The notes under the pieces were generated by a model. It searched no databases, was not told the DNA's origin, and saw only the letters and a program-made list of their open reading frames with translations. A stretch of 64,000 nt of DNA from NCBI RefSeq assembly GCF_003992725.1, contig NZ_RZNF01000007.1:124001-188000 (forward strand), read 5' to 3'. A program made the position numbers and the translations under genes. This document shows, one piece after another, positions 1 to 64,000 of this stretch. The first letter of the stretch is position 1, and the number at the start of each line of letters is the position of its first letter. The DNA comes from Rhodomicrobium lacus (GTDB lineage: Bacteria > Pseudomonadota > Alphaproteobacteria > Rhizobiales > Rhodomicrobiaceae).

Positions 1-1652
1 GGATCGACACCGCCATCGCTCCAGCCCCAGACGGAGCCCGCGAGCGCCGCCGTCACATCCGGCGAAAGCCCGAGCGCCTTGCCCACCTCGCGCACCGCGC
101 CCCGCGTGCGATAGCAGATGACGGTTGCGCACAGCCCGGCGCGGTGGCGGCCGAAGCGGCTGTATATGTATTGAATCACCTCTTCGCGGCGCTCATGCTC
201 GAAATCGACGTCGATGTCTGGCGGCTCGTGGCGCGCGTCGGAGATGAAGCGCTCGAACAGGAGATTGGAGCGCGCCGGGTCCACGCCCGTGATGCCGAGC
301 GCGTAGCACACGGCCGAGTTTGCCGCCGAGCCGCGCCCCTGATGCAGGATGTTCTTCTCCCGCGCGAAGCGGACGATGTCCTCGACCGTGAGGAAGAACG
401 GCGCGTAGCCGAAGCGTGCGATCAGGTCGAATTCATGCCGCACCTGCTCCGCCACATCGTCGGGCACGCCGTCCGGATAGCGCCGTCCGAGCCCCTCCCA
501 TGTGAGGCGCTCCAGCCGGGCCTGCGGAGCTTCGCCGTCGGGCGCGATCTCCTCGGGATATTCGTATGTCAGTTCGGCGAGGCTGAAAGTGCAGCGCGCC
601 GCGAGCTTAACCGTGTTTGCCACGGCCTCCGGATACCCGGCGAACAGTCGCACCATTTCCGCGGGCGCTTTCAGATGCCGCTCGGCGTTCGCCGCGAGCC
701 GGAAGCCCGCTTCGTCGATGGTGCAGGCGTGGCGGATGCAGGTGAGGACGTCCTGAAGGCGGCGGCGCGCAGGGACGTGGCAGAGCACGTCGCCGGTTGC
801 GACGAGCGGAACGCAAACGGCGGCGGCGAGCGCGGCGAGACGGGCGATGCGCGGGCCATCGTCGCCACGGAAGCGATGGCTCGCGGCGAGGTAGACCCGA
901 TCCGGCAACCGCGCGGCGAGCGTTTGCAGGTGGCGGCGGAAGTCGGCCATGCGGCGCGGGCTTCGGAAGATGTCGTCCGGCGGCAGCACGGCGACGATCT
1001 GCCCTTCCGCGAAGGACAGGAAGTCTTCCAGCGCGAGACGGCATTCGCCCTTCGGGATCGTGTCCTCCGGTCCGCGGTCGCCGAGGCCCTGGGCGAGACT
1101 TGCGTCGGCGTGTGGCTCAGCCTGATGCGATGCCGCGTCCATCGCGGTATCGAACGGCGCGCCATTCTCCGCGTCGGCGAGCGGAAAGGACGGCGACGCT
1201 TCCGACGGCCTTTTCGGCCACGGCAAGACGTTGGAGCAAGGCTCTCGCGTTTGCGGTTCGGGAACGGGGCGGGGCTTCGATTGGGCTGGCTTCGAGCGGC
1301 TTTGCGCGGCGGAGAGGGCTTCGCTCCTGATGACGCGGTCCGACTTGCCGAGCGTCAGAAGCCGGCACAGCCGCCCGTAAGCCGCGCGGCCGGTCGGATA
1401 GCACAGAAGATCAGGCGCTCCGTCGACGAAGGAAAGGCGGCAGCCGATGATCAGCTTCACACCATGGTCACGGGCGGCGAGATGCGCGCGCACAATGCCA
1501 GCGAGCGAGTTTCTGTCCGTGATGGCGATGGCGGACAGGCCGAGTTCCGCCGCGCGCGCCACGAGTTCGTGCGGATGCGATGCGCCTTCTAGAAACGAAA
1601 AGTTCGTCGCGGCCTGAAGCTCGGCATAGCGCGGCGGCGCTTTCGCGATCAT
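1..1652 (-). CDS. dnaE2: Error-prone DNA polymerase DnaE2 (N-terminal part, cut by window edge)
   Basis: About 550 N-terminal residues of a C-family polymerase alpha subunit are present; the rest lies beyond base 1. The frame opens with an ATG at 1652-1650 that overlaps the imuB stop in an ATGA arrangement, so the two are translationally coupled. A PHP-like domain at the N-terminus ([18 protein letters not shown]) has lost several of the metal-binding histidines, as is usual in this group. The palm motif PPDIDVDF sits near residue 480 and supplies the catalytic aspartates. In the imuA-imuB-dnaE2 cassette this is the polymerase that carries out translesion synthesis after DNA damage. It is distinct from the replicative dnaE at 47924-51379. 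The call rests on sequence pattern plus cassette context. Confidence 0.93.
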
Positions 1653-3646
1653 GCGAACACTCCGTGCAAATACCAGCGTGGCGGGCGCTCGCCGCCATAT
1701 TCACCTTCGCGATAGACCCAGAAGCGCATGCCGTGCGCGCTTTCCACGCGATAATAATCGCGTACCTCGCGGTCTTCGTCGCGCAGCGCTCGCCACCATT
1801 CGGACGCGATGCGCTCCGGCCCGTCCGCGCGCACGATGCGGTGGACGACCTTGCGCCAGCGGAACAGCATCGGCGGCGCGTCGGGGAGCACGGCGGTCAC
1901 ATCGATGGGATGGGGCCGTGTAAAGAGGCGGACGGGGCGCTCGGGCAGCAAGTCCCAAGGCGAGGGCTCCGTGGCCGGCTGTTTCGGGGAGCGCCTGCCC
2001 TTTGATCCGCGACCTCGTTCCGCTTTGCCGCGTGGAAGGGATGTCTCGTCAGGCTGACGCGACTGCGTTTCGTCTTTGAGCGCGGCGTGGGACGACGGCT
2101 TGAACCCAGCGGAAGCGAGCAATCGGGGCGCCCCAGTCGCTTCGCCTGTTTGCAGCGAGGAAGCGCGCGGACAGCCCGGCGATCCGGCGTCTCTCGAATG
2201 CGGCTCGGGCATGCGCAACTCGGGCATGGCACCGCGCGCGTCGCAAAGCGCGAAGGACGCAGCCTCCTTCTTCTCAGCCGCCAGACGCGGGGTTTCAGCG
2301 ACCGCGAATGCCGTTCCCGCGTCGGCGAGCGCGGGTTGCCTTGCCACGGCGCGCTCGGGAATATGGCTTTCGCGCAGCGCGAAGCGGTAGACGCGCCCCT
2401 CGCCGAAGCGGTTCTCGATCCCGTCGATGAGCGCCGCGAGGTCTTCGAGGCTCGCTTCGCCCCGCACCTTGCGCAAGATGTTGGACTGGCGCGCTTCGAG
2501 CGGCTCCACCTTCGAGGCGAAGATCATGGCGGAATCGATGCCGAAGCCGGGATCGATGAGCGGCAGCTTCTCGCGGAAGAGGCGCATCACGCGAGCCGGA
2601 TCGCGGCAGGGAAGCGCTGTCGTCACGGCCTGCCCTTCCACGCCGCCATCGGCGCGGAAAAAGCTTACCTCGAAGGTGAGGCCGCCGTGCCGCTCCCGTT
2701 CGAGGCGGCGGCACAGCATGTCGAGCAGCGCACGCGTGACGCGCTCGATGTCCTCCGGCGCGGCCAGGGGCTCGGCGAAGCGCAGGCGTTCGAGCCAGGG
2801 CGACGGCTCGCGCAGGAAATCGATGGCTTCTTCGGCGCGGCCGAGCGCCTTGTCGAGTTGCGGCAGAAGGTCGGGAAAGCGGCGCGCGAGACCGGCGCGC
2901 GGCATGGGCAGCACGTCGCCCACCGTGTAAAGGCCGAGCTTGCGCAGCACGCTTGCGGTTTCGGCGGCGATACGCAGCCGCTCGACGGGCAGCGGCGCAA
3001 GCAGGGCGGCGAGGCCGGCTTCAACGCGCCGATCCTCCCCGCTCTCGAACAGGGTCGACTGCCTCGGCAGGAGCGACGGCGTATCCCCGGCGGCGGCCGC
3101 GAAGTCATCCGCGATCACGTAGCGTTCGGCGTGATGGGCGAGCGCAAAGGCCGCGCCGAAGGTGGGCGCGATGGCAGCGCGGGCCGGAATGCCCCGCGCT
3201 TCGAGGCGGCCGAGCAGATCGTCGGCGAGTTTGTCCTCATCGGTCGCAGCGCCGCAGCGGCGATCCGACTTTTCGTTCAGGCGCCCGGCTCCGAACGCGG
3301 GTTGAGCGAAGAGATGCGCGCAGCCGGTGATGTCGAGCCAGAGGCCGGACGGCGCGGGCGCGGTCGCGGGCGTATAGCGCTGCGCCCACAGGGCGAGTGC
3401 GGCGCGTGCGTCGGCCTCGGCGGCGGGATCGGCGTCGGCGGTGACGAGTTTCGGGCATACCGCGAGCGCGTCGGCCAGCGGCTGGTGCAGGGAGATCCCC
3501 GCCTCGATAGCGGGGCCGTCCAGCGCGGCGATGCGGCGGACGGTGCCGTGCTTCTCAAGAAGGGCGAGCGGTTCGCGCCGCTTCGCGAGCCTCGGGCGCT
3601 TCAGCCGCGCGAGCGTCATCGCAAAGTTCGGCAACCACACGTACAT
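1649..3646 (-). CDS. imuB: ImuB, Y-family polymerase-like mutasome protein
   Basis: A 665-residue DinB/UmuC-like protein. ImuB proteins are related to Y-family polymerases but usually lack catalytic acidic residues and act as a beta-clamp-binding hub that brings ImuA and DnaE2 together. The start chosen is the ATG at 3646 ([15 protein letters not shown]), which matches the family N-terminus; the frame stays open upstream to 3787, but that stretch lies inside imuA and looks like out-of-frame shadow. The gene overlaps imuA by 92 bases and shares ATGA with dnaE2. The region around residues 460-600 is low-complexity and charged, typical of the linker before the C-terminal tail. The confident part is family membership; loss of catalysis is family knowledge. 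Confidence 0.92.
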
Positions 3647-4475
3647 GGCCCGCTTTCCCGTGGCCCGCTTCAAAAGTGTGCCCGTCTGCGCCATCGAGTG
3701 CCTCCACGATAAAGGATGCGGTTCTTCCATTGCGGCAATAGTCGAGGTCGAGACGCCAACGCGGGGGCCCGAGGCCGCCGAAGACATCGGACGAAGGAAC
3801 GGCGGCGACGCGCCAGCGGGTAGAGGCGGCCCCGCTCGGCTCGCCGGCCACGCCTCTGGGCTTCACCACATGGCGGCGGACGAGGAGCGCGAGCGCGTTT
3901 GAAGTCCGCGCGGCGGCGTCGAGCCTGCGCCCGGTTTTCAGCGTAAGCGCGCCCGCCTCGCCGAGCACGGCGGCGACGGCCCGCGAATGAAGCGCCTCTT
4001 CCATGACGGCCAGCACTTCGGCGTCCTTCCGGCAGTCCACGAAAACGATGCGCGCCGGGTCGAGGCCGAAGCGGCGAAGGCCGGGCACGTAACAATCGCT
4101 TTGGCTCGCGGCCCATAGCGCGACGCCGCCTCGCACGCGCAGGTGAGCGGCCAGCACGGTCGCCGCGAAGGCTGTCACCGATGGCGCGAGTTCGGCTTCG
4201 AGCGCGGCTGCGGTGAACTCATGCAGTGCGCCGAGCGAAAGGCCGCCGCCGGGCAGGGGCTCGTTCAGCCGTGGATCGGCGAAGGGCAGCACGGGCGGCG
4301 CCCTGCCATCGTCGAGATAGTGGCCTTCGATGGCGCGGACCTGCATCCTGAGCGCGTCCAGAACGCCGGAAACCGCAGACCCGGCACGCCGGTCCGAAGC
4401 TCGGTTCTCTCGCATCGCGGTTTGCGGCCGGGCGCCTTTTTCGGCACGGCGATCTGACGGAGGGCTGACGCTCAT
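3555..4475 (-). CDS. imuA: ImuA, RecA/SulA-like mutasome protein
   Basis: A 306-residue protein with the ImuA pattern: an early segment around LPFADPRLNEPLPGGGLSLG followed by a RecA-fold core (VTAFAATVLAAHL, VALWAASQ, RIVFVDCRKDAEVLAVMEEAL). ImuA proteins are RecA-like but lack a clear Walker A, which is also missing here. It is the first gene of the cassette, followed by imuB and dnaE2 with overlaps, so all three should be made from one transcript. The ATG at 4475 has no good Shine-Dalgarno sequence; an internal ATG about 20 codons later is an alternative start. A LexA-like site lies 11 bases upstream. It supports DNA-damage-induced mutagenesis. Confidence 0.88.
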   Translation of the reverse strand: MSVSPPSDRRAEKGARPQTAMRENRASDRRAGSAVSGVLDALRMQVRAIEGHYLDDGRAPPVLPFADPRLNEPLPGGGLSLGALHEFTAAALEAELAPSVTAFAATVLAAHLRVRGGVALWAASQSDCYVPGLRRFGLDPARIVFVDCRKDAEVLAVMEEALHSRAVAAVLGEAGALTLKTGRRLDAAARTSNALALLVRRHVVKPRGVAGEPSGAASTRWRVAAVPSSDVFGGLGPPRWRLDLDYCRNGRTASFIVEALDGADGHTFEAGHGKAGHVRVVAELCDDARAAEAPEAREAARTARPS

Positions 4476-4485
4476 GACACATTAT

Positions 4486-4500
4486 GATCCTGTTTTGTTC
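4486..4500. promoter_or_regulatory. Candidate LexA operator (SOS box) for imuA-imuB-dnaE2
   Basis: The sequence GATC-CTGTTTT-GTTC differs by one base from the alphaproteobacterial LexA consensus GTTC-N7-GTTC. It lies directly upstream of the imuA start, where such cassettes usually carry their SOS box. The position supports it; the mismatch in one half-site is a caveat. Confidence 0.5.
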
Positions 4501-4672
4501 TTGTTTTGGACCATAAACCCGCGTCAGTCAATCAGTTTGTTCTCGCATGAAAGCTGGGCGCAACCGGCCATCGCCGCCGTCTCGCCATTGCTCGCAAGGA
4601 ACCGTGCGCTCTGGCGCGCGCCAGAAAGAAAGATAGGGCGCGCTTTTAATCCAATCCGAAGCGGGATACGCT

Positions 4673-6454
4673 TCAATATCCGATCGCCGCCGAGTCGCCG
4701 TCGCGCAGGTCGGCCGCGCCGAGGAACAGCGGGCCTTTCTTCATGATGGAATTGGCGCGACCGAGCACCCGGTGCTGGAACGTGCCGTCCGCGTTCTTCG
4801 GCAGAATGAACCCGCGCGATTCGAGAAGCCGTAAAGTATCCTCGGACACACCCCGTTCGGTGATGACGTTATCCGGCATCCACTGGTGATGGATGCGCGG
4901 CGCGGCGGTGGCTTCGGCCACGTTCATGTCGAAGGTCAGCACGTTGAGAATCTCCTGCAGAACCACCGTGATGATCGTGCTGCCGCCGGGGCTGCCGGTG
5001 ACGAGATAGGGCGCGCCGTCCTTCATGACGATGGTGGGCGCCATCGAGGACAGCGGGCGCTTCCTGGGTTCGATCGCGTTCGCCTCGTCGCCGGTGAGGC
5101 CGAAGGCGTTCGGCGCGCCGGGCTTCGCGGAGAAATCGTCCATCTCGTTGTTGAGGAGGAAGCCCGCGCCGTCCACCGAATAGCCGCTGCCGAAGGCGAG
5201 GTTCAGCGTGTAGGTGTTCGCCACCGCGTTGCCCGCCTTGTCCATCACCGAAAAATGCGTCGTCTGCTCGCCCTCGGGCGCGGGCGGTTTGCCCGCCGAC
5301 ACGTCCGCCGATTTCGACGCGCGTTCGAGGTCGATGCCCTTGCGAAGCTCCGCCGCATAGGCCTTGTTCGTCAGCCCTGCCACCGGCACGGTAACAAAAT
5401 CAGGGTCGCCCAGATATTTCGCACGGTCCGCATAGGCGCGCCGCATCGCCTCGATGAGCCGGTGATAGGTGTCCGCGCTCTCGTTGCCGAGCGGTTTCAG
5501 GTCGTAACCTTCGAGGATGTTCAGCATCTGGATGACATGCACGCCGCCCGACGACGGCGGCGGCATGGAAACGATCTCGTAGCCGTTGTAGATGCCGCGC
5601 ACCGGCTCGCGCTCGACGGGCTTGTAGGCCTTAAGGTCGTCCGTGGTGATGAGGCCGTTATTCTTCTTCATCTCGGCGGCGATCAGTTCGGCGACTTCGC
5701 CCTCGTAGAAGCCCGCCGCGCCGCGCTCGCTGATCGCATGCAGCGTTTTCGCGAGGTCGGGCTGGCGCAGCACCTCGCCCATGCGATAAGGCTCGCCTTC
5801 AGGCTTCAGGAAGTAGCGCGCCGAAGACGGATCGGTCTTCAGCCGGTCCTTCGCCCGCGAGAAGGCATAGGCGAGGCCGTAGGGCACGACGACGCCCTCT
5901 TCCGCGAGCCGGATCGCGGGCGCCATCACTTGTTCGCGGGGCATCGTGCCGTATTTTTCGAGCGCGTAGAGCAGCCCCGCCACCGTTCCCGGCACACCCG
6001 CCGACGCGCGGCTGTAGCGCGCCTTGTCGCGATCCACAGCGCCGCGATTGTCGAGAAACATGTCGCGCGTGGCGGCCGCGGGGGCGGTTTCGCGATAGTC
6101 GAGCGCGATCTTCCGTCCGTCCGCCAGCGTGATCAGCATGAAGCCGCCGCCGCCGATATTACCCGCCTGCGGATGCGTGACGGCCATGGCGAAGCCGACA
6201 GCCACGGCCGCGTCGATTGCGTTTCCGCCAGCCTTGAGGATGTCCGCGCCGACCTGCGCGGCGACTTTCTCCTGCGCGGACACCATGCCGTTTTCGGCGA
6301 CGGTGGGCACGAAACGCGCGTCGAAACCGATGAGCGCGTCGGCCGCCGGATCGGTCGCCTTCTGCGCGAGCGCGGGCGGCGCGAAGGGAGCGAGGACCAG
6401 AAGCAGGACCAGCGAGACACAGAAGCAGCGAAGTGCGGATTTCGAATGCAGCAT
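4673..6454 (-). CDS. ggt: Gamma-glutamyltransferase (periplasmic, self-processing)
   Basis: A 593-residue Ntn-hydrolase that cleaves the gamma-glutamyl bond of glutathione and related compounds in the periplasm. A clear signal peptide ends at PPALAQ near residue 30. Family landmarks include GGNAIDAAVA, GNIGGGGFML, SMPPPSSGG and the autocleavage site TTHFSV, where the second Thr (about residue 398) should become the N-terminal nucleophile of the small subunit. Downstream PRKRPLSSMAPTIV and GSPGGSTIITVV are also typical of the small subunit. The length is normal for the family. The gene stands alone, divergent from the dehydrogenase at 6675, and the 220 bases between them must hold both promoters. 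Confidence 0.95.
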   Translation of the reverse strand: MLHSKSALRCFCVSLVLLLVLAPFAPPALAQKATDPAADALIGFDARFVPTVAENGMVSAQEKVAAQVGADILKAGGNAIDAAVAVGFAMAVTHPQAGNIGGGGFMLITLADGRKIALDYRETAPAAATRDMFLDNRGAVDRDKARYSRASAGVPGTVAGLLYALEKYGTMPREQVMAPAIRLAEEGVVVPYGLAYAFSRAKDRLKTDPSSARYFLKPEGEPYRMGEVLRQPDLAKTLHAISERGAAGFYEGEVAELIAAEMKKNNGLITTDDLKAYKPVEREPVRGIYNGYEIVSMPPPSSGGVHVIQMLNILEGYDLKPLGNESADTYHRLIEAMRRAYADRAKYLGDPDFVTVPVAGLTNKAYAAELRKGIDLERASKSADVSAGKPPAPEGEQTTHFSVMDKAGNAVANTYTLNLAFGSGYSVDGAGFLLNNEMDDFSAKPGAPNAFGLTGDEANAIEPRKRPLSSMAPTIVMKDGAPYLVTGSPGGSTIITVVLQEILNVLTFDMNVAEATAAPRIHHQWMPDNVITERGVSEDTLRLLESRGFILPKNADGTFQHRVLGRANSIMKKGPLFLGAADLRDGDSAAIGY

Positions 6455-6674
6455 GGGGTGTGGCCTGAAGGTTGGGGGGCAGGCTGACGGAATGGCGACA
6501 GATAAGATTTAACCGCGACTGCTTTGCAGCAGGAAATAGACATTCGTGTGAGAGGCACGGAATTGGAAACGATACTCACGCATCCGGCAAGCCGGAGGCG
6601 GGAACGACGCCAGCCGAAAGCAGTTGAACACAGAGGCAAACGGGCGGGCGCGCTTTCCATTCACGAGGCCCATC

Positions 6675-8108
6675 ATGACACATCACGCGGGACATGGTTA
6701 CGAGGCGAAGGCGGCGCAGGGCGAAGGCGGCGGCGGCCCGAAGCTCAAGACCGAAAATCCGGCGACGGGCGAGCCGGGCCGAACATACGAAGGCCATTCG
6801 CGCGAACAGGCGCTCACGATTGCGCGCGAGGTGCGCGAGGCGTTTCCCGGCTGGCGGTGCACGTCATTCACGGAGCGCGGCATCGTCGTCGGCACAGCCG
6901 GGCGCATCCTTCGCGAGCGGAAGGACACGTTCGCCCGGCTGATGGCCGAAGAGATGGGCAAGCCCGTCACGGAGGGGCTCGCAGAGATCGAGAAATGCGC
7001 GTTCAACTGCGATTATTTCGTCGAGAATGCCGAGCGGTTTCTCGCGAATGAGCCGGTCGAACTCGAAGGGGGACGCGCCTATGTCACCTTCAACCCGCTC
7101 GGGCCTCTGTTGGCCGTGATGCCTTGGAATTTTCCCTTCTGGCAGGTGTTCCGCGCCGCCGTGCCCGCGCTGATGGCGGGTAACACGGTGCTCCTGAAGC
7201 ACGCGAGCAACGTGCCCGGCTCGGCGCTCGCCATCGAGGACGTGTTTCGCGAGGCAGGCGCGCCCGACAATGTGTTTCGCACCATCCTGATCGCTGGTCG
7301 CGACACGGCGGAGCTGATCGACAGCCCGCATGTCGCCGCGGTGACGCTCACCGGCAGCGTGGCTGCGGGCAAGGCCGTGGCCGAGGCGGCGGGCCGCAAT
7401 CTCAAGAAGACCGTGCTCGAACTCGGCGGCAGCGACGCCTACCTCGTGCTCGAAGATGCGGACATCGAGCAAGCCGCCACCGTCGCCGCGAAAGCCCGCA
7501 TGGTGAACGGCGGCCAGAGCTGCATCGCGGGCAAGCGCTTCGTCGTGATCGCGCCGGTGCGAGAAGCATTCGAGACGGCGCTCGCGGCAAAGATGAGCGC
7601 GATCCGCATGGGCGATCCGCTCGACCCGGCAACGAAGCTCGGCCCGCTCGTAAGCGTGGGCGCGCGCGACGAAATCCACCGGCAGGTGCGCGAGAGCATC
7701 GAGAAGGGCGCGCGGCTCCTTTGCGGCGGCGAGGTGCCCGACCGGCGGGGTGCGTGGTATCCGCCGACGGTGCTTGCCGACGTGAGGCCGGGCCAGCCCG
7801 CTTACGACGAAGAAGTGTTCGGCCCTGTCGCCGCGATCATCGAGGCGCGCGACGTCGAACACGCGATCCGCATCGCGAACGACTCCGAATTCGGCCTCGG
7901 TTCGGGCGTGCTGACCCGCGACATCCGGCGCGGAGAGGAAATCGCAGCGAACGACCTCGAAGCGGGCATGGCGTTCGTGAACGAGAACGTGCGATCCGAC
8001 CCGCGCATGCCGTTCGGCGGCGTGAAGCACTCGGGCTACGGCCGCGAATGCGGCGTGTTCGGCATCCGCGAATTCGTGAACATCAAGAGCGTCCACGTGC
8101 GCGAATAG
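6675..8108 (+). CDS. NAD(P)-dependent succinate-semialdehyde dehydrogenase (aldehyde dehydrogenase family)
   Basis: A 477-residue aldehyde dehydrogenase. The catalytic Cys is at about residue 283 in GGQSCIAGKRF and the general-base Glu at about 249 in LELGGSD; MPWNFPFWQ and LTGSVAAGKAVA belong to the substrate and cofactor-binding core. Short-form enzymes with this set resemble the Sad/YneI and GabD-type group that oxidises succinate semialdehyde to succinate, feeding the TCA cycle. The substrate is inferred from similarity, so a related aldehyde is possible. The ATG at 6675 (MTHHAGHGYEAK) is preferred to a TTG at 6624 because the extra residues look non-conserved. No transaminase partner gene is nearby. 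Confidence 0.85.
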   Translation: MTHHAGHGYEAKAAQGEGGGGPKLKTENPATGEPGRTYEGHSREQALTIAREVREAFPGWRCTSFTERGIVVGTAGRILRERKDTFARLMAEEMGKPVTEGLAEIEKCAFNCDYFVENAERFLANEPVELEGGRAYVTFNPLGPLLAVMPWNFPFWQVFRAAVPALMAGNTVLLKHASNVPGSALAIEDVFREAGAPDNVFRTILIAGRDTAELIDSPHVAAVTLTGSVAAGKAVAEAAGRNLKKTVLELGGSDAYLVLEDADIEQAATVAAKARMVNGGQSCIAGKRFVVIAPVREAFETALAAKMSAIRMGDPLDPATKLGPLVSVGARDEIHRQVRESIEKGARLLCGGEVPDRRGAWYPPTVLADVRPGQPAYDEEVFGPVAAIIEARDVEHAIRIANDSEFGLGSGVLTRDIRRGEEIAANDLEAGMAFVNENVRSDPRMPFGGVKHSGYGRECGVFGIREFVNIKSVHVRE

Positions 8109-8290
8109 CGGCGAGGTGACCGAAGAGCGTTCTGTTGCGCGGGAAGCGCACCCGTCGCCCAAGCTCAACTCGCCTCGCATGACCGGCAGCCGCACGGAAT
8201 GGTTGACGGCGCTCCCCGCCTTATTGCCCGCAAACTTGCCCTTTAGTACACCAGCAATCCTGTATTTCACGGTTTCCAAGGGTTTGCTCG

Positions 8291-10834
8291 ATGGCTTTGC
8301 GGCACTGGATCGTTGCGGTTTTTCTCGCGACGGCGCTTGCTCTCACGAATGGCGGCGCGATGGCGCAAGGGGCCGACGCCCCGAAACCGGCTGCACCCGC
8401 CGCCGCGGCGCCGGCACCCGCGCCCGAGGCGAACAAGGCAGAGGTCATCAAGCGTGCAAACGATGCCTTCGGAGCGGACATCGCAGGAACGACCGCGAAA
8501 TGGCTGAAAACGCTCGACGACATCGAGAACCAGCTTCGCAAGCCCGGGCTTCGCTACCCCGAACTCGATGGCTTCCGCGATCAGCTCCTCAAGATTCGTG
8601 CTGAAGCCGACGAGTTCTGGAAGAAGCTGGAGCCCGCTATAGGGGCAATCGACGAACAGGTGCGCAACCTGCCCCCGCTGCCGGCTGCCGACCAGCCGCC
8701 CGAGACGGGCGAAGCAGCCCAGCTTCGCGCCGACCTGACTTTTCATCTGAGCCACCTGAATTCGGCACGCGCAACGCTCGATCACACGCATTCGCGCGTC
8801 AATCAGGAGATCAACTCCATCCAGGACATCCGCCGAAAGAACTTCACCAGCAATCTCTTCCAACCGGTGCAGGGCGTCTGGTCGGCGCAGACATGGGAGA
8901 ACGTACCCGCCTATGCGAACATCGCCGCCGAGCGGGTCGAACGCACAATCGGAAGCTGGTGGGACGACTCGGACGATCAATCCGAGCTTCTCTATCTTTT
9001 CGGCACCGCGGCGGCGCTTTTCGCGGGACTTTCCCTGATTTCATGGCGCGGAATTCGACGGCTCAGGACCTGGACAGAAGAGGGCGAACCGCCATTCTGG
9101 CGGCGTGCATCGACGGCAGCAGGCGTTATCGTGTTGCGTATTCTGCCCGCCTGCGTGCCGCTGGTTTTTCTTTATCACGCGGTCAACTCGGTGCAGCCCA
9201 TCCCTGAAAAGATTCAGTGGCTGCTCTATTCGGCATCGCGCTCGATCCTCGTGATCGTGGTGGTGAACGCCCTCATCGCGACCGTCTTCGCGCCGGGGCG
9301 CCCGCAATGGCGGCTCATCCGCGCCACAGAAGGAGCGGCGGTGCGGATTTCGGGGCTGATGCTCGCGCTCGCGCTCGTTTACGGCGCGACCACCTTCATC
9401 TACACCGCCACGCGATTGGTGCAGGCGCCGTTCTCGCTGACGCTTGCCTTCACGCTTCCGGCGAACCTTCTCGTCGCGCTGCTCGTGACCGCGATCCTGA
9501 AGACGCCGCTCAGGGACAAGACGTCAGAGGGGCTGCCGTCGACGACGTGGCTGAACCTGCTTCGGGTACCGGTCTGGATCATTACCGTCGCGATCATCGT
9601 AACAGCGCTTTCGGGCTATCTGGCGCTGTCGCGCTTCCTCGCGCAGCAACTCATCGTCACGGGCTCGATCCTCGCCGTCGTCTATATCCTGCTTCTGTGG
9701 GCCGATGGCGTGGCTCAGGGCATCAGCGACGAAAACTCGGCCATCGGCAGCTGGATCAAGACGCTCGGCGTGGACCAGAAGCGCTGCGAACGCTTTTCGG
9801 TTCCGATAAGCCTTTTCCTCAAGTTCATTGTGCTGATCGGCGCGGTGCCGCTGATCCTGCTGCAATGGGGCTATCCGTGGGCCGACATCGTTGAATGGTA
9901 TTACCAGCTTTTCTTCGGCTTCCGCATCGGCAACACGCAAGTGTCGCTCGCCGCGATTCTCGCCGCCATTGTCGTCTTCGTGCTCGGCTATTTCGCGGCG
10001 CGGCTGTTCCAGAGCTGGCTCGACACACAGGTTCTGAAACCCGCGGGCCTCTCGGGCGGCCTGCGTGACTCGATTCGCACGGGCGTCGGCTATATGGGCG
10101 TCGGCGCGGCGGCACTCATCGCGTTGTCTTACGCCGGGTTCAATCTCTCGAACCTGGCCATCGTTGCGGGCGCCTTCTCCGTCGGCATCGGTTTCGGCCT
10201 GCAAAGCGTCGTCAGCAACTTCGTCTGCGGCCTCATCCTGCTCGCCGAACGTCCGATCAAGGTGGGCGATCTCGTCACGGTCGGCGGCGAGGAAGGCACG
10301 GTGCGCAAGATCAGCGTGCGCTCGACCGAAATCGAAACCAGCGACCGCGCGAGCGTGCTCGTGCCGAACTCCTCCTTCATCACCGGCAACGTGAAAAACT
10401 GGACGCTGCGCAATAACACGACGCGCGTGATGATCCCCGTTTCGGTCGTTCACGGAAGTGACCCGCGCAAGGTGAAGGAATTGCTGCTCGGCGTCGCGCG
10501 CTCTCATGTTGCGGTGATGACATCGCCGGAGCCGTTCGTTTCGCTCGACGATTTCACGGTCGATGCGCTTCAGTTCAAGCTGTTCGCCTATATCTACGAT
10601 CTCAACAAGGGAACCGGCACGAAGACCGAGCTTCGCATGGCGATCATCGAGGCCTTCAGGAAAGAGGGAATCCAGATGCCGCAAGGCGCGTCCCCGACAC
10701 TGCCGTCCGATGAGGCCGAGCTTTGGCGCGAAGCCGTGAGCCAATATCTGGCTTCACGCGGCGACAAGAAAGACGGTGACGAGGACGGCGCATCGAATGA
10801 CGGCCGGATCGTCCTGCCGAGGATCGGTTCATGA
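8291..10834 (+). CDS. Large MscS-family mechanosensitive channel with N-terminal DUF3772-like periplasmic region
   Basis: An 847-residue inner-membrane protein. A signal peptide (ending GGAMAQ near residue 26) is followed by about 220 residues of helical periplasmic domain, then about 10 hydrophobic segments between residues 235 and 640. The MscS pore-and-beta domain follows: SVGIGFGLQSVVSNFVCGLILLAERP, then GDLVTVGGEEGTVRKI and VLVPNSSFITGNVKNWT. The C-terminal part is the cytoplasmic vestibule. Long MscS homologues of this build (MscK/YbiO/YjeP-like) are thought to relieve osmotic pressure. The stop overlaps the start of the psiE-like gene (ATGA), so the two are probably cotranscribed. Confidence 0.9.
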   Translation: MALRHWIVAVFLATALALTNGGAMAQGADAPKPAAPAAAAPAPAPEANKAEVIKRANDAFGADIAGTTAKWLKTLDDIENQLRKPGLRYPELDGFRDQLLKIRAEADEFWKKLEPAIGAIDEQVRNLPPLPAADQPPETGEAAQLRADLTFHLSHLNSARATLDHTHSRVNQEINSIQDIRRKNFTSNLFQPVQGVWSAQTWENVPAYANIAAERVERTIGSWWDDSDDQSELLYLFGTAAALFAGLSLISWRGIRRLRTWTEEGEPPFWRRASTAAGVIVLRILPACVPLVFLYHAVNSVQPIPEKIQWLLYSASRSILVIVVVNALIATVFAPGRPQWRLIRATEGAAVRISGLMLALALVYGATTFIYTATRLVQAPFSLTLAFTLPANLLVALLVTAILKTPLRDKTSEGLPSTTWLNLLRVPVWIITVAIIVTALSGYLALSRFLAQQLIVTGSILAVVYILLLWADGVAQGISDENSAIGSWIKTLGVDQKRCERFSVPISLFLKFIVLIGAVPLILLQWGYPWADIVEWYYQLFFGFRIGNTQVSLAAILAAIVVFVLGYFAARLFQSWLDTQVLKPAGLSGGLRDSIRTGVGYMGVGAAALIALSYAGFNLSNLAIVAGAFSVGIGFGLQSVVSNFVCGLILLAERPIKVGDLVTVGGEEGTVRKISVRSTEIETSDRASVLVPNSSFITGNVKNWTLRNNTTRVMIPVSVVHGSDPRKVKELLLGVARSHVAVMTSPEPFVSLDDFTVDALQFKLFAYIYDLNKGTGTKTELRMAIIEAFRKEGIQMPQGASPTLPSDEAELWREAVSQYLASRGDKKDGDEDGASNDGRIVLPRIGS

Positions 10835-11274
10835 GCCGTCAGGGGGAGAATATGAAAATAGGCAAGCTGATCCAGCAGGTCGAGAGCTTCTTCCTCGTTG
10901 TGATCGCGATCCTGACCGTGATCGGCGCGATCAAGGAAATCTATCTCATCGGCATGAAGCGCGATGTCGGCCTGCAAGATCTGCTGCTCATGTTCCTCTA
11001 TGTCGAGGTGCTGGGCATGGTCGCGGCCTATATCACGTCGAAGCAGATCCCGATCACGCTGCCCATCTTCATCGCGATTACCGCCATCGCGCGGGTGGCA
11101 ATCCTGCAGAAGGAGCAAGACCCGATCGCAATCATCTACGAGTCGGGGGCAATCCTGATGCTGGCCATTGCGGCAGCGGTGGTAAATTTCCGCCCGGCGA
11201 AAAAGCCGGCAGTTCCGGGCGGACCGTCGTCCAGCGATAGGGCCGGTGAAGGCGGCACCATGCCGCCGGCGTGA
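10831..11274 (+). CDS. psiE: PsiE-family membrane protein
   Basis: A 147-residue protein with four hydrophobic segments matching the PsiE (phosphate-starvation-inducible E) family; the stretch LLLMFLYVEVLGMVAAYI and the following SKQIPITLPIFIAITAIAR are characteristic. The function of the family is not established. It overlaps the channel gene by four bases, which suggests a shared role in membrane or stress physiology. The ATG at 10831 gives the overlap; a second ATG at 10852 sits right after GGGGGAGAAT and may be the true start. The C-terminal 20 residues are Pro/Gly-rich and probably disordered. Confidence 0.8.
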   Translation: MSRQGENMKIGKLIQQVESFFLVVIAILTVIGAIKEIYLIGMKRDVGLQDLLLMFLYVEVLGMVAAYITSKQIPITLPIFIAITAIARVAILQKEQDPIAIIYESGAILMLAIAAAVVNFRPAKKPAVPGGPSSSDRAGEGGTMPPA

Positions 11275-11292
11275 CCGGCGATTTCGCCGGTC
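11273..11292 (+). terminator. Perfect hairpin after psiE, weak terminator candidate
   Basis: An 8-bp perfect stem (GACCGGCG / CGCCGGTC) with loop ATTT overlaps the psiE stop codon. No T-run follows, so it may only protect the 3' end or stop transcription poorly. It lies between convergent genes. Confidence 0.4.
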
Positions 11293-11386
11293 CACCGCGT
11301 CGGCCGATAACGGGCCTTTTCGCTTGATGCGGGAGGGCTCGTGCAGGCCCGGTTTCGTCTTCCGAAGGCCGCTTATGAAAAGCGTT

Positions 11387-11827
11387 TCACGCTTTCACCT
11401 TTGCAGCGGCGGGCACGTCGTGGCAGGGACTTTTCTCGTTCTTCAAGGTCTTCTTTCCCTCCGGCGCCTTGCCCTTGAAATAGCGCGCGGTCGCGATGGC
11501 AACCTGCGGCTGGCCCTCGCCGTTGGAGACCTGCTGAATGCCGTCCTGATACCAGCCATCGTATTTGCGAGCGGTCGCCTCTTCGCGGGCGCGGCACCAG
11601 ACCACCGCCGACAGATCGGCGAAGGTATATTTGTTCGTGGTCGCCGCCGCGAGGCGCAGGGTGTCGGGCCCCTGCTCCGTCACCACGACATCTTTCACCG
11701 TGAAAATGCCTGACTGCGGCATCTTCGAGGTATCGACCGCAGCAGCCTGCAAGGGCTGCGTTTCGGTGTTCGAGGCACAGCCCGCGAGCGCAACCGTGGC
11801 GACGGCAAACAAGGCAAATCTTTTCAT
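11387..11827 (-). CDS. Small predicted lipoprotein of unknown function
   Basis: A 146-residue protein starting MKRFALFAVATVALAGCASN. The lipobox LAGC places the lipidated Cys at residue 17, so it should be anchored in the outer or inner membrane facing the periplasm. The rest (TVKDVVVTEQGPDTLRLAAATTNKY, VVWCRAREEATARKYDGW) is not a domain I recognise with certainty. Two later cysteines could form a disulfide. The frame stays open upstream to 11944, but the signal sequence fixes the start at 11827. It is convergent with psiE and appears monocistronic. Confidence 0.75.
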   Translation of the reverse strand: MKRFALFAVATVALAGCASNTETQPLQAAAVDTSKMPQSGIFTVKDVVVTEQGPDTLRLAAATTNKYTFADLSAVVWCRAREEATARKYDGWYQDGIQQVSNGEGQPQVAIATARYFKGKAPEGKKTLKNEKSPCHDVPAAAKVKA

Positions 11828-12092
11828 GACACGATCAATCCATGAATTCGTTGACGCGAAGCCCGCCAGCCCCCTTGGCGCGCCGATGCTTAAGCGTGGG
11901 AGGCGATTCCCGGCGCTTCTGTGGCTCGCGCCATGGGTTTTCAACCTGAGATTGTCGCACCGGACGCTTCCAGGCGCGACTGTTGCGCGAAAAACGCTCT
12001 ACCTCTCCATGCCGGCTGACCATTCCGCTACCCGCTTCGCCCAAGCCCCTCTCGATTCCTTCAATTGCATTCGGCGCTCTTTCAGGCGATGA

Positions 12093-14147
<2,055 letters not shown>

Positions 14148-14192
14148 TTGCCGCGACGAAGACATGGTCATGCCAGTTGGCGAGGAACGCTA

Positions 14193-15042
14193 GGCTCAGG
14201 ACTCATTGTTGAGGTAACCAGAAGATGACGGTTGCGGCGATGAGTATGGCGGAAAAGAAGGTGTGGGCGCATCGGTCGTATCGTATCGTGTCGCGATGCG
14301 GCGCCAGTCTTTCAGTTTTGCAAACAGGTTTTCGATCCTGTGCCGCTCCCGGTAGAGCGCCCTGTCGTAAGGGTAGGGCCGCTTGCGGCTTCTGGACGAC
14401 GGGATGCAAGGCGAGATGCCCTTGTCTTCAAGGGCTTGCCGGAACCATGCGCTGTCATAGCCCTTGTCGGCGATCAGTGCGCCGGCATCCGGCAGGGCGT
14501 CGAGCACCAGCGCCGCGCCCTTGTGGTCGCTCAACTGCCCCTCGGTGAGAAGCAGGACGAGCGGCCGGCCTTTTTCGTCGCAGACCGCGTGCAGCTTCGA
14601 GTTCATGCCGCCCTTCGTTCGTCCGATAAAGCGGGGTAAAGCCCCCTTTTGAGCAGGCTCGCCGCCGTGCGGTGTGCCTTGAGGTGGGTCGCGTCGATCA
14701 TGATGCGCTCTGGCCTGGGTCCCTCTCCGGCAAGGCTCGCGAAGATGCGGTCGAACACGCCGAGCCTGCTCCAGCGGATGAAGCGGTTGTAAAGGGTCTT
14801 GTGCGGGCCATACGCCTTCGGCGCGTCTTTCCACTGAAGGCCGTGCTTGATGACGTAAACGATGCCGCTCACCACACGGCGGTCGTCGACGCGCGGCACC
14901 CCATGCGGCAGCGGAAAAAACGGCGATATCCGCGCCATCTGGCGCTCGCTCAGCAAAAACAGTGCGCTCATCGAATCAAAACCTCCTCCTCCCGGGAAAG
15001 GCTTTGAATCACATCTTAATGGAAATTAATAGGTCCTGAGCC
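14193..15042 (-). mobile_element. IS5-family insertion sequence (IS427-like), about 850 bp
   Basis: Terminal inverted repeats GGCTCAGGAC lie at 14193-14202 and, inverted, at 15033-15042, with looser similarity beyond. Both ends sit in CTAG, so a TA duplication flanks the element (14191-14192 and 15043-15044), the pattern of IS427-group members that target CTAG. Size, paired reading frames and DDE transposase agree. Both ends are intact and the repeats are near identical, so the element may still be active. It lies between thiC and a KilA-N gene. Confidence 0.88.
14196..14971 (-). CDS. IS5-family DDE transposase, encoded in two overlapping frames
   Basis: The first frame runs 14971 to 14603 (122 residues, MSALFLLSERQMARISPFFP) and carries the first catalytic Asp in IMIDATHLKAH. 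The second frame, offset by -1, continues through LIADKGYDS (second Asp) and RHRIENLFAKLKDWRRIATRYD (Glu), ending at 14196. The join is at A4G5 (14650-14642), which looks like a slippery run where ribosomes could shift -1 to make the full transposase of about 255 residues. This two-frame build is normal for IS427-type elements, so it should not be scored as a pseudogene without more evidence. Confidence 0.85.
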
Positions 15043-15149
15043 TAGGCTTTCAAAGCTTAAATCATTTATGTAGTGGGTTCCAACTCATAGCTTCTTGACG
15101 ATAAGTAGTTTTCGATCCGATCATGCGCAAATGATTTTGGGGAATCGCT

Positions 15150-16013
15150 ATGTCGTCTCAAGAGGATGCGTCTGTGTTGCCGGAGATTATGGGCAAGAAG
15201 GTCACAGAAGACGATAAGGGCAACGTCTGCCTCAATGATTTCTGGGATATGGCCGAAAAGCCTGAGCATCTCCGTCCAACGGAATGGCATCGCCAGAAGA
15301 GAACCCAGGCGCTCGAAAACGCCCTGCTCGAAAGAATTATGGTTCAAAACCATAATTCAAAAAAAATCGATGCCGATTCAATGTATTATGTCACGGGCAA
15401 GGGGCGGAATGCAAAAACCTTCGCCCATCCCGTTCTCGCTTTGGCATACGCCGAAGATCTTCTGCCGGCGCTTGGCGTGGAAGTTCGGGAGATCTTTCTC
15501 CGCTATCGGGCGAAAGACGTATCTCTTGCGTCCGAGATCCTTGAGGGCCTGCACGAACAAGAGGAATACGATCAGTTAAGGGTTAAACTTCGCAACCTTG
15601 TGAAAGAGCATAACAAGCTATCCGTTGGAGTGACGAATTTCGAGGCTTATAATGGCGCTGGATTGGCCGGACTTTATGGAGGCCTGACGAAGGCGCAGTT
15701 GCTAAAGCGCAAAGGCCTTGCTTCTGATGCCCACCATTTGGACCATGCAGGACATGAAGAGTTAGCCGCGAATTATTTCAAAGCGACGCAGGCGACCGCT
15801 AAATTGAAGCGTGACGGGATTAAGGGACAGACGGCAGCCAACGCAGCTCATGCTAAAGTTGGTGAGGCTGTGTGCCAAACAATAAGGGACCTGGGTGGGA
15901 CGATGCCGGAAGCGGAACCGGCCCTTGAGCATATCAGCAAGGCCGAAAAACGGTTGAAGTCGGGGCAATCGAAGGAAGCTGCGCCTTTGCCATCCAAGCC
16001 GCCCAAGAAGTGA
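15150..16013 (+). CDS. KilA-N domain protein with DinD-like C-terminal region
   Basis: A 287-residue protein. The first 120 residues (VCLNDFWDMAEK, RPTEWHRQKRTQALENALL, YVTGKGRNAKTFAHPVLALAYAEDL, VREIFLRYRAKD) form a KilA-N DNA-binding domain, common in phage and plasmid proteins. Residues 140-270 (GLYGGLTKAQLLKRKGL, DHAGHEELAANYFKATQATAKL, GIKGQTAANAAHAKVGEAV, IRDLGGTMPEAEP) match the conserved part of DNA-damage-inducible protein D. The DNA is less GC-rich than its neighbours, and it lies between two transposase remnants, so recent transfer is likely. No clear LexA box is visible upstream. The cellular role is unknown; a phage-antirepressor or damage-response function is inference. Confidence 0.75.
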   Translation: MSSQEDASVLPEIMGKKVTEDDKGNVCLNDFWDMAEKPEHLRPTEWHRQKRTQALENALLERIMVQNHNSKKIDADSMYYVTGKGRNAKTFAHPVLALAYAEDLLPALGVEVREIFLRYRAKDVSLASEILEGLHEQEEYDQLRVKLRNLVKEHNKLSVGVTNFEAYNGAGLAGLYGGLTKAQLLKRKGLASDAHHLDHAGHEELAANYFKATQATAKLKRDGIKGQTAANAAHAKVGEAVCQTIRDLGGTMPEAEPALEHISKAEKRLKSGQSKEAAPLPSKPPKK

Positions 16014-16127
16014 ATAGGCGCTTGTCTCTCTCCGGCCAGTGCATGACGAGCTTGATCGCCCTTCCCGGAAGATCGCTTCCGAGTACCTAGCGGAACGCTC
16101 GCAAACATGCTATATAAAGCACTACTA

Positions 16128-16494
16128 GGCCCCGGCCGCTTCGATGGCCGCTCGCACCGCCGCACCCTTGTGGCTGCCGAGATTGTCCATCACGATGTCG
16201 CCCGGGCGAAGCGCCGGCACGAGCACCTGATCGACATAGGCCTGAAAGGCCGCGCCGTTGATCGGTCCGTCGAGCACCATCGGCGCTTTCATGCCTGAAA
16301 CACGCAAGGCGGCGACGGAAGTCGTCGTCTTCCAGTGCCCGTGCGGGATGCCCGCGCGAAGGCGCTGACCTCGTGGCGCCCTGCCGTAGCGGCGAGCCAT
16401 GTTGGTCGATGTCCAGGTTTCGTCGATGAAGACAAGCCGCTCCGGATCGAGGTCAAGTTGGCCTTCGAACCAGGCCTCGCGCCGCTTCGGCTCA
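16128..16494 (-). pseudogene. IS630-family transposase fragment, truncated at both ends
   Basis: About 120 residues of the catalytic core of an IS630-type transposase: [19 protein letters not shown], then [18 protein letters not shown] (first Asp), [19 protein letters not shown], and [20 protein letters not shown] (second Asp). The sequence breaks off at AIEAAGA, exactly before the usual LPPYSPDFNPIE segment with the catalytic Glu, and the stop comes from flanking DNA. The N-terminal helix-turn-helix part is also missing. It is dead and reads directly from the DUF805 remnant upstream. Confidence 0.85.
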
Positions 16495-16679
16495 CTTAGT
16501 GAAATAAAGAACACTAAAACAATATAGATAAGAACTAAAATAAAAAACCCTTGCCAGAAATTTCCTATACCGATCCGCCCCTTGAAAGAAAAAAGCAGGG
16601 AACCAACGACATTTGAATCTCCATAAATTAATATTATCCAATTTTTAAGTGATAAGATATTTACAATCAAGCGCTGCAA
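16495..16679 (-). pseudogene. N-terminal remnant of a DUF805 membrane protein
   Basis: An AT-rich stretch encodes [18 protein letters not shown] followed by a hydrophobic helix ([17 protein letters not shown]), the typical start of DUF805 inner-membrane proteins. After the first membrane segment the frame passes without a stop into the IS630 fragment, so the rest of the gene has been lost. The low GC contrasts with the surrounding core genes and points to imported DNA. The exact junction cannot be placed better than about ten bases. Confidence 0.65.
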
Positions 16680-16701
16680 TGACGCTCCACAACAAATGGC
16701 G

Positions 16702-17877
16702 TTACCGCAGCAACTCCGCGATGGCGGCCTCGATGCCGTCGAGCGTGAGCGGATACATGCGGCCTTGCATGATCTGCCGCATCATCCGCAGCGAAGGCGT
16801 CTCGCTCCAATAGCGCTCGGGCGTAGGGTTGAGCCACACCGCATGCTTGAACGTGTCGAGCATGCGCTGCATCCACACCTGCCCCGCTTCCTCGTTCCAG
16901 TGCTCCACGGAGCCGCCCGCAAGCGCGATCTCGTAAGGCGACATCGCCGCATCGCCGACGAAGATCACCTTGTAATCGGAGGGGTAGGTGTGGATTACGT
17001 CCCACGTGGGAATGCGCTCGGCATGGCGGCGCGCATTGTTCTTCCACACGCCCTCATAGATGCAGTTGTGGAAGTAAAAATAGTCCATATGCTTGAATTC
17101 GGAGCGCGCGGCGGAGAATAGCTCCTCTGTCTCCTTGATGTGATAGTCCATCGATCCACCGACATCGAAGAACAGCAGCACCTTCACCGTGTTGCGCCGC
17201 TCGGGCCGGAACGCGATGTCGAGATAACCCTTGTGCGCGGTGCCCTTGATCGTGCCGTCGAGGTCGAGTTCTTCGGCCGCGCCCGCCCGCGCGAAGCGGC
17301 GGAGCTTGCGCAGCGCGAGCTTGATGGTGCGGGTGCCGAGTTCGACTTCGCCGTCGAGATCCTTGAAGTCGCGCTTGTCCCACACCTTCACCGCTCGAAA
17401 ATTGCGGTTTCCGGCCTGACCGATGCGCACGCCCTCGGGATTGTAGCCATACGCGCCGAACGGCGACGTGCCGCCCGTGCCGATCCACTTGCTACCGCCT
17501 TCGTGGCGCTCCTTTTGCTCTTCGAGGCGCTTCTTCAGTTCCTCCATGATCTTGTCCCAGCCGCCGAGCGCCTCGACCTGCGCCTTTTCCTCGTCGGAAA
17601 GAAAGCGTTCGGTGAGCGCGCGCAGCCAGTCCTCGGGAATTTCCGCCTCGATACTCTCGCCGATGCTTTCCAGGCCCTTGAAGACCTGCCCGAACACGCG
17701 GTCGAACTTGTCGAGATGTCGCTCGTCCTTCACGAGCGAGGCGCGGGAAAGGTAGTAAAAATGTTCGATCTTCTTGCCCGCGACGCCCGCATCCACGGCC
17801 GAAAGCAGCGTGAGATATTCTTTCACGCTCACTGGCAGTCCCGCGTTCTTCAACTCGTAGAAAAAGTTCAGGAACAT
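16702..17877 (-). CDS. VWA domain protein of the CoxE family
   Basis: A 391-residue cytoplasmic protein starting [28 protein letters not shown], a very typical CoxE-like N-terminus. The von Willebrand A domain starts near residue 230 with a MIDAS of the form D-V-G-G-S ([15 protein letters not shown]), and continues through [29 protein letters not shown] and [13 protein letters not shown]. Family members usually sit beside a MoxR-type AAA+ ATPase and work with it as a metal-insertion or chaperone pair; none is found in this window. An open extension upstream to 18342 overlaps the next gene and is judged spurious. Function beyond the family is unknown. Confidence 0.88.
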
Positions 17878-17974
17878 CGCATCGCCTCGGACAGCGGAAG
17901 CCTTCACGCTCGAAGGGTGTCGCCATCCTAACATCGGCATGGGCTTCGGGAAAAGGACGGCGCGCCGAGCCTTC

Positions 17975-19444
17975 TCAACCGAAGAGATGGTGACCCTTTT
18001 TCTTTGCGGGCTTTGCTTGCGGCGTCGCCTTCGCCATCGGATCGGCACCTGTATCGGCGGGGCTGGCCGGTTCCGCGCCGACCCCTTCGAGGCGGTCGAG
18101 CAGCGAACCGCTGCGGCTTTTCCCGCGAGGCGGCCCGGCGTCCGCCGCCTTTCGCGTCGATTGCGCTTTCGCCCGCCCGCGAACGCCGCCCGCATAGGCC
18201 GTCGAGGGGAGAAGCAAGGCGCGCAGCGGCTCCGGCGCGGCGTCGTGCACGGCGGCGGCGGATTGCGGCGGCGCCGGTTCACCCGCCGCCGGACGCACGG
18301 CAAGTTGCTTGTTCTTCTGCGGCGTGATCTTCGCCTGAACATGTTGCAGGCCGCGAATGAGAAGCGCGATGCCGATCACCACCCGCTGGCGCAGCCAGTC
18401 CGAAGCGCCGCCGGACGTGTCGCGAAGCTGCTCCGCGCGGCGCTCCAGTTCGAGCCGCGCGAGGAACTGCCGCCCCTTCTCGCTGACATGCGGCGCGCGG
18501 GCCAGAAGTTCCGCGTAGCGCGCGCGAAGCTCCTGCGCTTCAAGCACGAATTCGTAATGCCGTTTCAGCCCCTCGCCACCCTTGCGCGCGAGACCGCCCG
18601 CCCGCTCGAAAGCGCTCGCGAACTGTCCCGGCAGGTCGGTACGCGCCCGGCGCAGTTCCTCAGCCGCCGCCGCGAAGCCTTTCTCGCCGACCGAGCGGGC
18701 AAAGCGCCGCGCCGTGGCCGCCGCGTCGACCGCGATGCTCCGTCCTTCGCGCCAGACCGTGGCAGCGGCGCGGAACAGCGACAACGGCACCGCCGCGATC
18801 TCGGACGGGCGCGGTATGCGGCCCTGCTCCCGTTCCGCAGCGATAACGCAGGAGACGCGAACCGCGAAGGCTTCGGCCTCCTGGCGCGCAAGCGACAGGC
18901 GCAGCGCGACCGGATCGAGATCGGCGAGCTTCGGGTTCCAGTCGGCGTCGGGATCGCGGAACAGAAGCGCATGCGCCTCGTCGCGAAAGGTTTCGAGCGC
19001 ATGCTCGTCGGCGAGTTCCGGCCCGAGAAGGCGGATGTCTTCGATCAGGAATATCTCGGACGCCGCCCAGAAATCGCGTCTGATTTGCAGAACCTCCGCG
19101 AGCGGCGCGAAATCCGGCACGTCGAATGCCGTCTGAATTTTCTTTTTCAGCGTACTGACACGATCGAAATAGGCGCTGTTCGCCTCGATGCCGTTCAGAA
19201 GGTGGCGCACATCCTCACGGACATCGTCTTCGGTGTCGAAAGCGGCTGTTCGCGGCGAAGACGAACGCCTGCGGAGCGCGGCAAGGATTTCAGCGCCTTC
19301 GTCCACCAGCGCAAGCGCGTCGTCGACCAGCGCCTTGCGGCGCGAACCGTCGTGGCTGCGAAAAAGGCGATAGAGAAGCCAAAGCGCGAAGCTCACGCCG
19401 AGCCAGAGGGTCAGAACAGCCCCGAGCGACGAAAATGCCTTCAT
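17975..19444 (-). CDS. Membrane-anchored helical protein of unknown function
   Basis: A 489-residue protein I do not recognise. An N-terminal membrane segment (LGAVLTLWLGVSFALWLLYRLF, residues 7-28) is followed by a long alpha-helical, Ala/Arg/Glu-rich region to about residue 340. A short hydrophobic stretch (VVIGIALLIRGLQHV) comes next, and then a low-complexity Pro/Ala/Lys-rich tail ending KKKGHHLFG. It could be a peripheral scaffold with the bulk in the cytoplasm. It is 97 bases upstream of the CoxE-like gene on the same strand, so an operon is possible. Alternative topology cannot be excluded. Confidence 0.7.
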   Translation of the reverse strand: MKAFSSLGAVLTLWLGVSFALWLLYRLFRSHDGSRRKALVDDALALVDEGAEILAALRRRSSSPRTAAFDTEDDVREDVRHLLNGIEANSAYFDRVSTLKKKIQTAFDVPDFAPLAEVLQIRRDFWAASEIFLIEDIRLLGPELADEHALETFRDEAHALLFRDPDADWNPKLADLDPVALRLSLARQEAEAFAVRVSCVIAAEREQGRIPRPSEIAAVPLSLFRAAATVWREGRSIAVDAAATARRFARSVGEKGFAAAAEELRRARTDLPGQFASAFERAGGLARKGGEGLKRHYEFVLEAQELRARYAELLARAPHVSEKGRQFLARLELERRAEQLRDTSGGASDWLRQRVVIGIALLIRGLQHVQAKITPQKNKQLAVRPAAGEPAPPQSAAAVHDAAPEPLRALLLPSTAYAGGVRGRAKAQSTRKAADAGPPRGKSRSGSLLDRLEGVGAEPASPADTGADPMAKATPQAKPAKKKGHHLFG

Positions 19445-19559
19445 GGCGTGCCCTTCTGTCCCCCCGCTTCCTCGCGTCGCGCACCATCACGCGAAGCACG
19501 CTTCGCTTCTGAGCCACCTGCAGGCGACGCCGAAGATGTCGACCGTCGAGCGCGCGGGC

Positions 19560-20528
19560 TTAATGAACCGCGCGGCCCTTGCGTCCCTGCGCAGGCGTCT
19601 CGTCAGGCGCGCCGAAATGCGAGAAGTACCGCGAATCGATGGCTTCGAGCGGCAGCACGATCAGCACGTCCGTCGTGCCGAACTGCTTGTCCACCACCGC
19701 ACCGTCGCCGATATAGCAGCCGAGGCGAAGATACCCCTTGATGAGCGGCGGCATGCCCTTGAGCGCCTCCTTCGGGTTGATCTCCTCCTTCGGGATCATG
19801 TTCATGTCGACCTTGATGTCGGGGTGCGCGGAAACGAGCCATTCATCCGGCGCGCGCGAGAAATGATGCAGGAAGGAGAGCGCCAGGGCGTGTTCCTTCG
19901 GATCGGTGCCGGGAAAGCTCGCGCAGCCGATCATGACGTTGGCGCGCTGCTCGCGGATGTAGTTCCAGAGGCCCTGCCAGAGGAGTTCCACCGTGCGCTT
20001 GTTGCGGTACGGTTTCAGCACGCAGGAGCGGCCGAGTTCCATGAATGTGTGCGTTGCGCGCTTCTTCTCGATGAGGGGCGCGATATCGTATTCACCCTGC
20101 GTGTAGAAGCCCTGATTTTTCTCGGCGACGTCCTGAAGGAGCACGCGATAGGTGCCGACCACCTTCGACCGCTTCGGCCATGGCCGCTTCGCGGCGCGTT
20201 CCACCGCCTTGTCGACGACCAGCAGGTGATCGCAAATCGGATCGTATTGATCCGCGTCGCGCTTCTTGATGCGGGTCCGCGCATCCGCGATGGCTGCCAT
20301 CTCCTTGTAGAAGACTTCGAAACGCAGCCGCTGCGCCTTCTTGATATCCGCCACCGAGCGCGCGAGGCGCACTTCGAGATTTCCGATCTTGCCGTAAATC
20401 CGCTTCGGCTTCCTGAGCGGAAAGATCGGGAAACGCCGCCGACGCTTCGCCGCGAGCCGGAGGAATGACAGGGGCTTCGATCTGAACGAAGGCAGTCCGC
20501 CAGACCGGCCGTTGGAGGGTATGCGCAT
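19560..20528 (-). CDS. olsB: OlsB-like N-acyltransferase (ornithine lipid synthesis)
   Basis: A 322-residue GNAT-fold protein of the hemolysin/OlsB group. Landmarks: GNLEVRLARSVADIKKAQRLRFEVFY (residues about 48-73), DADQYDPICDHLLVVD, VVGTYRVLL, FMELGRSCVLKPYRNKRTVELLW, IGCASFPGTDP and LIKGYLRLGCYIGDGAVVD. OlsB transfers a 3-hydroxyacyl group from acyl-ACP to ornithine, the first step to phosphate-free ornithine lipids. The partner OlsA is not adjacent. The ATG at 20528 follows AGAGG at good spacing. The first 40 residues are basic and poorly conserved. OlsB is the best match; a different acyl acceptor is possible. Confidence 0.8.
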   Translation of the reverse strand: MRIPSNGRSGGLPSFRSKPLSFLRLAAKRRRRFPIFPLRKPKRIYGKIGNLEVRLARSVADIKKAQRLRFEVFYKEMAAIADARTRIKKRDADQYDPICDHLLVVDKAVERAAKRPWPKRSKVVGTYRVLLQDVAEKNQGFYTQGEYDIAPLIEKKRATHTFMELGRSCVLKPYRNKRTVELLWQGLWNYIREQRANVMIGCASFPGTDPKEHALALSFLHHFSRAPDEWLVSAHPDIKVDMNMIPKEEINPKEALKGMPPLIKGYLRLGCYIGDGAVVDKQFGTTDVLIVLPLEAIDSRYFSHFGAPDETPAQGRKGRAVH

Positions 20529-20886
20529 GAAACCTCTTTGTGTCAGTCACGGCATGAACTGCCGTTCCCATCCCGTGGAAGCGGACTTGAAGTTCCACCA
20601 TCCGGCACGCAACCGCCTGGAAACTCCAAATTCCGAAACCACATCAGAAACGTAGGCTTTGCTGGTGCCGTCCGAAATCCGTAGCCGCTCGGAAGCCCGC
20701 CGCGACGTCCGGCGAACTCCGTAATCGGGAGACTAGCTTCTGGCACGAAATTCTGCCATCGCTAAAAAGGAATATTAAGGCATTGCCATGTCGCCGCAAG
20801 ATGCACTGTGAAGCATCTGCTGGAGCGGCGTGTGAGTTTTCCCGCACCCGCGGTCCGGTTCCGGATCGCCACCCATCGGAGGATTA
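20529..20886. other. Intergenic region between divergent olsB and UPF0114 gene
   Basis: The 358 bases must contain both promoters. A GGAGG ribosome-binding site lies at about 20876-20881 for the plus-strand gene. A short AT-richer stretch near 20755-20790 could hold a promoter, but no convincing -35/-10 pair was found. No small gene or RNA structure stands out. Confidence 0.5.
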
Positions 20887-21429
20887 ATGAAGCGCATCGA
20901 AAATGCTCTTGAATCAGGGATTTTTGCAAGCCGCTGGCTGCTCGCGCCGTTCTATATTGGCCTCGTCCTGTCGCTGGCGCTGCTACTCGTGACCTTCGTT
21001 CGCGAGTTTTTCGAATTCGTGCCCGAAGCGCTGCATGCGAAGACGAGCAACGTCATCGTGATGGTTCTCTCACTCGTCGACATTGTGATGGTCGCCAATC
21101 TCGTGCTCATCATTGTGTTCGCGGGTTACGAGATTTTCGTGTCGAAGATGCACATCACCGACCATGAGGATCGGCCGGACTGGATGGGGCATATCACCTT
21201 CTCCGATCTCAAGATCAAGCTCATGGGCACGATCGTCGCCATCTCCGGCATCGAGCTTTTGAAGACATTCGTGAACCTCAAGAACGTCAATCAGGAAGAG
21301 ATCATCTGGCGGCTCGTGCTGCATCTGACATTCGTTGTCTCGGGTGTACTTTTCGCGCTGATGGACCGTTTTTCGGAAGCGCATCACGCGGTGGAGGAGG
21401 CAGAGGACAAGAAGCCCGGCTCTCATTGA
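20887..21429 (+). CDS. UPF0114 (YqhA-type) membrane protein
   Basis: A 180-residue inner-membrane protein matching the UPF0114/TIGR00645 family: NALESGIFASRWLLAPFY at the start, then hydrophobic helices at about 18-38, 58-80, 110-130 and 138-155, with KMHITDHEDRPDWMGHITF between the second and third. The C-terminus is acidic and soluble. The family function is unknown. A strong GGAGG precedes the ATG. It stands alone ahead of the leuA leader region and reads toward it, with no obvious terminator between. Confidence 0.9.
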   Translation: MKRIENALESGIFASRWLLAPFYIGLVLSLALLLVTFVREFFEFVPEALHAKTSNVIVMVLSLVDIVMVANLVLIIVFAGYEIFVSKMHITDHEDRPDWMGHITFSDLKIKLMGTIVAISGIELLKTFVNLKNVNQEEIIWRLVLHLTFVVSGVLFALMDRFSEAHHAVEEAEDKKPGSH

Positions 21430-21600
21430 CGGGAAGCGGGCGCGACGGCTCTTACAGAATGCTCGCGCCTATCATTCTAAGGAGACCTTGTCCGGAGCCT
21501 GAAGATGTGCGATATGACGTCCATGGAAATCACAATGGCCATGTCTGACGCGCATTCTTCGGGCTTCGGGGCTTATGCCTCGGCCTGCGCCAGTGCACGC

Positions 21601-21645
21601 ATGCGCCCCGCGACGAGCGGCCTCCTTCTCCTTATCTGCCCCTGA
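21601..21645 (+). CDS. leuL: Leucine-rich leader peptide of the leuA attenuator
   Basis: A 14-residue frame reads MRPATSGLLLLICP and stops. Four consecutive Leu codons plus Ile close to the stop are the mark of a leucine-starvation sensor. In-frame ATGs upstream (21541 and 21505) would make longer versions; the last has an AAGGAG-like sequence some 20 bases ahead, so the true start is uncertain. It sits 115 bases before leuA and just before two mutually exclusive hairpins. Confidence 0.75.
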   Translation: MRPATSGLLLLICP

Positions 21646-21699
21646 GCGCTGACGGTCCGGCGAACGGGCGAGCGCTTGGGGGTTAAAGCCCGGGCGCTC
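21645..21699 (+). promoter_or_regulatory. Transcription attenuator of leuA (antiterminator and terminator hairpins)
   Basis: The terminator hairpin has arms GAGCGCTTGGG (21670-21680) and CCCGGGCGCTC (21689-21699), an 11-bp stem with two G-U pairs. The 5' arm contains AGCGCT, which can instead pair with the earlier self-complementary AGCGCT at 21645-21650 that overlaps the leader stop codon. Ribosome stalling on the Leu codons would therefore favour the antiterminator. The T-content after the stem (CATTAGAGGTCTT) is low, so termination may be weak. Confidence 0.7.
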
Positions 21700-21759
21700 C
21701 ATTAGAGGTCTTGCCCGGTTTGTGATATGCTCCACACATCCAGGTAAGGACTCCTTCAA

Positions 21760-23355
21760 ATGACCGTTTCCAATTCCCCCGCTTCCGCAGACGCGTCCGT
21801 CGCCCGCTCCGAAAAAGACCGCATCCTGATCTTCGACACAACGCTGCGCGATGGCGAGCAGTGTCCCGGCGCGACTATGAACTTCGAAGAGAAGATGCAG
21901 GTCGCCGAAATCCTCGACGAAATGGGCGTCGACATCATCGAGGCGGGCTTTCCCGCCGCGTCGGTGGGCGACTTCGAATCCGTGGCCGAGATCGCGAAGC
22001 GCTCGAAGAATGCCGTGATCGCCGGATTGGCGCGCGCCAATCCAAAAGACATCGACCGCGCGGGCGAGGCCGTGCGTCACGCGAAGCGCGGCCGCATTCA
22101 CACCTTCATCGGCACCTCGCCGCTGCACCGGCAATACCAGCTGCAGATGAGCGCCGAGCAGGTGTTCGATGCGGTCGTATCGTCCGTTACCCGCGCGCGC
22201 AACCTGGTCGACGATGTCGAATGGTCGGCGATGGACGCGACGCGCACCGAACCCGACTATCTGTGCCGCGTGGTGGAAGCCGCCATCAAGGCGGGCGCGA
22301 CCACCATCAACATCCCCGACACGGTCGGCTATACGGTGCCTGACGAGTTCGTCGACATCATCACGATGCTGAAGGAGCGCGTTCCAGGCGCGGACGACGT
22401 GATATTCTCCACGCATTGCCATAACGATCTGGGCCTGGCCGTCGCGAACAGCCTGGCGGGCGTGAAGGCAGGGGCGCGGCAGATCGAATGCACGATCAAC
22501 GGCCTGGGCGAGCGCGCCGGCAACGCGGCGCTGGAAGAGGTCGTGATGGCGATCAGGACGCGCAACGACGTCATGCCCTACTGGACCAACATCGACACCA
22601 CGATGATCGCGCGCGCCTCGCGCCTCGTCTCGGCCGTCACCGCGTTCCCGGTGCAGTATAACAAGGCCATCGTGGGCAAGAACGCGTTCGCCCATGAGTC
22701 CGGCATCCATCAGGACGGCGTGCTGAAAAACGCCTCGACCTACGAAATCATGACGCCGGAGAGCGTCGGCGTGCGCGCAAGCTCGCTCGTCATGGGCAAG
22801 CATTCGGGGCGCCATGCCTTCCGCGAAAAGCTGCGCGATCTGGGCTACGAATTGGGCGACAACGCCTTCGAGGATGCCTTCGTGCGCTTCAAGGCGCTGG
22901 CCGACCGCAAGAAGCATGTCTACGATGAGGACATCGAAGCGCTGGTCGATCAGGAAATCGCGCAGGCAAACGACCGCGTGAAGGTCGTGGCCCTGACCGT
23001 CATCGCCGGCACGAGCGGCCCGCAGAAGGCGACGATCACGCTCGAAGTCAATGGCAAGCAGGAAACGGCGGAAGCGACGGGCGACGGGCCGGTCGACGCC
23101 ACATTCAATGCGATCAAGACCATCGTTCCCCATGACGCGCGGCTGCCGCTGTATCAGGTGCATGCGGTGACCGAGGGCACCGACGCGCAGGCCGAAGTGA
23201 GCGTTCGGCTGGAGGAAAGCGGCAAGACCGTCACCGGGCGCGGCTCCGATACCGATACGATGGTCGCCTCGGCGCGCGCCTATGTCTCGGCGCTGAACAA
23301 GCTCGCCATCAAGCGCGACCGCGTGCATGCGCAGTCCGGCGGCACGGCGGCCTAG
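21760..23355 (+). CDS. leuA: 2-isopropylmalate synthase
   Basis: A 531-residue enzyme that condenses acetyl-CoA with 2-oxoisovalerate, the committed step of leucine synthesis. The catalytic TIM barrel begins with [16 protein letters not shown] (residues about 27-42); the metal-binding [13 protein letters not shown] is near residue 220, and [12 protein letters not shown] and [10 protein letters not shown] follow. The C-terminal 130 residues form the LeuA dimer regulatory domain, which binds leucine for feedback inhibition. AAGGA precedes the ATG at normal spacing. It is controlled by the leader attenuator directly upstream. No leuB, leuC or leuD is next to it. Confidence 0.97.
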
Positions 23356-23402
23356 ATCGGGCGCGTTGGTCGGCATCGATATGACGCAGACAAGCCGATC
23401 GG
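23353..23402 (+). repeat. Dispersed intergenic repeat, copy 1 (after leuA)
   Basis: Starting on the leuA stop codon, about 50 bases align with 27438-27490, which also begins on a TAG stop. Shared blocks in order are TAGATCGG, CGCGT, TCGG, CGAT, TGACG, AGACAAG and GATCG. Roughly three quarters of positions agree by eye. Confidence 0.5.
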
Positions 23403-23581
23403 CAACGCAGACCTCCAGCGTCCTGCTGCGTCTGATTTGAGGTTTGATGCTGCAAGTCGCCGGTCGACCGAAGTGAGAGCGCGGCAGCTTCGAGCCGCGC
23501 AGAAATCGAGCCGGGACCGGGCACAAAGCCGCGTCCCGGCTGTTCGTCCTCCGCTGTAACAGGTAAAGGAGGACTTGCCCG

Positions 23582-24238
23582 ATGCTCGTAAGACGGTTGA
23601 CCGCAACGCTCATCGCCGCCTTGTGCGTGACCGCGCTGGCCATCCAGCTTTATATTGCGGTCGAGTACGCCCATCCTTCCGGCCACAGCGTCGGCGGCGC
23701 GATCCTCAACTACTTCAGCTATTTCACGATCCTGACAAATCTCGCCATCGCGACCGCTCTCGTCGCAACCGCCGCGAACGCGTCCGACGCGCGCATCTGG
23801 AACAGGCCGTCAGCAAATACCGCGCTCGCCGTCTACATCATAGTGGTCGCCACCGTTTATGCTGCACTCCTGCGTCATCTGTACGCGCCATCGGGCATCG
23901 AATTTCTGGCCGAGCGAACGCTTCATTTCGTCGTTCCGGCTCTTTTCGCCGGATACTGGATTCTCCTTGTTCCCAAGGGGACGCTTCGGCTGAAGGATCA
24001 GTTGCCCTGGCTCCTGCCTCCCGCAGCTTTCTTCGTCTGGACGCTCGTTCACGGAGCTTTGACGGGCTTCTATCCCTACCCGTTCCTGAACGTGGCGGAG
24101 CGCGGTTACCCCAGCGTGTTATGGAGCGGGTTATTGTTTTCGGCGCTTTTTCTGGCGCTGGGAACCGTCCTCATCATAGTCGACTGGCTGCTCGGCTCGC
24201 TTCAGAGCCGCTGGCAGGGGGAGATCCCGACAGCGTAA
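23582..24238 (+). CDS. Pr6Pr-family integral membrane protein
   Basis: A 218-residue protein with six predicted membrane helices (about residues 8-28, 42-62, 82-102, 110-130, 142-162 and 180-205). The pattern YFSYFTILTNLAIATALV early, the conserved RTLHFVVPALFAGYWILL in the middle and HGALTGFYPYPFLNV later match the Pr6Pr / FAR-17a-AIG1-like group. The function is unknown; some relatives are lipases or androgen-inducible hydrolases, but no catalytic assignment is possible here. It follows leuA by 226 bases on the same strand, and a repeat lies between, so it probably has its own promoter. Confidence 0.8.
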   Translation: MLVRRLTATLIAALCVTALAIQLYIAVEYAHPSGHSVGGAILNYFSYFTILTNLAIATALVATAANASDARIWNRPSANTALAVYIIVVATVYAALLRHLYAPSGIEFLAERTLHFVVPALFAGYWILLVPKGTLRLKDQLPWLLPPAAFFVWTLVHGALTGFYPYPFLNVAERGYPSVLWSGLLFSALFLALGTVLIIVDWLLGSLQSRWQGEIPTA

Positions 24239-24385
24239 CGACCGCGCGCACACCGAATTGTAACTCCTGCGGCCCTATGAACCATATAGAGAACCCTTTT
24301 GTTAAGGCGTCCCCTGATTTGCCGTGTGCGTTCGATCCGACGCCGCGTCTTCGCTCACGACGCCAAAAACGGAAAAAGGCTTACA

Positions 24386-25981
24386 ATGATGCGTCGAGCT
24401 GCGGCTGGGGGGGCCGGTCCCGTGAATAATTCGCTCCGTAAGACCTTCGGCGGTTACCTTGCCCTGTGTTTATGCTCGGCCGCCGCCCTTGCACCGCTCG
24501 ACGCGGCAGACGCGCGGACGCGAAATCGTTCTTACGACCGTCCGAGACAGAAGGTGGAAGCGCCTGCTCCCGCGCCCCTGAACCGCCCCCTGTTTTTCGT
24601 CGTGAATATCGGCAAGCAACGCGTCACCGCCTACTCGAACGACGGCATCTATGCGCAAGCACCGATCTCGTCGGGCTCGCGCGGCCACGCAACGCCAACC
24701 GGCATCTTCAACATCATCCAGAAGAACAAGCATCACCGCTCGAACATCTACAGCGGCGCTCCGATGCCGTTCATGCAGCGGCTGACCTGGTCAGGCGTGG
24801 CCATGCATCAGGGCGTTCTTCCGGGCTATCCGGCGAGCCATGGCTGCATCCGCCTCCCCTACGATTTCGCCAGCCGCATGTTCAGCGCGACCGAGGGGAC
24901 CGAGCGGGTGATCGTGGCAAAGGGCGATGTGGTGCCTATGCCGTTTTCGCACGCGAAGCTGCCGGAACCTGCGATGTTGCAGGCCCCCGGCAACGATCAT
25001 GTTGCCTCGATTTCCGACCGCATTCTTGCCAACGCGGTCAATGTCGCCGAACGGAACGGGGACGAGGCGCAAAAGATCGACGTCAAGGCAGAGACGCACG
25101 ACAAGGCCGATGCAACAGACAAGCTCCTGAACCCGCGCGAATACGCGCTCGCCATGACGAAGATCGCAGCGAAGAGCGCTGAAGATGCCGAACGCGCTGC
25201 AAGTCCCGCCCGCCGCGCGGTGGAAGCGCGCGTGCAGGAACAGCGCATTGCGGCGACAGACCTTCGCAACGCGCAAATCGCGTTATCCGTGGCCAAGGGC
25301 CGCCTCGACGCGGCTGACAAGCGCCTGAGCCGCTTGGGAGACAACGAGCCCAAGCGCGCCGAAGCTGAAGCTGCAAAAGCCGAAGCCGAAACGAAGGTGA
25401 AAGAGGCTCAGACTCAGGTCGAGGCCGCGGAGCGTGCCAAGGCGGATAAGGATGGAGCCGCAGCCGAGGCACTGAAGGCGTTCCGTCAGCTCGACGTCTC
25501 CCGGTCGCAGGCGGCCAACGGCACACTGTTCTGGAAGCGCAGGCTCGCGCCGGTTTCGGTCTTCATCAGCCGGAAGAACCAGCGGCTTTACGTTCGCCAG
25601 AACTACATCAAGGTGTTCGATGTGCCGATTACCATCCGCGAACCCGGCAAGCCGCTCGGCACACACCTTTACATGGCCATGCAGCCCGCGAAAGGTAGCG
25701 CGGACAAGGCACCCAAGCTTCGCTGGCTTTCCATGACGCTCACGGAACCGAGCGAAGACCTTGTCGAGTCACGTTCCCGTCGCCGCAAGGGTGAGGAAGA
25801 ACAGCAGCGTTCCGCCCCGAACGTATCCGCCTCGGCCGCGCTCGACCGCATCGAGATCCCGGAGGAGGTGGAAGAAAAGATTTCGGAGATGCTCTGGTCC
25901 GGCGGTTCCATCATCGTCTCGGATTCAGGGATCAGCAACGAAACCGGCGAATATACGGATTTCGTCATCCTCACGCGCTGA
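24386..25981 (+). CDS. L,D-transpeptidase with two YkuD-like domains
   Basis: A 531-residue exported protein. The start at the ATG pair 24386/24389 follows AAAGGC; upstream codons to 24299 look unconserved. A hydrophobic signal (YLALCLCSAAALAPLDAADA) is followed by a YkuD domain whose catalytic motif GYPASHGCIRLP places the nucleophile Cys at about residue 154. A coiled-coil of Ala/Glu/Lys-rich sequence spans about residues 240-390. The C-terminal 150 residues (VSVFISRKNQRLYVRQNYIKVF, GSIIVSDSGISNETGEYTDF) resemble a second YkuD domain but lack the His-Ser-His-Gly-Cys motif. It probably forms 3-3 peptidoglycan crosslinks or attaches proteins to the wall. Confidence 0.88.
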   Translation: MMRRAAAGGAGPVNNSLRKTFGGYLALCLCSAAALAPLDAADARTRNRSYDRPRQKVEAPAPAPLNRPLFFVVNIGKQRVTAYSNDGIYAQAPISSGSRGHATPTGIFNIIQKNKHHRSNIYSGAPMPFMQRLTWSGVAMHQGVLPGYPASHGCIRLPYDFASRMFSATEGTERVIVAKGDVVPMPFSHAKLPEPAMLQAPGNDHVASISDRILANAVNVAERNGDEAQKIDVKAETHDKADATDKLLNPREYALAMTKIAAKSAEDAERAASPARRAVEARVQEQRIAATDLRNAQIALSVAKGRLDAADKRLSRLGDNEPKRAEAEAAKAEAETKVKEAQTQVEAAERAKADKDGAAAEALKAFRQLDVSRSQAANGTLFWKRRLAPVSVFISRKNQRLYVRQNYIKVFDVPITIREPGKPLGTHLYMAMQPAKGSADKAPKLRWLSMTLTEPSEDLVESRSRRRKGEEEQQRSAPNVSASAALDRIEIPEEVEEKISEMLWSGGSIIVSDSGISNETGEYTDFVILTR

Positions 25982-26010
25982 CGCGTCCTGCCGACATCGC
26001 GCATCCATCG

Positions 26011-26037
26011 AAAGCCGCGTTCACAACGCGGCTTTTT
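26011..26037 (+). terminator. Rho-independent terminator after the L,D-transpeptidase
   Basis: A perfect 11-bp stem, AAAGCCGCGTT / AACGCGGCTTT, with loop CAC and two further Ts. It starts 30 bases after the stop codon and is symmetric enough to work from either side. Confidence 0.85.
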
Positions 26038-26141
26038 GCGTGCCGGCGATTCCTTGCCCGAAAGCGACCACACACCGCAAACTTCGGTTGCCATGTCTAT
26101 TAAAATTATCGACTATATCGAATATTTTGGAGGGGGGCTTC

Positions 26142-27440
26142 ATGTCAGGTTCTTTACTACCGCTGCCGGATGGAACGCATACCGTCGTACTGGGGGTTGG
26201 CGATGTGAACGGCGTCATGCGCGGCAAGCGCATTCCCGCCAGCAACTGGGCGACGACTTGCGAAGACGGCAACGCCACCTGTGCGGCCATTTTCGCGCTC
26301 GACATGACGAGCGACATCTGGGACACGCCCTTCTGCTCGTTCGATAATGGCTACCCGGACGTGCATCTTTTTCCGCTGGCCGCACCGGTGGCGGTGCCAT
26401 GGGAACCGGGCGTCGCCATCACGGTCGGCCGCGCCGAAACCGTCGATCACAAGCCCGTGCCGATCGACCCCCGCGTCGCCCTCCTCACCCAGGTCGAGCG
26501 CGCAGCGCGGCTTGGACTGACCATAGAGGTGGGAACCGAACTCGAATTCTACCTTCTCGATCCCGAGACGAAACGACCGAAGGACAAGGGCATCTCGGTT
26601 TACGGCATCGGCCGCTCGGCGCAATTCGAGCCCGTTCTCGGTCCGATCCGCAAGTATCTCGAAGCGCTCGGCATCCCGATCGAGCAGTCGAACCCGGAAT
26701 ATGCGCCCGGTCAGGTGGAAGTGAACATTCGCCACGCCGATGCGCTCACCGGAGCGGACCGGGTGGTGCTGTTCAGGACCGCGATCAAGGAAATCGCCGC
26801 GCGCCACGGCTATATCGCCACCTTCATGGCCAAGCCCTTTATCGACCAGTCGGGCAGCGGCTTCCACGCGCACTATTCGGTCTGGCGGGAGGGAGTGAAC
26901 CTGTTCGCCGATGGAGGCCGCCTGTCCAGGTTCGGCCGCTCATTTCTCGCCGGGCTGGAGCGCCGCATCGCTGAATCCGCGCTCGCCGTATCGACCACGC
27001 CCAATGCCTTCCGGCGGCGGCGTCCCTACACCTTCTGTCCAACCAATGTCAGTTGGGGCTACGACAATCGAACGGTTGCGTTCCGGGTCATTGAGGGCAA
27101 GGATCATCAGGTCCGCATCGAGAAGCGGGACGGCTCGGCCGACGCCAACCCCTATTACCTGCTCGCCGCAGATATCGCCGCAGGGCTCGACGGCATTGAG
27201 GAGGGGCTGGAACTGACAAGCGCTCCGGTTGCGACCAACGCTTATGAGCAGCCCGACCTGCCGCCGCTCCCGCGCGATCTGCCGACCGCGATTGCGCTCG
27301 CCAAATCGTCGGAGTTCCTGAAGCGAGTGATCGGCGAGGATCGCCTTGCGATTCTGGTGCGTCAGGCCGAGCGTGAGATCGATTTTCTTGAGGCGCAGGT
27401 GACGCCGGTCGAGACAGAGCGATATCTCGTCAATTTCTAG
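26142..27440 (+). CDS. Glutamine synthetase-family ligase (gamma-glutamyl-amine ligase type)
   Basis: A 432-residue member of the glutamine synthetase superfamily. The catalytic domain shows GTELEFYLLD (metal-binding Glu, near residue 130), SNPEYAPGQVEVNIRH, MAKPFIDQSGSGFHAHYS (catalytic-loop His), PNAFRRRRPYTFCPTN and NRTVAFRVIEG. The N-terminal beta-grasp part is short (GVGDVNGVMRGKRIP), as in PuuA/GlnA3-like enzymes that add glutamate to polyamines or other amines, rather than canonical GlnA with its adenylylation site. The substrate is unknown. The ATG at 26142 follows a strong GGAGG; the open frame extends upstream into the previous terminator region and is not used. It stands alone. Confidence 0.82.
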   Translation: MSGSLLPLPDGTHTVVLGVGDVNGVMRGKRIPASNWATTCEDGNATCAAIFALDMTSDIWDTPFCSFDNGYPDVHLFPLAAPVAVPWEPGVAITVGRAETVDHKPVPIDPRVALLTQVERAARLGLTIEVGTELEFYLLDPETKRPKDKGISVYGIGRSAQFEPVLGPIRKYLEALGIPIEQSNPEYAPGQVEVNIRHADALTGADRVVLFRTAIKEIAARHGYIATFMAKPFIDQSGSGFHAHYSVWREGVNLFADGGRLSRFGRSFLAGLERRIAESALAVSTTPNAFRRRRPYTFCPTNVSWGYDNRTVAFRVIEGKDHQVRIEKRDGSADANPYYLLAADIAAGLDGIEEGLELTSAPVATNAYEQPDLPPLPRDLPTAIALAKSSEFLKRVIGEDRLAILVRQAEREIDFLEAQVTPVETERYLVNF

Positions 27441-27505
27441 ATCGGCCCGCGTAAAATCGGACGCGATTTGACGGAGACAAGGTGATCGACATTTGAACGC
27501 AAGCG
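27438..27505 (+). repeat. Dispersed intergenic repeat, copy 2, with GACATTTG core
   Basis: Begins at the stop codon of the ligase gene and aligns with 23353-23402. It contains a small hairpin AAATCG-GACG-CGATTT. Its right end, GATCGACATTTGAACGCAAG at 27484-27503, nearly matches 55164-55186 near irr, so pieces of one repeat family appear at three places. Confidence 0.5.
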
Positions 27506-27646
27506 TCGAGCCGCATCCGATGTGCGGCACGACGCGATTCGGGCCGGTGTGCCAGAGAACATCGCGCCGGGCGTATCGCAAAGAGCCTCGCGGCACATAT
27601 ATAGGAATAAAAGGTAGTTATAGCCGAAGACCCTCGCGAGGCGCGC

Positions 27647-28564
27647 ATGAAACTCTCGCTCGACCGGAAGGAAAAGCGGCCCATCCCAAGCCAGGCCGGA
27701 CGGATCGCCGTCGTCACCGGGGCGAGTTCCGGCATCGGCCTTTACACCGCGCTCGGCCTCGCCAAGGCGGGCGCGAAGGTCGTTCTAGTCTGCCGCAGCC
27801 AGGCGCGCGGCGACGATGCGAAGCGGCTGATCGCGCGGCAAAGCGGAGGCAACGAACCGGATGTCGTGCTCGCGAATTTCGCCAGCCTGAAATCCGTCGA
27901 CAACGCGGCCCAGCGGATCGCCGACGTCTATAACGAAATCCACATCCTCGTGAACAATGTCGGCGCATTCGCGCCGGTCCGTGAGCTGACGGTCGACGGC
28001 TACGAAATGACCTTCGCGGTAAACCATCTCGCGCCGTTCCTGTTCACGAACAGGCTTGTTCCAGCGCTCGCGGGCAGCGGCGAGGAACGGCGCAAGGCGC
28101 GCATCGTGACCGTTGCATCGAACGCCTCGAACCGCGCGTCCATCGACTTCGGCGACCTTCAGTCCAGCCGGCGCTACAGTGTGTTCGGTGCCTATGCGCA
28201 GTCCAAGCTCGCAAACGTCCTCTTCACGGTGGAACTGGCCCGCCGTCTGCCGCCGAAGCCCGTCACGGCGAACTGCCTGCATCCGGGCGTCGTCGGCACC
28301 GGCATCGGCAATGTCGGCGGCGTCATGGGCGCGGCCTGGTCGCTTCTGAAGCCTCTGGTACTCACACCCGAGCAGGGCGCGGAAAACTCGTTGTACGTCG
28401 CGACCGCGACGGAAATCGAAGGCAAAACCGGGCTTTACTTCGTGAAGGAGCGACCGGCGCGACCGAACCCCATCGCCGAAGACCGGCATGCCGCCCTGCG
28501 CCTCTGGACGGAGAGCGAGCGTCTTGTGGAGGCCGCGCTTGAAAAGGCGCACGCCTCGGTCTGA
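27647..28564 (+). CDS. Short-chain dehydrogenase/reductase
   Basis: A 305-residue classical SDR. The cofactor motif TGASSGIGLYTA begins at residue 24; NNVGAF (NNxG) is near residue 103; the catalytic Tyr and Lys are Y183 and K187 in YAQSKLANVLF. The C-terminal region (NCLHPGVVGTGIG) has the usual PG motif. This subgroup resembles retinol-dehydrogenase-like and WW-domain-oxidoreductase-like enzymes, normally NADP(H)-linked, but the substrate cannot be told. It stands between the repeat region and the rhlE leader with no operon partner. Length and motifs are complete. Confidence 0.88.
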   Translation: MKLSLDRKEKRPIPSQAGRIAVVTGASSGIGLYTALGLAKAGAKVVLVCRSQARGDDAKRLIARQSGGNEPDVVLANFASLKSVDNAAQRIADVYNEIHILVNNVGAFAPVRELTVDGYEMTFAVNHLAPFLFTNRLVPALAGSGEERRKARIVTVASNASNRASIDFGDLQSSRRYSVFGAYAQSKLANVLFTVELARRLPPKPVTANCLHPGVVGTGIGNVGGVMGAAWSLLKPLVLTPEQGAENSLYVATATEIEGKTGLYFVKERPARPNPIAEDRHAALRLWTESERLVEAALEKAHASV

Positions 28565-28621
28565 GCCTGTTGCATCAGCGTCATAACACCCGTGTTAATC
28601 AGCAAATACACCCATACGGGG

Positions 28622-28650
28622 TTGACTGCGCGAGGTGTTGAGATCATATT
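28622..28650 (+). promoter_or_regulatory. Possible promoter upstream of rhlE
   Basis: TTGACT (28622-28627) and CATATT (28645-28650) are separated by 17 bases, giving a housekeeping-like pair. This would leave a 5' untranslated leader of about 190 bases before the helicase start, as often seen for cold-responsive helicases. Both hexamers deviate from consensus. Nothing else was recognised in 28565-28849. Confidence 0.35.
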
Positions 28651-28849
28651 CGCGCCAAGCGTCAAGGCAGAATTTCAGAAATCTGCCCAAGCAGCACTTC
28701 CAGGCAGCATGGTAATCCGATGTGGGTCGCAATCTGCCCGCTAATGCGACGCTGGATACTAGTGCCTGACGCATGCTGTCATCGATCTGCATTGTGCGGA
28801 TGATACTCACCGAACCCATGATGACGTGGTTCCAAAAACCCAACGGGAT

Positions 28850-30337
28850 ATGACTTTTAAAGACCTTAAGCTCAGCGACAAAGTGCTGGCTGCCATCGAG
28901 GCAGCAGGGTATACCACACCCACCCCAATTCAAGCCCAGGCAATCCCCTTCGCCCTAGAGGGCCGCGATGTCGTCGGCATCGCCCAGACGGGAACTGGCA
29001 AGACGGCCTCCTTCGTTCTACCGCTGCTGACCATGCTCGAACAGGGGCGCGCTCGCGCCCGCATGCCGCGCTCGCTCATCCTTGAGCCGACGCGCGAACT
29101 GGCCGCCCAGGTGGCCGAAGCCTTCGAGACGCTCGGTTCGCAGCACAAGTTCACCGTCGCGCTTCTCATCGGCGGCGTGTCCTTCGACGATCAGGAAAAG
29201 AAGCTCGAACGCGGTGCGGACATTCTCATCGCGACGCCGGGCCGCCTTCTCGATCACTTCGGACGCGGCAAGCTTCTCATGAACGCGGTCGATTACCTCG
29301 TCATCGACGAAGCGGATCGCATGCTCGACATGGGCTTCATCCCCGACATCGAGCGTATCTGCAAGCTGCTTCCGCCCTCGCGTCAAACGCTCTTCTTCTC
29401 GGCGACGATGCCGCCGGAAATCCAGAAGCTGACCGACCAGTTCCTCAAGAACCCCGAGCAGGTTCGCGTCAGCGCCCCGTCCACTGCGGCGAAGAACATC
29501 ACGCAGAAACTGAAGTTCTCCCCCTCCGATTCCAAGACGAAGCGCCACGTCCTCCGCGAGCTGATGCGGTCCGAGGCGGCAACGATCCAGAACGCGATCA
29601 TCTTCTGCAATCGCAAGCGCGACGTCGCGGTTCTTCATAAATCCCTCGTCAAACACGGCTTCAACGCGGGCGCCCTTCACGGCGATCTCGACCAGCGTCA
29701 GCGCATGGCGACGCTCGAAGCCTTCCGCAAGGGCGAAATCACCTATCTCGCGGCGTCCGACGTCGCCGCCCGCGGCCTCGACATCCCCGAAGTGAGCCAT
29801 GTGTTCAACTTCGATGTGCCGATCAGCCCCGAGGACTATGTGCATCGCATCGGCCGCACGGGCCGCGCGGGTCGCGACGGCTACGCCGCCATGATCGTCA
29901 CACCGAAGGAGATGAAGGGCCTGCGCGCCATCGAAAGTCTCTGCAAGGCGAAGATCGAATGGATCGACGGCGAACCTTCGACAGAGAACCTCGCCGCGAC
30001 AGACTTCAGCGAACGCCGCGAGCGGTCTCGCCGGGGCGAACGTGGCGGTGCCGGACGCGGCCGGAGCAAGGAAGCCGCGGTCGCAGCGGCCGAGCCTCGC
30101 GAAACTGCGGAAGTGCGTCCGATCCGTCAGGGTGCAGCAGCGCCCGCCGGCGACGTCCGCCCCGCGCGCACCGCTGCCACGGCTGAGCGCCCCGCACGCA
30201 ACCGCCGCAACGGCGACGGTTCGAGCGTATCGCGCTATCATCGCGAACTTCTGCCGCCCGCAACGTCTGCGCCGGTTGTCGGCCTTGGCGATCATGTGCC
30301 GGCCTTCCTGATGCGTCCGGTGCGCGTTGCAAGTTAA
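28850..30337 (+). CDS. rhlE: DEAD-box ATP-dependent RNA helicase, RhlE type
   Basis: A 495-residue helicase with every core motif: Q motif PTPIQAQAIP, Walker A AQTGTGKT, PTRELA, TPGRLLDHF, DEAD in VIDEADRMLDMGF, SAT, ARGLDIPEV and HRIGRTGRAGR. After about residue 380 comes a basic RG-rich, disordered tail typical of RhlE, used for RNA binding. It remodels structured RNA in ribosome assembly or mRNA turnover. The ATG at 28850 matches the usual family start (MTFKDLKLSDKVLAAIEAAG); a GTG at 28826 is an unlikely alternative. A terminator follows about 110 bases after the stop. Confidence 0.93.
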   Translation: MTFKDLKLSDKVLAAIEAAGYTTPTPIQAQAIPFALEGRDVVGIAQTGTGKTASFVLPLLTMLEQGRARARMPRSLILEPTRELAAQVAEAFETLGSQHKFTVALLIGGVSFDDQEKKLERGADILIATPGRLLDHFGRGKLLMNAVDYLVIDEADRMLDMGFIPDIERICKLLPPSRQTLFFSATMPPEIQKLTDQFLKNPEQVRVSAPSTAAKNITQKLKFSPSDSKTKRHVLRELMRSEAATIQNAIIFCNRKRDVAVLHKSLVKHGFNAGALHGDLDQRQRMATLEAFRKGEITYLAASDVAARGLDIPEVSHVFNFDVPISPEDYVHRIGRTGRAGRDGYAAMIVTPKEMKGLRAIESLCKAKIEWIDGEPSTENLAATDFSERRERSRRGERGGAGRGRSKEAAVAAAEPRETAEVRPIRQGAAAPAGDVRPARTAATAERPARNRRNGDGSSVSRYHRELLPPATSAPVVGLGDHVPAFLMRPVRVAS

Positions 30338-30446
30338 GTGAAGCCGCGTTCGCGCGAAAGCAGCCGAGCGCGGAGCGATCAAGACACGGCTTGAAGCGAA
30401 CGTTTGCCAAGCGAACGGAGCTTTGAGCCCTCGCAGATGGTGAGAG

Positions 30447-30470
30447 CGCCCTTCTTCGGAGGGCGTTTTT
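30447..30470 (+). terminator. Rho-independent terminator after rhlE
   Basis: Stem CGCCCTTC / GGAGGGCG (8 bp with one G-U) with a three-base TTC loop, followed directly by TTTTT. Standard form and position. Confidence 0.85.
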
Positions 30471-30619
30471 GTTTCGGGACGCGTAGGCGCGCCGCAACGA
30501 TGCGCCAGCCCGACGCGCCCCCGTCCGGAACGACACGCTGCGGTCGATTACCGCTCCCTCTGAAGTAATCAGTGCGCGAGGCCCGAAATCTGCCTTTTCG
30601 AGGCCGGGTTCGCCGCGAT

Positions 30620-30916
30620 TCACTCGCCCGCCGACAATTTCCGACGAACGCCCCACCGCGCGAGAATGCCTTCGATCTCGGCTGCGACAAAATGCCTGGC
30701 TGCCGCTCGGTCATAGCCATCATGCAGCAGCGCGTCGTAATCCGTGAAATTATGGCGCACGAATGCGACCATCGACAGCCAGGCCGCCGTTTCCGGCGAC
30801 GCTTTCGCAAGCCCCATACTGTCCATCGCGTGATCGGCTATGGCATTGAATTCAAAGGCGGGAATTTTCGGAGCAAGGCGCGTCAGCGCGTCTTGGACTT
30901 CTCTTCGCGATGCCAT
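30620..30916 (-). CDS. DUF2293 domain protein
   Basis: A 98-residue protein whose whole length fits DUF2293 as found in Hyphomicrobiales: REVQDALTRLAPKIPAFEF, AIADHAMDS, AAWLSMVAFVRHNFTDYD and LLHDGYDRAAARHFVAAEI. The function is unknown. The ATG at 30916 is preferred because GAGG lies five bases upstream; a GTG at 30967 would add 17 residues but lacks a ribosome-binding site. It is convergent with rhlE and divergent from the HNH gene. It appears monocistronic. Confidence 0.75.
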   Translation of the reverse strand: MASRREVQDALTRLAPKIPAFEFNAIADHAMDSMGLAKASPETAAWLSMVAFVRHNFTDYDALLHDGYDRAAARHFVAAEIEGILARWGVRRKLSAGE

Positions 30917-31082
30917 GCGAGCCTCGTCCGGCGGCGAGCGTTCAAACGCTTTTCGCACGAACGGCACGAAAGTGCATCATCACCCTTCACAGAATTGACA
31001 CGCGCATGTAGTATCCGCGTCTGTGTATAGAGCGACGTACGTGCGAGCGTGGCCCCGACTTAACGGCAATCGTTGAGGTAAG

Positions 31083-31664
31083 GTGAACGTGACAGCTTTC
31101 GCAGCGACCTCTTTAGGGTCTCCGCCGGACAGCTTTCCGGCTCTCGTGCTCAACGCGGATTTCCAACCGCTGAGCTACTATCCTCTGTCCCTCTGGAATT
31201 GGCAAGAGACGATCAAGGCCGTTTTTCTTGATCGCGTCAACATCGTCTCCTTCTACGACAAGGTTGTCCGCAGCCCGAACGCGGAAATCAGGCTACCCAG
31301 CGTCGTTTCGCTGAAAACCTTTGTGAAGCCAGCGCTTTACCCGGCATTCACGCGCTTTAATGTCTTCCTGCGCGACAAGTTTCAATGCCAGTATTGCGGT
31401 TCTCCCCATGATCTCACATTCGACCACGTCATCCCGCGTTCGCGGGGCGGCCAGACGCGCTGGGACAACGTCACCGCCGCCTGCGCGCCATGCAATCTGA
31501 AAAAGGGCGGCCAGATGCCCGCCAAGGCGAAGATGTTCCCCGCGCTGAAGCCTTATCGGCCCACGGTCCATGAGCTTCATCGCAATGGGCGCTTCTTCCC
31601 GCCGAACTATCTGCATCAAAGCTGGCTCGACTATCTGTATTGGGACGTCGAACTGGAACCATGA
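31083..31664 (+). CDS. HNH endonuclease family protein
   Basis: A 193-residue protein. The HNH/zinc core is FQCQYCGSPHDLTFDHVIP, followed by RSRGGQTRWDNVTAACAPCN and LKKG, with two CxxC pairs and the catalytic His in FDHV. The N-terminal half (ALVLNADFQPLSYYPLSLWNWQETIKAVFLDR) is the standard partner segment of this common bacterial HNH group, whose role is uncertain despite a restriction-like fold. The start is GTG at 31083 with GAGGTAAG upstream. No methylase or defence partner is adjacent, so a housekeeping or nicking role is as likely as restriction. A terminator follows closely. Confidence 0.88.
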   Translation: MNVTAFAATSLGSPPDSFPALVLNADFQPLSYYPLSLWNWQETIKAVFLDRVNIVSFYDKVVRSPNAEIRLPSVVSLKTFVKPALYPAFTRFNVFLRDKFQCQYCGSPHDLTFDHVIPRSRGGQTRWDNVTAACAPCNLKKGGQMPAKAKMFPALKPYRPTVHELHRNGRFFPPNYLHQSWLDYLYWDVELEP

Positions 31665-31687
31665 GCGGGAGATACCGCTGAGCGCTT

Positions 31688-31711
31688 AAGGCCGCCACAA
31701 GGCGGCCTTTT
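31688..31711 (+). terminator. Rho-independent terminator after the HNH gene
   Basis: Stem GGCCGCC / GGCGGCC with loop ACAA, flanked by AA before and TTTT after. It begins 24 bases after the stop codon. Confidence 0.85.
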
Positions 31712-32028
31712 CATGTCGGCCCGCCCTTGGGCGAGCGCCCCCGCAGAAACCTCCCCACAGCGTCGTGCGGCAAATCAGACGCGGCAAATCAGACGCGGAA
31801 CGACGCTGCTGGTCTTGGTTTTCAATCGGCTTCTCCGCGTGTCCGATTTTGACGCATGCCGCCTCTGGACGCCCCCTGACGCGCCTTGGCTCTGGCTCGC
31901 GCCATGCCCTGCAAACCGAGGTTCACGCCTCAAGCTGTCTGGCCAAAGTATTTCTGATTCTTTAAATCAGGTTTCACGCCAGTTCCGCCCTCTATCGTGC
32001 CCTTTCATTCGGTTGAAGGAGCATTGGA
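31712..32028. other. Non-coding stretch before the second L,D-transpeptidase
   Basis: These 317 bases contain a short tandem repeat at 31767-31798 and no convincing gene. A weak GGAAC at 31797 lacks a properly spaced -10 for an EcfG promoter. The downstream gene has only GAAGGAGC as a clear signal, at about 32014-32021. Confidence 0.45.
31767..31798 (+). repeat. 14-bp tandem duplication
   Basis: Two perfect copies of GCGGCAAATCAGAC followed by a partial third (GCGG). Probably a replication-slippage event in non-coding DNA. Confidence 0.7.
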
Positions 32029-33741
32029 ATGACGGGGCAGCTTGTTTTTGCGTTCTTCGTTCTCTCGGCGATGGCGTTTGCGTCGCCGGGGTTTTCACAG
32101 GCACAGCAGACCGAGCCGGAAAGCCCCGTTGAGACGCCTCAGGACCACGCCGCTGGAGCAGGCGTCGACGCGGAGCGGCCGGCGATAGAGCGTCTCGCCC
32201 CCGAGGAGCGTCACGACGTCGAGGCGACTGCAACGCCGGCTCAGGTCACGCCACAGGCCGAGGCTATGAAAAAAGCGCTTCTGGCGCTCGCAGCCGGAGG
32301 CAACGAGGAGGAGCGCAACGAGCATGCGGCCCTGTTGTCGTTTTACGAGACCCGTCGCTTCGCCCCGCTCTGGCTCGACATGTCGGGCGTGCCCACGCCG
32401 AAAGCCACGAGCGCCATGGCAGAAATTGCCCGCGCCGACGATTACGGCCTCGATCCGCGCGACTTCACGCTTCCCGCCGGGCTCGATCAACGCGCGCAAA
32501 CGGCCGCCGCGCGCGTCGGAGATCAGAAGCCGGAGACCGTCGCCTCCGACGAAATCGCCATCTCGCGCGCGGTGCTGAAATATGGGCGCTTTGCTCGGGG
32601 CGGTCGCATCATCAATCCTTCGGAACAGCTCAGCTCCTATCTCGACCGGCGCCCCCAACTGCTCAAGCCCGACGTAATCCTCGAAGGCGTCGCCGCCAGC
32701 GGGGAGCCGGATGCTTATCTTCGCGGCCTTCATCCCCAGCACGCGCAATTCGACAGGCTGCGTCGGAAATATCTCGCGCTCCGCGACAGGAGCCAGAGCG
32801 CAGAAGCCAAACGCCTCCTCGCCAACATGGAGCAGTGGCGGTGGATGCCTGCCGACCTCGGCGACCTTTACGTGTGGAACAACATCCCCGAATTCATGCA
32901 GCGCGTGGTCAAGAACGGCGAGGTCGTCCGCAAGGAACGCATCGTCACGGGCCAGCTCGACAAGCAGACCCCGATCTTCACGCGTACACTGAAGAAGATC
33001 ACTTTCAAGCCGACCTGGATCGTGCCGGAATCCATCAAGGTGCGGGAGATCCTGCCGAGCCTTCAGCGCGGCGGCGGAATGATGCGCGAATGGCAGCTTG
33101 AACTTCGCGACAAGAACGGACAGACGGTCGATTGGCGGCGCATCAACTGGTACCGGACCGACATCCGCATCTTCAACGTGGTGCAGGAGAACGGCCCCAA
33201 GAGCGTGATGGGCAAGGTGAAGTTCTCCTTCCCGAGCCAGCACACCGTCTTCATGCATGACGCCTATCCGCCCGACAAGTGGATGTTCAACAAGGCGCGG
33301 CGCACATACAGTCACGGCTGCATGCGCGTGCAAAATCCGATCGGTCTCGCGGAGATCCTGCTGAAGGAAGACAAGGGGCTCGAAGCGGCGCAGGTGCGCG
33401 AGGCGGCTCGCTCCGGCCGAAACGACAACGAGTTCGAGATCGAGCGGCGCATCCCCATCCACATGACCTATTTCACGGCGCTTGTGGACGATGACGGCAA
33501 GCTCCACACTTTCCCCGATGTTTACGGCCACGAGCGGCGCATTACGCTGGCGCTCGAAGGAAAGTGGTCGCAAATCTCCCGAGGCAAGGATCACCTCGCA
33601 CCGGTGGAGCTTGATATGGCGTCCGCTCAGCGTCGCAACCGTTACGCGGAGGACGATGCGGCCGATGCGCCGCCACGCGTCTGGCGCAGCAATGCGAGCT
33701 TTCGGGGCGGATTTCTGGATTCGCTGTTCGGCCGCTGGTGA
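32029..33741 (+). CDS. L,D-transpeptidase of the YcbB/LdtD type
   Basis: A 570-residue exported protein. The signal peptide ends near residue 25 (PGFSQA). A Glu/Pro-rich linker leads to the scaffold domain (YETRRFAPLWLD, ADDYGLDPRDF, ISRAVLKYGRFARGGRI), then ANMEQWRWMPADLGDLYVWNNIPEF and the YkuD catalytic domain. The nucleophile Cys is about residue 431 in TYSHGCMRVQNP, preceded by FPSQHTVFMHD. This large scaffolded class makes 3-3 crosslinks in peptidoglycan. No separate peptidoglycan-binding domain is clear. It is the second L,D-transpeptidase in the window. A GAAGGAGC ribosome-binding site precedes the ATG. Confidence 0.92.
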   Translation: MTGQLVFAFFVLSAMAFASPGFSQAQQTEPESPVETPQDHAAGAGVDAERPAIERLAPEERHDVEATATPAQVTPQAEAMKKALLALAAGGNEEERNEHAALLSFYETRRFAPLWLDMSGVPTPKATSAMAEIARADDYGLDPRDFTLPAGLDQRAQTAAARVGDQKPETVASDEIAISRAVLKYGRFARGGRIINPSEQLSSYLDRRPQLLKPDVILEGVAASGEPDAYLRGLHPQHAQFDRLRRKYLALRDRSQSAEAKRLLANMEQWRWMPADLGDLYVWNNIPEFMQRVVKNGEVVRKERIVTGQLDKQTPIFTRTLKKITFKPTWIVPESIKVREILPSLQRGGGMMREWQLELRDKNGQTVDWRRINWYRTDIRIFNVVQENGPKSVMGKVKFSFPSQHTVFMHDAYPPDKWMFNKARRTYSHGCMRVQNPIGLAEILLKEDKGLEAAQVREAARSGRNDNEFEIERRIPIHMTYFTALVDDDGKLHTFPDVYGHERRITLALEGKWSQISRGKDHLAPVELDMASAQRRNRYAEDDAADAPPRVWRSNASFRGGFLDSLFGRW

Positions 33742-33792
33742 TCGATCGTCGGCGCCTCGTTGCGTTCAAACGAAGCGGCTGCCCTAACCAGA

Positions 33793-33832
33793 GCGCGTCC
33801 GGAAAACTGTGACGCGGTTTTTTCAGACGCGC
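33793..33832. repeat. REP-like imperfect palindrome
   Basis: Arms GCGCGTC (33793-33799) and GACGCGC (33826-33832) enclose inner arms GGAAAAC and GTTTTTTC around a short loop. Palindromes of the type GCGTCCGGAAAA...TTTTC...GACGC are widespread between genes in Hyphomicrobiales. The remaining parts of the 33742-34081 gap show no gene. It could also act as a bidirectional terminator for the flanking convergent genes. Confidence 0.5.
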
Positions 33833-34081
33833 GACAAGACGAAAAGGCAGAGGCGCTTTCGGATACGCTCAAGATCGGATGGGGCTGTTGTCGATTTGTG
33901 TTGTCGATCAGCTTCCGCGTCAGATGTTGGCGAGTTACCGGCGGGATGAAAGACGGGCAAAGCCGTTCGCGAGAAAAATGCAGGGCGCCGCAGCCGTTTG
34001 GGAACGACCATTCACATGGCCCGAAAGCGCTCGCGAGACCGGTTCCTCTGGCGCTGATCGCCCGGGGAACCGCGCCTTCGG

Positions 34082-34978
34082 CTATTGAGCTGGCAACGCT
34101 TCCTCGTCGACCCCATAGAGAAACAGGCCGTGAGCGTCGGCCTTCTCCACAATGGCCTGTTGCTCGGCAAGGAGCACACCGCCAGCCGCCACCGCGATCC
34201 CCGCGAGCCCCGCCTCTGCCGCAAGTTCAACCGTCCTCGGGCCTATGGCGGGCATATCGAGGCGAAGATCCTGCCCCGGCTTGGGCGTCTTCACGAGCAC
34301 GCCCTGCCTGTTCTTGAATCCCCATCGATTGAGCTCCCGACACCGCGCGAGCATGGCGTCAGTCCCTTCCGCAGCCTCCACCGCGAGAACATAGCCGCGA
34401 GCGACGACCGCGCCCTGCCCGATATCGTACTTGCCCAGCGCGCGGGCGACCCGGAAAGCGAGGTGCATATCGGCAAGCGCCTCCGCGTCCGGAGCGCGCC
34501 CGGAGAACGTGCCAGCGGGGGCGAGCAGTCGCGGCGCGACCTCGTGTGCCGCCAGAACCTCGAAGCCGCGCGCCTCGAAAAAGCGCGCAACGCCGCGCAG
34601 CACGGAGTCGTCGCCGCCACGCAGCAGGCGCAGGAGTTCGGGCAAGTGACGCACGAAGCCGGCGTCGATCTTCAACCGGAAGAGATTGGGGCGACGCAGG
34701 CTGCCGACGAAGACGACGCGATTGCAGCCCTCGCGGCGTAACGCGCCGAGGATGCGGCCGATCTGGCCGAGGCCGGCATAGGTATGGGGAAACTGCTCGA
34801 TCTCGGCGCATGCATTTCCCTGAAGGCCGACGATGTAAGGGCGTTCGCCCCGCGCCGCAGCCGCTTCGGCGACGGCAACCGGAAGCGTCCCTCCTCCAGC
34901 AACGATCCCGATGCGGGTGCCTTCGCCAGCCGCGCCGCCCTTCGCACCCTGCTCTCCAATCCCGGCCGGGACCGTCAT
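34082..34978 (-). CDS. lpxI: UDP-2,3-diacylglucosamine pyrophosphatase LpxI
   Basis: A 298-residue LpxI (DUF1009) protein that hydrolyses UDP-2,3-diacylglucosamine to lipid X in lipid A synthesis, replacing LpxH in many alphaproteobacteria. Landmarks: IGIVAGGGTLPVAVA at the N-terminus, HTYAGLGQIGRILGALR, VVFVGSLRRPNL, and the C-terminal catalytic domain with EGTDAMLARC, VLVKTPKPGQDLRLDMPAIGP and GVLLAEQQA. The start overlaps the lpxA stop by four bases (ATGA), which means translational coupling. lpxB, which normally follows, is absent: the next gene lies on the other strand. Confidence 0.93.
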   Translation of the reverse strand: MTVPAGIGEQGAKGGAAGEGTRIGIVAGGGTLPVAVAEAAAARGERPYIVGLQGNACAEIEQFPHTYAGLGQIGRILGALRREGCNRVVFVGSLRRPNLFRLKIDAGFVRHLPELLRLLRGGDDSVLRGVARFFEARGFEVLAAHEVAPRLLAPAGTFSGRAPDAEALADMHLAFRVARALGKYDIGQGAVVARGYVLAVEAAEGTDAMLARCRELNRWGFKNRQGVLVKTPKPGQDLRLDMPAIGPRTVELAAEAGLAGIAVAAGGVLLAEQQAIVEKADAHGLFLYGVDEEALPAQ

Positions 34979-35775
34979 GCCTGGGCGCGTGGCACGCAGA
35001 ACGAGCGATCCGTCTTGGCCCGCATGAACGACACGATGCGTTCCACGGCCACATCGCCCTGAAACATCTTCTCGACGTCGTCAAGCCGCTCGGAAAGCGT
35101 GCCCTCAGCCGAAAAGAGCAGCCGATACGCCTTGCGTAACGAGTGGATCTGCTCGCGTTCAAAGCCCTGCCGCTTCAAACCGAGAATATTGAGCCCCGCG
35201 AGCGCCGCCCGGTTGCCGAGGACCATGCCGAAGGGGATCACATCCGCCTCCACGCCCGACATGCCGCCGACAAAGCCGTAGGCGCCGATCCGCACCCATT
35301 GATGAACGGCCGAAAGTCCCCCGAGAATGGCATAGTCTTCGACAACGACGTGGCCCGCGAGCGTCGCATTGTTCACCAGAATGACATGGTTGCCGACCTG
35401 ACAATCATGCGCGACATGGCTTCCCGCGAGGAACAGACCGTGGCTGCCGACGCGCGTGACATGTCCACCGCCCGCCGTCCCGCCGTTCATGGTGACATGC
35501 TCGCGCACGATCGTGTGCGCGCCCACGAAAAGTTCGCTGCGCTCACCCTTGTATTTGACGTCTTGCGGAGGGCCGCCCAGCACCGCGAAGGGATGAATTT
35601 CGCATCCCTCGCCGATGTCGGTCACGCCCGTGATCACCGCGTGGGCATGGACCTTGACGTTCTTGCGCAGGGTGACATTCGGACCGATCACAGCGAACGG
35701 CCCGACGTCGACGCCTTCTTCAAGCGTTGCGCGCGGATCGATTGCCGCCGAGGAATGCACCAGCATCTCTGTCAT
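34975..35775 (-). CDS. lpxA: UDP-N-acetylglucosamine acyltransferase LpxA
   Basis: A 266-residue left-handed beta-helix enzyme that adds a 3-hydroxyacyl chain from acyl-ACP to UDP-GlcNAc, the first step of lipid A synthesis. Hexapeptide repeats run through the first 190 residues (IDPRATLEEGVDVGPFAVIG, NVTLRKNVKVHAHAVI), with conserved AHDCQVGNHVILVNNATLAG around residues 125-145 (the catalytic His is in this segment) and SAVHQWVRIGAYGFVGGMS after it. The C-terminal helical part follows. Only six bases separate it from fabZ, and it overlaps lpxI. Confidence 0.96.
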   Translation of the reverse strand: MTEMLVHSSAAIDPRATLEEGVDVGPFAVIGPNVTLRKNVKVHAHAVITGVTDIGEGCEIHPFAVLGGPPQDVKYKGERSELFVGAHTIVREHVTMNGGTAGGGHVTRVGSHGLFLAGSHVAHDCQVGNHVILVNNATLAGHVVVEDYAILGGLSAVHQWVRIGAYGFVGGMSGVEADVIPFGMVLGNRAALAGLNILGLKRQGFEREQIHSLRKAYRLLFSAEGTLSERLDDVEKMFQGDVAVERIVSFMRAKTDRSFCVPRAQA

Positions 35776-35781
35776 GAAAAC

Positions 35782-36309
35782 TTACGCGTTCTGAGCGCCC
35801 TTCTTCTCGTTTGGATCGACGATCATGGCGCTGATCTCGGCTTCGGCCACGAGTTGCCCGTTCACCCGGGCCTCGCCGTCGAACCGCCAGACGCGCCCGC
35901 GGTTACGCTTCTTCGTCATGTGGAAATGGACCTGATCGCCCGGGAGCACCGGCCGGCGAAAGCGCGCACGGTCGATCGACATGAAGTAGACGAGTTGGGG
36001 CTCGAAGCCGGACAGGCTCGCCATGCAAAGCGCCCCTGCCGTTTGCGCCATGCCCTCGATCAGAAGCACGCCCGGCATCACCGGGAAATTCGGGAAATGC
36101 CCCTGAAAGAACGGCTCATTGATCGTCACGTTCTTGATGCCGATCGCTGACCGATCGCCGTCCATCTCGATGATGCGGTCGACGAGAAGGAACGGGTAGC
36201 GATGGGGCAGGAGCTGGAGGATGCGGGTGATATCGGCCGTGCCGAGTTCCCTGCGTTCTTGCCGGGTTTCGCTTTCCAGTTGAGGTTCGGATGTGTTGGT
36301 CATGCTCAT
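35782..36309 (-). CDS. fabZ: 3-hydroxyacyl-ACP dehydratase FabZ
   Basis: A 175-residue hot-dog fold enzyme that dehydrates 3-hydroxyacyl-ACP during fatty acid elongation, sharing substrate with LpxA and LpxD. The catalytic pair is the His in [15 protein letters not shown] and the Glu in [29 protein letters not shown] is the usual N-terminal motif. The first 25 residues are a charged extension. Two ATGs two codons apart (36309, 36303) are both possible starts. It lies five bases after lpxD and six before lpxA within the lipid A operon. Confidence 0.96.
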
Positions 36310-36314
36310 GACTT

Positions 36315-37367
36315 CTAATCGTTGGTGTCGCCCGGGGTATCGGCGCCTTTGCGCTTTGCAAGACGCTTCAGGAGCGCCACTTCACGCGCCCATGCCACGA
36401 TGGGTTTGGCCGGGTAGCCTCCCCATCGTTCGCCGCGAGGGATATCGGACGCGACGCCGCTCTGCGCGCCGATTTGGGCAGCTGCTCCGATCCTGATGTG
36501 ACCGACGGTTCCACACTGGCCGCCCATCGCCACGTAATCTTCGAGGACGGTGCTGCCGGAAATACCGGTCTGAGCGGCGATCACGCAATGCCGCCCGATG
36601 ACGACGTTATGGGCGATCTGAACGAGATTGTCGATCTTCGTTCCCTCGCCGATGATCGTATCCCTCAGCGCGCCTCGATCAATGGTGCTGTTCGCGCCGA
36701 TCTCCACGTCGTCCTGGATGATGACGCGGCCCACCTGGCGCACCTTGTAATGGCCGCCGGGGCCCATGGCAAAGCCGAAGCCGTCCTGACCGACGCGCAC
36801 GCCCGCATGAATGATGACACGATTGCCGATGAGTGCATGCGTGATCGTGGCACCGGGGCCGATGAAGCCGTCACGGCCGATTGCGACGCGGTAGCCGATC
36901 ACCGCGCCCGCCGCGATGCGCGTTCCCCGGCCAATCGAGGCTCCCGCGCCGATCACCGCGCCGGGCTCGACGATCGCGCCGTCCTCGATCTGTGCCGTTT
37001 CGTCGACGAGCGACGTGCCCGGAGCCACTTTCGGGGTTCCGGCGTCGGGAAAGAACAATTCGAGCGCGCGGGCGAACGCGCGATAGGGATCGCGCGCAAC
37101 GAGCGGCACGACGCCGTCGGGTAGCTTGGCGACCGATTCGCGCGAGACGAAAACGGCCGCAGCCTTGGTGACCTTGAGCGCCGCGAGATATTTCCGATTG
37201 TCGAAGAATGAAACGTCGTCGGGACCGGCTTCGTCGAGCGTTCTGATCGCGACGATCTTGAGTGCACCGCGCGAGAGGAACGCTTCCGGAATCGTCGCGT
37301 CCGCATGGGCAACGAGTTCAGAGAGAGTGTAGGGCCCGGCGGGAGCCCAGAAGCCCGGATGATCCAT
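36315..37367 (-). CDS. lpxD: UDP-3-O-acylglucosamine N-acyltransferase LpxD
   Basis: A 350-residue enzyme that adds the N-linked 3-hydroxyacyl chain, the third step of lipid A synthesis. The N-terminal uridine-binding domain covers about residues 1-110 ([20 protein letters not shown]). The hexapeptide beta-helix follows ([40 protein letters not shown]), with the active-site segment [20 protein letters not shown] and a C-terminal helix. The start ATG at 37367 lies only 15 bases beyond the T-run of the bamA terminator, and has a weak AGG site. It heads lpxD-fabZ-lpxA-lpxI. Confidence 0.95.
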
Positions 37368-37381
37368 GATGAACCTGGCCC

Positions 37382-37422
37382 AAAAAATTAAAATGCTAAG
37401 CGAGCATGTGCCCGCTTAGCAT
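37382..37422 (-). terminator. Rho-independent terminator between bamA and lpxD
   Basis: Read on the minus strand, a perfect 10-bp stem (ATGCTAAGCG / CGCTTAGCAT, loop of 10) is followed by TTTTAATTTTTTG. It starts 48 bases after the bamA stop. Its T-run ends 15 bases before the lpxD ATG, so it must set how much bamA transcription enters the lpx genes. Confidence 0.85.
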
Positions 37423-37469
37423 CGTTGAAGGCGATCGTAAAGTCCAAGGCGCGAGGCCGAAAGACGCGA

Positions 37470-39845
37470 TCAGAACTTGGTTGCCGCACCGAAACGGAAG
37501 ACCTGCGTTTCGTCGTAGCTTGCCTTGGCCAAGGCGTAGGCAAAGTCTGCGCGAAGCGGACCGACCGGCGAGTTCCAAAGGATCGAGGCACCGACCGATG
37601 CCCGGATATCGTTGGAGTCGAAGGTCCCGGTGTAGGAGCCTGCACTGCTCGGATGGTTGGCGATATAGGACTGAGCAAATTTGCCAGCATCCGTCCCCCA
37701 GACCGAGCCTGCATCCGCGAACACCGCACCGCCGAAGCCGAGGTCGTCCGGAATGAAAGGCAGCGGGAAGCGGACTTCGGCCGTGGCCGCCCAGAAGTTC
37801 TTACCGCCGACCGGGTCGTCGGTATATTTATCACGCGGGCCGAGACCAGCCGTCGCGAAGCCGCGGATCGTCTCGCCACCCTTGAAGAAGCTGTCCACGA
37901 TGCGGACGTTCTGATCGTCCCAGCCGGTAATATTACCGCCGATGGCGCGACCGACAAAGGTGATCTGCTTCGTGATCGGATAGTAGCCGCGACCCTCTGC
38001 GACGGAGCGGATGTAGTTCACGTCGCCGCCGACACCGGCAACATCCTGCGCGAAGGAGAAGTAGAAGCCTCGCGAGGGGTTCTTGCGGTTGTTGCGGGTG
38101 TCGTAGATCAGCGAGTAACCGACCGACGAGATCACCGAGGTTCCTTCGATCTGCTTCACCGCGAGCGACGAGCCATCCGACACATCGTAAACTTCATCCG
38201 ACATGAGCGTGTAGTTCGTGTTGAGCCACAGGCTGTCGATGAGCGCGAAGCCGAACCGCACACTGCCGCCGATCTTGAGATCCGCATAGCCCGCGTCCGT
38301 ATAGGAGGACGAGGTGTAGTCCGAGTTGCGAGCGAATGCGTCGAGACCGAACGAGAGGTTCCGATCGAGGAAGCGCGGTTCCGTCCAGCTCACTTCCGCG
38401 CCGCCGCTGACCTGGCTGCCCGTGACCTTGATCTGGAGATATTGCCCCGTGCCGAGAAGGTTGCGCTCGGTATAGGACACCTCGCCGAGGATACCTTCAG
38501 CCGAGGAGTAGCCCGCCGCGAAGGAAAGCTCGCCGGTGGACTGTTCTTCGACCGCGACCGTCAGCACCACACGATCCGGCGCGGAACCCGGCTCGCGGTT
38601 GACCTTCACATCCTTGAAGAACCCAAGGGCGAGGAGACGCTGGCGAGCCTGATCGACCATGATCTTGTTGTAGGCGTCGCCTTCAGCCACGCGGAACTCA
38701 CGCCGGATGACGTAATCTTCGGTGCGGTAGTTGCCGACGACGTTGATGCGCTCGATGTAGACGCGCGGACCCTGCTCCACCACGTAGGTCACGGTGATGG
38801 TGCGGTTGACCGGATCGCGATCGATACGGGGGCGAACCTGACCGAAGGCGAATCCCTGCTCTGCGACGGCGACCGTCAAACGCTCGGCGGTGCGGTCCAC
38901 GAGCTCGGCGTTATAAACGTCGCCCGGCTTGGTCAGGAGATTGCCGCGAACCGTGTCGACGGCGAAAGCGGGGAGTGTGGATTCGACGTCCACGCCGCCG
39001 AAGAAATATTGCTGCCCCTCGTCGATGGTGAACGTCAGGAAGAAGCCTTTCCCCTCCTGGTCCACGTCAGCCACGGCCGAGACGACACGGAAATCGGCAT
39101 AACCGTTCTTGAGGTAGTAGCGGCGCAGAAGCTCGCGATCGAGATTGAAGCGATCGGGATCATAGACGGAAGTCGGCTTCAGGAAGTCGAGGAAGCTCGA
39201 CTCGGTCGTCGTGATGACGCCGCGCAGCTCCGTGTCCGAGAACGACTGATTGCCGATGAAGTTGATGCCGACGACCTTCGTCTCCGGCCCTTCGCGAATT
39301 TCGAATACGAGGTCTATGCGGTTGTTGTCGAGTTCGATGATCTGCGCATCGACCTGGGTCGCGTAATAGCCCTGACGACGATAGACGTCGAGAATGCGCT
39401 GAACGTCCGCCTGCACCTTGGCCCGCGTATACATGGTGCGGGCCTTGAGCTGCACCTCGCCCGTGAGCGTGTCGCTCTTGACTTCGGTGTTGCCCTCGAA
39501 AGCGACGCGATTGATCAGCGGGTTTTCAACAACCGCGATAACCACCGAGCTCCCCTGAGGGGTGATCCGGACGTCCTGGAAAAGACCAGTAGCAAAAAGT
39601 GCGCGCAGGCTTTCGTCGGCCTTGTAAGCGTCATAGCGCTGGCCCGCCGTGAAGGTCAGGTAGGACTTGACGGTTTCCGGCTCGATGCGGCGATTGCCCA
39701 CGACCTTTATGTCGCGGACGACGCCACCTCCCTGGGCGAACACTTCCGTTGAATAGATCGCGCCGGCCGTGACGGTCACCGTCATCGCGGCCGCGAGTAG
39801 TACGAGGGTCATGCAGACCCCACGGATTATGCTCGAGCGAAGCAT
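37470..39845 (-). CDS. bamA: Outer membrane protein assembly factor BamA
   Basis: A 791-residue Omp85 protein, the core of the BAM machine that folds beta-barrels into the outer membrane. A signal peptide (MLRSSIIRGVCMTLVLLAAAM through EVFAQG) precedes five POTRA domains (about residues 40-440), then the beta-barrel with the L6 motif GETIRGFATAGLGPRD. The last residue is Phe, the usual C-terminal signal of such proteins. The start is placed at 39845, after AGGGGC, because the signal peptide begins there; the open frame continues to 40001. It follows rseP by 171 bases and is followed by the terminator described above. Confidence 0.96.
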   Translation of the reverse strand: MLRSSIIRGVCMTLVLLAAAMTVTVTAGAIYSTEVFAQGGGVVRDIKVVGNRRIEPETVKSYLTFTAGQRYDAYKADESLRALFATGLFQDVRITPQGSSVVIAVVENPLINRVAFEGNTEVKSDTLTGEVQLKARTMYTRAKVQADVQRILDVYRRQGYYATQVDAQIIELDNNRIDLVFEIREGPETKVVGINFIGNQSFSDTELRGVITTTESSFLDFLKPTSVYDPDRFNLDRELLRRYYLKNGYADFRVVSAVADVDQEGKGFFLTFTIDEGQQYFFGGVDVESTLPAFAVDTVRGNLLTKPGDVYNAELVDRTAERLTVAVAEQGFAFGQVRPRIDRDPVNRTITVTYVVEQGPRVYIERINVVGNYRTEDYVIRREFRVAEGDAYNKIMVDQARQRLLALGFFKDVKVNREPGSAPDRVVLTVAVEEQSTGELSFAAGYSSAEGILGEVSYTERNLLGTGQYLQIKVTGSQVSGGAEVSWTEPRFLDRNLSFGLDAFARNSDYTSSSYTDAGYADLKIGGSVRFGFALIDSLWLNTNYTLMSDEVYDVSDGSSLAVKQIEGTSVISSVGYSLIYDTRNNRKNPSRGFYFSFAQDVAGVGGDVNYIRSVAEGRGYYPITKQITFVGRAIGGNITGWDDQNVRIVDSFFKGGETIRGFATAGLGPRDKYTDDPVGGKNFWAATAEVRFPLPFIPDDLGFGGAVFADAGSVWGTDAGKFAQSYIANHPSSAGSYTGTFDSNDIRASVGASILWNSPVGPLRADFAYALAKASYDETQVFRFGAATKF

Positions 39846-40016
39846 CTGTTTTGTTGCCCCTATTACGCCGGATCCCCACCACAGCAGTTCAATTTGCCAG
39901 AGACTAGCAATTTGTGACGCCACGGTGGCTTGTCCCCCACCAATCAGTCTGTTTACGAACCGCCTGTTGCCCCCCGGCATCAGAACGGCCAGACCCACCA
40001 CTCCCTTAAGAAGACG

Positions 40017-41177
40017 CTAACGACGGCACACGCTTTCCACCTGCGGTGCAGGCGTTGGGCCGCGTGTGATGTCGGCTATGTTATTCCACGTCACGAAAAT
40101 CATTAACATGATAAGCAAAGTGAATCCAAATTGAAAACCGATTTCCTGAGCCCTCTGGCTCAATGGGCGCCCGAGTATGGCTTCCGCGCCATAGAACAAA
40201 AGGTGGCCGCCATCCAGCACGGGGATCGGGAACAGGTTGAACAGTCCGACGCTGATGGAAATGAACGCAATCAACGGGATAAGATTGACGAAGCTGTCTG
40301 AGGCAAAGGTTTTCGCGACCTCCGCGATCTTCACCGGACCACCGAGCGTGCTCGCGCAGGCGTTGCCCTTAAAAAGCTGTCCAAAAAACTGGAACGGGCC
40401 CTCGATGATGCGCCATGTGCGCTCCACGCCGATACCCACCGACTGCGCGATGCCGACACTTTCGACTCGGGAGTCCTCGCGCCGCGATCCTCCCAACACG
40501 CCGAGCCGCCCGACGCAGTCGTTTTCGGTAAGCTCGGGTATCGCGGTAAGGGCCATGACGCGGCCCCCGCGCTCCACCTCTATGTCGAGCGGCGACCGCG
40601 CATTCAACTTCACGTAGTAGCTGAAATCCTCGAAACTTTTGACCGGCCGTCCGCCAATCGAAAGGATCTTGTCCCCGGCTTCGAGGCCCGCCTTCGCGGC
40701 AGGCGTGTTCGGCTCGACGCAAACGATTCGCGCTTCCTGGTAGCTGATGCCGTTCGCGAGCGCCAGACCGGCGAAGATCGCGATGCCGAGCGCGAAATTC
40801 GCAAAGGGTCCGGCGAGCACAATGAGCGTGCGCCGCCAGAGGTCCGCGGTGTGGAAGTTGCCCTTGCGCTCTTCCGGCGTCAGTTTGGCGATATCTTCGG
40901 CCGAGGCGACGCTCGACGCGTTTTCATCGCCCTTGAACTTCACATATCCGCCGAGCGGAACCCAGGCGAGCCGCCAGCGTATCCCGCTCCTGTCGACGAA
41001 GCCCGCGATCTCGGGGCCGAAGCCGACCGAGAAGGTTTCCACCTTCACGCCGAGCGCCCGCGCCGCGAGAAAGTGCCCCAGTTCGTGAATGATCACCACG
41101 ACGCCGAGCACGAGAAGGAACGGCACCGTCCAGAGGAAGAACTGCCCGAACGCCGAGGATAAATCCGAGAGAATCAT
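40017..41177 (-). CDS. rseP: RIP zinc metalloprotease RseP
   Basis: A 386-residue site-2 protease in the inner membrane that cleaves anti-sigma factors or leftover signal peptides within the membrane. The zinc motif HELGH is at residues 31-35 in the first helix; the third ligand is the Asp in PIPVLDGGHLLFY near residue 335. One PDZ domain lies around residues 130-220 (EPNTPAAKAGLEAGDKILSIGG). Four membrane segments are predicted. The gene is between dxr and bamA, the classic alphaproteobacterial order, and gaps of 114 and 171 bases on either side allow separate promoters. Confidence 0.96.
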   Translation of the reverse strand: MILSDLSSAFGQFFLWTVPFLLVLGVVVIIHELGHFLAARALGVKVETFSVGFGPEIAGFVDRSGIRWRLAWVPLGGYVKFKGDENASSVASAEDIAKLTPEERKGNFHTADLWRRTLIVLAGPFANFALGIAIFAGLALANGISYQEARIVCVEPNTPAAKAGLEAGDKILSIGGRPVKSFEDFSYYVKLNARSPLDIEVERGGRVMALTAIPELTENDCVGRLGVLGGSRREDSRVESVGIAQSVGIGVERTWRIIEGPFQFFGQLFKGNACASTLGGPVKIAEVAKTFASDSFVNLIPLIAFISISVGLFNLFPIPVLDGGHLLFYGAEAILGRPLSQRAQEIGFQFGFTLLIMLMIFVTWNNIADITRGPTPAPQVESVCRR

Positions 41178-41291
41178 AGGGGCCCTTACAGCGAGGAGGC
41201 GAAAAACGACGCGTGAGCTGCCTTATCGCTTTCGGAGCTTGCCGCGACCTGCAGCTTGAACAGAAGGCATATAAGGTGCTCGATGGACTGC

Positions 41292-42545
41292 TTAAATATG
41301 CGGAGCCGCCGCTTCCGTGGCGGTGACGGCGGGGCGAACGGCGCCGAGCGCCGACCGGGCGATATCGCGGGCACGCTCATCGATATGAGTGACGGCGTCG
41401 AGACTATCCGGCAGCACGCCCGCAAGCGCGGATGCCGCCTTGTCGAGCGTGCGCTCGACGGCCTCGGCGATGCCGGGGAAGGAAATCTGGCGGTTGAGGA
41501 AGGCTTCCACCGCCACCTCGTTGGCTGCATTGAGAACGGTCGGCGTGTTGCCGCCCGACTTCAGCACTTCCTTTGCGAGGCGAAGCGCGGGAAAGCGCGT
41601 TTCGTCCGGCTTCTCGAAGGTGAGCGTGGCAGCTTCGGCGAGGTCGAGCCGCTTGATGGTCTCCGCCTTGAGCCGCTGCGGCCAGGCAAGGCTCAGCGCG
41701 ATGGGCGTGCGCATGTCGGGCAGGCTCGCCTGCGCGATTACGGAGCCATCGGTGTAGTAGACGAGCGCGTGGATGATCGACTGCGGATGCACGACGGCAT
41801 CGAGCTGGTCGGCGCCCACCTTGAAAAGGTGGAACGCCTCGATGATTTCGAGCCCCTTGTTCATGAGCGTGGCGCTGTCGATTGTGATTTTCTGTCCCAT
41901 CGTCCAGTTCGGATGCTTCAGCGCATCCTCGACGCGCGCCGCCGCGATCTGCTCTTTCGTCCAGGTGCGGAACGGGCCGCCGGACGCCGTGAGCACGATC
42001 TTTTCGACGTGGCGGCCATCCTGTTCGTCGAGCGACTGAAATACGGCCGAATGTTCCGAATCGACCGGAAGCAGCGTCGTCCCGTAACGCTCGCGCTCGT
42101 TCATGAAGTAGGCGCCGGCGCAGACGAGACATTCCTTGTTGGCGAGTGCCACCGTCCTGCCCTGCTTCAAAGCGGCCAGCGTGGGGGCGAGGCCCGCATA
42201 GCCTACGATGGAAGCCATGACGACATCGGCGTCGCGGGCTCCTGCGTCGACCACAGCCGACCTGCCAGCGCCGCATTCGATCCCCGTTCCGGCAAGCAAG
42301 TCGCGCAGTTCCGCTCCTGCGCTCTCCTCGGCGATCGCCGCGAACTTCGCCTTGAACTGCACGGCGAGGCTCGCCAGCTTCTTCGCGTTGCGGTTCGCCG
42401 AAAGCGCCACGACTTCAAACTGGTCGGGGTTCTGCGCGAGGAGGTCGCAGGTGCTGTCGCCGATTGTACCGGTTGCGCCCAGCACGCTGACGCGCTTTCT
42501 GACGCCCGCTCCATTCGATTTGTGTGCCTGCCCGTTCTTGGTCAT
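41292..42545 (-). CDS. dxr: 1-deoxy-D-xylulose-5-phosphate reductoisomerase
   Basis: A 417-residue enzyme of the MEP pathway that turns DXP into MEP using NADPH, giving the isoprenoid precursors used by UppS next door. Landmarks are VLGATGTIGDSTCDLL (cofactor loop, residues 20-35), ALANKECLVCAG, PVDSEHSAVFQSL (metal and substrate residues), LTASGGPFRTW and NWTMGQKITIDSATLMNKGLE. The C-terminal helical domain is complete. Its ribosome-binding TGAGG overlaps the cdsA stop, with seven bases between the genes. The C-terminal 15 residues are an Ala-rich tail. Confidence 0.97.
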   Translation of the reverse strand: MTKNGQAHKSNGAGVRKRVSVLGATGTIGDSTCDLLAQNPDQFEVVALSANRNAKKLASLAVQFKAKFAAIAEESAGAELRDLLAGTGIECGAGRSAVVDAGARDADVVMASIVGYAGLAPTLAALKQGRTVALANKECLVCAGAYFMNERERYGTTLLPVDSEHSAVFQSLDEQDGRHVEKIVLTASGGPFRTWTKEQIAAARVEDALKHPNWTMGQKITIDSATLMNKGLEIIEAFHLFKVGADQLDAVVHPQSIIHALVYYTDGSVIAQASLPDMRTPIALSLAWPQRLKAETIKRLDLAEAATLTFEKPDETRFPALRLAKEVLKSGGNTPTVLNAANEVAVEAFLNRQISFPGIAEAVERTLDKAASALAGVLPDSLDAVTHIDERARDIARSALGAVRPAVTATEAAAPHI

Positions 42546-42552
42546 TTATGCC

Positions 42553-43389
42553 TCACCAGATCAACAGCGCGCGTCCCGGCTTCAACGGATCGGCCGCCGC
42601 GGCGATAAGGCCAGCGCCCATCGCCGCGAAAACAAGACCGTCCAGGCGGTCGAGAACGCCGCCATGCCCGGGGATCAACCCGCTCGAATTCTTTACGCCG
42701 AAGGCGCGTTTGATGAACGACTCGCCGAGATCGCCGCCCATCGAGATGATCGCGAGCACCACGCTGAGCCCAGCCATGATCTCGACGGATGTATGCTCGA
42801 ACCAGAGCGCGAAGAGTACGCCCGCAACGCCGGCCGTGACGGCGCCGCCGATGAAGCCCGACCACGTCTTGTTGGGCGAGATAGTGGGCGCAAGTTTCGG
42901 ACCGCCGAAAAACCTGCCGACGAAGAAGGCGCCCGTGTCCGCGGACCAGACGACCAGAAACAGATAGATGATGGCGTGAAAGCCGTAATCCGGGTCCTGC
43001 CGGATCGCGATGAGCGCGATGGCGGGAAAACCCGCGTAGTAGACACCGGCAGCTGACCACCAGGGATCGCTCGTGAGTTCGCTGTTCTTGTGGACGCGAA
43101 ACACGATCCAGGTTGCCGCAACGATGATGGCTATGGCCAGCACCCGCTCCCCGATCAGCGTCGCGTAGCCAGCGGCGATGATGGCTACCGACTGAATGAC
43201 GAAGATGCGATCGATGTTGGATCCGCGCACGACGCGGCCCCATTCCCAGCTCATCAACGTCGCCGCGAAGAGGATCAACCCTGCAAACGTCGTTGTCCCG
43301 GCGTACGTCAACGCCAAGGTCAGGACGACCATGACCAAGGCCGAATTGATTCTGAGAACCAGCTCTGAACTGAGAGGTTTGACCATCAT
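42553..43389 (-). CDS. cdsA: Phosphatidate cytidylyltransferase CdsA
   Basis: A 278-residue integral membrane enzyme that makes CDP-diacylglycerol from phosphatidic acid and CTP, the branch point for all phospholipids. About eight hydrophobic segments are visible. The C-terminal signature reads ESFIKRAFGVKNSSGLIPGH then GGVLDRLDGLVFA. The usual pattern has KD where this protein has KN, an unexpected change at a normally conserved position; the rest of the signature, including DRLD, is intact. Other segments (SPNKTWSGFIGGAVTAG) are typical. It is 39 bases from uppS and seven from dxr, in one operon. Confidence 0.94.
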   Translation of the reverse strand: MMVKPLSSELVLRINSALVMVVLTLALTYAGTTTFAGLILFAATLMSWEWGRVVRGSNIDRIFVIQSVAIIAAGYATLIGERVLAIAIIVAATWIVFRVHKNSELTSDPWWSAAGVYYAGFPAIALIAIRQDPDYGFHAIIYLFLVVWSADTGAFFVGRFFGGPKLAPTISPNKTWSGFIGGAVTAGVAGVLFALWFEHTSVEIMAGLSVVLAIISMGGDLGESFIKRAFGVKNSSGLIPGHGGVLDRLDGLVFAAMGAGLIAAAADPLKPGRALLIW

Positions 43390-43428
43390 CCTTCGCCCGT
43401 TCTGGCGGCTGCGAGGTGCGCGAGGGCG

Positions 43429-44181
43429 CTATCCTGCAAGGCCGCCGAAACGGCGTTCACGCTGCTGGTAAGACGCGATCGCGCTTTCTAACGTCTGTCT
43501 TGTAAAGTCCGGCCAGAAATTATCAACGAATAAAAACTCGGAGTAGGCACACTGCCACAGGAGAAAGTTTGAAATCCGCTGTTCGCCGCTCGTCCGGATC
43601 AGGAGATCGGGATCTGGGATTCCGGCGGTATCGAACTGTTTGGCTAACATCTCCTGCGTGATATCGGCGGGGTCGATTTCGCCGGCTTTGGCCCGCTCCG
43701 CGAGACGCTTCGCCGCACGCACGATCTCATCGCGCGCGCCGTAATTGAAGGCGATGATGAGTTCCATCCCGGTGTTGCCGGATGTCAGCGCCATTGCATC
43801 GCGGAACATGGCGTTGAGGTCGGGCGGCACACCTTCCTCCGAGCCGATGACGCGTATCTTGATGTTGTTCTGGTGGATTTCCGCGAGATCGCGGCGGATG
43901 AACCGGCGCAGAAGCCCCATGAGGTAAGTCACTTCCAGCGGCGGGCGCTTCCAGTTCTCCGACGAAAAGCTGAACAGCGTCAGATAGGAAATCCCGAGTT
44001 CGGCAGCCGCGCGCACGCATTCGCGCGTGCTTTCCACCCCTCGGCGATGCCCCTCGGAGCGCGGCAGACCGCGCTGAGCCGCCCACCGGCCGTTTCCATC
44101 CATGATGATGGCGATATGCTTCGGAGACGGGCGCTCGTTTCCGTCGGTCAGAGCCTGTTCACGCAATCTCACTTCGAGCAC
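43429..44181 (-). CDS. uppS: Isoprenyl (undecaprenyl) diphosphate synthase UppS
   Basis: A 250-residue cis-prenyltransferase that builds undecaprenyl diphosphate, the lipid carrier for peptidoglycan and surface sugars. The catalytic Asp is D28 in IAIIMDGNGRWAAQRG; GHRRG binds diphosphate, and FSSENWKRP, NYGARDEIV, and RTSGEQRISNFLLWQCAYSE complete the set, including the C-terminal dimer residues. Length and motifs are normal. It opens the uppS-cdsA-dxr-rseP-bamA series and lies 115 bases after frr. Confidence 0.96.
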   Translation of the reverse strand: MLEVRLREQALTDGNERPSPKHIAIIMDGNGRWAAQRGLPRSEGHRRGVESTRECVRAAAELGISYLTLFSFSSENWKRPPLEVTYLMGLLRRFIRRDLAEIHQNNIKIRVIGSEEGVPPDLNAMFRDAMALTSGNTGMELIIAFNYGARDEIVRAAKRLAERAKAGEIDPADITQEMLAKQFDTAGIPDPDLLIRTSGEQRISNFLLWQCAYSEFLFVDNFWPDFTRQTLESAIASYQQRERRFGGLAG

Positions 44182-44296
44182 CCATGATTACCGAGGCAAT
44201 TTGCCGCTAAACCCGACAGGCTCTTGCGCTTCAGGCTCCGTCGGCGGGCACCGGAGGTTACGCGCCGGAACCTGCGCCGGGCTGAATCGACGAACC

Positions 44297-44863
44297 TCAA
44301 ACCTGCAAGATTTCCTGCTCTTTCGTCGCGAGCAATGCATCGATTTCCTTGATGGTCTTGTCGGTCAGATCCTGCACCTTGGCGGAAGACTTGCCGCTCT
44401 CGTCTTCGCTGATCTTGCCGTCTTTTTCGAGCTTCTTGATCTGGTCCATGCCATCCTTGCGGACGTTGCGCACGGCAACGCGTGTCGTCTCGGCATACTT
44501 CTTCGCGATCTTCACGAGTTCCTGGCGGCGCTCCTGGTTCAGCTCCGGGATCGGGAGGCGCAGCGTCAGCCCGTCGACAACGGGATTGAGGCCGAGGTTC
44601 GACTCGCGGATTGCCTTCTCCACACCGTGAAGGTTGCTCTTGTCCCATACCTGCACCGTGATGAGGCGCGGTTCCGGCGCGTTGACCGCAGCCACCTGCT
44701 GGATGGGCATCTTTGCGCCGTAAGACGTCTGAACCATGATCGGATCGAGCAGCGTCGTGCTCGCGCGCCCCGTACGAAGGCCGCCGAATTCGCTTTTCAG
44801 CGAAGCGACCGAGCTCTTCATGCGCTTCTCGATTTCCTTGATGTCGAAATTGCCGGTAGCCAT
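44297..44863 (-). CDS. frr: Ribosome recycling factor
   Basis: A 188-residue protein that, with EF-G, splits post-termination ribosomes. It has the standard two-domain build: helices at both ends (IKEIEKRMKSSVASLKSEF and the C-terminal ISEDESGKSSAKVQDLTDK) around a small beta domain (YGAKMPIQQVAAVNAPEPRL). The start is settled by AAGGGG six bases before the ATG at 44863 (MATGNFD); another ATG at 44869 touches the same site and is too close. It is 46 bases downstream of pyrH, the usual order. Confidence 0.97.
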   Translation of the reverse strand: MATGNFDIKEIEKRMKSSVASLKSEFGGLRTGRASTTLLDPIMVQTSYGAKMPIQQVAAVNAPEPRLITVQVWDKSNLHGVEKAIRESNLGLNPVVDGLTLRLPIPELNQERRQELVKIAKKYAETTRVAVRNVRKDGMDQIKKLEKDGKISEDESGKSSAKVQDLTDKTIKEIDALLATKEQEILQV

Positions 44864-44909
44864 TTCCATCCCCTTCGAGTCTTGAGGCTGTGTTTCTTTA
44901 GGCCCTGAT

Positions 44910-45638
44910 TTATGCGTCCGCGTCGGTTCCGACAACGCTGCAAAGGGCCTCACCGCGCATTACCTTGCCGATTGCGCCTTGTTCGTGAAGCGAGAATACC
45001 ACGACGGGAATCGCGTTGTCGCGGGCAAGCGCGATCGCCGCTGCGTCCATCACCTTGAGATCCCGGGCCAATACGTCCGAAAAGGTCAGCCGGTCGTAGC
45101 GTTCGGCATGCGGGTCTTTCTTCGGATCGGCGGAATAGATGCCGTCCACCTGCGTCGCCTTGAGCAGCGAATCGCAATCGAGTTCGGCGGCGCGAAGCGC
45201 TGCCGTCGTGTCGGTCGTGAAATACGGATTTCCAGTGCCGCCCGCGAGCACGACGACCTTGCCCGCCTCAAGATCGGCGAGCGCCTCATCGCGTGAAAAG
45301 GTCGCGCAGATTGTTGGCACCGGAAGCCCGGAGTAGATCGTGGCGGGCTGCCCGATGCGAACCAGCGTCTGCTGCAAAGCGACGCCGTTCATGACCGTGG
45401 CAAGCATGCCCATGAAGTCGGCCTTCACGCGGTCGATGCCTTTCGCGGAGCCCGCGAGGCCGCGATAGATATTTCCGCCGCCGACGACGAGCGCAATGCG
45501 CTTGCCACTCCTGGCCACTTGGGCGATATCGCGCGCAATAGCGTCGAGCGCCTGCGGGTCGATGCCGTAATGTCCGCTGCCCATAAGCGCCTCGCCCGAA
45601 ATCTTGATGAGCGGGCGGGTAAAAGGAAGGTGCGCCAT
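44910..45638 (-). CDS. pyrH: UMP kinase
   Basis: A 242-residue amino-acid-kinase-fold enzyme that phosphorylates UMP to UDP. Key segments are IKISGEALMG, ALVVGGGNIYRGLAG (nucleotide loop), DFMGMLATVMNGVALQQTL, AGGTGNPYFTTDTTAALRAAEL and KATQVDGIYSADPKKDP. The ATG at 45638 follows AAGGA at seven bases; the frame is open further upstream but without conserved sequence. It sits between tsf and frr with gaps of 67 and 46 bases, the standard arrangement. Confidence 0.97.
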   Translation of the reverse strand: MAHLPFTRPLIKISGEALMGSGHYGIDPQALDAIARDIAQVARSGKRIALVVGGGNIYRGLAGSAKGIDRVKADFMGMLATVMNGVALQQTLVRIGQPATIYSGLPVPTICATFSRDEALADLEAGKVVVLAGGTGNPYFTTDTTAALRAAELDCDSLLKATQVDGIYSADPKKDPHAERYDRLTFSDVLARDLKVMDAAAIALARDNAIPVVVFSLHEQGAIGKVMRGEALCSVVGTDADA

Positions 45639-45705
45639 GGGCTTTTCCTTGAGGCTGCGGGAAGTGCGGACGGCAGAGGTTGCCGCCCGCCATATCGGTC
45701 TGCCG

Positions 45706-46635
45706 TTATTGGTTTGCAGCGGCCGCCGCCACTTCCGCCGCGAAGTCGCCCTTCTCGGTGACGATGCCCTCGCCGAGTTCGAAGCGAACGAAGCCCGCAA
45801 CCGTGATCGGCGCTCCCGCTTCCTTCTCGGCTTCCTTCACCGCCTTCTCAACGGTGAGGTCGGGATTGATCACGAAAGCCTGCTTCAGGAGAACGACCTC
45901 CTGATAGAACTTGCGGATGCGTCCTTCGATCATCTGCGCGATGACCTTCTCGGGCTTGCCGCTTTCCCTCGCCTGCTCGGTGAAGATCGCGCGTTCGCGC
46001 TCCACCACTTCCGGGTCGACTTCCTCATCCTTCAGCGCGAGCGGGTTCGTCGCCGCGACATGCATCGCGATCTGACGGCCGATCTCGGCGAGCTTCTCCG
46101 CGTTGCCCGTCGATTCGAGCGCGACGAGCACGCCGATCTTGCCGAGGCCCGGAGCCGCCTGGTTGTGGACGTAGGTCGCAACCACGCCATCGTTCACCGA
46201 CAACGCAGCCGTGCGGCGCAGCGAGATGTTCTCGCCGATGGTGGCCACGAGTTCCTTGAGATGGTCGGTGACGGAAGCCGTCTTGCCCGGATAGATGGCG
46301 GCGCCGAGCTTCTCGACATCGCCGCCAGCCTTGAGCGCGAGCTTGCCCACTTCGGCCACGACTTTCTGGAACTCGGGATTGCGCGCCACGAAGTCGGTTT
46401 CGGAGTTGACTTCGACCAGGGCGCCGGACTTTGCGTCGGACGCCACGCCGATCAGACCCTCGGCAGCCACACGGTCCGCCTTCTTCGCGGCCTTGGACAG
46501 ACCTTTCGCGCGAAGCCAATCGACGGCTGCTTCCATGTCGCCGTTCGATTCCGAAAGCGCCGTCTTGCAGTCCATCATACCCGCGCCGGTCTTCTCGCGG
46601 AGATCCTTCACCAATGCGGCAGTAATCGCAGCCAT
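45706..46635 (-). CDS. tsf: Translation elongation factor Ts
   Basis: A 309-residue nucleotide exchange factor for EF-Tu. The N-terminal UBA-like part ([20 protein letters not shown]) is followed by [19 protein letters not shown] and the conserved core [16 protein letters not shown] that contacts EF-Tu. The C-terminal dimerisation region includes [18 protein letters not shown]. It lies 56 bases downstream of rpsB and is surely cotranscribed with it. Confidence 0.97.
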
Positions 46636-46691
46636 TCTCTACCTCGTTTCGTTGAGCCGGAGCGCGCTCGCGCGCGCTCCGGCTTAATGTC

Positions 46692-47738
46692 CTAGCTCGT
46701 CAGTTCGCGCGCCTGATCGACCCAATCGCCCTTCGCGATCTGGCCGTTGCCATGCAGCAGGCGGTCGATCTCGTCCAGATTGTCCTGCGTGAACGCCGCA
46801 ACCTGCCAGAAATGGAAGATGCCGCGCTCGTTGAGCTTCTTCTCGTGCGCCTTGGTGATGCCGCGCACCTTCTTGAGGTCGTCCTTCTCACCCTGCGGCT
46901 CGGCCAGACCTTCAAGCGTGGTTTCCGCGTCGTCTTCCTTCTTGGCGACGGTCGCATGCGCGCCGTTCTTGCCGTTCGTCGCGGGCACTTCGTCAAGCGC
47001 TACTTCAGCGACGTCTTCCGCTTCGCCGATGTCGATGCCCGAAACGCCCTGAGCGCGCTCGATGCCGTCGATCGCCGCGCGCGAAATCAGATCGCAATAC
47101 AGCGTGATGGCGCGGCCCGCGTCGTCGTTGCCCGGGATCGGATAGGTGACGCCGTCCGGGTTCGAGTTCGAGTCGATCACCGCGATGACCGGGATCTTGA
47201 GCTTCTTCGCTTCCTGGATCGCGATCGATTCCTTGTTCGTGTCGATCACGAACAGAAGATCGGGCACGCCGCCCATGTCCTTGATGCCGCCGAGTTCCTG
47301 CTCAAGCCTGTCGCGCTCGCGCGTGAGGTTCAGAAGCTCTTTCTTGGTGAAGCCCTGACCTTCGCCCGACACGAGATCGTCGAGGTAGCGAAGCCGCTTG
47401 ATCGAATTCGTGATCGTCTTCCAGTTGGTCAGCATGCCGCCGAGCCAGCGGTGGTTGACGTAATATTGCGCGCTGCGCTTCGCCGCGTCCGCGACGGCGT
47501 CCGACGCCTGCCGCTTCGTGCCGACGAACAGAATACGCCCGCCCTGAGCCACCACGTCGCTCGCCGCGACGACCGCCTGATGCAGCAGCGGCACGGTCTT
47601 CGACAGGTCGATGATGTGGATCTTGTTGCGCGTGCCGAACAGGTAGTCCGACATCTTCGGGTTCCAGCGGTGCGTCTGGTGGCCGAAATGCACGCCAGCT
47701 TCGAGGAGCTGGCGCATCGTGAATTGGGGAAGCGTCAT
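46692..47738 (-). CDS. rpsB: 30S ribosomal protein S2 with C-terminal helix-hairpin-helix-like extension
   Basis: A 348-residue S2, about 100 residues longer than the E. coli protein. Residues 1-240 are the ordinary S2 domain ([63 protein letters not shown]). After an acidic linker the last 65 residues read [20 protein letters not shown] then [21 protein letters not shown], similar to the small HhH-like domain also found at the ends of other alphaproteobacterial ribosomal proteins. The start at 47738 follows AAGGA; an upstream ATG at 47795 is not used. A terminator precedes it by 66 bases. Confidence 0.96.
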
Positions 47739-47804
47739 GGTATGTCCTTCGTCCGGTTGAGCCTCCGCGGGGCGTGTGGATGGCGATGCCATCACCGGAA
47801 TGCC

Positions 47805-47828
47805 AAAAAGGGCCGCTTGAACGGCCCT
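47805..47828 (-). terminator. Rho-independent terminator between dnaE and rpsB
   Basis: On the minus strand a perfect 7-bp stem AGGGCCG / CGGCCCT with loop TTCAAG is followed by TTTT. It ends the dnaE transcript and leaves a 66-base space for the rpsB promoter, or it could be an attenuator in an rpsB leader. Confidence 0.8.
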
Positions 47829-47923
47829 GACATGATCCCCGCGTGCGAGATGCGCTTTGTATAGGGGGCGACGGCGCGATTTGCAAGAGCGGGGTTAACG
47901 CGCCGTCGCTTCGGCGCCCCCCT

Positions 47924-50900
47924 TTACCCCACCTGCAACACGCCCGGCAGCGTCTTCAGCGTGGCGAGCTGGCGCGCGGAAATCGAGAAATTGTCGCCGA
48001 GCTTGAACTCCACGGCCTTTTGCGCTTCGGGGATCTGCACCACGAGATTCACCTGGATGCCGCCCTCGCGGCCGAGATGCTTCACGAGTTCGGCCACCTG
48101 CAGGCGCTCCGTGGCGGTGATGGAAAGCTGCTTCGTGGTCTTGCCGAGCACGTCGTCCAGTGCCTGCACGGCCTGCACGCGCACCTTGATCGCCTCGCCG
48201 TCGGCCTCACCCTCCACATGGACGAGCACGTTCTTGCCCGCTTCGAGCTTGTCGCCCGCCACATTCAGCGTGTCGGAGAAGATGACGGCTTCGAATTGGC
48301 CGGTCGGATCGGAGAAGCCCGCAAACGCGAAGCGGTTGCCGGACTTGGCCTTGCGGTCCTGCCGATAGGTGACGGTTGCCGCAAGCCGCGACTCCGCGCG
48401 GCCATGCGCCTGCACGCGCGCTGAAAAATCGCTCCATTTCAGCACGTTCATGCGGGCGAGCTGGTCGGTGAAATCGTCGAGCGGGTGGCCGGAGAGGTAG
48501 AAGCCCGCCGCGCCAAGCTCGTTTTCGAGCTTTTCCACGAGGCTCCATTCGGGCGCGTCCGCGAGGTCGAGGCGCGGCGCGGGGCCGCCCGCGATCCCGC
48601 CGCCGAACATGTCCACCTGCCCGCGCGCGCGATCTTCGGCGGCCTTTGCGCCAAACTCCACGAGCCGGTCGAGGTTCTTCGCCACCTTCGCGCGGTTCGG
48701 CTCCATGTCCGAAAAAGCGCCCGCCGCGTTCAGCGTCTCGATGGCGCGCTTGTTCACCGCCTTCGGGTTGATGCGGAGCATGAAGTCGGCGAGATCGAGA
48801 AATGGCTTGTCGCCACGTTCCTCCACGATGTGAGCTGCCGCTGCGTGCCCCATATTCTTGAGGGCGGCGAGGGCGTAGCGAATGGCGTCGTCGCCCTCGG
48901 GTTCGAACTCGACCGCCGACCTGTTGACCGAGGGCGGCAGGATCGCAAGGCCGTTTTGCCGGGCCTCGCGCGTGAAGCCGTAGATCTTGTCCGTGTTCGC
49001 CATGTCGAGCGTCATCGAGGCGGCGATGAACTCCTGCGGGTGGTTCGCCTTCAGGTACGCCGTCTGATAGGCAATCAGCGCATAAGCTGCCGCATGGCTC
49101 TTGTTGAAGCCGTAGCCCGCGAACTTCGCCACAAGCTCGAAGATGTAGCGCGCGCGGGCCTCGGGAATGTCCTTCTCCAGCGCGCCCTTCACGAAGCGCG
49201 CGCCTTGCGCGTCCATCTCCGCCTTGATCTTCTTGCCCATGGCGCGGCGGAGCAGGTCGGCTTCGCCGAGGCTGTAGCCCGACAGCACCTGCGCGAGCTG
49301 CATCACCTGTTCCTGATAGATGATGACGCCGTAGGTCTCTTCGAGGATGGGCTGCGCGAGCGGATGCAGATAGTCCGGCACCTCGATGCCGTGCTTGCGG
49401 TTGACGTAGGTCTCGATGTTGTCCATCGGGCCGGGGCGGTAGAGCGCCACCATGGCGATGATGTCGCCGAAGCGGTCGGGCTTCAGCTTGCGCAATGCCT
49501 CGCGCATGCCCGTACTTTCGAGCTGGAACACGCCGCCCGTATCGCCCTTCGCCAGCATTTCATAGGTCGGCCGGTCGTCGAGCGGCAGATGGCCGAGGTC
49601 GATGGGTCTGCCCGCCTTCTCCAGCAGCGCGCACGCCTTCTGCAAGACGGTCAGCGTCTTCAGGCCGAGGAAGTCGAATTTCACGAGCCCCGCCTGCTCC
49701 ACCCACTTCATGTTGAACTGGGTGACGAGCATGTCGGACTTCGGATCGCGATAAAGCGGCACAAGCTCCACGAGGTCGCGGTCGCCGATTACCACGCCCG
49801 CCGCGTGCGTCGATGCGTGGCGATAGAGCCCTTCGAGCTTCTGCGCGGTGTCGAGAAGCTGGGCGACGATTTCCTCGCCGTCGCGCGCTTCCTGAAGCTT
49901 CGGCTCGCCCTCGATGGCCTCCGCGAGCGTGACCGGGTTTGCCGGGTTGTTCGGCACGAGCTTGCAGAGCCGGTCCACCTGCCCGTAGGGCATTTGCAGC
50001 ACGCGGCCCACGTCGCGAAGCACAGCGCGCGCCTGAAGCTTTCCGTAGGTGATGATCTGCGCAACGCGGTTCGCTCCGTATTTCCCGCGCACATACTGGA
50101 TCACCTCGTCGCGACGATCCTGGCAGAAGTCGATGTCGAAGTCCGGCATCGACACGCGTTCCGGGTTGAGGAAGCGCTCGAACAGGAGGCCGAAGCGGAT
50201 CGGGTCGAGATCGGTGATGGTGAGCGACCACGCGACGACCGAACCCGCGCCCGAGCCGCGCCCCGGCCCAACGGGGATGCCGTGCGCCTTCGCCCATTTG
50301 ATGAAGTCGGACACGATCAGGAAGTAGCCGGGAAACTTCATGCGCGTGATGACGTCGAGTTCGAATTCGAGGCGCTTCTCGTAATCCTCGACGCTCGCCG
50401 CGCGCTGGTTTTCCGGGATGACGGCGAGGCGGCGCGCGAGCCCCTCCTGCGCCTGCTTGCGAAGCTCCGCGGCTTCGGCCTCGTGCGTGTCCTCGCTGCC
50501 GACGACGAATTGCGGCAGGATCGGCTTTCTCGGGCGCGGGCGAAAGGCGCAGCGCTGCGCAATCTCGATGGTGTTCGCCACCGCCTCGGGCAGATCCGCG
50601 AACAGCTTCACCATGTCGGCTTGCGGCTTCAGCCAGTGATCGGGCGAGAGGCGGCGGCGATCGTCCTCGGCGACGTAGCGCCCCTCGGCAATGCAAAGCA
50701 GCGCGTCGTGCGCCTCGAAAACCCCGCGCTTCGGGAAATAGGCTTCATTGGTGGCGACGAGCGGCACGCCATTGTCATAGGCCCAGCGCAGCAGCTGCGG
50801 CTCCACCGCGCGCTCGCGCGCGAGCCCGTGGCGCTGGATTTCGACATAGAAACGGTCGCCGAACGACTCCGCGAGCGCCGCAAGACGCGCTTCCGCGACG

Positions 50901-51379
50901 GCTGCGTTTCCGGCAGCGAAAGCGCGATCCGCCGGGCCGTCGGGGCCGCCTGACAGGGCGATCAGGCCGCGCGCATGTTCCGCGAGAAAATCGAGTTCGA
51001 CATGCGGCTTCGAGCCGTCGCCGGAATCGAGAAACGCCTGGCTGGACAAACGCATGAGGTTGCCGTAGCCCTCCGCGTCCTTCGCGAGCACAACGACAGT
51101 GCCCGTGTTCGCGGCGGGGCGCGCACCGGGGCGCGGCGTCTCGTCGGCGGGTGCGGGAAAGGCGAGAGTCAGCGCGCAACCGATGATCGGCTGGATGCCC
51201 TCCCCCGCCATGTATTCGGAGAATTCGAGCGCACCGAAAAGATTGTTGCGGTCGGTGATGGCGAGCGCGGGCTGTCCGTCGGCGACGGCGGCCTTGATGA
51301 GCGCCTTGACCGGCAGCGCGCCTTCGAGCAGCGAATAGGCGGAATGGACGTGGAGGTGGATGAATCCCGGTTTTGTCAT
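47924..51379 (-). CDS. dnaE: DNA polymerase III alpha subunit (replicative)
   Basis: An 1151-residue C-family polymerase, the replicative enzyme. The N-terminal PHP domain starts GFIHLHVHSAYSLLEGALP; the palm Asp residues are in MPDFDIDFCQDRRDEVIQYV and GPGRGSGAGSVVAWSL; GGVFQLESTGMREALRKL and GFNKSHAAAYALIAYQTAYL are typical fingers and HhH regions. The OB-fold and C-terminal region complete it. The ATG at 51379 (MTKPGFIHLHVH) has GAGG upstream. It is the second alpha subunit gene in the window besides dnaE2. A 221-base gap separates it from purD. Confidence 0.97.
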   Translation of the reverse strand: MTKPGFIHLHVHSAYSLLEGALPVKALIKAAVADGQPALAITDRNNLFGALEFSEYMAGEGIQPIIGCALTLAFPAPADETPRPGARPAANTGTVVVLAKDAEGYGNLMRLSSQAFLDSGDGSKPHVELDFLAEHARGLIALSGGPDGPADRAFAAGNAAVAEARLAALAESFGDRFYVEIQRHGLARERAVEPQLLRWAYDNGVPLVATNEAYFPKRGVFEAHDALLCIAEGRYVAEDDRRRLSPDHWLKPQADMVKLFADLPEAVANTIEIAQRCAFRPRPRKPILPQFVVGSEDTHEAEAAELRKQAQEGLARRLAVIPENQRAASVEDYEKRLEFELDVITRMKFPGYFLIVSDFIKWAKAHGIPVGPGRGSGAGSVVAWSLTITDLDPIRFGLLFERFLNPERVSMPDFDIDFCQDRRDEVIQYVRGKYGANRVAQIITYGKLQARAVLRDVGRVLQMPYGQVDRLCKLVPNNPANPVTLAEAIEGEPKLQEARDGEEIVAQLLDTAQKLEGLYRHASTHAAGVVIGDRDLVELVPLYRDPKSDMLVTQFNMKWVEQAGLVKFDFLGLKTLTVLQKACALLEKAGRPIDLGHLPLDDRPTYEMLAKGDTGGVFQLESTGMREALRKLKPDRFGDIIAMVALYRPGPMDNIETYVNRKHGIEVPDYLHPLAQPILEETYGVIIYQEQVMQLAQVLSGYSLGEADLLRRAMGKKIKAEMDAQGARFVKGALEKDIPEARARYIFELVAKFAGYGFNKSHAAAYALIAYQTAYLKANHPQEFIAASMTLDMANTDKIYGFTREARQNGLAILPPSVNRSAVEFEPEGDDAIRYALAALKNMGHAAAAHIVEERGDKPFLDLADFMLRINPKAVNKRAIETLNAAGAFSDMEPNRAKVAKNLDRLVEFGAKAAEDRARGQVDMFGGGIAGGPAPRLDLADAPEWSLVEKLENELGAAGFYLSGHPLDDFTDQLARMNVLKWSDFSARVQAHGRAESRLAATVTYRQDRKAKSGNRFAFAGFSDPTGQFEAVIFSDTLNVAGDKLEAGKNVLVHVEGEADGEAIKVRVQAVQALDDVLGKTTKQLSITATERLQVAELVKHLGREGGIQVNLVVQIPEAQKAVEFKLGDNFSISARQLATLKTLPGVLQVG

Positions 51380-51600
51380 AAGCCTCGCCCCTCCCTTCTT
51401 CCGCAAACGACCGTAATGGCCGAATCGTCTCCGTCGGCGGAACCATTGGCCGCGAAAGCGGATCGAGATTCAAGTCGCTTACGAATATACGGCAATCCAG
51501 CGGCACTTGCGGGGAAAACTCTTCCCGCCGATGGGCGGGACAGACGGAAAAGCCCAGGCGGAGGCGACGCCGTCCGATGATGCCGGCTTTCGCCTGATCC

Positions 51601-52860
51601 CTACCGCAAAGCGATGTCCCGGCGGCAGAAGCCCTCCGGCCAATCGATGGCGTCGACGGCGGCATAGGCGCGAGCGCGCGCCTCCGCGACATCGCGGCCT
51701 ACCGCACTCACATTGAGCACGCGCCCGCCATTGGCGAGAACCTTGCCATCGTTCCCGCGCTTCGTCCCGGCGTGGAAAACGGTCACGCCCGGAAGCGCAG
51801 CCGCCGCGTCCAGCCCGCGAATGACGCTGCCCTTCTCGTAATCGCCGGGGTAGCCCTTTGCGGCCAGCACGACGGTGACAGCCGTGTCGTCGCTCCATTC
51901 CGGCGCCACGCTGGAAAGATCGCCCTTCGCGGCGGCATGGAGCAACGGCAGGAGATCGGACTTCAGCCGAAGCATCAGCACCTGACATTCGGGATCGCCG
52001 AAGCGGACATTGTATTCGATAAGTTTCGGGCCATCCGCCGTGATCATCAGCCCGGCGTATAGCACCCCCTGAAACGGCGTCCCGCGCGCAGCCATCGCTT
52101 CGAGCGTCGGCGTCACGATCTCGCGCATGACGCGCTCTTCGAGCGCAGGCGTCATCTGCGGGGCGGGCGAGATAACGCCCATGCCGCCGGTGTTCGGCCC
52201 CTCGTCGCCGTCGAATGCGCGCTTGTGGTCCTTGCCGCTCCCGAACGGCACGGCGCGCGTGCCGTCGCAGATCGCGAAAAAGCTCGCTTCCTCGCCGACA
52301 AGTTTTTCCTCGATGACGACGGACGAACCGCCCTCGCCGAATGCGCCGTCAAAACACGACGCGATCGCGGCTTCAGCCTCGGCGAGCGTCTCGCATACGG
52401 TCACGCCCTTGCCGGCCGCAAGCCCGTCCGCCTTCACGACGAGCGGCGCACCCTTTGCGCGCGCATACGCCATCGCTTCCTCGCGGCTCACGAAATGGCC
52501 GTAGGCGGCTGTCGGAATGGCGCGCTCGTCGCAAACGGCCTTGGTGAAGGATTTCGACGCCTCAAGCTGCGAGGCGGCTGCGGACGGGCCGAAAACCGAC
52601 AATCCGGCGGCGCGGAGATAATCCGCGAGCCCCGCCACCAAAGGTGCTTCCGGGCCGACGACCACAAGGCCGATGGCCGCCTCACGGCAGAATTCGGCGA
52701 CCTGCGCGAAATCGTCAGGGTTCGTCGGCCCCTGCTCCGCGATTTGCGCGATCCCCGCGTTGCCGGGCGAGCAATAAAGCGTGCCGAGCGCCGGGCTCTG
52801 CCTGAGCTTCCACGCCAGCGCATGTTCGCGGCCACCGCCGCCAATGAGAAGAACGTTCAT
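51601..52860 (-). CDS. purD: Phosphoribosylamine-glycine ligase PurD
   Basis: A 419-residue ATP-grasp enzyme that makes GAR in purine synthesis. The N-terminal [19 protein letters not shown] is followed by [42 protein letters not shown] (ATP-grasp), and [20 protein letters not shown] then GGMG. The metal site in [19 protein letters not shown] is intact. The protein is complete and of normal length. It stands alone with no neighbouring pur gene. The 52861-53009 stretch upstream, on its 5' side, shows no clear promoter. Confidence 0.97.
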
Positions 52861-53009
52861 GCACGCTTCTTAGCAACGAAATTGCCCCGCGTTAACAGCG
52901 AAAAAGCCTTCCGGGCACGCGCCGTTCGAGGCCCTCGCGAGCGACGCGTGTCAGATGTCTTTAGAATATAGTTGGACACTTCGATAGCATAACGCCACGC
53001 TCAAGAAGC

Positions 53010-53087
53010 TTACAGCCATCCGAAGATATAGCCGAGTATGATAAGCGGGATCGGGATTCCGATTGCCCAAAGCATAACCCCCTTCAT
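53010..53087 (-). CDS. 25-residue membrane micro-peptide
   Basis: A tiny frame begins MKGVMLWAIG, continues with IPIPLIILGYI and ends FGWL. It is one hydrophobic helix with a central Pro pair. A perfect AGGAGGT lies at ideal spacing upstream of the ATG at 53087, far better than most genes in the window. An EcfG-like promoter is positioned to give a leader of about 27 bases. Similar Lys-Gly-start, IP-rich mini-proteins occur in many alphaproteobacteria, to my knowledge without a known function. Too short for a domain call; the strong signals make it likely real. Confidence 0.72.
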   Translation of the reverse strand: MKGVMLWAIGIPIPLIILGYIFGWL

Positions 53088-53120
53088 TTTTCTACCTCCT
53101 ATTGCTTCATATGTCAGTAG

Positions 53121-53146
53121 AACACTCGGCTGCAAACCGCCGTTCC
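53121..53146 (-). promoter_or_regulatory. EcfG-like promoter driving the micro-peptide
   Basis: On the minus strand GGAAC (53146-53142), 17 bases, then TGTT (53124-53121). The general-stress sigma factor EcfG consensus is GGAAC-N16/17-CGTT, so one -10 base differs. Placement just ahead of the ribosome-binding site fits. Confidence 0.5.
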
Positions 53147-53158
53147 TTTCCACAGGCA

Positions 53159-53183
53159 GGAACTTCACGGCGTAATGAGCGTT
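53159..53183 (+). promoter_or_regulatory. EcfG-type promoter for the PRC-barrel gene
   Basis: GGAAC (53159-53163), 16 bases, CGTT (53180-53183): an exact match to the alphaproteobacterial general-stress sigma-EcfG consensus. It lies 35 bases before the ATG at 53218, leaving a short leader with an ACGGAGG ribosome-binding site. Confidence 0.75.
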
Positions 53184-53217
53184 TGAGAAGGACCATCATC
53201 AAACGGAGGACACGACC

Positions 53218-53820
53218 ATGAAGTGTATGACCACGGCGGCTGCTGCAGTGCTCTTGCTTGCAACCGCCGCTCAGGCTCAGCAAACCCCGCAGGTTCAGCA
53301 GTCGTCGCCCCCCGGCAATGCGGGGTCCAGCCTCGGGACGCGCGGCCCCGGAGATCCCGCCGCCATGCGCGCGGAAGAGTCGAACCGCGCCAGCCGTGAC
53401 CGAATGGCCCAGACAAATCAGGGTCAGATGGGCACAGAGGGCCAGGTCCGCGATACGATTCGAAGCGGCACAGGCGCGCCAGGCGCGTCGGAGCGCTTCC
53501 GCCAGACGCAAGGCGCCGATCAGTGGCTCGTTGGCAATCTCTGGAACAAGCGTGTCTACAATTCCAATGGTGAATCTATCGGCGACCTGAATGATCTCGT
53601 GATCGACAAGGATGGTCGCATCGCGGCGGTCGTGGTCGGAGTCGGGGGCTTCCTTGGCCTCGGCGAGAAAAACGTCGCGGTGGATTACAACCATCTGCGG
53701 CAGAATGGCGGCATCACGCCAGACCGCGTCACCATCAACATGACGAAGGACGACCTGAACAACGCACCCAATTTCCAGCGCCAGGGTTCAGGAAGCGGCA
53801 TGATGGGCGACAGACGATAA
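53218..53820 (+). CDS. Exported PRC-barrel domain protein
   Basis: A 200-residue protein with a signal peptide (MKCMTTAAAAVLLLATAAQAQ). After a Gln/Pro/Gly-rich low-complexity region comes a PRC-barrel domain at about residues 95-160: DQWLVGNLWNKRVYNSNGES, IGDLNDLVIDKDGRIAAVVV and GVGGFLGLGEKNVAVDYNHL. Exported PRC-barrel proteins are common in soil alphaproteobacteria and are frequent members of the general stress regulon, but their binding partners are unknown. The EcfG promoter upstream fits this. It is followed by a hairpin and then the YciE-like gene. Confidence 0.85.
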   Translation: MKCMTTAAAAVLLLATAAQAQQTPQVQQSSPPGNAGSSLGTRGPGDPAAMRAEESNRASRDRMAQTNQGQMGTEGQVRDTIRSGTGAPGASERFRQTQGADQWLVGNLWNKRVYNSNGESIGDLNDLVIDKDGRIAAVVVGVGGFLGLGEKNVAVDYNHLRQNGGITPDRVTINMTKDDLNNAPNFQRQGSGSGMMGDRR

Positions 53821-53830
53821 TGATCGGCGG

Positions 53831-53858
53831 GAGAGGGGGCTTGATAGCCCTCTCTTTT
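53831..53858 (+). terminator. Terminator after the PRC-barrel gene
   Basis: Stem GAGAGGG / CCCTCTC with a ten-base loop, followed by TTTT. It may let part of transcription pass to the next gene, which has no clear promoter of its own. Confidence 0.75.
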
Positions 53859-53911
53859 CGTAACAGCAGCCGGAACCGAGAAATATTCACCTCAGAAAAG
53901 GACATCCCGTC

Positions 53912-54403
53912 ATGCCGATGGCGAAAAACCTGAACGAACTGTTCTATGCAACGCTTCAGGACATCTATCACGGCGAAAAGCAGATCCTGAAAGCGCTCCC
54001 AAAGATGGCAAAAAACGCCACCACGCCGGAACTCAAGAAGGCATTCCAGCTTCACCTCGACCAGACGCAGGGCCAAGTGGAGCGGCTGCAGCAGGTGTTC
54101 GAAATGCTCGACAAGTCCGCGCGCGGGAAGACCTGCGAAGCAATCGAAGGGCTTGTCGAAGAAGGCCAGGAAGTCATGAGCGAGACCGAGCCGGGAGAAG
54201 TGATGGACGCCGGTCTGATCGCGGCTGCGCAGGCTGTCGAGCATTACGAGATCGCCCGATACGGAACCTTGTGTGCGTGGGCCGAGCAGCTTGGCATGCC
54301 CGAGGCTGCAAAGCTGCTCCAGCAGACCCTCAAGGAAGAGAAGGAGACGGATGCGCTCCTGAATAAGATGGCCATGGGTGGCATCAATCGAAGCGCGGCC
54401 TGA
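53912..54403 (+). CDS. YciE-type ferritin-like (DUF892) protein
   Basis: A 163-residue four-helix-bundle protein of the YciE/DUF892 family. NLNELFYATLQDIYHGEKQI at the N-terminus, LQLH-type helix AFQLHLDQTQGQVERLQQVF, then AAQAVEHYEIARYGTLCAWA and LLQQTLKEEKETDALL carry the Glu/His ligands expected of a di-iron ferritin-like site. Members are linked to osmotic, oxidative or general stress. It lies 91 bases downstream of the PRC-barrel gene on the same strand. GAAAAGGAC serves as a ribosome-binding site. Confidence 0.88.
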   Translation: MPMAKNLNELFYATLQDIYHGEKQILKALPKMAKNATTPELKKAFQLHLDQTQGQVERLQQVFEMLDKSARGKTCEAIEGLVEEGQEVMSETEPGEVMDAGLIAAAQAVEHYEIARYGTLCAWAEQLGMPEAAKLLQQTLKEEKETDALLNKMAMGGINRSAA

Positions 54404-54588
54404 GCAGCTTCCTCGAAATTTTGTCGCAAGGCGGGTTCTGCCATGGACCCGCCTTACTTTTTGTGGAGGTGGCCCATCGTGGGCGAGCAGGCCCGTTCTG
54501 CGATGGAGGCGGCGGTGGACGGACTTCGGGGAAGCGCTTGGGCAGCGGCACGCGCCGTGGTCGCGGCGGTCGCGTTTGCGGGGGCCGC

Positions 54589-55056
54589 ATGACGGATGCT
54601 CCACCGTGGGGCTCGGCCTGGCCCGATCTTTCGGGCCGCGTGCTTGCCGAAGGCCACGTGCTGCCGGTGCGCGTCTATTTCGAGGACACGGATTTTTCCG
54701 GCGCATCCTATCATGCGAGCTACCTGCGCTGGTGCGAGCGGGGCCGCTCCGACTTCCTGCGCCTTCTCGGCGTGCATCACAACAAGCTGGCGGACGGCTC
54801 GCTAACGGGGGAACCGTCGGTGTTCGCCGTGCGCCGTCTCAAGGCCGAATTCCTGCGCGCAGCCCGCATCGACGACGAGCTTGAGGTGCACACGGCCTAC
54901 GGCTCCTTCACCAAGGCGACCATCACGCTCACGCAGCACATTGTGCGCGGAAGCGAGCGCGTATTCGAGCTTGAAGTGCAATGCGTACTGCTGTCGATGA
55001 CGGGGCGCGTGCTGCGCCTGCCGCCCGCGCTGGTGGATATGCTGACGCGCGGTTAG
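54589..55056 (+). CDS. ybgC: YbgC-type acyl-CoA thioesterase
   Basis: A 155-residue hot-dog thioesterase. HVLPVRVYFEDTDFSGASYH contains the catalytic Asp (YFEDTD), followed by ASYLRWCERGRSDFLRLLG and SVFAVRRLKAEFLRAARIDD. YbgC proteins cleave short acyl-CoA or acyl-ACP and are usually encoded first in the tol-pal cluster; here no tolQ follows, so it is separated from its usual partners. The ATG at 54589 gives the normal family N-terminus, while the open frame reaches back to 54421 without conserved sequence. Chain-length preference is not known. Confidence 0.87.
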   Translation: MTDAPPWGSAWPDLSGRVLAEGHVLPVRVYFEDTDFSGASYHASYLRWCERGRSDFLRLLGVHHNKLADGSLTGEPSVFAVRRLKAEFLRAARIDDELEVHTAYGSFTKATITLTQHIVRGSERVFELEVQCVLLSMTGRVLRLPPALVDMLTRG

Positions 55057-55068
55057 GACCAGCGGCGC

Positions 55069-55122
55069 GAATTTGACATTTGAGGCCCGGTGACTGCGAG
55101 CTCTCGCTCAAATGTCAAATTC
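55069..55122. repeat. Perfect 16-bp inverted repeat
   Basis: Arms GAATTTGACATTTGAG (55069-55084) and its exact complement (55107-55122) around 22 bases. It begins just after ybgC. The core GACATTTG recurs in the palindrome directly downstream and at 27488. Confidence 0.75.
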
Positions 55123-55148
55123 AAAAGCTCCACTCAAATCATGATGTT

Positions 55149-55226
55149 GCTAGTGGTCCTTTCGATCCGACATTTGATCGCAAGCGTGCTGCAAACGGAT
55201 GCAAATGTCGGAATCGGACTACTAGC
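55149..55226. repeat. 78-base palindromic element overlapping the end of irr
   Basis: Outer arms GCTAGTGGTCC (55149-55159) and GGACTACTAGC (55216-55226) pair with one mismatch; inner arms TCCGACATTTG (55166-55176) and CAAATGTCGGA (55202-55212) pair perfectly. The irr stop codon is inside the right arm. It could end irr transcription, or be a MITE- or REP-like unit. Confidence 0.65.
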
Positions 55227-55668
55227 GCGCCTTCACGAGCCGGATCAGCACGTCGATACGGGCGACCTTCATGCCTTCCGGCAACTTGGGAACCGTCACG
55301 GTTACTTCGTTGTCGGGCTCAAGGTCGACGAGGCGGCCTTCCTCCTCGAAGTAGAAGTGCTGATGGTCTGAAATCTTGGTGTGGAAATAGTTCTTCGACC
55401 CCTCGATCGCGACTTCACGCAGCAGCCCGCATTCGGTGAGCTGTTTCAGCGTGTTGTAAACGGTGGCAAGCGACACCGCCATCTTGTTGGCGACGGCTTC
55501 CGCGTGCAGTTCCTCCGCTGTCACGTGGCGATCTCTCTCCTTGAACAGGAGCTTGGCGAGATCAATTCGCTGCCGCGTGGGGCGAAGGCCCGCATCGCGA
55601 AGTTTCGCTTCGATACGGCAGGTCGCGTCCCTGCTGTCCGCAACCCGCGCTTCTTCCGGCAGATACAC
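55222..55668 (-). CDS. irr: Iron response regulator Irr (Fur family)
   Basis: A 148-residue Fur-family repressor of the Irr branch. The winged-helix part shows LRDAGLRPTRQRIDLAKLLF, HVTAEELHAEAVANKMAVSL and ATVYNTLKQLTECGLLREV. The metal/heme region has SDHQHFYFEEEGRLVDLEPD, a version of the His-rich motif of Irr. In this order Irr senses iron through heme status and represses heme and iron-use genes under iron limitation. The start is a GTG at 55668 with a strong GGGGAGG whose bases directly follow the nifS stop codon; only 11 bases separate the genes, so coupled translation is likely. Confidence 0.92.
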   Translation of the reverse strand: MYLPEEARVADSRDATCRIEAKLRDAGLRPTRQRIDLAKLLFKERDRHVTAEELHAEAVANKMAVSLATVYNTLKQLTECGLLREVAIEGSKNYFHTKISDHQHFYFEEEGRLVDLEPDNEVTVTVPKLPEGMKVARIDVLIRLVKAR

Positions 55669-55679
55669 CGCACCCTCCC

Positions 55680-56885
55680 CTATCGAAACCTGGCGCCAAG
55701 CCCTGCTTGCGCCGTCTCGTCCATCGCAGCAAAGCCCGAGGCTTCACGCGCTTTTTCCACTATCGCGGGCAATATTGCAAGAACACGAGCGACGTCTTCT
55801 GCCCCGCTGGTATGCGAAAATGAAAAGCGGATCGCCCCCAAAGCGGCGGCGTAAGGCATCTTCATGGCCCGCAGGACATGAGATGGCTCCGTAGAGCCGG
55901 CAGCACAAGCGGAACCGGACGACGCTGCTATTCCAGCCTTATCGAGTTCCAGAAGGATCACTTCACCCTCGGCGCGATCAAACACGATATTCGACGTGTT
56001 CGGAAGTCGATTCTCGGTATCGCCCGCAATAAACGTCGCATCTATGCGACCAAGTGCCGCGCGCTCGAAGCTGTCGCGAAGCTGCCTTACGCGATCGCCT
56101 TCGCCGGTCAGCAAACGCTTCAGCGCGAGGTCCGCAGCCTTGCCGAGCCCGACGATGCCCGGCGCATTCTCGGTCCCCGCGCGCCGTCCACGCTCCTGCT
56201 TGCCGCCGCGGATGAGTTGATGGAAGGCCACGCCCTTTTTCACGTAAAGCGCGCCGATCCCTTTCGGCCCGTGAAACTTGTGCGACGATAGTGAAAGCAT
56301 GTCGACATCGGCGGCCTTCACGTCGATCGGGATGCGTCCGGCGGCCTGAACCGCGTCCGTGTGAAACAGCGCGCCCGCTTCGTGTGCGAGCCGCGCAAGC
56401 TCCGCGACCGGAAAGATCGTGCCGGTTTCGTTGTTCGCCCACATGATCGAGGCGATGGCCGTTTTCGGCCCGAGCGCGGCGCGATAGGCGTCGATATCGA
56501 GACGGCCTTTCCCGTCGACGCCGATCATGTGCACCACGATGCCGCGATGGCGCTGGAGATGCTGCACAAGCGCGAGGATCGCCGGATGCTCGACGGCAGA
56601 TGTCACGATCTCGTTGCGGCCGCTCTGCGTTTCGAGCGCCGACAGAAGTGCCGTATTGTCCGATTCGGTGCCGCCCGAGGTGAAGACGATCTCGTGGCTT
56701 TGGGCAGCGCCGATCAGAGCGCGCACCTGCTTGCGCGCTCGATTGATCGCCGCGCCCACTTCCTTGCCGAAGCCGTGGATGGAAGATGCGTTGCCGAAAT
56801 GCTCGGTGAAGAAGGGAAGCATCTCAGCCAGCACAGCCGGATCGAGCCGGGTGGTGGCGTTATTGTCCAGATAGACCGGATGCAT
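55680..56885 (-). CDS. nifS: Cysteine desulfurase, NifS type
   Basis: A 401-residue PLP enzyme that takes sulfur from cysteine for Fe-S cluster assembly. It opens with MHPVYLDNNATTRLDPAVLA, a NifS hallmark. FTSGGTESDN and ASIMWANNETGTIFPV follow, and the PLP Lys is in SLSSHKFHGPKGIGALYVKK. The catalytic Cys is about residue 327 in SSGSACAAGSTEPSHVLRAM. It resembles nitrogenase-linked NifS more than housekeeping IscS/SufS. It is the last Fe-S gene of hesB-nifU-nifS behind a sigma-54 promoter. The spacing is 18 bases from nifU and 11 to irr. Confidence 0.92.
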   Translation of the reverse strand: MHPVYLDNNATTRLDPAVLAEMLPFFTEHFGNASSIHGFGKEVGAAINRARKQVRALIGAAQSHEIVFTSGGTESDNTALLSALETQSGRNEIVTSAVEHPAILALVQHLQRHRGIVVHMIGVDGKGRLDIDAYRAALGPKTAIASIMWANNETGTIFPVAELARLAHEAGALFHTDAVQAAGRIPIDVKAADVDMLSLSSHKFHGPKGIGALYVKKGVAFHQLIRGGKQERGRRAGTENAPGIVGLGKAADLALKRLLTGEGDRVRQLRDSFERAALGRIDATFIAGDTENRLPNTSNIVFDRAEGEVILLELDKAGIAASSGSACAAGSTEPSHVLRAMKMPYAAALGAIRFSFSHTSGAEDVARVLAILPAIVEKAREASGFAAMDETAQAGLGARFR

Positions 56886-56903
56886 AAGTCCCTTCTTTCG
56901 GTT

Positions 56904-57200
56904 TTAGTGGGCACCCATCGCGGGAATGAGCCGCACCGGATAGCCGAGCTTCGCGATGATCTTGGCCTGAATGCCGTGCACGGTGACCGACGCAAGCTGA
57001 CAGCCGACGCACGCGCCTGTCATGCGTACTTTCACGAAATTGCCCGAGACTTCGAGAAGTTCGCAGTCGCCGCCGTCGCGCTTCAGGTGCGGGCGCAGCT
57101 CTTCGATGGTTTCGCGGATGATACGCAGTTTCGTTTCTTCGGCCGTTTCCACGGGGGCATCGCACTCGACGGTTTCGGCGCGTTCCAAGACTTCGAACAT
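56904..57200 (-). CDS. nifU: NifU-type Fe-S scaffold, C-terminal (Nfu) domain only
   Basis: A 98-residue protein with just the Nfu domain: RIIRETIEELRPHLKRDGGD, CELLEVSGNFVKVRMTGACV and GCQLASVTVHGIQAKII. The C-X2-C pair is C64 and C67 and holds a transient cluster. The N-terminal IscU-like and central ferredoxin-like domains of full NifU are absent, a short form seen in several photosynthetic and diazotrophic alphaproteobacteria. It lies 17 bases after hesB and 18 before nifS, so it is part of one operon. An SufU/Nfu housekeeping role is possible, but the promoter argues for nif. Confidence 0.9.
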   Translation of the reverse strand: MFEVLERAETVECDAPVETAEETKLRIIRETIEELRPHLKRDGGDCELLEVSGNFVKVRMTGACVGCQLASVTVHGIQAKIIAKLGYPVRLIPAMGAH

Positions 57201-57217
57201 TGTTTGTTTTCCCTCTG

Positions 57218-57538
57218 TCAGCCGAACGATTTACCGCAGGAACAGCTCGACGTCGCCTTCGGATTGTCGAAGGTGAAGCCCGAGCTTTGCACGCTGGTCA
57301 CGAAATCGACGGTGGTGCCTTCGAGCATCCCGACGCTGTCGCGATCCACGAAGAGTTTTACGCCGCGCTCTTCAACGACGATGTCGTCGGGGTTCGGATC
57401 GGCCACGAGCCCCATCAGATATTTGAAGCCCGCGCATCCCCCTGCGTCCACGGCGAGGCGCAACCCTTCGATCGGCGTGTTCGCGCCCTGGATGGCGGTG
57501 CGAACGGCGTTTGCTGCGGCTTCCGTAAGGTAGATCAT
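57218..57538 (-). CDS. hesB: HesB/IscA-type Fe-S carrier (nif-associated)
   Basis: A 106-residue A-type Fe-S carrier. The three ligand cysteines are C35 (DAGGCAGFKY), C99 and C101 (SSCSCGKSFG), the standard CxnCxC arrangement. LTEAAANAVRTAIQ, GLRLAVDAGGC and FVTSVQSSGFTFDNPKATSS complete the domain. It passes clusters on to target apoproteins. It is the first gene behind the sigma-54 promoter and NifA site at 57583-57676, so it is likely expressed during nitrogen fixation. The start at 57538 is preceded by TTACGGAAG; the open frame to 57634 runs through the promoter and cannot be coding. Confidence 0.93.
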   Translation of the reverse strand: MIYLTEAAANAVRTAIQGANTPIEGLRLAVDAGGCAGFKYLMGLVADPNPDDIVVEERGVKLFVDRDSVGMLEGTTVDFVTSVQSSGFTFDNPKATSSCSCGKSFG

Positions 57539-57583
57539 GCGGCGGAGCCTTTCTGCTTGAACCTGCATTCGCTCAAGGCTGAA

Positions 57584-57598
57584 GCAACGCCCGTGCCA
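57584..57598 (-). promoter_or_regulatory. Sigma-54 (RpoN) promoter of hesB-nifU-nifS
   Basis: On the minus strand TGGCACG-GGCG-TTGC matches the -24/-12 consensus TGGCACG-N4-TTGC exactly. The predicted start is about 35 bases before the hesB ATG. It implies dependence on an enhancer-binding activator, and a NifA-type site lies upstream. Confidence 0.85.
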
Positions 57599-57660
57599 AT
57601 GCGGCAAGTGGCTGCACGGCTTGATAAATATCAAATTTAGAGCGGATCGAAGATGCGGTT

Positions 57661-57676
57661 TGTCGGATTCCCGACA
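57661..57676. promoter_or_regulatory. NifA upstream activator sequence
   Basis: TGTCGGATTCCCGACA fits TGT-N10-ACA exactly and is itself a good palindrome. It lies 63 bases upstream of the -24 element, a normal NifA distance. An AT-rich stretch (57620-57640) between the two could bend or bind IHF, although no clear IHF consensus was found. Confidence 0.75.
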
Positions 57677-57698
57677 CGTCGCAAGCGGGACGCGCGGT

Positions 57699-58022
57699 TC
57701 AATGACCGGAGCGCGCTGCCCTGTGAGCGGCGGTCAAGCCGAGAAAGACCAGAATCGCGCGGTTGAGACGGAGAATGTCCTCGTCGGCGAGGTGTCTCGT
57801 AATCTTGTCGACCATGAGGCGGCAGCTCTGCCTGAGGCCGTTCATCTTGTCTGGCTCGACCGGCAGCCGGAACAACGGTGCTTCGGTTTCGTCGGAGGTG
57901 AAGGCGCAGATCGTTATTGAATCCGTGGCGTCGAAGGCGTCTTCCTGAATGATGACGGCGGGGCGGGGCTTGCCCGCGTAATCCTTACCGCCCGACACGG
58001 TCCAGATTTCCCCGCGCCTCAT
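57699..58022 (-). CDS. PemK/MazF-family toxin
   Basis: A 107-residue PemK-like protein: MRRGEIWTVSGGKDYAGKPR, PAVIIQEDAFDATDSITICAF, APLFRLPVEPDKMNGLRQSC and LMVDKITR. These match the ribonuclease fold whose members cut RNA at short sequences. It overlaps the antitoxin gene by four bases (ATGA), the usual toxin-second order. Its start GTG or ATG is fixed by that overlap. Sequence specificity cannot be predicted. The C-terminus after residue 95 is divergent. Confidence 0.9.
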   Translation of the reverse strand: MRRGEIWTVSGGKDYAGKPRPAVIIQEDAFDATDSITICAFTSDETEAPLFRLPVEPDKMNGLRQSCRLMVDKITRHLADEDILRLNRAILVFLGLTAAHRAARSGH

Positions 58023-58249
58023 TCGTTCGGCCAGTCGGAAACTGAATCGATGAAAGCCTGGTCGTCAGCCGCGCTGCCGCTTCGCGCAACAACCGCCGAC
58101 TGGCGATGAGCTTCTCTCTTGAAGGTTGGCGTCCTTGTATCCGGAACCCAGATCTGTATCGGTCTGAGGCCGAGCGCCCGCAGTCGTGCGCGATGTTCGC
58201 GCACCTTGATGCGCGACGACCTAGGCTTTGGAGATAGCGGCATGTCCAT
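58019..58249 (-). CDS. MazE-like antitoxin (DUF3018)
   Basis: A 76-residue antitoxin of the DUF3018 group: SSRIKVREHRARLRALGLRP, IQIWVPDTRTPTFKREAHRQ and ADDQAFIDSVSDWPNE. The N-terminal basic part likely binds DNA, while the C-terminal acidic part neutralises the toxin. It precedes the PemK toxin and overlaps it by four bases. A 14-bp palindrome and a TATGAT -10 element lie right upstream, indicating autoregulation. The start is 58249, with a second ATG two codons on. Confidence 0.9.
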   Translation of the reverse strand: MDMPLSPKPRSSRIKVREHRARLRALGLRPIQIWVPDTRTPTFKREAHRQSAVVARSGSAADDQAFIDSVSDWPNE

Positions 58250-58254
58250 GGTCC

Positions 58255-58275
58255 GGTTACATGTAACCTATCATA
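58255..58275 (-). promoter_or_regulatory. Promoter and operator of the toxin-antitoxin pair
   Basis: GGTTACATGTAACC (58255-58268) is a perfect 14-bp palindrome five bases before the antitoxin ATG. TATGAT (58275-58270 on the minus strand) abuts it as a -10 element; the -35 is weak. The overlap suggests repression by the antitoxin complex. The rest of 58276-58627 holds a short hairpin at 58482-58499 (ATGGCGG-CGAA-CCGCCAT) and no gene. Confidence 0.6.
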
Positions 58276-58594
58276 TTGGCTGACAGGTGCAATTGCGAGC
58301 CTCACAAGCATTTGTCTTTCGTGACCGCACGCTTGAGGCCAAGAATGCGCGCCGCAGGGCGAAGCTTTCTTGCGCGATTTCACGTCGTCGCGGGCGACAA
58401 CATCATGCTACATTCGGTCGGAACGCGGCGATTCATTACCACCCCGGATGAGTGACCGCGCTACAGAATGCCACAAGCGGAATGGCGGCGAACCGCCATC
58501 GTCTTTGGAAACGTTCATGCGGCGAGATGATTTTTTCGGCTTTCCGTCTCGGCCCCACGGGTTGTCTCGTGATATTCGGCTGCGGAGCGGCTAA

Positions 58595-60862
<2,268 letters not shown>

Positions 60863-60899
60863 ACAGCGGCACATGCGCACGCGGTCTGTTTTTACGCGA

Positions 60900-60933
60900 G
60901 TTTCAGGGAAGGGACGTTCGCCTCCCCTGAAAC
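60900..60933 (+). other. Hairpin between icd and acnB
   Basis: Arms GTTTCAGGG and CCCTGAAAC (9 bp) surround a 16-base loop in which extra G/C pairing is possible. No T-run follows, so it may stabilise the icd mRNA end or attenuate read-through into acnB. Confidence 0.4.
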
Positions 60934-61012
60934 GATTCCAGTGTCGCTTGCCTCATGACGCCGCTTGCCTCAAAAAGACAACGCGCCGCCGCCGACCTCC
61001 AAGGACTACACC

Positions 61013-63595
61013 ATGCTTGAAGCCTACCGTGCCCACGCCGCCGAACGCGCCGCGCTCGGCATTCCCGCGCTGCCGCTCAGTCGCCAGCAGACGGAAGACC
61101 TCGTCGCGCTGTTGCGCAATCCGCCTGCGGGCGAGGAAGCGTTTCTTGTCGATCTCATAACGTACCGCGTCCCGGCGGGCGTGGACGATGCGGCGAAGGC
61201 GAAGGCGGCGTTCCTCTCCGCCATCGCGAGGGGCGAGGAAGCGAACGCGCTTATTTCGCGCGCGCGGGCTACTGAGCTTCTCGGAACCATGCTCGGCGGC
61301 TTCAACGTCAAGCCTCTGATCGAGCTTCTCGACGACGCCGAAGTCGGCGCGGTCGCCGCCGATGGCCTCAAAAAGACGCTGCTCGTGTTCGACTATTTCC
61401 ACGACGTGAAGGAGCGCGCCGACGCGGGCAACGCCAACGCGAAAGCCGTGATCCAGAGCTGGGCGGACGCGGAGTGGTTCACGTCGCGCCCCGAAGTGCC
61501 CGCATCGCTCACCGTCACCGTGTTCAAGGTGAATGGCGAGACGAACACGGACGACCTGTCGCCCGCGCCGGACGCCTCAACGCGCCCCGACATCCCCCTC
61601 CACGCGCTCGCCATGCTGAAGAACCCGCGCCCCGGCATCGAACCGGACGAACCCGGCGCACGCGGCCCCGTCAAGCAGCTTGCGGCGCTCATCGCCAAGG
61701 GGAACCCGGTTGCGTATGTCGGCGACGTGGTCGGCACCGGCTCTTCGCGCAAATCGGCGACGAACTCGGTTCTGTGGTTCACGGGCGAAGATATTCCCTA
61801 CGTGCCGAACAAGCGCTTTGGCGGCGTCTGCCTCGGCACGAAGATTGCGCCCATTTTCTACAACACGATGGAAGACGCGGGCGCGCTGCCGATCGAACTC
61901 GACGCATCGAAGATGGACATGGGCGATGTGGTCGAGCTTCGCCCCTATGAAGGCAAGGCGCTGAAAAACGGCGAAGTCATTGCGGAATTCAAGGTGAAGT
62001 CCGAGGTGATCTTCGACGAGGTGCGCGCGGGCGGCCGCATCCCGCTCATCATCGGGCGCGGGCTCACCGCGAAGGCGCGCGAGGCGCTCGGGCTTCCGGC
62101 ATCGACGCTGTTCCGGCTACCCGCCGTGCCGCACGACACCGGCAAGGGCTTCACGCTCGCCCAGAAGATCGTCGGCCGCGCCTGCGGTCTGCCGGAAGGC
62201 AAGGGCATTCGCCCCGGCACCTATTGCGAGCCGAAGATGACGACGGTCGGCAGTCAGGACACCACCGGCCCGATGACGCGCGACGAGTTGAAGGATCTCG
62301 CCTGCCTCGGCTTCTCCGCCGATCTCGTCATGCAGTCCTTCTGCCACACGGCGGCCTATCCGAAGCCGGTCGACGTGACGACGCACCGCGAATTGCCGGG
62401 CTTCATCGCCACGCGCGGCGGCGTATCCCTGCGGCCCGGCGACGGCGTCATCCATTCGTGGCTGAACCGCCTGCTTCTGCCCGACACGGTCGGCACCGGC
62501 GGCGACAGCCATACGCGCTTTCCGATCGGCATCTCTTTCCCGGCGGGCTCGGGCCTCGTGGCGTTCGCTGCGGCGACGGGCGTCATGCCGCTCGACATGC
62601 CGGAAAGCGTGCTCGTACGCTTCAAGGGCAAGCTGCAGCCCGGCATCACGCTTCGCGACCTCGTGAATGCGATCCCGCTGGCGGCAATCAAGGCCGGTGC
62701 GCTCACTGTCGAGAAGAAGGGCAAGAAGAACGTCTTCAACGGTCGCATCCTCGAAATCGAGGGGCTGCCGGATCTGAAGGTGGAACAGGCGTTCGAGCTG
62801 ACCGACGCATCGGCGGAGCGATCGGCGGCGGCATGTACCGTGCGGCTCAACAAGGAGCCGATCATCGAATACATGCGCTCGAACATCGCGCTGATGCGGT
62901 GGATGATCGCGAACGGCTATGAGGACGCCCGCAGCCTCGCGCGCCGCATCGCCGCGATGGAAGCGTGGATCGCCGCGCCGCACCTGATCGAGCCGGACGC
63001 GGACGCGGACTACGCCGCCGTGTTCGAGATCGACCTTGCCACCATCAAGGAACCGATCCTCGCCTGTCCGAACGACCCGGACGACGTCAAGACGCTGTCC
63101 GAGGTGGCGGGCGACACCATCGACGAGGTGTTCATCGGCTCGTGCATGACGAACATCGGCCACTTCCGCGCGGCGGGGAAGATCCTCGCGGGCAAGTCCG
63201 ACATCCCGACACGGCTGTGGATCGCGCCCCCGACCAAGATGGACGCACGCATCCTGACGGAAGAGGGCTATTATTCAGTGCTCGGCAAGTCCGGCGCGCG
63301 GATGGAAATGCCCGGCTGCTCGCTCTGCATGGGCAATCAGGCACAGATCCGCAAAGGCTCGACGGCACTTTCCACCTCGACGCGCAACTTCCCCAACCGG
63401 CTCGGCATCGACACGCGGGTCTATCTCTCGTCGGCGGAGCTTGCTGCGGTGGGCGCGCTTCTCGGACGCATCCCGACGCTGGCGGAATATCTGGAGCACG
63501 TCGAGGCCGTGAACAAAGCCTCGGGTGACGTCTACCGCTACATGAATTTCGACCAGATCCCGGAGTTTGCCGACGCGGGTAAGGCGGCGGCTTGA
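61013..63595 (+). CDS. acnB: Aconitate hydratase B
   Basis: An 860-residue AcnB converting citrate to isocitrate. The N-terminal HEAT-like domain starts [21 protein letters not shown], a typical AcnB opening. The swivel domain has [19 protein letters not shown]; the Fe-S ligands are the Cys in [19 protein letters not shown] and two in [34 protein letters not shown] also belongs to the core. AAGGA at eight bases fixes the ATG at 61013; a TTG at 60965 is not needed. It follows icd directly in the pathway order and a terminator closes it. Confidence 0.97.
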
Positions 63596-63615
63596 CGGCG
63601 CACGACATGATCATG

Positions 63616-63640
63616 AAGCCCCGCGCTGCGGGGCTTTTTT
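63616..63640 (+). terminator. Rho-independent terminator after acnB
   Basis: A perfect stem AAGCCCCGC / GCGGGGCTT with loop GCT and a trailing T-run (TTTT), 20 bases after the stop codon. Confidence 0.9.
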
Positions 63641-63773
63641 GATCGATTCGCACTTTGCACGCGCTCGATGTGACGCGCGGTCGCCATCACCTCAAGCAGC
63701 GCGCGGTCGAACGGAATAATCGAATGGCCCTGTAGAGCGCATTATTTGCGGCCCATGCCAAGCGCGGCGCTTG

Positions 63774-64000
63774 TTACTCCGGCAGCGGAGCGCGTTCATT
63801 CGATCTTTCGAGAAGCCAGACCCGTATGGCAGCGGAAAGGCTCGCAGGTCCGCGCGCCGCGTCAATCTCGGCGACGAGTGCCGCGACCGTGCGCCCCTGT
63901 TCTTCCGCCGAGGCCTTGAGTTCCCGCCAGAAGGCATCTTCGAGCGTGATGGACGTGCGGTGCCCCGCGATGGCGAGGGAGCGCTTTTTTGGCAAGGCAA
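63774..64000 (-). CDS. Ribbon-helix-helix domain protein (start at or beyond the right edge)
   Basis: About 73 residues: KKRSLAIAGHRTSITLEDAF, WRELKASAEEQGRTVAALVA then EIDAARGPASLSAAIRVWLL. This is the RHH_4-type DNA-binding family common in alphaproteobacteria (HRTSITLE.AFW.ELK pattern). The partner or target is unknown. A TTG at 63995 could start it, but the frame remains open at base 64000, so the true start may lie outside. The 63641-63773 stretch before it holds nothing else. Confidence 0.82.
   Translation of the reverse strand, partial: ALPKKRSLAIAGHRTSITLEDAFWRELKASAEEQGRTVAALVAEIDAARGPASLSAAIRVWLLERSNERAPLPE

Follow-up and report, generated by a model that had tools for sequence, protein, structure and literature searches.

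NifA-controlled operons of the iscN-nifU-nifS type are already known, as described in PMC6925177. In Rhodobacter capsulatus, putative NifA and RpoN sites precede iscN-nifU1-nifSVW, which includes genes for an A-type carrier, a NifU-type protein and NifS, and iscN expression is described there as NifA-dependent (PMC6925177). Mesorhizobium loti is reported to have iscN-iscU and nifS-nifW as separate units with -24/-12 promoters (PMC3538637). A link from NifA or RpoN to the iron regulator Irr is likewise not wholly new (PMC4999443, PMC13207237): a study of Rhizobiales, whose main text gives neither the genome nor the arrangement of the irr target and does not contain the word Rhodomicrobium, newly proposes hesB and irr as candidates for NifA control (PMC4999443), and irr is reported to drop strongly in Bradyrhizobium sp. 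DOA9 under nitrogen-fixing conditions when RpoN is mutated (PMC13207237). Irr is described as binding its boxes when haem is lacking and as repressing or activating according to box position (PMC7762939). Two further systems are comparable. Borrelia BosR is a Fur-family protein reported to bind next to a -24/-12 element, on its upstream side (PMC3037356), and in Gluconacetobacter diazotrophicus an iron regulator is predicted upstream of nif genes, in an iron-limitation study that reports nifH and nifK as down in inconsistent wording (PMC9368920).

The locus described here lies in a 64,000-nucleotide stretch of the Rhodomicrobium lacus genome (C7:124001-188000, referred to as the window), part of a 3.88-Mb assembly of 24 contigs. 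Comparisons within the genus cover five genomes, namely the source genome (G000) and G001, G002, G003 and G004, of which the G003 assembly is 88% complete. Order-level searches cover 397 genomes. Family matches agree with the initial annotation that the locus encodes an A-type carrier, a short Nfu and NifS. The extra Fe-S capacity that the initial annotation read into the locus is a possibility only; a genome search at E <= 1e-60 returned this NifS as the sole match. The extent given to the operon stood for hesB-nfu-nifS but missed a fourth gene, irr, which begins 11 nt past the nifS stop (Table 1).

Table 1. Features of the hesB operon and its promoter region, in window positions.
Feature	Position	Strand	Basis
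TGT-N10-ACA palindrome TGTCGGGAATCCGACA, predicted NifA upstream activator site	57676..57661	(-)	exact match
FixK/FNR-type box TTGATATTTATCAA (TTGA-N6-TCAA)	57634..57621	(-)	pattern match
sigma-54 -24/-12 element TGGCACG-GGCG-TTGC TGGCACGGGCGTTGC	57598..57584	(-)	exact match
Predicted hesB transcription start	57572	(-)	sigma-54 geometry, about 12 nt past the -12 C
hesB/iscN, A-type Fe-S carrier, 106 aa	57218..57538	(-)	PF01521; TIGR00049 over cut-off
nfu, short NifU C-terminal-type domain, 98 aa	56904..57200	(-)	PF01106 over cut-off
nifS, cysteine desulfurase, 401 aa	55680..56885	(-)	TIGR03402 560.8 bits, cut-off 530.75
irr, second IrrA-type regulator, 148 aa, GTG start	55222..55668	(-)	NF045678 191.1 bits, cut-off 150

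The four genes are tightly packed, with 17 nt between hesB and nfu and 18 nt between nfu and nifS. The hesB, nfu and nifS frames are open, the hesB ATG is preceded by AGAAAGG, and a Shine-Dalgarno-like sequence, GGGGAGGG, lies ahead of the irr GTG beside the nifS stop. The adjacency and spacing of nifS and irr are kept in G001, G002 and G004. G003 has hesB-nfu-nifS, and no irr match was found in the 20 kb around these genes. We also scanned 80 other nif-type NifS loci (4.5-11.2 kb long, 59 of them at least 9 kb), where a hesB match was present in 16 and an nfu match in 36. The one Fur-family match in these 80 loci is a distant one (L068), at 28% identity and more than 4 kb away. A transcription unit of four genes, the last being irr, is most likely: spacing and conservation place irr in the operon at the level of sequence, and irr is probably co-transcribed with nifS. 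Operon-end regulators often have internal promoters, and an irr promoter of its own inside nifS would make NifA control of irr unimportant. The terminator-like hairpin on the operon strand inside nifS (56050..56035) would suit such an arrangement but carries little weight, with 3 hairpins found in the region against 3.4 expected. The 11-nt gap kept in four genomes and the Shine-Dalgarno-like sequence beside the nifS stop both argue against a separate irr promoter, as does a scan of 54900-57800 for sigma-70-like promoters that returned 0 matches against 0.7 expected, itself weak evidence from one simple pattern. We regard an independent irr promoter as improbable. Directly upstream of hesB, on the same strand, lies a PemK/MazF-like toxin ORF (57699-58022), with a homologue upstream of hesB in G004 and none in the stretches covered for G001 and G002, where an isocitrate dehydrogenase gene is nearby. 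The window further contains a monomeric NADP isocitrate dehydrogenase gene (58610-60862) followed on the same strand by aconitase B (60965-63595).

The promoter region carries the two elements on which the initial annotation had based sigma-54/NifA control of hesB-nifU-nifS. TGGCACG-N4-TTGC and TGT-N10-ACA, which correspond to the RpoN and NifA consensus sequences as given in PMC4999443, are both exact matches separated by 62 nt, and both are kept in all five genus genomes, with TGGCACG and TTGC invariant in each row. The end of TTGC lies 45 nt from the hesB ATG (57538). Transcription from sigma-54 promoters starts about 12 nt after the -12 C, and by this rule hesB would start near the position listed in Table 1, with a leader of about 34 nt. 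The 'about 35 bases' of the initial annotation fits this leader but not the distance from element to ATG. In an alignment of the four close rows, 5-10 of 10 positions per bin are identical from the palindrome into hesB, and 0-2 of 10 upstream of 57690. Part of this drop arises because G001 and G002 have a different upstream neighbor.

Taken singly, the elements are not rare. The palindrome occurs at 4 places in the window against 3.68 expected, and the promoter pattern with two mismatches permitted is not enriched (26 against 28.9 expected). The exact promoter occurs once in the window and at least once in 15 of 300 shuffles. The combination of TGGCAC-N5-TTGC with a palindrome 40-160 nt upstream occurred in none of the 300 shuffles, and this result and the conservation in the genus led us to reject a chance motif. 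Genome-wide, 8 exact promoters were found against 1 for a reversed control, and promoter plus palindrome at 3 places against 0; these three places are the hesB operon, nifH and nifB. An arrangement shared with nifH and nifB upholds the proposed sigma-54/NifA control, and the genes expected of a NifA-controlled nitrogen fixer are present in the genome: a NifA encoded at C3:108547-110292 exceeds its cut-off (694 bits against 528.85), nifH is followed by four NifD/K/E/N-type genes (C7:274358-280391), and nifB is identified by TIGR01290 (692.6 bits). A second nifH-type gene and anfDGK, over their cut-offs and indicating an Fe-only nitrogenase, are encoded on C4 beside a NifA-related activator that falls below the NifA cut-off. 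As judged from these motifs and genes, NifA control of the hesB operon is well supported. The sigma-54 activators and promoters further imply an rpoN gene in the genome. In contrast to the described iscN-nifU-nifS operons, the unit is separated by about 90 kb from nifH (C7:273196, same contig), its nfu encodes the short domain only, nifV and nifW are found elsewhere, beside nifA on C3, and the unit ends in irr.

Further exact TGGCACG-N4-TTGC elements lie upstream of an ORF resembling gcvH (L157:9917-9931), upstream of an ORF resembling an AhpC-type peroxiredoxin (L160:9947-9961, PF00578) and upstream of an ORF resembling a hydrogenase small subunit (L161:10134-10148; PF01058, below cut-off). 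The genome also encodes a nitrogenase-like cluster at C3:197044-203373 (L156:7044-13373) with NifB-like and NifH-like proteins, two tandem 509-aa ORFs, the first of which is NifE/D-like by scan, and a NifK-like protein. On C12 (L034), beside an ORF resembling O-acetylhomoserine sulfhydrylase, lies a second D/K-like pair. We take the C3 and C12 clusters to resemble methylthio-alkane reductase.

A FixK-type box lies between the NifA site and the hesB promoter. It matches the consensus TTGA-N6-TCAA (PMC13327599), is present in four of the five genus rows (G003 is without it), and was found within 160 nt upstream of TGGCAC-N5-TTGC in none of 300 shuffles. Its presence suggests that oxygen or redox state may act on the hesB operon as well. 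In R. palustris, FixK sites are predicted upstream of irr (PMC4999443), and a gene that is possibly irr is among the FixK targets listed in PMC3050613. A class-II sigma-70 FixK promoter for hesB was considered and rejected, as no -10-like sequence is seen by eye at the required place; the simple scan of 54900-57800 likewise gave no sigma-70-like match in favor of such a reading.

The fourth gene encodes a second Irr of narrow distribution. Matches of at least 94% identity were found in 4 of the 397 order genomes (94-99% within the genus), and the next matches are at 63-64%. A housekeeping Irr, encoded at C3:269899 in the source genome, is present in all five genus genomes and is the sole Irr of G003; Irr over the family cut-off was found in 58 of 61 genomes. 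In a 65-row tree, whose bootstrap had not converged, the four operon Irr rows form one group (100/100) on a long stem of 1.05; the tree does not clearly join them to housekeeping Irr or set them apart from it. Operon Irr keeps the HxH haem motif (HQH, residues 102-104) that is named as conserved in Irr (PMC7762939). None of the four operon proteins has a Cys-Pro haem regulatory motif of the Bradyrhizobium type. This does not exclude IrrA membership, because the second haem site is described as varying among Irr proteins (PMC7762939).

The main departure from other Irr proteins is found at residue 96, which is His in all four operon Irr rows and Asp in all five housekeeping rows. Asp occupies this site in 58 of 58 other Irr rows (54 distinct sequences), a count that leaves out the divergent Irr-like rows L234 and L235 and that represents an invariance observed here, with no published IrrA criterion behind it. 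The site aligns with an Asp of PerR (2fe3) and a Glu of Fur (1mzb), both of which we take to be regulatory metal ligands. Given His96, sensing by operon Irr may be different or impaired. The segment VSLATVYNTL is identical in operon and housekeeping Irr, and both proteins could therefore bind the same boxes.

The longer Irr box consensus is TTTAGAA-N3-TTCTAAA. The box, or ICE, is described around a TTCTAA half in PMC7540006, and the motif is also mentioned in PMC4902296 and PMC10374146. In the genus, TTTAGAANNNTTCT occurs 5, 5, 7, 2 and 1 times in G000 to G004, respectively, against 1, 0, 0, 0 and 0 times for the reversed control. The 20 rows lie beside nifH (4), nifB (3), flavodoxin (4, including an overlapping pair in G002), a TonB haem receptor (3, scoring under the family cut-off on the scanned piece), a divergent pair of Fe2+-transport and porin-like genes (3, with only the porin-like side listed in G002), rubrerythrin (2 rows from a single palindrome) and, below cut-off, a solute-binding protein (1). 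From these neighbors, TTTAGAANNNTTCT appears to mark an iron regulon in the genus that includes nifH and nifB. In Bradyrhizobium, a rubrerythrin-like gene is reported as an Irr target (PMC3413700) and hmuR as ICE-dependent (PMC3836376). Overall, the system resembles the IrrA/ICE regulon in having a Fur-family protein over the IrrA cut-off, an HxH motif, and boxes at haem-receptor, rubrerythrin and other iron genes, and it differs from such systems in its nif-linked second paralogue, the replacement of Asp by His96 and the presence of boxes at sigma-54 nif promoters. The haem-receptor gene behind its Irr box (L201:1630-3014, at about 203 kb of C7) is split into two overlapping frames in the source genome and consists of long single frames in G001 and G002.

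At the nif promoters, the Irr-box-like sequence TTTAGAA-N3-TTCT ends 8 nt before the TGG of the -24 element at nifH and 6 nt before it at nifB, between the NifA sites and the promoter. The nifB box of G004 ends 7 nt before TGG and has one mismatch, and the 7 remaining nifH and nifB boxes are exact. Scored against the longer consensus, each of the 8 nifH and nifB promoters in the four genomes with operon irr matches at 10-11 of 14 positions, while the 12 other promoters (G003 nifB, 4 outgroup nifH, 4 outgroup nifB and 3 anfH) reach 7-9. The outgroup set includes the G041 nifB promoter, itself a weak CGGCAT match, and the scored set is without G034 nifH, whose promoter was not found by the pattern. 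The nifB of G003, the genus member without operon irr, has no Irr box, and its 88%-complete assembly gave no NifH match at E <= 1e-80. A search of the 397 order genomes for a box followed within 2-20 nt by TGGCAC gave 9 matches against 1 for the reversed control. Seven of the nine are nifH or nifB in the four genomes with operon irr; the remaining two lie in G387, before an ORF resembling a LysR-type regulator, and in G078, before a 102-aa ORF only. This co-occurrence of operon irr and nif boxes comes from one clade and is effectively one evolutionary event.

Could AGAA-N3-TTCT near the -24 element simply reflect chance or an AT-rich setting of the promoters? The motif is a short one, the nif sites reach 10-11 of 14 against the longer consensus, and the flanks of the nifH box are conserved too. 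In addition, an Irr box in the hesB promoter was rejected as chance: a stretch there scores 10 of 14 in the window but is not conserved, with 7-9 in the four relatives. Against this stand the location and company of the boxes. Two of the five boxes of the source genome lie 6-8 nt from a -24 element, for which the rough chance is 1.5e-8 given 8 exact promoters; only 34 of 5000 random 70-mers score at least 10 of 14; and all 20 rows in the five genomes adjoin nif or iron, redox and transport genes. We regard it as improbable that the nif sites are not Irr sites. In the source genome, an AGAA-N3-TTCT palindrome (L153:10982-10992) lies about 180 nt upstream of the anfH -24 element; neither G001 nor G002 has one in its 3.8-kb anfH locus.

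These observations can be combined into a proposed iron gate. NifA bound at the TGT-N10-ACA site would activate the sigma-54 promoter and thereby transcription of hesB-nfu-nifS-irr. Fe-S assembly for nitrogenase would accordingly be made under nitrogen-fixing conditions, a step that the promoter evidence strongly supports, and the Irr paralogue and the Fe-S supply would rise together with nitrogenase. Operon Irr, alone or with housekeeping Irr, would bind the boxes 6-8 nt upstream of the nifH and nifB -24 elements. By analogy with described Irr proteins, a shortage of haem and iron would leave Irr on the boxes, where it would block the sigma-54 polymerase or the NifA loop, and when iron is sufficient, haem would remove Irr and leave the nifH and nifB promoters free. 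Such a circuit would represent an incoherent feed-forward gate in which NifA makes both nitrogenase and its brake and iron lifts the brake. Outside the gate would lie anfH and the Fe-S assembly operon, which have no conserved promoter box. We infer which Irr acts, its binding to the boxes and the sign of its effect. The reading as a whole, in which a NifA-driven hesB-nfu-nifS-irr operon supplies an Irr that represses nifHDK and nifB according to iron, is held with slightly less than even confidence. Its more specific form, a nif-specific iron checkpoint in which the NifA-driven Irr has been retuned through His96 to gate nifHDK and nifB, and not Fe-S assembly or the Fe-only nitrogenase, is more tentative and somewhat more probably wrong than right.

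The identity of the acting Irr bears on this proposal. The operon could be an ordinary NifA-controlled iscN-nifU-nifS unit, with the housekeeping Irr serving the nif boxes and the operon irr in another role, such as titrating or replacing the housekeeping copy. Housekeeping Irr is found throughout the genus, has the standard Asp at the site that varies and, with its identical VSLATVYNTL segment, could bind the nif boxes. Yet in the genomes and promoters covered here, no nif promoter carries a box unless operon irr is present too, even though Irr itself is found over the family cut-off in 58 of 61 genomes. We consider this arrangement rather unlikely.

The sign of the effect is the second point of discussion. 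Repression is favored because low iron is the condition under which nitrogenase should be off. The case for repression over activation is not strong, and the G. diazotrophicus data on nifH and nifK under iron limitation are inconsistently worded (PMC9368920). Irr bound upstream of the -24 element might instead help, by bending DNA or by recruitment between the NifA site and the sigma-54 polymerase, and the nif boxes do sit between the two. BosR, which reportedly activates at its -24/-12 promoter, offers a precedent within the Fur family. Its best site is described as just upstream of, and adjacent to, that promoter (PMC3037356), and this precedent makes the repressor reading less and the activator reading more likely. 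BosR differs from the system described here in belonging to another branch of the family, in its direct-repeat site, in its target, rpoS, and in operating without NifA. In addition, Irr is reported to act positively from promoter-upstream boxes, as at hmuR (PMC3836376; PMC7762939), and activation dependent on box position is described as far commoner for Irr than for Fur or DtxR (PMC7762939). Two points weigh against activation at the nif promoters: Irr binds at low haem and iron, when Mo-nitrogenase would be costly to produce, and an ICE overlapping the core promoter is reported to repress, as at mbfA (PMC7540006). We consider the activating role somewhat unlikely and retain repression as the preferred reading.

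Compared with the NifA- or RpoN-linked irr genes of PMC4999443 and PMC13207237, the distinguishing feature of the present system is the presence of Irr boxes at the nif promoters, none being described in the portions of these two papers available to us. The G. diazotrophicus prediction in turn concerns Fur and Fur boxes, and the available text describes no regulator gene in a nif operon (PMC9368920). Our searches of the open-access literature turned up no earlier case that combines an Irr gene within a nif operon with Irr boxes at nifH and nifB.

Few enzymes of the cell demand as much iron as nitrogenase and, to our knowledge, the iron coupling of nif transcription in alphaproteobacterial diazotrophs is poorly defined. 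The arrangement found in Rhodomicrobium, as read from its genomes, suggests that the cell gauges its iron supply ahead of nitrogenase synthesis. It outlines a compact, testable circuit in which the nif activator would make an iron sensor able to act on the nifHDK and nifB promoters. If true, haem/Irr sensing would be wired directly to nitrogenase, and the circuit would provide a natural design for making nif expression iron-gated.
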